The notes beneath the pieces are model-generated. The model was not told the DNA's origin, ran no database searches, and worked only from the letters and a program-made list of their open reading frames with translations. Shown here piece by piece: positions 1 through 22,391 of a DNA stretch of 22,391 nucleotides. Positions within the stretch are counted from its first letter, which is position 1; the number at the start of each line of letters is the position of its first letter. The translations under genes and the position numbers were made by a program. The DNA is from a virus, in IMG/VR virus record IMGVR_UViG_3300045136_000441, positions 1 through 22,391 of that record. One strand, written 5' to 3'.

Positions 1-2
1 CA

Positions 3-242
3 TGGCAGTGCGAGATCGACCGTCGATGCCGTGAGGTGCTGCGCCGATGGTGGCCCGACGTCCCATGCCTCGAGGACGTCCGAGACGTGCGAGGTGCCGA
101 TGTCCCAACAGTCGATGTTCTCTGCGGAGGATTCCCCTGTCAGGATCTGTCCGTCGCGGGCCGTCGTGCGGGCCTGGCTGGCACGCGATCCGGGCTCTGG
201 TGGGACACCGCACGATGGTCGACGACGACAGACCGGGAGTGA
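3..242 (+). pseudogene. DNA (cytosine-5) methyltransferase, N-terminal fragment, cut by window edge and truncated
   Basis: The frame is open from the left edge. It reads W-Q-C-E-I-D then WPDVP, the usual CEID...WPDVP segment of C5-cytosine methyltransferases (SAM-binding motif II region). Next comes VDVLCGGFPCQDLSVAG, which is motif IV; its Pro-Cys-Gln holds the catalytic cysteine that attacks cytosine C6. Homology runs through AGRRAGLAGTRSGLW and then stops: the expected F-x-x-R...ENV block (motif VI) is missing, replaced by about 12 unrelated residues and a TGA at 240-242. The recognition and C-terminal motifs are therefore absent and the product should be inactive. The same frame resumes after the TGA as a piece of a different methylase, so a deletion between two methylase genes is the simplest reading. 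Family assignment is firm; the mechanism is inferred. Confidence 0.82.
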
Positions 243-689
243 AGCTTCAGCGGCCCGTTGGAGTCTGGCGGGGTGTGCACAAGCGGGAGTATCGCGGACA
301 ATTGCAAGAAAGTCATGGCACGGTTCGCACTGCGGTTGCGGTACGTCGCGATTCTCTGCGGCGACTGGTCGCGTGCGGTAACTCGCGGAGGTCTTGCCGC
401 GATGCCGACCCCCTACGCCGTGTTCCTCGATCCGCCGTACGATTGGACGTTCCGCGACGGAGACTGCTATCGCATTGACGACGCGACCGTCGCGCACGAG
501 GTACGCGCGTGGTGTTTGGAGCACGGCGACGATCTGCGATTCCGGATTGTGCTTGCAGGATTCGGCGAGGAACACGACGACCACATGCCGGACTCGTGGA
601 GACGGCATGTGTGGCGGACCGTCAACAGCAACGAAGAGTGCCTGTGGTTCTCGCCACACTGTGTTGTCGAGCAGCAGGCGTTGTTCTGA
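243..689 (+). pseudogene. DNA adenine methylase (DPPY type), C-terminal half only
   Basis: A recognisable segment starts near 330 (LRLRYVAILCGDWSRA), continues to AVFLDPPYDWTF near 414-450, then VRAWCLEHGDDLRFRIVL, MPDSWRRHVW and a final LWFSPHC...QALF. This matches the C-terminal half of the actinophage DNA methylase family, whose members carry CGDWSR, FLDPPY, a VRAWC-x-E-x-GD helix and a terminal WFSPHC. DPPY is catalytic motif IV of N6-adenine methylases. The N-terminal half with the SAM-binding FxGxG motif is missing. No convincing start exists: TTG at 258 and ATG at 315 are possible, neither with a ribosome site. The TGA ending the upstream cytosine methylase fragment is in the same frame, so this appears to be a fusion scar. 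It ends 3 bp before the convergent stop of the HTH gene. Confidence 0.75.
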
Positions 690-692
690 CGG

Positions 693-1130
693 TCATGCCG
701 GCCGTCCAGCAAGCCGTGCCAGCACACTCGCCCGTGCCACGCGGCCACCCGCGCGCGTGAGACGACCGCGGGCGACGAGCGACCCGACCGTCCCGCGCTT
801 GACGCCGAGCATCGCCGCTGCCTGCGCATGCGTCACGAGCTGACGGTCATGCGCGGCGAGCACCCGCGCGCACGCGCGGCCGAGCGGCGTCTGCCACCAG
901 TCGGCCCGGCCGACCTGCTCGGGAGCGCCGTGCGGCCAGAGCGCACACATGACGTCGATGCACGTCTGCGCCGACAGCCTGAGCAGCTGCGCGGCGAGCA
1001 TCGGTGCCGCCGACCGGATCCGGTGCTCGACGTCGAGCTCGAGCCGCGGGTCGATCATCCCGAGCACGGGCGCGACGATGCCCGACAGCTCGTCGCGGAG
1101 CTGCCGGGCGATCTCGTCAGCGACGCTCAC
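693..1130 (-). CDS. Helix-turn-helix DNA-binding protein, phage type
   Basis: The protein has 145 residues. The first 90 are helical and without a domain I recognise (a WWQTPLGRA segment lies near residues 78-86). The last 45 (LVTHAQAAAMLGVKRGTVGSLVARGRL...) form a MerR- or excisionase-like helix-turn-helix: 'V-T-x-x-x-A-A-x-M-L-G-V' followed by a recognition helix with 'R-G-T-V' and an 'ARGRL' wing. Proteins of this form bind DNA and act as phage regulators or recombination directionality factors; which applies here is not shown. The ATG at 1130 lies 14 bp inside the 3' end of the upstream minus-strand gene, so the two are co-transcribed and coupled. The stop is 3 bp from the convergent methylase remnant. 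Confidence 0.72.
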   Translation of the reverse strand: MSVADEIARQLRDELSGIVAPVLGMIDPRLELDVEHRIRSAAPMLAAQLLRLSAQTCIDVMCALWPHGAPEQVGRADWWQTPLGRACARVLAAHDRQLVTHAQAAAMLGVKRGTVGSLVARGRLTRAGGRVARASVLARLAGRPA

Positions 1131-1503
1131 CGGACTCGGCGGCGACCGCCTCGCGCAGCATGTCGACCGCCTCGTCGATCGCGTCCTGCAGGGTGTCGAG
1201 GCCGTCGGGGTCCCACATCACCCACTCCTCGACCGGGCCGTTCCAGCCACCACAGCCGTGCTGGTAGTGCAGGCCGCCCACGTCGCAGCGGCGGTCGTCG
1301 TCCCAGGTGGCGAGCCCGACCGCTCCGGACGGGATCGGCTCGCCGCAGCGGATGCACTCGGTCTCCCAGCGGGTCGCGACTCGCACGTGGTGGCCGGACC
1401 GGTGCCGCTCGGGGCACACGCCGACCGAGACGTCCTCGGGGACCGTGACGGTGTGTGCGGTCCCGTCGACCGTGATCGTCGTACTGGTCATGGTGGTGCT
1501 CAT
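1117..1503 (-). CDS. Cys/His-rich small protein, possible zinc ribbon
   Basis: I do not recognise a family. The product has 128 residues with start ATG at 1503. That start is chosen because AGGAG lies 6 nt upstream and translation from it follows a good promoter; an in-frame ATG 24 nt further upstream lacks a ribosome site. A short Thr-rich N-terminal beta segment is followed by a Cys/His-rich core: Cys30, Cys50-x2-Cys53, Cys73, His79, His82 and Cys84. The spacing suggests a metal-binding knuckle (inference). The C-terminal 35 residues are an acidic helix. It is the first gene of a two-gene minus-strand operon and its end overlaps the start of the HTH gene. Possible roles are regulation or superinfection control, but nothing in the sequence decides this. 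Confidence 0.66.
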   Translation of the reverse strand: MSTTMTSTTITVDGTAHTVTVPEDVSVGVCPERHRSGHHVRVATRWETECIRCGEPIPSGAVGLATWDDDRRCDVGGLHYQHGCGGWNGPVEEWVMWDPDGLDTLQDAIDEAVDMLREAVAAESGERR

Positions 1504-1529
1504 CGAGGTCTCCTCTCGACTCATCATGT

Positions 1530-1545
1530 CATGCAGTATCGCATG
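1530..1545. promoter_or_regulatory. Inverted repeat CATGC-N6-GCATG over the -10 box, candidate operator
   Basis: A perfect 5-bp palindrome with a 6-bp centre lies exactly over the -10 hexamer. A repressor bound here would block the promoter. Autoregulation by the HTH protein of the same operon is an inference. The half sites are short and chance is possible. Confidence 0.35.
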
Positions 1546-1564
1546 CGGGCGGGCGGGATGTCAA
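1535..1564 (-). promoter_or_regulatory. SigA-type promoter of the minus-strand two-gene operon
   Basis: On the minus strand, a perfect -35 TTGACA (1564-1559), an 18-nt spacer and GATACT as -10 (1540-1535, 4 of 6 matches to TATAAT) lie about 25 nt upstream of the AGGAG ribosome site of the gene starting at 1503. Spacing and position fit well. Confidence 0.62.
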
Positions 1565-1586
1565 GCGGGAGAATGATGGGTCGGGG

Positions 1587-1776
1587 ATCGGGATCGCCGA
1601 CCGGCTCCGCGCCGCCGGTGTCCCCGTCGTGGAGGTCGCCGGCTGGCAGACCCGCGGTGCTGACGATCTCCAGGCGCGCGGTGCGGTCATGCATCACACG
1701 GCCGGCGGCCGGACCGGCACCGCCCCGTCCCTCGCCGTGTGCATCCATGGCCGCCCGGACGTGCCGGGTCCGCGAC
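1587..1776 (+). pseudogene. Peptidoglycan amidase (endolysin) N-terminal fragment
   Basis: The frame reads GIADRLRAAGVPVVEVAGWQTRG, then VMHHTAGG, GTAPSLAVC and HGRPDVPGP. This is the conserved N-terminal region of actinophage N-acetylmuramoyl-L-alanine amidases, where HHTAG holds the first zinc histidine. Homology ends at PGP, just where the tRNA-like segment begins, so two thirds of the enzyme is missing. No ATG, GTG or TTG in this frame lies at the expected start; the nearby ATGs at 1573 and 1576 are one frame away, which suggests a frameshift or start loss as well. The open frame runs on to a TAG at 1860-1862 through non-homologous sequence. This lysin differs from the complete one at 17749. 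Confidence 0.68.
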
Positions 1777-1801
1777 GCCGGTTCGACTCCGGCCACCTCC
1801 A
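1777..1801 (+). other. 3' end of a tRNA or tmRNA gene (T-arm plus acceptor strand), probable attachment-site scar
   Basis: GCCGG (1777-1781), a 7-nt loop TTCGACT (1782-1788) and CCGGC (1789-1793) form a canonical T-arm. CACCTCC (1794-1800) and A1801 follow as acceptor 3' strand and discriminator. The matching 5' acceptor (GGAGGTG) is not found at tRNA distance upstream, so no complete tRNA is present. Phages and islands that integrate into tRNA or ssrA genes leave such 3' fragments at an att site. The abrupt end of the amidase at this point supports that reading. Whether the donor gene is a tRNA or ssrA cannot be decided from 25 nt. Confidence 0.6.
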
Positions 1802-1802
1802 C

Positions 1803-1857
1803 GCTTATGAGCATGTTCTTCGGCGGTCCGTTGGGGTTCGAGAACAATCGCATAAGC
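1803..1857. repeat. Interrupted inverted repeat next to the tRNA-like scar
   Basis: GCTTATG (1803-1809) pairs with CATAAGC (1851-1857), and an inner GTTCT (1815-1819) pairs with AGAAC (1841-1845). Five unpaired bases separate the outer and inner arms on each side. It begins one base after the discriminator position. This placement fits integrase arm or core sites, but a function is only inferred. Confidence 0.4.
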
Positions 1858-1899
1858 CGTAGACCGCCACGTGACGGGTCCACCCTTCGCCGACTTTTC

Positions 1900-1928
1900 T
1901 TGACGGCGTCGTACCGGACGTGCAGGAT
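1900..1928 (+). promoter_or_regulatory. Candidate SigA promoter giving a leaderless transcript
   Basis: TTGACG (1900-1905), a 17-nt spacer and CAGGAT (1923-1928) resemble the actinobacterial TTGAC(A/G)-N17-TAGGAT consensus. The expected start of transcription falls at about 1935, the A of the ATG of the first small gene. Leaderless starts are common in Actinobacteria. This would drive the gene run 1935-3545. Confidence 0.45.
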
Positions 1929-1934
1929 GCGGAT

Positions 1935-2147
1935 ATGGGTGAGCGCGTGTGCGAGAGATGCTGGGTCAGCTGGGAGCAGGGACGGGGCCGGCCGGCCCGC
2001 TGGTGTGCTGCATGCCGTCCAGAGGCCCGTCGTGCGGCCTGGAGGGCCGCTCAGCGGGCCCGACGGGCCGCACTGGCCGTAGAGCCCGCCGAGCCGCCGG
2101 AGGCCGTCTCCGGCGCTCCTAGCGCCCTTGACGGGCGGTCGGCATGA
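1935..2147 (+). CDS. Small zinc-ribbon-like protein, unknown function
   Basis: The product has 70 residues. Cys6-x2-Cys9 and Cys24-x2-Cys27 form two CxxC knuckles that could bind one zinc. A strongly basic Ala/Arg helix follows (RRAAWRAAQRARRA), then a Pro/Ala tail. I do not recognise a named family; small CxxC/CxxC basic proteins are common in actinophages and usually bind nucleic acid. ATG 1935 is preferred over the in-frame GTG at 1920 because the promoter upstream would start transcription at about this base. The TGA (2145-2147) overlaps the next ATG (2144) as ATGA, which supports both genes and their coupling. Confidence 0.55.
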   Translation: MGERVCERCWVSWEQGRGRPARWCAACRPEARRAAWRAAQRARRAALAVEPAEPPEAVSGAPSALDGRSA

Positions 2148-2350
2148 TCCGCCAGCTGCTCGGGCTGCGGGGCAGGGACGAGGACGCGACCGACCGGGCG
2201 GTCGTCACGGTCCTCGGGCTCGCCGTCCAGCCGCTCGTCGCCGTGCACGTCACCGACCTGGCCGCCGCCGGCCAGTGGGCGGCGGCCGTCGCGATCGCGG
2301 CAGCGGATCTCGCGCTCGTCTGGCCGGGACGAGACGCATGGCGCCGGTGA
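2144..2350 (+). CDS. Small hydrophobic protein, unknown function
   Basis: This is a 68-residue product with a charged N-terminus (RGRDEDATDR) and then about 45 mostly hydrophobic residues (AVVTVLGLAVQPLVAVHV...AAAVAIAAADLALVW). They could form one or two membrane segments, though the Ala richness leaves a soluble helical protein possible. No family is recognised. It overlaps the upstream gene by ATGA and the downstream gene by 13 bp. It belongs to the short plus-strand run ahead of the packaging genes. Confidence 0.5.
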   Translation: MIRQLLGLRGRDEDATDRAVVTVLGLAVQPLVAVHVTDLAAAGQWAAAVAIAAADLALVWPGRDAWRR

Positions 2351-2649
2351 CCGCCCTCCAGCAGCTCGCCGCGGCGGTCGGGCTCTGCGGCCCGGACGGC
2401 CGGATCGACTGGGACGCGGTCGCGGCCGACGACCCGGCCCGATCGGCCGGAGAGCAGGCCGTGGTCGGCTGGCTGCGGCTCGTCGCCCGCCGCGACCCGC
2501 TGCTCTCGGCGCACACCCCGCGCAATCTCCTCATCGCACAACCCTCACCCCACGAGGAAGGACCGTCCATGAGAACACGGGTCTACGTCGGGCTCTGCAC
2601 CGCCGCGGTCTGTGCTGCGCGCGGCACCCGAGGCGAGGTGGTCGACTGA
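2338..2649 (+). CDS. Small phage protein, unknown function
   Basis: From ATG 2338 the product has 103 residues. Residues 1-65 look like a compact helical domain (ALQQLAAAVGLCG, RIDWDAVAADDPARSAGEQAVVGWLRLVARRDPLLSAHTPRNLL). The rest looks less protein-like. An in-frame ATG at 2569 has a strong GGAAGGA site 6 nt upstream and would give a 26-residue peptide (MRTRVYVGL...). It may be a second start or a separate small gene whose upstream stop was lost. The stop overlaps the next start as TGATG (2647-2651). Function unknown. Confidence 0.5.
   Translation: MAPVTALQQLAAAVGLCGPDGRIDWDAVAADDPARSAGEQAVVGWLRLVARRDPLLSAHTPRNLLIAQPSPHEEGPSMRTRVYVGLCTAAVCAARGTRGEVVD
2569..2649 (+). CDS. Possible separate 26-residue peptide with its own ribosome site
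   Basis: ATG 2569 follows GAGGAAGGA with 6-nt spacing, one of the best ribosome sites in the left part of the window. It lies in frame inside the larger gene from 2338. The peptide is MRTRVYVGL...EVVD and is coupled to the next gene by TGATG. It may be an internal start rather than an independent gene. Confidence 0.25.
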   Translation: MRTRVYVGLCTAAVCAARGTRGEVVD

Positions 2650-3356
2650 TGAGCGCGCTCGACCTCGACAGCATCGTCCTCGACCACGGAACGCACGCGA
2701 CACCCGACGACGGCATGTGCGTCATGGAAGCCGCCGCGCTCTACGCGTCCGAGGACTTCACCGACGCGCCCGAGTGTGTGTCGCCAGTCATCCGCGCGTT
2801 CTGCATCGCGTGGAACGACGCTATCCCCGACGCCGAGACGCGTACGCGTCTGTTGCGGCCATTCATCCCGCAGGTCATCGGCACCAACATCGGCCCGGAG
2901 GACGACGAGCGGCGTACGTGGATGGCCTACGACTGGCTCGTCCGCACGTTCACGCCCGCATGGCTCCGGCGCGCTGGCCTCACCGCGGAGGCCGCCGCGC
3001 TCGAAGCGCTGCCTGAGCTGACCGCGACCGAGCTCGTCGACGCGGCGTTGCCGACGATCCGCGAGGCACGCGAACGCGCTGACGCTGCGTTGGACGCTGC
3101 GGGGGTCGCTGCGTTGGACGCTGCGTTGGACGCTGCGTTGGTCGCTGCGTTGGACGCTGCGTTGGTCGCTGCGTGGGCCGCTGCGGGGGACGCTGCGTGG
3201 GACGCTGCGTTGGACGCTGCGTTGGACGCTGCGTGGGCCGCTGCGTGGGCCGCTGCGGGGGCCGCTGCGGGGGACGCTCTTGCGGACACCGTCGACGAGT
3301 TGCAGCAGTCGGCATGCGAGCTGCTCGACCGCATGTGCGCGGTGGGGAGAAAGTGA
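2649..3356 (+). CDS. Actinophage-type protein with Ala-Ala-x-x tetrapeptide repeats
   Basis: This is a 235-residue protein. The N-terminal domain (about residues 1-135) carries DHGTHATPDDGMCVMEAAAL, CVSPVIRAFCIAWND, IPQVIGTNIG, DERRTWMAYDWLVRTFTPAWL and AGLTAEAAAL. It belongs to a family found in actinobacterial genomes and phages, usually unnamed. Residues 146-209 are sixteen exact tetrapeptides A-A-(L/W/G)-(D/V/A), expected to form an amphipathic alpha-helix. A short C-terminal helix with VDELQQSACELLDRMC follows. ATG 2649 overlaps the previous stop as TGATG, and its TGA (3354-3356) overlaps the next ATG. Role unknown; the repeat suggests a surface helix or a length-variable linker. Confidence 0.75.
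   Translation: MSALDLDSIVLDHGTHATPDDGMCVMEAAALYASEDFTDAPECVSPVIRAFCIAWNDAIPDAETRTRLLRPFIPQVIGTNIGPEDDERRTWMAYDWLVRTFTPAWLRRAGLTAEAAALEALPELTATELVDAALPTIREARERADAALDAAGVAALDAALDAALVAALDAALVAAWAAAGDAAWDAALDAALDAAWAAAWAAAGAAAGDALADTVDELQQSACELLDRMCAVGRK
3084..3275 (+). repeat. Sixteen tandem 12-bp repeats, consensus GCTGCGTTGGAC
   Basis: Sixteen units of exactly 12 bp lie head to tail with no gaps. The first six bases GCTGCG are invariant in all sixteen. Differences are confined to unit positions 7 and 8 (TT, TG or GG) and 11 (A, T or C). The array is in frame, so copy-number changes keep the reading frame. The minus strand is also open through it, which is a by-product of the repeat. Confidence 0.95.
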
Positions 3357-3754
3357 TGCGTGCCGTCCGCGACTACGGGCTGGCGGTGCTCGGCGGCATC
3401 GTCCTCGCACTCATGCTCGCAGCCACCGCCGACGCGCACACACCCGACACCGAAGCGCCCCACGACATCTGCGTCCTCGCCGACGGGACCGAGTTCAAGA
3501 CCGAGCCCGGCAACTGTCCCGCGGTCGACGATGTAGTTGTCATCGACGAGCCGCGCAGCTCCTCGCGGTTGCGCGGCACGTCGAGGTCGTGCCGGGCGGC
3601 CGCCGCGCGCACCGCGTCGGCGAGCGGGATAAGGAGCTCGATCTCGGCCTCGAGATCGAGCTCTGCGTGTTGCCGAAGCAGCCCGCGGCGCTCGTCGACC
3701 TCGATCAGGAGATCGTCGAGCGCCTCGTCGAGCAGCTGCTCGACGTCCTCGTAG
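3356..3754 (+). CDS. Secreted or membrane-anchored small protein; C-terminal half doubtful
   Basis: ATG 3356 overlaps the previous TGA and has GGGGAG upstream. Residues 1-28 form a signal peptide or membrane anchor (MRAVRDYG then AVLGGIVLALMLAATADA, with Ala-x-Ala before His). Residues 29-66 are a short acidic extracytoplasmic domain with two Cys (DICVLADG, EPGNCPAVDD). After about position 3550 the frame turns Ser/Arg-rich with unlikely codons, while the minus strand takes on coding character. The original gene probably ended near 3550 or was cut there. Only the first two thirds of the annotated span up to about 3555 is trusted. Function unknown. Confidence 0.45.
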   Translation: MRAVRDYGLAVLGGIVLALMLAATADAHTPDTEAPHDICVLADGTEFKTEPGNCPAVDDVVVIDEPRSSSRLRGTSRSCRAAAARTASASGIRSSISASRSSSACCRSSPRRSSTSIRRSSSASSSSCSTSS

Positions 3755-3858
3755 TCGGCGTCCGGCCCGACGGGGACGAGCCGGGAGGCGGGCGCGTTCC
3801 ACGTGCCACGAGGCCGGAAGTCAAGCAAAAACGCGCGAGTCGAGCGCCGATTTTTCAT
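3373..3858 (-). CDS. Possible minus-strand gene or gene fragment, acidic helical protein
   Basis: Between about 3850 and 3553 the minus strand reads PVGPDADYEDVEQLLDEALDD, LLIEVDERRGLLRQHAEL, EAEIELLIPLADAVRAAAARHD and VPRNREELRG. Codon use is coding-like (GAC, GAG, CTC, GCC) and no competing plus-strand frame is as good. Past 3553 the frame becomes Ser/Thr-rich and overlaps the plus-strand gene from 3356. In the neighbouring frame a stop occurs just after that point, so a frameshift or an old junction is likely. The start is unsure: ATG 3858 has no clear ribosome site and lies over a terminator-like hairpin. I do not recognise the family. Confidence 0.33.
   Translation of the reverse strand: MKNRRSTRAFLLDFRPRGTWNAPASRLVPVGPDADYEDVEQLLDEALDDLLIEVDERRGLLRQHAELDLEAEIELLIPLADAVRAAAARHDLDVPRNREELRGSSMTTTSSTAGQLPGSVLNSVPSARTQMSWGASVSGVCASAVAASMSARTMPPSTASP
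3827..3855. terminator. Terminator-like hairpin flanked by A5 and T5
   Basis: AAAAA (3827-3831), a short G/C stem of GCGC around GAGTCGA with GCGC on the other side, then CGA and TTTTT (3851-3855). A run of T follows the hairpin on both strands, so it could end transcripts from either direction. The stem is short (4-5 bp) and the call is tentative. Confidence 0.35.
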
Positions 3859-3963
3859 CCACACCCGCCCACCAAGACCCCGCCCGCACTCGTTTCCCTC
3901 TCCGAGAGAATTTCCGCCGGCGAGGGCGGGACGCGTCGCAGGAGCGGCCTGGATGGTTATCCT
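3859..3963. other. Short intergenic stretch before the packaging genes; possible cos region
   Basis: This is about 105 bp without a gene. It is locally less GC-rich than its surroundings and has C-rich (CCCGCCCACC...) and GGCGAGGGCGGGA segments. In many actinophages the cohesive-end site lies just upstream of the HNH and terminase genes. The location fits, but no end sequence can be proved from the DNA alone. A 4-codon reading frame M-V-I-L-stop (3953-3967) with AGGAG at 3940-3944 overlaps the HNH start. Confidence 0.25.
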
Positions 3964-4227
3964 GTGACCGTGCCGGGCCGGGACCGTCGCCACTATCGGG
4001 GCGCCTATCAGCGGCGCGCGCGGGCGGTGGTGGATGCTGCGCGTGCTGACCCGTCGGCCCGCTGCTGGCGGTGCGGCGGCCTGGCCCGGCCGGACGACCC
4101 GTGGCAGGCGGGCCATCTGGTGGACGGTGATCCGGCGTCGCCGTTGGCGGCGGAGCACCGGTCGTGTAACGCGAGGGCGGGAGCGAGGGCGCAACATGCC
4201 CGGTTCGTCACGTCGCGCAGGTGGTAG
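3964..4227 (+). CDS. HNH endonuclease, packaging-associated
   Basis: From GTG 3964 the product has 87 residues. Cys34-x2-Cys37 and a second knuckle, His65-x2-Cys68, hold the structural zinc, and AGHLVD (His51) with His65...Asn69 form the beta-beta-alpha metal HNH fold. The small size and place just before the terminase match the HK97 gp74-type HNH proteins, which work with the terminase in cutting cos-packaged DNA. GTG 3970 is an alternative start. The TGA of a 4-codon reading frame with its own AGGAG overlaps GTG 3964, so translation may be coupled. The end overlaps the small terminase start at 4196. Confidence 0.82.
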   Translation: MTVPGRDRRHYRGAYQRRARAVVDAARADPSARCWRCGGLARPDDPWQAGHLVDGDPASPLAAEHRSCNARAGARAQHARFVTSRRW

Positions 4228-4498
4228 GCCGGATGACCGGACGGTGCTCGAGCAGACGGTCGCACGGTTGCGTGCGCTGCTCGCCGATCCGGCGACGCCG
4301 CCGCAGGCGGTCGCGGGACTGGCCCGCGAGTTGCGGTGCACGCTCGCTGAGCTTCGGACGCTCGGCCCGGTAGTCAGGTCGCTGGTCGATGAGCTCGCGG
4401 ACCGTCGTCAGGCGAGGCTCGCAGGAGCCGACGGTGCTGCACGTGCCGGGGGACGGCCGACGCGGGGCGGGCGCCGAGGCGATCGAGCTGGCTCGTGA
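4196..4498 (+). CDS. Putative terminase small subunit
   Basis: The product has 100 residues from ATG 4196. The middle is helical (VLEQTVARLRALLADP, AVAGLARELRCTLAELRTL, VRSLVDELADRRQARL) and may form the small-terminase helical core. The N-terminus (GSSRRAGGRPDD) and C-terminus (RAGGRPTRGGRRGDRAGS) are basic and disordered. No clear helix-turn-helix signature is visible, so the call rests largely on its place between HNH and large terminase. Small terminases recognise the packaging site and regulate the large subunit. The gene overlaps the HNH gene by 32 bp and the large terminase start by 110 bp, an unusually long overlap. Confidence 0.6.
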   Translation: MPGSSRRAGGRPDDRTVLEQTVARLRALLADPATPPQAVAGLARELRCTLAELRTLGPVVRSLVDELADRRQARLAGADGAARAGGRPTRGGRRGDRAGS

Positions 4499-5804
4499 GT
4501 GCGGGATCACGCTCGATCCGTGGCAGGAGCTGGTGGTCGAGGAGCTGCTGCTCGAACGTCCCGGCGGACAGTGGGCCGCGTTGGAGACGTGCGTCGAGGT
4601 GCCGCGCCAGAACGGCAAGAACGTCGTCCAGGAGGCGATCGAGCTTGCCGGCCTGGTGCTGTTCGGTGAGCAGCTCGTCATGCATTCGGCGCACCTGTTC
4701 TCGACGGCGTCGGAGCACTTCACGCGGATGCGGAACCTGTTCGAGCAGGTGCCGTTGCTGGCGGAACGGCTCGACGCCGTGTACACCGCGAACGGGAAGG
4801 AGTCGCTCGTGCTGCGCGGCGGTGCCCGTCTGCGGTTCTTCGCGCGGTCGCGAGGCGGCGGCCGTGGATTCAGCGGCGATCGGCTCGTGTTCGACGAAGC
4901 GTTCTCCCTGGACTCGTCAGCGTTGGCGGCGATGATGCCTGCACTGTCGGCACGGTCGACAGAGGTTCCTGGCCCGCAGGTGATGTTCTTCTCGTCGCCG
5001 GCGATGGCGGACTCGGCCGTGTTGCACAACCTGCGTCAGCGTGCGGCGGACGGCGCGCCACGGGTCGCGTACCTCGGCTGGCTGAACGAGCCTGGCACGG
5101 ACCCAACCGACCGTGACGCCTGGTATCGCGCGAACCCTGGGCTCGGGGTGCGGATCTCCGAGGAATGGGTGGAGACCGAGCTCGCAGCGATGTCCCCCGA
5201 GGACTTCGCGCGGGAGCGGCTCGGGATCCCCGAGGTGCCGGACGAGACCGCAGACGTGTTCGGTCCCGGCCGCTGGGGTGCCTGTCAGGACCCGCAGTCG
5301 ACGATCGACGGCGTCCCGACGTTCGCGGTGGATGTCGCTCCGGACATGACCTGGTCGTCGATCGCGGTCGCCGGCCGACGCACCGACGGTCTCTGGCATG
5401 TCGAGCTCGTCGAACGCCGCCCCGGCACCGGCTGGGTGACCAGCCGGCTCGTGCGGCTCGCCGCGGACCACGCGACCGGGATCTGGCTCGACCCGTCGGG
5501 GCCGGCCGCGGTGCTCGAGCCACGGCTGGTGCAGGCGGGCGTGACGGTCCGGCCGTTGCCGGGCGGCCGGATGGCGCAGGCGTGCGCCGCCTTCCAGGAC
5601 GCTGTCCTGTCCGGGACGCTCCGACACCTCGGGCAGGGGCCGCTTGACGCGGCGGTCGCGGGAGCACGGGTTCGTCGTCACGGCGACTTGTGGCGATGGG
5701 CTCGTGTGTCCACCTCGGTCGACATCTCGCCGCTGGTTGCGGTGACCGTCGCGCTCGCCGCCGCGTCCGAAACTGCCGTGGACATCGTGGAGGCGGTCTG
5801 GTGA
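4389..5804 (+). CDS. terL: Terminase large subunit
   Basis: This is the packaging motor ATPase and nuclease, 471 residues. Residues 29-50 give AEAIELARECGITLDPWQ, the conserved adenine-binding region. Walker A is VPRQNGKN (71-78), and Walker B is RLVFDEAF (165-172) with catalytic Glu170. A MFFSSPA segment at 199-205 is motif III, the coupling motif. The C-terminal RNase H-like nuclease begins at FAVDVAPDMTWSSIAV with acidic Asp315 and Asp319. Length is normal for this actinophage family. ATG 4389 keeps the conserved Pro...VP leader. GTG 4434, with AGGAG 6 nt upstream, is a good alternative giving 456 residues. The stop overlaps the next start as GTGA. Confidence 0.93.
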   Translation: MSSRTVVRRGSQEPTVLHVPGDGRRGAGAEAIELARECGITLDPWQELVVEELLLERPGGQWAALETCVEVPRQNGKNVVQEAIELAGLVLFGEQLVMHSAHLFSTASEHFTRMRNLFEQVPLLAERLDAVYTANGKESLVLRGGARLRFFARSRGGGRGFSGDRLVFDEAFSLDSSALAAMMPALSARSTEVPGPQVMFFSSPAMADSAVLHNLRQRAADGAPRVAYLGWLNEPGTDPTDRDAWYRANPGLGVRISEEWVETELAAMSPEDFARERLGIPEVPDETADVFGPGRWGACQDPQSTIDGVPTFAVDVAPDMTWSSIAVAGRRTDGLWHVELVERRPGTGWVTSRLVRLAADHATGIWLDPSGPAAVLEPRLVQAGVTVRPLPGGRMAQACAAFQDAVLSGTLRHLGQGPLDAAVAGARVRRHGDLWRWARVSTSVDISPLVAVTVALAAASETAVDIVEAVW

Positions 5805-5941
5805 GAGACATCGGGTCGACGGTCCTCGAGCTCGTCGGGCTCGGGCTGCTCGTCGCCGCCGCGGCGACGATCCACACGACGGTCGGGATCGCCGCCGCCG
5901 GCATCGCCTGCGTGCTGCTCGGATGGCTGCTGGCACGATGA
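5801..5941 (+). CDS. Small two-helix membrane protein between terminase and portal
   Basis: A 46-residue product starts at GTG 5801, which overlaps the terminase stop (GTGA). Two hydrophobic stretches, about residues 8-22 (LELVGLGLLVAAAAT) and 27-43 (VGIAAAGIACVLLGWLL), make it a likely hairpin membrane protein. Its TGA overlaps the portal ATG (ATGA, 5938-5941), so it is fixed on both sides by coupled starts and stops and is very likely real. Very small membrane proteins occur at this place in related actinophages, without known function. It is not holin-like by position. Confidence 0.7.
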   Translation: MRDIGSTVLELVGLGLLVAAAATIHTTVGIAAAGIACVLLGWLLAR

Positions 5942-7098
5942 GCCTGTTCGTCCGTCGCCGTGAGCGCCGCAGCCTCGACAGCCTCGCCGACATTCTCGCC
6001 GAGACCCGCGGGACCGTCTCGTGGGCTGGGGTGCCGGTCACGACCGACACGGCGATGCGCCAGTCGGTCGTGTGGGCATGCGTGAACCTGATCGCCGACC
6101 TTGGCGCGACCCTGCCGCTCGGCGCCTACCGGCGTGGCACGTCCGTGCCGCTCGACCCGGTCGTCCCGCCACCACCGATCGTCGCGAAACCGTCGGAGGT
6201 TGTCGACGCGACATCATGGCGCCGGCAGGTGTTCCTGTCGTGGCTGCTGCGCGGCAACGTGTTCGGGATCGTCCAGCAGCTTCGCAACGGCTGGCCGACG
6301 ATGATCGAGCTGCTCAACCCCGACCAGGTGCGGGTCCGACAACCGACGCGTGGCGGCCCACCCGAGTTCACCGTCAACGGGGAACGGGTCGAACGGTGGC
6401 CGGCCGGGGACCTGTGGCACGTACCGGGACTCGTGCTGCCCGGTTCGCCGCTCGGCGTGTCGGTCATCGAACATGCGGCGCAGACGATCGGTACCCGCAC
6501 CGCCGCGCAACAGTTCGGTGCCCGCTGGTTCGACAGCGGCGCACACCCGTCCGCGATCCTGAAGACCGATCAGCGGATCGACGAGGAACAGGCCCGGCTG
6601 ATCAAGGAACGGTTCATCGCGGCGGTGCGCGGCAGACGCGAACCGGCCGTGCTCGGCCTCGGGCTCGACTACCAGCCGATCCAGGTCGACGCCGCCGACG
6701 CAAAGTTCCTGGAGACGATCGACGCGCACGCCGAGGACATCGTGCGGTTCTTCTTCCCGTCGTTCGTCCTGTCGATCGGGCAGTCGTCGATCACCTACCA
6801 GAACGTCGAACAACGTGGTCTCAACCTGCTCACCTATGACTTGGACCCGTGGTTCGTGCGGCTCGAACGGGCGATGACGAACCTGCTGCCTCGCGACCAG
6901 TACGTGCGGATCACCCGCGACGCGTTGCTGCGGACCGACACGCTCACCCGCTACCGGCTGCATGATCTCGCGTTGCGTGGCGGCTGGAAGAACCGCGACG
7001 AGATCCGGGCGAAGGAGGAGCTGCCGCCGATCCCGGGCGGCGAAGGCAACGAGTACCTGTGGCCGCCGTATCGCACATCGATCGAGGAGGACCAGTGA
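5938..7098 (+). CDS. Portal protein (HK97 gp3-like)
   Basis: This 386-residue protein forms the dodecameric ring at the unique capsid vertex, through which DNA enters and leaves. The N-terminus has the family signature of alternating beta and helix: MRQSVVWACVNLIADLGATLPLGAYRRG. Then come LLRGNVFGIV, MIELLNPDQVRV and DLWHVPGLVLPGSPLGVSVIEHA. The wing and stem region is followed by ITYQNVEQRGLNLLTYDLDPWFVRLERAM, a conserved C-terminal segment near the clip, and KEELPPIPGG. Length is typical. ATG 5938 is chosen for the ATGA overlap with the preceding stop. Its TGA overlaps the protease GTG. Confidence 0.93.
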   Translation: MSLFVRRRERRSLDSLADILAETRGTVSWAGVPVTTDTAMRQSVVWACVNLIADLGATLPLGAYRRGTSVPLDPVVPPPPIVAKPSEVVDATSWRRQVFLSWLLRGNVFGIVQQLRNGWPTMIELLNPDQVRVRQPTRGGPPEFTVNGERVERWPAGDLWHVPGLVLPGSPLGVSVIEHAAQTIGTRTAAQQFGARWFDSGAHPSAILKTDQRIDEEQARLIKERFIAAVRGRREPAVLGLGLDYQPIQVDAADAKFLETIDAHAEDIVRFFFPSFVLSIGQSSITYQNVEQRGLNLLTYDLDPWFVRLERAMTNLLPRDQYVRITRDALLRTDTLTRYRLHDLALRGGWKNRDEIRAKEELPPIPGGEGNEYLWPPYRTSIEEDQ

Positions 7099-7937
7099 AA
7101 CTCGATCTCGACCGTGAGACCCTGCTGTCGTTCGAACGGCCACGTGCCGAACGTGCGTCGACCGCCGGCTACGAGCTGCGGGACACGACCGATCCGGACA
7201 CCGTCAGGTTCGAGGGGTACGCGTGTGTCACCGATGTCGAGTACCCGATCGCCGGTGGCGTGTGGCCCGGCTGGATCGAGATGGTCGCGTCCGGCGCGTT
7301 CCGCAAGACTCTCCGTGAACGAGCTGACGTCGCGTTCTTGGTGAACCACACGGGCATGTCGCTCGCCCGCACCAAGTCCGGGACGTTGCGGCTCGAGGAA
7401 CGGACGGACGGGACCCCGACCGGCCTGTGGGTGTCGGCCGATCTCGACAGGCGGATGCAGCCGGTCGCGGACCTGCTCGTCGCGTCCGCCCGTGGCGACA
7501 TCGACGAGATGTCGTTCGCGTTCCGGGTCATCAAGGACGACTGGTATGACGACACGGGCCGGCCGTCCGACGCGGTCGAGGGCACCCGCCGCGTGATCCG
7601 CGAGGTCAGTCTCGCGAAGGGCGATGTGAGCGTCGTCAACTACGGAGCGAACCCGGCGACCGCCGGCGCAGGGTTCCGGGCGCTCGAACAGGCGCTCGCC
7701 GAACTGCGGTCGGGACGCATCCCGTCGACCGATCTGCTTGCCGACCTGCGTGAGCTGCTCGCCCCGGTCGTCGACGCACCGGTTGTCGACGCACCGGACG
7801 GCGGCGCCGCCGCCCAGCCGGCGGCGGCGCCGTCCGAACCGGACCCGTCCGGCACGTCTGACGGCCTGCCGTTCGAGGCCGCGCACGTCCGGGCCGTCCG
7901 GTTCCGCCACCACGGGCGGGCCCTCGCGCTACGCTGA
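7095..7937 (+). CDS. HK97-family prohead maturation protease
   Basis: This is a serine protease (peptidase U35/S78 type) of 280 residues that cleaves the scaffold domain off the capsid protein during maturation. Core motifs are RFEGYACVTDVEYP, the catalytic histidine in FLVNHTG and the catalytic serine in DIDEMSFAFRV. SVVNYGANPATAG ends the domain. Residues from about 210 on are a linker rich in Pro, Ala, Val and Asp with a duplicated V-V-D-A-P and a GAAAQPAAAP stretch. GTG 7095 overlaps the portal stop and has GGAGG 4 nt upstream, so it is preferred over any upstream start. It lies directly before the capsid gene it serves. Confidence 0.92.
   Translation: MKLDLDRETLLSFERPRAERASTAGYELRDTTDPDTVRFEGYACVTDVEYPIAGGVWPGWIEMVASGAFRKTLRERADVAFLVNHTGMSLARTKSGTLRLEERTDGTPTGLWVSADLDRRMQPVADLLVASARGDIDEMSFAFRVIKDDWYDDTGRPSDAVEGTRRVIREVSLAKGDVSVVNYGANPATAGAGFRALEQALAELRSGRIPSTDLLADLRELLAPVVDAPVVDAPDGGAAAQPAAAPSEPDPSGTSDGLPFEAAHVRAVRFRHHGRALALR
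7803..7831. repeat. 12-bp perfect inverted repeat inside the protease 3' end
   Basis: GGCGCCGCCGCC (7803-7814) and GGCGGCGGCGCC (7820-7831) pair perfectly around a 5-nt loop. Three further pairs extend the stem outward. It encodes the Ala/Gly/Gln/Pro linker. It is stable enough to affect mRNA decay or ribosome progress, but codon bias for Ala alone could generate it. Confidence 0.55.
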
Positions 7938-7951
7938 CGGCAACAACTGAA

Positions 7952-7968
7952 CTGTCCGAGCCGGACAG
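7952..7968. promoter_or_regulatory. Short perfect hairpin upstream of the capsid gene
   Basis: CTGTCCG (7952-7958), loop AGC, CGGACAG (7962-7968). It lies in the 93-bp gap between protease and capsid, the longest gap in the head module, about 60 nt before the GGAGG ribosome site. No T-run follows, so a simple terminator is unlikely. It may be an mRNA-stabilising 5' hairpin or a processing site for the abundant capsid message. Confidence 0.45.
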
Positions 7969-8030
7969 CGAGCCGGACCGAACGGCCACTCGCGGACGAC
8001 CACTCGGCGCAACACACACGTGGAGGAACG

Positions 8031-9413
8031 ATGGACCTTCTCGATGTGCTGCGCGCCGAGCGGCGTGCACGCTACGACTCCCGTCAGGCCGTCCAGGCCG
8101 AGATGGACCAGCTGCTCGAGCAGGTCGGCGCCGAGCAGCGCAACCTGAACGCCGACGAGACCGTCCGGTTCGAGGCGCTGTCCGCGACGATCACCGAGCA
8201 CGACGAGGCGATCGGCCAGCTCGACGAGCGCATCGAGCTGATCGTCGAGCACCGTGCCCGTGCCGAGGCGGCCGCCGCGGCCGCGGCCCGCTGGGGCGGC
8301 CCGGCCGACGACACGGCCCGTCCGGTCCAGGTCCGCAGCGAACCCGCCGTGTACTCGCGGGACGCGGAACGTCGACACGGCGTGTCGTTCTTCCGGGACC
8401 TCGTCAACGCGTCGCACGACCCGTCGGCCGCGGAGCGGCTCCGCCGCCATCAGGCGCAGGCGGAGGTCGAGACCCGTGACGTCGGCACCGGCGCGTTCGC
8501 CGGGCTCGTCGTCCCGCAGTACCTGACGGATCTCGTCGCGCCGGTCCGCCGGGCCGGACGTCCCGTCGCGAACATCGCTGCGCGTCACCCGCTGCCGCCG
8601 TCCGGCATGACCGTGAACATCTCGCGGATCACGACGGGTTCGTCCGCGGCCGCGCAGGCGTCGGAGAACGCGGCCGTGTCCGAGACCGACATGGACGACA
8701 CGCTGCTGACGGTGAACGTGCGGACGATCGCCGGACAGCAGGACGTGTCCCGCCAGGCGATCGAGCGCGGTGTCGGTGTCGACGAGATCGTCCTCACCGA
8801 TCTCGTCACCGCGTACAACACGACGCTCGACAACCAGATCCTCAACGGCGACGGCACCTCGGGGACGCATCTCGGAATCCGGTCGACGTCGGGAATCGTG
8901 TCGGTCACGTACACGGACGCGTCGCCGACCGCCGCCGAGCTGTACCCGAAGCTCGCCGACCTGATCCAGCAGATCCAGTCGTCGGTGTTCCTCGGCATCT
9001 CCCACTTCGTGATGCACCCGCGTCGCTGGTGGTGGATCGCGAAGGAGATCGGGTCGACGTTCCCGTTCCTGCAGATGCCGGCGACGGCACCGCAGGTCGC
9101 GGGCAACGCGGGCGACACGAGCTACGAGTCGTCCGACCGGCTGCTGTTCGGTGTGCCGGTCGTGCTCGACGGGAACATCCCGACGAACCTCGGGGCGGGC
9201 ACGAACGAGGACGTCATCCTCGGTGTGACCGCGTCCGAGCTGCACCTGTGGGAGCAGGAGGACGCGCCGCTGTTCGTCCGGGCCGAGCAGACCGCGGCCG
9301 GGAACCTGACCGTCAAGTTCGTCGTGTACGGCTTCAGCGCGTTCACGGCGGGCCGCTACCCGGCCGCGCACGGCACGGTCGGCGGCACCGGTCTCGTCAC
9401 CCCGACGTTCTGA
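8031..9413 (+). CDS. Major capsid protein (HK97 fold) with N-terminal scaffold domain
   Basis: The product has 460 residues, with GGAGG 5 nt before ATG 8031. Residues 1-85 are a charged coiled coil (LRAERRARYDSRQAVQAEMDQLLEQV, ATITEHDEAIGQLDERIEL), the delta scaffold domain normally removed by the protease. An Ala-rich linker follows. From about residue 150 the capsid core runs (GTGAFAGLVVPQYLTDLVAPVRRAGRPVANIAA), with VSRQAIERGVGVDEIVLTDL, DNQILNGDGTSGTHLGI and FVMHPRRWWWIAKEIG. GVPVVLDGNIPTNLG and the C-terminal KFVVYGFSAFTAGRYP close the fold. The sequence matches actinophage members of this family. Strong hairpins flank the gene on both sides. Confidence 0.94.
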   Translation: MDLLDVLRAERRARYDSRQAVQAEMDQLLEQVGAEQRNLNADETVRFEALSATITEHDEAIGQLDERIELIVEHRARAEAAAAAAARWGGPADDTARPVQVRSEPAVYSRDAERRHGVSFFRDLVNASHDPSAAERLRRHQAQAEVETRDVGTGAFAGLVVPQYLTDLVAPVRRAGRPVANIAARHPLPPSGMTVNISRITTGSSAAAQASENAAVSETDMDDTLLTVNVRTIAGQQDVSRQAIERGVGVDEIVLTDLVTAYNTTLDNQILNGDGTSGTHLGIRSTSGIVSVTYTDASPTAAELYPKLADLIQQIQSSVFLGISHFVMHPRRWWWIAKEIGSTFPFLQMPATAPQVAGNAGDTSYESSDRLLFGVPVVLDGNIPTNLGAGTNEDVILGVTASELHLWEQEDAPLFVRAEQTAAGNLTVKFVVYGFSAFTAGRYPAAHGTVGGTGLVTPTF

Positions 9414-9422
9414 CCCGATCGG

Positions 9423-9464
9423 CGGTCCCGGGCCGGGTCCCCTGCCTGGCCCGGTCCGGGACCG
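9423..9464. terminator. Long stem-loop just after the major capsid gene
   Basis: CGGTCCCGG (9423-9431) pairs perfectly with CCGGGACCG (9456-9464). Pairing continues inward (9432-9438 with 9455-9449, two G-T wobbles) to a 10-nt loop, about 16 pairs in all. TCCCCC follows rather than a T-run. It may be a partial or T-less terminator, or a 3' barrier that stabilises the capsid mRNA and lowers downstream expression. Confidence 0.65.
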
Positions 9465-9486
9465 TCCCCCGGCACGAGGAGCACCG

Positions 9487-9693
9487 ATGGCGGACGCAGA
9501 ACCGACCAGAGACGCGCTGCTCGCAGCGCTGAAGCGCGAGCTCGCCGGCTATGTCGCCAACGGCAACGAGGACCGTGCCGCGCAGGTGCGACGCGAGATC
9601 GCCCGGCTCGTCGGCACGGCCGAGACGACCGTTGACGACCGGACCGAACAGGCCGTGCCGGAACGGCCACGTCAGACCCGCCGGCGGACCTGA
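9487..9693 (+). CDS. Small head-module protein, unknown function
   Basis: This 68-residue product has GAGGAG before ATG 9487. It is mostly a charged helix (RDALLAALKRELAGYVANGNEDRAAQVRREIARL) followed by a basic disordered tail (ERPRQTRRRT). The pattern resembles the short helical proteins often found directly after the capsid gene in actinophages. A role in head completion or decoration is possible but not shown. It sits right after the strong stem-loop, 3 bp before the connector gene. Confidence 0.7.
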   Translation: MADAEPTRDALLAALKRELAGYVANGNEDRAAQVRREIARLVGTAETTVDDRTEQAVPERPRQTRRRT

Positions 9694-9696
9694 CCG

Positions 9697-10311
9697 ATGC
9701 CGATCGTCAACGGGTACGCGACGGTCGGCGAAGCGCAAGCATGGTTGTCCGCACCGGCCGGTGACACGCAGGTGCTGGAACGTGCGATCGAGACCGCGTC
9801 CCGAGCGATCGACGATCTCTGCGGCCGGCGTTTCTACCGCGACACCGGCACGAGTGCCCGCGTCTACGGTGCCGGGCACATCTCGTTCGACCGCCGGACC
9901 CTGTGGGTCGATGACATCGCGACGACCAGCGGCCTTGCCGTCGCAACCGACGAGGACGACGACGGCACGTTCGAAACGTCATGGCCGACAGCCGCATGGG
10001 AGACACGGCCGGTCAACGGTGTCGTCGGTGGACGGTCAGGATGGCCGGTAACCGCGTTGGTGGCAGTCGATCGGTCGTGGCCATCGGTCCGGTACCGGTC
10101 GCCCGTCCGGGTGACCGCACAGTGGGGATGGCCGGAGGTCCCGACGGAGGTCCGTCAGGCCTGCCTGATCGCGGTCACCGACCTGTTCAAGCTGCGGGAA
10201 GCGCCGTTCGGAGTCGCGGGCTTCGGCGACTACGGCGTCCTCCGCGTCCGCGAGAACCCGGAGGTGCGTAGGCTGCTCCGGCCGTTCGTCCGGACCGTGG
10301 GGATCGGCTGA
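9697..10311 (+). CDS. Head-tail connector (HK97 gp6-like)
   Basis: The protein has 204 residues. The N-terminal helices (TVGEAQAWLSAPAGDTQVLERAIETASRAIDDLCGRRFY) and the closing WGWPEVPTEVRQACLIAVTDLFKLREAPFGV are the conserved parts of the gp6 adaptor family, whose members form a ring below the portal. A beta-rich insertion between them (residues about 50-140, with ARVYGAGHISFDRRTLWVDD) is typical of actinophage versions. The C-terminus ENPEVRRLLRPF also fits. The stop overlaps the next start as TGATG. Confidence 0.85.
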   Translation: MPIVNGYATVGEAQAWLSAPAGDTQVLERAIETASRAIDDLCGRRFYRDTGTSARVYGAGHISFDRRTLWVDDIATTSGLAVATDEDDDGTFETSWPTAAWETRPVNGVVGGRSGWPVTALVAVDRSWPSVRYRSPVRVTAQWGWPEVPTEVRQACLIAVTDLFKLREAPFGVAGFGDYGVLRVRENPEVRRLLRPFVRTVGIG

Positions 10312-10724
10312 TGGACCTCACCCTGATCCGTCACCGGCTCGCGGAACGGCTGTCGACCGTGCTCGGAGAACCGATCTACCGGCATCCGACGGACAGTCCG
10401 GCGGCACCATGCGGGGTGCTCCATGCCGCATCCGACCCGGCGTATGTGGAACCGCATGACGCCATGCATCGAGGGCTCGCCACGATCAATCTCGTGCTCG
10501 AGCTGCTCGTCCCGTATGTCGACCCGCAGTCCGCGCACGACCAGCTCGACGAGTGGGTACCCGTCGTGATCGACACGCTCGAACCGTCCGGCACGTCCGA
10601 GACGCTTGACGGGCTCGTCCATCACTGCACGGTCCGGCAGGTGAGTGGCGTCGCGGCACGAGACGTCGCCGGGACACGACTGCTCGGCCTGGAGATTACG
10701 GTCGCGGTCCGCACGACACGTTAG
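10311..10724 (+). CDS. Putative tail terminator or head-closure protein
   Basis: The product has 137 residues. The beta-strand pattern ATINLVLELLVPYVDPQSAHDQLDEWVP, then VVIDTLEPSG, and a C-terminal TVRQVSGV...TRLLGLEITVAV resembles tail-terminator (gpU-like) proteins. These cap the tail tube and join it to the head. The recurring LLG-x-E-(I/L)-T-V-x-V ending is a good pointer but not proof. It is coupled to the connector gene by TGATG. Separate head-closure and tail-terminator genes are usual; only one candidate is visible here. Confidence 0.6.
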   Translation: MDLTLIRHRLAERLSTVLGEPIYRHPTDSPAAPCGVLHAASDPAYVEPHDAMHRGLATINLVLELLVPYVDPQSAHDQLDEWVPVVIDTLEPSGTSETLDGLVHHCTVRQVSGVAARDVAGTRLLGLEITVAVRTTR

Positions 10725-10734
10725 GAGCAACAAC

Positions 10735-10899
10735 ATGATGGTGCGTGTGAAGGTGTTGGCCGGTGAGGTCGCCGACACGGGCCCGGGCGGGATCGTCGAG
10801 CTCGACCCAGAACGGGTGAACATCGACGCGCTGGTCGCCGCCGGGCTTGTCGAGGTCGTGCCCGAACGCAAGAGCCGCCGTGAGCCGGAGCAGTCCTGA
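10735..10899 (+). CDS. Small protein of the head-tail joining region
   Basis: This 54-residue product starts at ATG 10735, chosen because AGGAG lies 7 nt upstream. An N-terminal beta strand (VRVKVLAGEV) is followed by a GPGGIVELDPERVNIDALVAAGLVEVV motif: a turn, then a helix ending in Ala-Ala-Gly-Leu. The motif is common in very small actinophage structural-region proteins of unknown role. The tail is basic (ERKSRREPEQS). The stop overlaps the next ATG as TGATG. Confidence 0.7.
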   Translation: MMVRVKVLAGEVADTGPGGIVELDPERVNIDALVAAGLVEVVPERKSRREPEQS

Positions 10900-11633
10900 T
10901 GGCGACGTTCGTACTGCGCGACGTCAACCTTTGGGTGCATTCACTCGACGCGACCGCGCAGCACAACCGGGTGGCACTCCGGGCTACCGTCGAGGAGAAG
11001 AATGCGACGACGTTCGCGTCGCAAGGCTGGACCGAACGGCGCGGTGGCGTCCGCGACGTGGAACTCGCCCACATCGGGTTCCAGGACCATGCTGCCGGCT
11101 CGTCGTCATTGGACGCGACGGTCATGCTGCTGCAGGCGTTGCAAGCCCCGTGCGTCGTGACCGTCGCCGAGTCGAACACGCAGGCGGCCCGCACGTACGG
11201 GTTCGTCGGCCGGAACTTCGAATGGACGCCGGTCGAGGCGACACACGGGGAGATGGCCGGTATCGCCGGCGCTGTCAAAGGTGGCGGGAACAGTGACGGG
11301 CTCGTACGCGGGTCGCTGATGCTGCCACGCCAATCGGTCAACACGACGATCACCGGGACCGGCGCGAACCTCGGGGCGGTCAGCTCAACACAACGGCTGT
11401 TCGCCACGACGCACGTGTTCAGTGCGGGCACCACGATCACCATGGTCGTCGAATCCGACGACAACTCGGGGTTCAGCTCCCCGACGACACGCATGACGCT
11501 CGGGCCGTTCACGGCGGCCGGCGCGTCATGGGCGACACCGGTTGCCGGGCCGATCACCGACAACTGGTGGCGTGTGAGAGTGTCCGCGATCACCGGCACG
11601 TTCATCGTCGCCGTCACGGTCGGAATCCAGTAG
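10899..11633 (+). CDS. Tail tube protein, long form with C-terminal domain
   Basis: The protein has 244 residues. Residues 1-135 form a tail-tube domain (MATFVLRDVNLWVHSLD, VEEKNATTFASQGWTERRGGVRDVEL, LDATVMLLQAL, GFVGRNFEWTPVEATHGEMAGI). Residues about 140-244 form a separate beta domain with NTTITGTGANLGAV, VVESDDNSGFSSPTTRM and WWRVRVSAITG. This architecture occurs in actinophage tail-tube proteins. The N-terminal domain aligns along its whole length with the next gene, so the two are tandem paralogues. The C-terminal domain probably decorates the outside of the tube. Confidence 0.75.
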   Translation: MATFVLRDVNLWVHSLDATAQHNRVALRATVEEKNATTFASQGWTERRGGVRDVELAHIGFQDHAAGSSSLDATVMLLQALQAPCVVTVAESNTQAARTYGFVGRNFEWTPVEATHGEMAGIAGAVKGGGNSDGLVRGSLMLPRQSVNTTITGTGANLGAVSSTQRLFATTHVFSAGTTITMVVESDDNSGFSSPTTRMTLGPFTAAGASWATPVAGPITDNWWRVRVSAITGTFIVAVTVGIQ

Positions 11634-11643
11634 GAGGGAAGAA

Positions 11644-12051
11644 ATGGCAACGTACGTCGCGCTCGATCATCGGATCACGATCAACTCGGTCAACCTGTCG
11701 TCCGCGGTCCGGAAGGCCACGCTGCAGGTGTCGGTGAACGAGGTCACCGACACGGCGATGGGCGACACGTGGGTGTCGCGCCTCGGAGGCCTGCGTGACT
11801 ACCGGCTGACCGTCGAGTTCAACCAGGACTTCGCGGCATCGCAGGTGGACGCGACGCTCTGGCCGCTGCTCGGCACGGTCGTCGCGTTCACGGCCCGGCC
11901 GACGACCGGCGCGATCTCGGCGACGAACCCGGAGTATCAGGGCAGCGTGCTGATCACCGACTACACCCCCATCGAGGGGCAGGTCGGTGACCTCGCCATG
12001 TTCTCCGTCACGTGGCCCGGGTCTGGCCCGTTGACGCGTGCCACGAGCTGA
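11644..12051 (+). CDS. Second tail tube protein, short form
   Basis: This 135-residue product has GGAGG before ATG 11644. It parallels the upstream tail-tube domain: MATYVALDHRITINSVNLSS against MATFVLRDVNLWVHSLD, then GDTWVSRLGGLRDYRL against ASQGWTERRGGVRDVEL, VDATLWPLLGTV against LDATVMLLQAL, and ITDYTPIEGQVGDLAMF against FEWTPVEATHGEMAGI. It lacks the C-terminal beta domain. One protein may be the tube and the other an initiator, capping or minor tube subunit; which is major cannot be told from the sequence. Confidence 0.72.
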   Translation: MATYVALDHRITINSVNLSSAVRKATLQVSVNEVTDTAMGDTWVSRLGGLRDYRLTVEFNQDFAASQVDATLWPLLGTVVAFTARPTTGAISATNPEYQGSVLITDYTPIEGQVGDLAMFSVTWPGSGPLTRATS

Positions 12052-12057
12052 CCACCA

Positions 12058-12540
12058 GTGGGTACGTCGGTCACGCTGGCCGAGTTCACAGGCCGGATCC
12101 GGACGTTGGCGGTCACGGTCGACAGCGCCTCACGCGCCGCGCTGGAGGCGGCCGCGCTGGCGGCCACGCGAGCGATCCGGGAGGAACTCCGTCGAGCCGC
12201 CGGCGGCGACAGCCGTCTGTCCGGCGTCGGCCGTGCGGGCGTCAAGATCAACGCCGGGTACCAGCTCGAGTCCGACCGGGCGGTCATCCGGCCGCGAGGC
12301 CCGGTCGGGCTCGTCGAGTCTCCGGTCCGGCCCCACGTGATCCCCCGCGTCCGTCGCCGGCGCGCACGCGTCGGCCGTCCCCGTCTCCGGATCAACGGTC
12401 GGGTGGTGACCGGCCCCATCCGGCACCCGGGACATGCGCCCCGGCGGGCCTGGACGCGAGGACGGGCACGTGCCGAACCGGCGGCCCGCCAGGCGTTCGC
12501 CCGGACGATCCGGGAAGCCGCGTTGCGGAGCCTCCGATGA
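12058..12540 (+). CDS. gp10-like tail or head-tail protein, basic
   Basis: From GTG 12058 the product has 160 residues. An N-terminal helix (ASRAALEAAALAATRAIREELRRAAGG) is followed by a strongly basic beta-rich middle (VIRPRGPVGLVESPVRPHVIPRVRRRRARVGRPR). GPIRHPGHAPRRAWTRGRARAEPAARQAF then leads to a terminal helix. The H-P-G...W segment followed by a helix resembles HK97 gp10-type proteins. Those usually lie before the tail tube; here it lies after. No ribosome site is visible, so translation may depend on the gene upstream. The TGA overlaps the next ATG (ATGA). Assignment is tentative. Confidence 0.5.
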   Translation: MGTSVTLAEFTGRIRTLAVTVDSASRAALEAAALAATRAIREELRRAAGGDSRLSGVGRAGVKINAGYQLESDRAVIRPRGPVGLVESPVRPHVIPRVRRRRARVGRPRLRINGRVVTGPIRHPGHAPRRAWTRGRARAEPAARQAFARTIREAALRSLR

Positions 12541-12905
12541 GCCGCCAGTGGGTCGTCACCCGCCCGGCTCGTCTCGCCGAGACCGACCTGACCGCCGGGC
12601 TCTACGAGGCATGGTTCGTGCTCGTCACCCGGACCGTCCCGCACTACGAGACGGACCTGGCCCCGACGCACTGTCCCGTGTGTCGGCACGCGCTGCTGGT
12701 CGTCGCCGCCGTCCGATCCGGCATGTCGCTCGACGCCGCGGTCCAGTGGGTGGCGGACCTGCCTGCAGTCGCCGCACTGGAGGCCATCACGATGGAGGAC
12801 CTGCCGGTCGACCAGGACGGCAACGAGCGCGACGGCGGCGAGACGCTCGACCAGGAGACCACCGAGACGCTGGCACGACTGCTCGAGCGGGCATCGCAGC
12901 TGTGA
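12537..12905 (+). CDS. Putative tail assembly chaperone
   Basis: A 122-residue product starts at ATG 12537 within an ATGA overlap. It is helical (LAETDLTAGLYEAWFVLVTRTV, DAAVQWVADLPAVAALEAITMEDL, TTETLARLLERA), with one Cys-x2-Cys pair (HCPVCRHALL, about residues 44-50). Position just upstream of the tape measure gene is where tail chaperones lie, and acidic helical content fits. Most chaperones are made in two forms by a -1 frameshift; no slippery heptamer of the usual kind is visible here and no downstream extension frame exists. The call is mainly positional. Confidence 0.45.
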   Translation: MSRQWVVTRPARLAETDLTAGLYEAWFVLVTRTVPHYETDLAPTHCPVCRHALLVVAAVRSGMSLDAAVQWVADLPAVAALEAITMEDLPVDQDGNERDGGETLDQETTETLARLLERASQL

Positions 12906-12906
12906 C

Positions 12907-15276
12907 ATGGCGATCGTCGAACGTCTGCAGTTCCTGATCGAGGCGCAGACCGCCGGTGCGGTCCGCGACCTCCGCCGGTTCGGTGACACTGCGGACACCG
13001 AGCTTGAACGGGCGGAACGTCGCCGCCAACAGTGGGCGACCGGCCTGACGGTCGGTGGTGCTGCCGCGGTCGGTTTCGCGACCGTCGCCGGCCGGGCGCT
13101 CGCCGGACTCGCAGGAGATGCCTCCGACCTCGCCGAGACGACCTCGAAGATCGGCGTGCTGTTCGGGGACAGTGGCGACGAGATCGAAGCGTGGGCGGAG
13201 ACCGCTGCCACGTCGTTCGGCCAATCGAAACGTCAGGCGCTCGACGCGGCAGCGACGTTCGCCGTGTTCGGACAGGCGGCCGGGAAGACCGGAAGCGACC
13301 TGGTCGACTTCTCGACGTCGCTGACCGAACTCGCGTCCGATCTCGCGTCGTTCCACAACACGAGCCCGGAGGAGGCGATCCTTGCGCTCGGTGCCGCACT
13401 ACGCGGCGAGAACGAGCCGATCCGCCGGTACGGCGTCCTGCTCGACGACGCGACGCTCAAACAGGAGGCGATGCGTCTCGGGCTGATCTCGACGACCAGC
13501 CAGGCACTCACCCCGGCCGTCAAGGTGCAGGCCGCGTATGCGGCGATCCTCGCCCAGACGACCAGCGCACAAGGTGACTTCCAGCGGACCGCCGGTGGCG
13601 CGGCGAACCAGCAACGCATCCTAAACGCGCAGCTCGCCGACCTGCGGGCGAACATCGGTAGCGGTGTCCTGCCGATGTTCACAGGCCTCGTGCAGGCCGC
13701 GAACAGCGTCGCCGGCGCGTTCGGGTCCCTGTCGCCGGAGACACAACGGACGCTCGGGTCCGTCGCCAGTGTCGGGGTCGCCGCCGTCGGCGCTGCAGGC
13801 GGTGTGAGCTTCCTGGCAGGCCAGGCGTTGAAGATGCGGGACCGGTTCACGGACGCGTCCGGCGCGTTGAACATCGCCGGAAAGGCCGCGATCGGGCTCA
13901 CGGCCGCAGTCGGGATCGTCGGTACCGTGCTTGCGTTGCGGGCCCAGGAGGCCGCCGCGTTGCGCGAGGAGATGCGCAGCCTCGCCGAGGCGTTCTTCGA
14001 GGGCGGTGAGGCGGCAACTGCGGCAACCGACAGGATCGCCGCCGAGTTCGGCCCTCGCACATTGGAGGCGGCACGGTCGATCCGCGACCTCGCTCTGGCC
14101 GGCGAAGAGGTCACCGACAGGATGTTCGACATGACCGCCGCGGCCGCCATGGCCGAGGGCGGGATGTTCGCCCCGAAGGCACGGGAACTCGCGGACGCCT
14201 TGCGCGAGCAGGTCGAGGCGCTGTCGTCGGCGACTGCACAGACCGAGACGTTGCGTGCCGCCCAAGCCGATTACGCCGATCTCGTCGCGTCCGGGACTGC
14301 CACCGAAACCGAACTTGCTGCCGCCCGCGAGCGAGTCGTCATGGCTTCGCGGGAGCAAGCGACGACACAGCAGGCTGTGACCGCCGCCGTCGAAGAGGGT
14401 CGGCAGGCCGCCGAGCAGGCGGCGGCGCCGACAACGGATCTCGCCGACCGGCTGAAGGAGATGCGGGACGCCGCCGCCGACGCAGAACGCGAGTTGCGTG
14501 AGACCACCGACGCGATTCTCGGCACGCTCGACGCGTCGCTGGACGCCGAGGATGCGATCGCGTCATTCTCCGACCGTCTCGCAGCGCACAACGAACTCCT
14601 GCGTGCCGGCCGTGCATCCGCGACCGAACTCGCCGCATCCGAGCGGGAGGTGCTCCGGGCAGCGCTCGCCGTGGCGGAAGCCAAGACCCGCGAGGCGGAA
14701 CAGCAGGCGATCGCCAACGGGCGGCACTGGAGCGCCACCGACGCGATTCGGAAGCAGCGGGACGCGCTCGTACTGCTGCAACAGACGGTCGGGGTCGATT
14801 CGCCTCTCGGGCAACGTCTGAACCAGACGATCTGGCAGCTGACGGCGCTCGCCCAGAACCGGACAGCGAAACTCAAGATCGACGTCGAGATGAACGCGCC
14901 GGGCCGTGCCGGGTTCTTCGAACTGCTGAACCGTGTGCCACGCCGCCAGAAGGGCGGGCCCGTACCGGGCCGCCGTGGCGAGCCCGTCCCGCTCGTCGCC
15001 CATGGAGGCGAGTTCGTGCTCGACGCCGCGACCGTCGACGCGATCCGTCGTGGTGCCCCGACGGCCGGTCTCGCCGACGGTCGGTCCGCCCGGACCATGC
15101 CGGACGTCGCCGGCGGCATGTGGGTGTCGGTGCCGATCACCGTCAACGTGAACGGCAACGGCACGGTCGCCGACCAGGTCCGGCAGGTACTCCCCCAGAT
15201 GGCCGACGCGGTCGTCGGCGCGTTGCGTGACTGGCAGCGGACGAACGGACCAGTCCCGATCCGGGTGGCCGGCTGA
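12907..15276 (+). CDS. Tape measure protein
   Basis: This 789-residue protein is the longest in the window; it sets tail length and chaperones tube assembly. Residues about 70-250 match the phage minor tail/tape-measure core (SKIGVLFGDSGDEIEAWAETAA, AAATFAVFGQAAGKTGSDLVDFSTSL, SDLASFHNTSPEEAILALGAALRGENEPIRRYGVLL, LDDATLKQEAMRLGL). Hydrophobic stretches lie near residues 39-60, 280-300 and 325-340. Long Ala/Glu/Arg coiled coils fill 350-660. The C-terminal KGGPVPGRRGEPVPLVAHGGEFVLDAATV is the usual tape-measure ending. At roughly 0.15 nm per residue the tail would be about 120 nm (estimate). The stop overlaps the next start as TGATG. Confidence 0.92.
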   Translation: MAIVERLQFLIEAQTAGAVRDLRRFGDTADTELERAERRRQQWATGLTVGGAAAVGFATVAGRALAGLAGDASDLAETTSKIGVLFGDSGDEIEAWAETAATSFGQSKRQALDAAATFAVFGQAAGKTGSDLVDFSTSLTELASDLASFHNTSPEEAILALGAALRGENEPIRRYGVLLDDATLKQEAMRLGLISTTSQALTPAVKVQAAYAAILAQTTSAQGDFQRTAGGAANQQRILNAQLADLRANIGSGVLPMFTGLVQAANSVAGAFGSLSPETQRTLGSVASVGVAAVGAAGGVSFLAGQALKMRDRFTDASGALNIAGKAAIGLTAAVGIVGTVLALRAQEAAALREEMRSLAEAFFEGGEAATAATDRIAAEFGPRTLEAARSIRDLALAGEEVTDRMFDMTAAAAMAEGGMFAPKARELADALREQVEALSSATAQTETLRAAQADYADLVASGTATETELAAARERVVMASREQATTQQAVTAAVEEGRQAAEQAAAPTTDLADRLKEMRDAAADAERELRETTDAILGTLDASLDAEDAIASFSDRLAAHNELLRAGRASATELAASEREVLRAALAVAEAKTREAEQQAIANGRHWSATDAIRKQRDALVLLQQTVGVDSPLGQRLNQTIWQLTALAQNRTAKLKIDVEMNAPGRAGFFELLNRVPRRQKGGPVPGRRGEPVPLVAHGGEFVLDAATVDAIRRGAPTAGLADGRSARTMPDVAGGMWVSVPITVNVNGNGTVADQVRQVLPQMADAVVGALRDWQRTNGPVPIRVAG

Positions 15277-17171
15277 TGGCATCGTTGGACCAGGTCCGTG
15301 TCGAGTTCGACCCGGTGAACCTGCCGTTCGGCCGCGACGGCGAATGGACCGACTGGGTCGACATCACCGCGGCGGTGCACACGATCAACATCCGCCGTGG
15401 ACGTGACGGGGCACTCGACGACTTCGAGGCGGGAACCTGCCGGGTGGTGGTGTCGAACGACGACCGCCGTTTCGACCCGCAGAACCGCACGTCGCCGTTC
15501 TGGCAGACGTGGCTGACACTCCCGGGCGCCTCCGGCGCGTACGCCCGTACCGGTGACGTCGCCTCGATCACCGGTGACCTCGACATCCAGGTCCACTGTG
15601 CGGCGACCGACTGGACACCGTCGGCCGAACAGACACTCGTCGCGAAGTGGCAGACGACCGGGAACCAGCGGTCCTACCGGCTCGCGCTCGACACGACCGG
15701 ACGTCTCGTCGGCCAATGGTCACCGAACGGGTCGACGGTGGTCACCGCGACGGCGACGAACGCGGTCGCCGGCACCGACGGCACCCCGATGCTGCTGCGG
15801 TGGACGCTGGACGTGAACGTCGGCGGCGGTTGGGAGGCGAAGTTCTGGAGGTCGAACGACAACGGCGCCAGCTGGCTGCAGATCGGGTCGACCGTCACCG
15901 GAACGCCGACGACGTCGATCTTCGACTCGACCGCGAACCTCGCGGTCGGCGCCCACAACGACGGGACCGGCAACCCGTTCAACGGCGTCTTCTACCGGGC
16001 CCGCGTGTTGGACGGGATCGGCGGGACGGTCCGGTCCGACATCTCGTTCCGGTGGGGATGGGGTGCCGGCGGGTCGACCGCGACGGACCGGCAGGGGAAC
16101 GTCTGGACCCGGTTCGGGGCGGCGACACTCACCGACGGGCAGCAGACGTGGCTGCTGCCCCGCCGGCGGCTGCAGGTCACCTGTCCGGACTCGAGCAGCA
16201 CACGGCAGTATCTGTTCGCCGGCCACGTGCGCATCCGCGACGGCTGGCAGATCAGCTATGACATGCCGACACGGTCCGAGGTGACGATCTTCGCCGTCGA
16301 CGCGTTCCAGTTCCTCGCTGCCGCACACCTTCCGGAGATCGACCCGCCCGACCATGAGGAACTGTCCGGGTTCCGTGTCCTGCGGGTTCTCGACGCGGTC
16401 ATCGGAACGGCCAACGGACCCCGGAACCTCGCCGAGGGCGTCACAGTACTTGCCAACTCGAAGTTCGGGGTGAACGCGCTCGCCCATCTCCAGAACGTTG
16501 CCTTCTCGGAGGGCGGCGCGTTCTTCATCGGCGCCGACGGCGCCTTCACGTTCGAGGACCGACATGCCGTGATCCTCGACGTCGCCAAGACGACACCCCA
16601 AGCAGTCTTCTCTGATGACGGGACCGACGTGCCGTACATGCAGGACGGCTTCGAACGTGGGTTCATGCTGCCGATCGTGAACGAGGCCCGCTACGGTCGA
16701 GCTGAGATCGACGACGGGCAGTCACTGCAAGAATGGCAGGATGTCCTCTCGGTCGTCGCGTACGGGCGTCTGAGTGACGTACGACCGGACCTGCTGATGC
16801 GTGACGCACCTGAGGCGTTCGCGCGGGCACAATGGGTCGTCCACCAGTTCCGGAACCCGCAGTCCGCCCCGACGCAGATCGTGCTGCATCCGATCCGGTC
16901 GAACACCGTCGGCGACCAGGCGCTGCAGCGCCGGTTGCGTGACCGGATCACCGTGAAGTTCCGGCCGCCCGGGTCCGGGACACCGACACAGCAGGTGAAG
17001 GATTGTCTGATCATGCGGATCGAGCATCATCTCGATGCGCGACGTCGCGACTGGACGACGACATTCGGGCTCGAGCCGGCCGACCGGTTCGGGTTCGCCG
17101 CATACGGCAACTATCTGATTCTCGACAACTCACTGTCAGGTCAGCTCGACGTCCAGCGCGTTGCCTTCTGA
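15276..17171 (+). CDS. Minor tail protein with inserted LamG-like domain
   Basis: The protein has 631 residues. The N-terminal part (LDQVRVEFDPVNLPFG, WTDWVDITAAVHTINIRRGRD, AGTCRVVVSNDDRRFDPQN) and the region from residue 297 on (RRLQVTCP, QYLFAGHVRIRDGW, TIFAVDAFQFL) are parts of one baseplate-hub-like tail protein that are usually contiguous. Between them, about residues 80-290, lies a concanavalin/LamG-like jelly roll (LDIQVHCAATDWTPS, LVAKWQTTG, RSYRLALDTTGRLVGQWSPNG, WEAKFWRSNDNGASW, NLAVGAHNDG, FYRARVLDGIGG). LamG modules bind sugars, so a role in host wall contact is likely. The C-terminal half includes LMRDAPEAFARAQWVVHQF and CLIMRIEHHLDARRRDWTTTFGLEP, typical of these proteins. Confidence 0.83.
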   Translation: MASLDQVRVEFDPVNLPFGRDGEWTDWVDITAAVHTINIRRGRDGALDDFEAGTCRVVVSNDDRRFDPQNRTSPFWQTWLTLPGASGAYARTGDVASITGDLDIQVHCAATDWTPSAEQTLVAKWQTTGNQRSYRLALDTTGRLVGQWSPNGSTVVTATATNAVAGTDGTPMLLRWTLDVNVGGGWEAKFWRSNDNGASWLQIGSTVTGTPTTSIFDSTANLAVGAHNDGTGNPFNGVFYRARVLDGIGGTVRSDISFRWGWGAGGSTATDRQGNVWTRFGAATLTDGQQTWLLPRRRLQVTCPDSSSTRQYLFAGHVRIRDGWQISYDMPTRSEVTIFAVDAFQFLAAAHLPEIDPPDHEELSGFRVLRVLDAVIGTANGPRNLAEGVTVLANSKFGVNALAHLQNVAFSEGGAFFIGADGAFTFEDRHAVILDVAKTTPQAVFSDDGTDVPYMQDGFERGFMLPIVNEARYGRAEIDDGQSLQEWQDVLSVVAYGRLSDVRPDLLMRDAPEAFARAQWVVHQFRNPQSAPTQIVLHPIRSNTVGDQALQRRLRDRITVKFRPPGSGTPTQQVKDCLIMRIEHHLDARRRDWTTTFGLEPADRFGFAAYGNYLILDNSLSGQLDVQRVAF

Positions 17172-17186
17172 GGAGGGGACCGTCAC

Positions 17187-17744
17187 ATGCCGTACACCGC
17201 GTGGAAAACCTGGAGCGCCTTCGAGGTGCTCACCGCCGCCGACATGAACACGTACACGCGCGACAACGGCCGGTGGCTGTCGCACTCGGCGACCGGCGGT
17301 GCGCCATGCTGCCGTGTGTTCAACTCGACGAGCATCACCGGGATCGGCAGTGGGGCGGCCATCACGTTCGACAGCGAGTCCTTCGACGTCGGAGGCATGC
17401 ACTCGACGGTGACGAGCACCGAACGGCTCACCGTCCCCACCGGGGGCGGAGGCCTCTACATGCTCGGCGGCATGGCACGGCTGCAGGCGGCATACGACGG
17501 CAGCGGCAACGGAGAAGTCGGTCTCCAGATCGTCGTGAACGGGACGACCACGATCGGGGTGACACGCGTCGTCAACGAGTTCGCGACGAGCCGAACATGG
17601 TACGTCAACGTCACGGCCGTCTGGAGGATGTCGGCCGGTGATTACGCGACGCTGCAGGTCGGGTACCTGAACCAGACCAACGTCGACGTGATCGCTGGCA
17701 CGAACTACAGCCCCACCTTCTGGGCGATCTGGATGGGAGAATGA
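17187..17744 (+). CDS. Minor tail protein with C1q-like beta-sandwich
   Basis: A 185-residue product has GGAGGGG before ATG 17187. It opens with the motif FEVLTAADMNTYTRDNGRWL, common at the start of actinophage tail proteins. From about residue 45 a C1q/TNF-like jelly roll follows: FNSTSITGIGSG, TVPTGGGGLYMLGGMARLQA, VGLQIVVNGTTTIG, WRMSAGDYATLQVGYLNQT and PTFWAIWMGE. The domain forms trimers in other proteins and is used in receptor binding, so this is probably a tail-tip or adsorption protein. Exact partner unknown. Confidence 0.75.
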   Translation: MPYTAWKTWSAFEVLTAADMNTYTRDNGRWLSHSATGGAPCCRVFNSTSITGIGSGAAITFDSESFDVGGMHSTVTSTERLTVPTGGGGLYMLGGMARLQAAYDGSGNGEVGLQIVVNGTTTIGVTRVVNEFATSRTWYVNVTAVWRMSAGDYATLQVGYLNQTNVDVIAGTNYSPTFWAIWMGE

Positions 17745-17748
17745 CGGC

Positions 17749-18525
17749 ATGGAACACGAGTTCGTCGGACGGTCCGGCTGGGGGGCACGGCCACCGACCG
17801 GGACGATCCCGCCTGCCACCTACCCTGAGACCCGGACGGTCCTGCACCACGAGGGGGCGGGCAGCCCACCTGCCGTCGACCGGCAGGCCGAGATCGCCTA
17901 CATGCGGCGACTCCAGGCGACGATGCAGGCCAACGGGTACGCCGACATCGCGTACTCGGCGGTCGTGATGCCGTCCGGCCGGCTGTACGAGGGCCGCGAC
18001 CTCGGCGGGGAGGACGCGGCGACCGCCGGCCAGAACCCGACGTCGATCTCCATGTTGCTCCCGGCGAACTGCGACGTGTGGCGGCCGACCGTCGCGCAGA
18101 TCCACGCGGCCGCATGGCTGATCCGCCTCGCCCGCTGGTTCGGGATGCTGACCGTCACGTCCGATCTCGTGCCGCACAGCGCGGTCCGTCCGACCGCCTG
18201 TCCCGGCCGGTGGGGACGCGAGATCATCCCGGCCATCAACACGTTGGTCACGAACCCGCCCACGGAGGTCCCGACGGTCATGGCCCAGTTCGACCCGCCG
18301 CTGCAGATCGTCTCGTGGTGCACGTTCCGGCATGCGACGCACGGGCAGGCCGTCGCCGCCGTCGCGGCGGACGGCGCCGTGTTCTGCGAGCCGTCCGCCG
18401 CCTACGTCGGCGGCGCGAACGGCAAGCCCTACTTCCGAGGCCGTCGTGCCGCACGGATCGTCGCGACGGCCGGCGGGTACGAGATCGTCGCGACGTCCGG
18501 CGAACGGTACCGCTACCCGGAGTGA
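17749..18525 (+). CDS. N-acetylmuramoyl-L-alanine amidase endolysin (PGRP/amidase_2)
   Basis: This lysis enzyme (258 residues) cleaves the bond between muramic acid and the peptide stem. Residues 1-11 (FVGRSGWGARPP) are the usual opening of PGRP-type amidases. Zinc ligands are His33 or His34 in VLHHEG, His143 in VPHSAVRPTACPG, and Cys151. Thr149, two residues before the cysteine, fits amidase-active members. A second signature is IAYSAVVMPSGRLYEGRD (residues 67-84). Residues about 180-258 form a beta-rich C-terminal domain (HATHGQAVAAVAADGAVFCEPSAAYVGG, YFRGRRAARIVATAGGYEIVATSGE), probably the cell-wall anchor. No signal peptide, so it needs the holin. Confidence 0.87.
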   Translation: MEHEFVGRSGWGARPPTGTIPPATYPETRTVLHHEGAGSPPAVDRQAEIAYMRRLQATMQANGYADIAYSAVVMPSGRLYEGRDLGGEDAATAGQNPTSISMLLPANCDVWRPTVAQIHAAAWLIRLARWFGMLTVTSDLVPHSAVRPTACPGRWGREIIPAINTLVTNPPTEVPTVMAQFDPPLQIVSWCTFRHATHGQAVAAVAADGAVFCEPSAAYVGGANGKPYFRGRRAARIVATAGGYEIVATSGERYRYPE

Positions 18526-18526
18526 C

Positions 18527-18796
18527 ATGCTCGCCGACCTGACGATCCCCGACGCGTACGCGGTGCCGCTCATCCTGTTCGTCGCGTCCGGTCTCGTCAC
18601 GTTCCTGGCCTGGGTGTTCCGGCAGGGCACCGAGACCGCACGGCTGCTCGCCTCGACCGCCGCGGAGCTCGCCGAGTTCCGCCGGTCGACCGACCGGCGG
18701 CTCGACCGGCTCGAGGGCTGGCGGGACGGCGTCCAGTTCGCGCAGGCGGCGCAGGCCGCACATCATCTGATCGCCCCGTCCGAGGAGGACACATGA
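18527..18796 (+). CDS. Membrane protein with coiled coil, lysis module
   Basis: The product has 89 residues from ATG 18527, with GGAG 4 nt upstream. One membrane segment (residues 12-31, AVPLILFVASGLVTFLAWVF) is followed by a long charged helix (RLLASTAAELAEFRRSTDRRLDRLEGWRDGV). It lies between the endolysin and the holin candidate, so it may be a second holin, an antiholin or a spanin-like helper. Sequence alone does not decide. The TGA overlaps the next ATG. Confidence 0.6.
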   Translation: MLADLTIPDAYAVPLILFVASGLVTFLAWVFRQGTETARLLASTAAELAEFRRSTDRRLDRLEGWRDGVQFAQAAQAAHHLIAPSEEDT

Positions 18797-18981
18797 CCGA
18801 TCGGCTCACCGTCCGGCTCGTCGTCGTCGGCCTCGCGCTCGTCGCGCTCGCGGTCGTCGTCGGCGGGATCGTCCTCGCGCTCGACGACCGGACCATCCCC
18901 GAGGCGCTCGTCGCGATCGGGTCCGGCGCGGCGGGTGCGCTCGGCGGCATCCTCGCCCGCACCAGCGAGCCCGCCCCATGA
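18793..18981 (+). CDS. Putative holin
   Basis: A 62-residue protein with two hydrophobic segments, VRLVVVGLALVALAVVVGGIVLAL (about residues 7-30) and ALVAIGSGAAGALGGILA (38-55), joined by a charged DDRTIPE loop. Both ends are short and polar. Size and two-segment layout fit small class II-type holins that release endolysin. It overlaps the previous gene by ATGA and the tail fibre gene by ATGA. Function is by position and form. Confidence 0.65.
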   Translation: MTDRLTVRLVVVGLALVALAVVVGGIVLALDDRTIPEALVAIGSGAAGALGGILARTSEPAP

Positions 18982-21239
18982 CGACGATCACCGGTACGGT
19001 CGTCGCTCCCGGCGGCAGCCCGATCGAAGGGGCGCTCGTCGTCGTCCAGCTCGTCGCCGCCGTCGACGACCCCGAAGCTCCCGGCTACTCGGGTGCGACG
19101 CAGATCTTCGCGTCGTGGGAGCTGAACACGGACGCGACCGGCGGCTGGTCGATCGACCTGACGCCGAACGTCGACATCAGCCCGACCGGCACCGTCTACC
19201 GGATCACCTACAAGTACGGGACGCACCGGTCAAGCTTCTGGATCTCGGTGCCGGACACGGGCGGCCCGTACGACGTCGGGTCGGTCCTCGCGCCGGCGCC
19301 GTCGACGATGCCGATCGTGCTCGACGCGGTGCTCGCCGAGTTCATCCGCGACACGATCGGCGCAACGCTCGTCGCCGGCACGAACGTCACGATCACGGTC
19401 AACGACGCAGCGGACACGATCACGATCGCGGCGACCGGAGGCGGCGGCGGCGGGTCGCTGACCGTCCAGGAAGGCGACACGACCGTGTCGTCCGCGGCGA
19501 CGACCCTCGACTTCGACGGCACCTACTTCAACATCACCGAGTCGCCGGCCGGCGAGGCGAACGTCGCGCTCGACACGACGCAGCTCGCCGAGCTGATCCG
19601 CGACACGATCGGGACGGCGCTCGCGGCCGGGTCCGGCCTGACGGTCACCGTCAACGACCCGGCCGACACGATCACCATCTCGATCTCCGACAGCGAGCTC
19701 GTCGCCCTCGCGTCACTGACGTCCGCGGCCGACACCGTCCCGTACTTCACCGGGTCCGGCACCGCCGCCCTCGCGACGTTGACCGCGTTCGCCCGAACGC
19801 TCATCGACGACACCAACGCGGCGGCGGCCCGCACCACCCTCGGTGCCGCGGCGCAAGCCGACCTCGACGCGCACGTGACCGACACGACCGACGCGCACGA
19901 CGCGTCCGCGATCTCCGTCACCCCGACCGGCGGGATCGCCGCGACGGACGTGCAGGCGGCGCTCGCCGAGCTCGACAGCGAGAAGGCGGCGGCGTCCCAC
20001 ACGCACGCGGCCGGTGACATCACGTCCGGGACGCTCGCGCAAGCGCGGCTCGCGACCGGCACCCCGGCGGCGGGGACTGCGCCCGTGTCGGACGGGTCGG
20101 GCGGGACCGCATGGACGGACGTGGCGACACAGACGGAACTCGACGCGCACGTCAACGACACGACCGACGCCCATGACGCGTCCGCGATCTCCGTCGCGGA
20201 CACCGCCGGGATTCTCACCGCCACCGACGTCGAGGCGGCGCTCACCGAGCTGCGCGGCACCCGACGGGCCGTGTCGGACGCGAACACGACGATCACTGCG
20301 ACCGACCAGATCGTGGCGCTCACGTCGATCACCGCCGCCCGTACCTGGACGTTGCCGGCCGCGTCGGCCGTTCCGGCCGGATGGTGGGTCGACGTCCTCG
20401 ACTTCTCCGGCAGCCTGTCCGGCAGCCTTTCGTTGACCGTCCAGCGGGCCGGGTCCGACACGTTGAACGGCGGCACGAACGTCGTGCTCACGTCGCCGCA
20501 TGAGCACCGCCGGTTCGTCTCGGACGGGACCAGCAAGTGGACGTCCTACACGCCGAAGGCGCTCGTCGACTCGACCGACCTGGACTGGACGGTCGACGAA
20601 GCTGCCGACACGGTCAGCGGCGTCGTGACCGGCATCCGCACGAACCCGGTCGCGACCGGCACGTTCGGGTCGACCGACGTCGACCGTGGCTACCGGTGGA
20701 ACGGCAGCGCACTCGCGATCTCCGGCGTTCCCTGCCTGCTGTTCACGAACGGCGGGGTCGGGACGATCAGCAACACGTCCGCGAAGCAGTCGCTGTTGTC
20801 CGCCACGTTCGACATTCCGGCGAACTCGCTGCGGGTCGGTGACTATCTCGAAGCAGCCGGGTACGGGGCGGTCGGTAACTCCACCGGAGCGAGCCAGACG
20901 TGGCGGTTCTTCCTCGAGCTCGACGGGACGGAGTACGGGTCGCAGACATCGATCAGCATCGCCACCGGCTTCATCGGCGCCTACCGATACGAGGCAAAAT
21001 GGCGGGTCACCGCGATCGGCGCGTCCGGTCAGTTCACGCTCTGCCAGTCGGCATCGCTGATCATCAACAGTCTCACCGGCGCGACCACATCGTTCCTGTT
21101 CGGGAACGCGGGCGCGACGTTGACGGTCGACACGACCCAGGCACTCACCGTCAACTTCCGTGGTCAGATGTCTGCCGCGTCGGTGAATCTCACGATGAAC
21201 TCCAGCGGTGGGTTCACGCTTACCAAGTGGACCGCCTGA
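18978..21239 (+). CDS. Tail fibre / receptor-binding protein
   Basis: The protein has 753 residues. Residues 1-110 form an Ig- or carboxypeptidase-regulatory-like beta domain (ITGTVVAPGGSPIEGALVVVQLV, GGWSIDLTPNVD, GTVYRITYKYG). A repetitive shaft follows: two copies of LAE(F/L)IRDTIG...TVND-x-ADTITI (residues 119-152 and 203-236), the fibre motif NAAAARTTLGA (280-290), and two copies of LDAHV-x-DTTDAHDASAISV...ATDVxAALxEL (296-332 and 388-425). The C-terminal third is beta-rich (residues 560-753) and probably the receptor head. Trimeric fibre is inferred. Its place after lysis genes is usual for some actinophage groups. Confidence 0.8.
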   Translation: MTTITGTVVAPGGSPIEGALVVVQLVAAVDDPEAPGYSGATQIFASWELNTDATGGWSIDLTPNVDISPTGTVYRITYKYGTHRSSFWISVPDTGGPYDVGSVLAPAPSTMPIVLDAVLAEFIRDTIGATLVAGTNVTITVNDAADTITIAATGGGGGGSLTVQEGDTTVSSAATTLDFDGTYFNITESPAGEANVALDTTQLAELIRDTIGTALAAGSGLTVTVNDPADTITISISDSELVALASLTSAADTVPYFTGSGTAALATLTAFARTLIDDTNAAAARTTLGAAAQADLDAHVTDTTDAHDASAISVTPTGGIAATDVQAALAELDSEKAAASHTHAAGDITSGTLAQARLATGTPAAGTAPVSDGSGGTAWTDVATQTELDAHVNDTTDAHDASAISVADTAGILTATDVEAALTELRGTRRAVSDANTTITATDQIVALTSITAARTWTLPAASAVPAGWWVDVLDFSGSLSGSLSLTVQRAGSDTLNGGTNVVLTSPHEHRRFVSDGTSKWTSYTPKALVDSTDLDWTVDEAADTVSGVVTGIRTNPVATGTFGSTDVDRGYRWNGSALAISGVPCLLFTNGGVGTISNTSAKQSLLSATFDIPANSLRVGDYLEAAGYGAVGNSTGASQTWRFFLELDGTEYGSQTSISIATGFIGAYRYEAKWRVTAIGASGQFTLCQSASLIINSLTGATTSFLFGNAGATLTVDTTQALTVNFRGQMSAASVNLTMNSSGGFTLTKWTA

Positions 21240-21245
21240 CACGAC

Positions 21246-22280
21246 ATGCCGCTGCCAGCCAGCATCGCGATCGTCGGCGACTCGACACTCGAGGACATCG
21301 ACTCACTCTACGGCGTGCAGGCGGTCCCGGACCGGTTCGTGCGACTACTCGAACAGTCACTCGCGATCACTTGCAACCGCGGGTTCTTCGGCTTGTGGCG
21401 CGACGAATGGTCGTTGTCTGGGACATGGACGCGTGCGACCACATCCGACGCGTGGGACCGTGGTCCGCTGCTCGGCTCGTCGACCGGCTGCGGCACGTTC
21501 CGTGCGAACGGAGCGTCGAACGTCGCGACCTGGACGAAACCTGCCGGCACGACCGTCACGTCCTTCGTGCTGCACGTGATCGACGGTGCAAGCGCGGGTC
21601 AGTTCGCGTACCGGATCGACGGCGGCACATGGACGAACGTCACGAACACGTGGACGGCGGACAACAGCTACGACCGGATCACGGTCAGCGCGTCTGTGTC
21701 GTCGACCGTCGAGGTCCGGGCCGCGAACGCGTCCGGGACCGCCACGAACCTGTACCTGGTCGGGCTTGAACCGGTCGACAGTGCGGCGACCGGCCCGGCC
21801 GTACACGTGCTTGCGGCCGCGGCAGAGTTCTCGTTCTCCATGGTGCGTACCACGTCCGGCAGCTGGCAGGACTGGTGGAACGCGATCCAACCGGCGGCGG
21901 TCTGGCTGGAATGCCCGTGGACGAACGACGTTTCGTTCTGGCCGACGAACGCCGCCGACATCGAAGCGAACATGCGTGCCGTGATCGAACTCGTCCGCGG
22001 CTACGGCGCCGAGGTGTTCCTGTTCTCGTTCGGGGAACAGGACGGCAGGTCGGTCAGCGACCAGACCGCGATGCGTGCACTCGCCCGGTCTCTCGCCGGC
22101 GAGTACCGGTGCCATTACGTGTCGGCGTACGACATGTGGGGGACCTACTCGGCCGCGAACGCGGCCGGACTGATGCTCGACACAATCCATGCGTCAGCGA
22201 CCGGCACCGCAGCGATCGGCCAGTGGTTCGCGAACCCGTTCCTGGTCCGTGCTGCTCGCTGGGCACGCTTCCGCGCCTGA
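21246..22280 (+). CDS. SGNH/GDSL-type hydrolase, tail-associated
   Basis: This 344-residue protein has SGNH esterase motifs: block I IAIVGDSTLED with nucleophile Ser13, block III reduced to WTNDV, and block V LDTIHASATG with catalytic Asp312 and His315. Between block I and III a beta-sandwich insertion (about residues 55-175, WSLSGTWTRATTSD, TWTKPAGTTVTSFVLHVIDG, FAYRIDGGTWTNV) resembles modules seen in phage SGNH proteins and may bind glycan. Such enzymes remove acetyl or acyl groups from cell-wall polymers and may help the phage cross the envelope. It starts 6 bp after the fibre stop. Substrate unknown. It ends 5 bp before the convergent WhiB stop. Confidence 0.78.
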   Translation: MPLPASIAIVGDSTLEDIDSLYGVQAVPDRFVRLLEQSLAITCNRGFFGLWRDEWSLSGTWTRATTSDAWDRGPLLGSSTGCGTFRANGASNVATWTKPAGTTVTSFVLHVIDGASAGQFAYRIDGGTWTNVTNTWTADNSYDRITVSASVSSTVEVRAANASGTATNLYLVGLEPVDSAATGPAVHVLAAAAEFSFSMVRTTSGSWQDWWNAIQPAAVWLECPWTNDVSFWPTNAADIEANMRAVIELVRGYGAEVFLFSFGEQDGRSVSDQTAMRALARSLAGEYRCHYVSAYDMWGTYSAANAAGLMLDTIHASATGTAAIGQWFANPFLVRAARWARFRA

Positions 22281-22285
22281 CGCCG

Positions 22286-22391
22286 CTAGGAGCACGAGCG
22301 ACGGCGGGCATGCAGCCGTGCCCGGTCCCGTTCGGTCAGCCCGCCCCACACGCCGTGATCGCAACCGTGCCGGATCGCGAACTCTCGGCAT
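22286..22391 (-). CDS. WhiB-family transcriptional regulator, C-terminal part, cut by window edge
   Basis: On the minus strand from 22390 the frame reads C-REFAIRHGCDH-GVWGG-LTERDRARLHARRRSCS and stops at TAG (22288-22286). GVWGG-x-TERDR is the signature of WhiB proteins: the beta-turn linked to the iron-sulfur domain, then a basic DNA-binding tail. The Cys at the window edge is most likely the fourth cluster ligand (the C-x5-C end). The first three cysteines and the start lie beyond the window. WhiB-like proteins occur only in Actinobacteria and their phages, and phage copies can repress host whiB genes. The gene is convergent with the late module. Confidence 0.85.
   Translation of the reverse strand, partial: CREFAIRHGCDHGVWGGLTERDRARLHARRRSCS

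Follow-up and report, generated by a model that had tools for sequence, protein, structure and literature searches.

A candidate copy-number-tunable counter-defence gene with a 12-bp coding repeat in an actinobacteriophage-like contig

The window, by which we mean the whole 22,391-nucleotide stretch of DNA that was analysed, is an IMG/VR virus contig (IMGVR_UViG_3300045136_000441) that carries terminase, portal, protease, major head, tape-measure and endolysin genes. By tblastn, its terminase is most similar to those of Arthrobacter, Mycobacterium and Gordonia phages, which suggests an actinobacteriophage-like genome. Outside the tail module and before the terminase lies an open reading frame whose product appears to combine a compact head with Ala-Ala-x-y tetrapeptides, which vary in number and are predicted to be helical, and a short, putatively helical tail. 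The features to which we refer below are as follows.

2649 to 3356, plus strand: the whole open reading frame of 235 amino acids, comprising head, AAxx array and tail (from the list of open reading frames, the frame being backed by head conservation).
2649 to 3080, plus strand: the N-terminal head, head A, 144 amino acids, a distant homologue of the Tweety gp54 head (homology and AlphaFold2).
3084 to 3275, plus strand: an array of 16 units of 12 bp, GCTGCG-NNG-GNC, encoding AA[L/W/G][D/A/V] (unit count and Tandem Repeats Finder).
3276 to 3353, plus strand: the short C-terminal tail, ALADTVDELQQSACELLDRMCAVGRK (family pattern L.PTV..LQ.SA..LL.RMI).
4389 to 5804, plus strand: the terminase large subunit, given for context (phrog_9, E 2.5e-67).

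A preliminary description of this DNA had reported sixteen exact in-frame units with variation limited to positions 7, 8 and 11, and our count agrees on every point: all 16 of 16 units are 12 bp long, adjoin one another and stay in frame, positions 1-6, 9, 10 and 12 show no variation, and the bases at position 7 (T in 12, G in 4), position 8 (T in 8, G in 8) and position 11 (A in 9, C in 4, T in 3) vary. Each of these changes alters the amino acid, as had also been claimed, such that residue 3 is Leu in 8 units, Trp in 4 and Gly in 4, residue 4 is Asp in 9, Ala in 4 and Val in 3, and seven of the nine possible unit types occur. Tandem Repeats Finder placed the array at 3081-3278 with a period of 12, 16.5 copies, 89% matches and a score of 263, compared to a score of 62 for the next-best repeat in the window. 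The 16-unit pattern is more than chance. Half of the alanine codons in the array are GCT, compared to only 4% of those in the structural genes of the window, so that ordinary codon preference does not account for the locked codon.

Searching with the 144-amino-acid head found seven IMG/VR loci directly, and an alignment of 13 heads led to 310 candidate IMG/VR stretches, 268 of which encode a relative; the best 80 of these 268 were kept and, having been picked by head only, are unbiased with respect to the array. In nearly all of these best 80 of 268 relatives the head (conserved residues G14, H16, C24, E27, D39, P41, C43, W55-D57 and D95-W96) is joined to an AAxx array and a conserved tail of the form L.PTV..LQ.SA..LL.RMI, and 59 non-redundant arrays from the head-selected loci have at least eight units. 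Because the 144-codon head is kept in hundreds of phage loci, we regard the reading frame at 2649-3356 as real. The search of genome contigs with the window's head gave no relative, the window protein had no specific hit when its full length was searched against Pfam, NCBIfam and PDB sequences, and the PADLOC defence-system HMMs matched neither it nor Tweety gp54. AlphaFold2 predicted helices in both head and array, with pLDDT mostly above 90 in the head and only about 45-57 in the array; Foldseek gave no match with E below 0.9 in the PDB, and in BFVD it found two weakly described phage-library proteins.

We examined how the relatives write their repeats. Among the head-selected arrays, 45 of 1914 alanine codons departed from the array's own choice, and Ala-Ala was written in at least 12 different ways (GCC GCC in 15 arrays, GCT GCC in 9, GCT GCG in 7, GCA GCC in 6, and others including GCGGCG), with the same pair found in only 12% of array-to-array comparisons. 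Given this diversity, the invariant GCTGCG does not in itself amount to a constraint on the DNA. Were the hexamer kept as a recombination, packaging or recognition motif, with the protein repeat as a by-product, one could understand why 42 IMG/VR stretches contain GCTGCGNNGGNC arrays, attached to several unrelated heads; that the same tetrapeptide is written with so many codon pairs makes such a DNA-level element scarcely credible, and we rejected the motif because the relatives' Ala-Ala codon pairs differ. At residue 3 the relatives mostly use TGG, AGG or CGG, and GGG (W/R/G), and at residue 4 (mostly D/A) they use GAC or GCC, with GAT or GCT taking their place in some arrays. Five arrays (L083, L090, L057, L094 and L108) employ other kits, with Ser at residue 4 together with R/Y/D, or with E/R/W at residue 3, and their third bases are likewise locked.

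Counting alleles present at least twice per array, the extra alleles in 58 arrays comprised 161 non-silent and 1 silent. Neutral drift among tolerated residues predicts that about 55% of alleles would be silent, as against the 1 of 162 observed; the resulting P of 1.6e-54 is too extreme, since arrays were treated as independent though kits are partly inherited, but the direction is not in doubt. Two head families picked by DNA pattern gave 306 non-silent versus 1 silent and 180 versus 2, counts that cover head families 0 and 1 only, and in these 98.7% and 99.3% of alanine codons are the array's own; this set was chosen by codon pattern, whereas the set of 58 arrays was chosen by head and not by pattern. 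A comparison of codons between the relatives L120 and L127 found 9 non-silent and 0 silent differences in the array, compared to 5 non-silent and 10 silent in the head. Locked silent codons beside freely mixed residues make for an unusually clean selection signal inside a tandem repeat, and they suggest that residues 3 and 4 are under strong selection, in keeping with the earlier impression that the variable positions look selected. Arrays were not identical in all relatives, nor were silent changes as frequent as non-silent ones.

One alternative is that the array is a passive spacer, a low-complexity helical linker whose exact sequence is irrelevant and whose variation is neutral drift under loose limits on composition (Ala-rich, about 35% W, about 35% R and balanced D). 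Such a linker would be consistent with the composition of the arrays, which is alike across unrelated heads, with residues 3 and 4, which combine nearly at random, and with unit numbers, which span a wide range among head-A relatives and leave few units in L079 and L125. It fits poorly with the near-absence of silent alleles and with the L120 and L127 comparison, and we therefore consider it unlikely.

Diversity-generating retroelements also leave variable regions in which the third base of each codon is locked and variation is restricted to certain bases. The array shares both traits, and targeted mutagenesis by such an element, or a similar one, might accordingly rewrite positions 7, 8 and 11. 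However, no RVT_1 reverse transcriptase was found in four records, possibly fragments (the window, its 30-kb twin and two relatives), and the arginine codon is locked per array, AGG being the choice of 40 arrays and CGG that of 9, with the two codons found side by side in just two arrays, as strays, which implies that bases were copied rather than randomised. On these two grounds we rejected the array as a retroelement target, an origin that we judge very improbable. Silent variants inside arrays go with a given residue-3 codon (GCG with AGG in L072, GCT before GGG in L061), which is what one would expect if units or blocks were duplicated as wholes. Recombination or slippage, to which the preliminary description had attributed the diversity, holds good for copy number and reshuffling, but it cannot alone confine changes to non-silent positions, and selection on the protein is needed in addition.

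Whole-unit differences between near-identical relatives support a copy number that changes in frame, as had been proposed from the window alone. The coding sequences of L112 and L113 are identical except for 468 bp, or 39 in-frame units, and L088 and L095 are 99.7% identical over 6.2 kb, yet their arrays differ. Likewise, Tweety, DeadP, Taj and KristaRAM possess 49, 39, 31 and 17 units, respectively, behind identical 420-nt heads, and as these are isolated mycobacteriophages with finished genomes, the differences in unit number are not an artefact of metagenome assembly. The window's 16 units compare with 18 in L051 and 18 in L002, where the residues are different and the head protein is 91-92% identical; turnover of the window's own array is seen only against an 89%-identical relative, and its nearest twin, a 30-kb record that is 99.99% identical, has the same array. 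From these comparisons we infer that unit duplication and deletion are the source of array turnover. The gene as a whole can also be lost: in L007, 43 codons are kept and most of the gene is gone by in-frame deletion, and the sequence common to the window and L002 is confined to the region around the array gene, which together indicate that the gene is accessory and mosaic. Downstream of the locus, L007 and L002 each harbor a second, unrelated tandem-repeat gene (L007:6341-7246 with 12 units and L002:2820-3533 with 4 units) made of 24-bp, 8-amino-acid units of the form [GD]S[AV][ST]V[WR]A[SY], whose third bases are similarly locked with few silent exceptions.

The preliminary description had proposed that an exposed helix face is varied, and if this face served host recognition it would indeed be expected to show non-silent variation at two residues per helical repeat, as the array does. 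Nevertheless, the gene sits outside the tail module and before the terminase, a head relative in the Gordonia phage PhinkBoden lies between RecE- and RecT-like genes, and the gene is dispensable, as the deletion in L007 attests; surface or receptor-facing diversity is thus quite improbable, and by analogy with Tweety gp54 a tunable counter-defence role is the likely one.

The link to Tweety gp54 comes from the head. The head-A family aligns with the gp54 head in hhalign with a probability of 95.6 and an E-value of 1.1e-8, compared to probabilities of at most 0.6 for 40 column-shuffled controls and 0.2 for a reversed profile, although the match is remote, with about 24-26% identity over 72-80 columns and only within the first ~85 residues. 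The window weakly matches phrog_13065 (E 0.015), which Tweety gp54 matches at 1e-10. Between the C-terminal tails, BLASTP found no match at E up to 100 and hhalign gave a probability of 0.2; since the tails are not homologous, the window protein would work like gp54 with a shared head rather than be a strict member of its family, and with remote head homology over ~85 residues and unrelated tails, target and mechanism may differ. The gp54 repeat was described as units of 12 bp in which neither Ala-Ala nor the third codon positions vary (Pham et al. 2007, PMC2884959), a pattern that we re-read here from the sequence, and its authors had already inferred selection for variation in 2007. According to two reviews (PMC9262239, PMC8549241), gp54 is a counter-defence protein whose escape mutants, carrying more or fewer repeats, overcome the prophage-encoded defences of Phrann (gp29/gp30) or MichelleMyBell. 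Tweety-type genes in phages Akhila and Inventum (L369 and L376) have degenerate arrays of ATRH, SPAR and ESRA units, which are possibly decaying or frozen.

Taken together, we favor, with moderate confidence and by analogy with gp54, the reading that the frame at 2649-3356 encodes a Tweety-gp54-like accessory protein, a copy-number-tunable counter-defence factor whose array evolves by unit duplication and deletion together with selection on residues 3 and 4. The protein would most likely neutralise host or prophage defence complexes, and the array would probably set how long the connection between head and tail is and what surface chemistry it presents. Duplication and deletion would affect entire 12-bp units or blocks, always in frame, while selection would keep Ala-Ala and favor a mixture of W/R/G/L at residue 3 and of D/A/V at residue 4; retuning to new defences would then most likely occur by array change, as in the gp54 escape mutants. 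How an array comes to switch its silent code in every unit while its residue mix is kept has a simplest putative answer, in which the array would collapse to one or few units, expand again and come under renewed selection. The gene is therefore probably, on the strength of the same analogy, a length-adjustable counter-defence tool of a widespread and mostly unstudied kind. This would tie a so far anonymous gene of a soil phage, together with no fewer than 268 same-head viral loci, to a protein that is among the few in phages reported to be retuned against different defences through repeat number. If true, tuning by repeat length would be a common means of countering defences, far outside the mycobacteriophages too, and past encounters with defences could be read from copy number in sequence data.

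The array itself is more widely distributed than the head. AAxx arrays also occur on other heads, DUF7666 and phrog_18326 among them; clustering with arrays masked gave six clusters of at least three, plus singletons, and a pattern scan of bacterial genomes found the arrays, among the matches listed, in hosts from Streptomyces to Burkholderia and in many MAGs. A more tentative extension, which we think possible but doubtful, is that AAxx arrays are a portable tuning module of many unrelated phage proteins, on at least six head clusters and in phages and bacterial genomes of many phyla. They would act as contingency loci, collapsing and expanding again when defences exert pressure; every such expansion would fix a silent code of its own, and selection would restore the same mixture of W/R/G and D/A.

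Several known systems resemble the gene in part. VR2 of bbp36 in Bordetella phage BMP-1, described in PMC2884959, is likewise a coding repeat that stays in frame and varies in copy number, and its gene is non-essential to the phage, but its unit is 24 bp with spacers. DUF7666 (PF24703) and phrog_18326 proteins possess AAxx arrays with array-specific locked codons on heads for which BLAST clustering shows no relationship to head A; a literature text search on the array peptide itself and on DUF7666 found nothing. The phrog_13065 protein PhinkBoden gp89 belongs to the same head superfamily and bridges Tweety and the window's family, but has 174 amino acids compared to 374 in Tweety and a different setting. 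Head-A-like genes adjoin recombination genes in PhinkBoden (L378:1480-2004, annotated RecE- and RecT-like on either side) and in L089 (6851-8172), near ORFs resembling ERF and YqaJ-type proteins, the latter by eye only. Tweety gp54 (Che8 gp57, PMC gp51; phrog_3416) differs in its phage, in its unrelated C-terminal tail and in its variable residues, which are G/W/Q and S/Y at residues 3 and 4 compared to L/W/G and D/A/V in the window. It nonetheless shares with the window's gene a homologous N-terminal head and 12-bp in-frame units in which Ala-Ala and third codon positions are invariant; its copy number differs between close relatives, as at head-A loci, and it too is dispensable, being absent from Llij.
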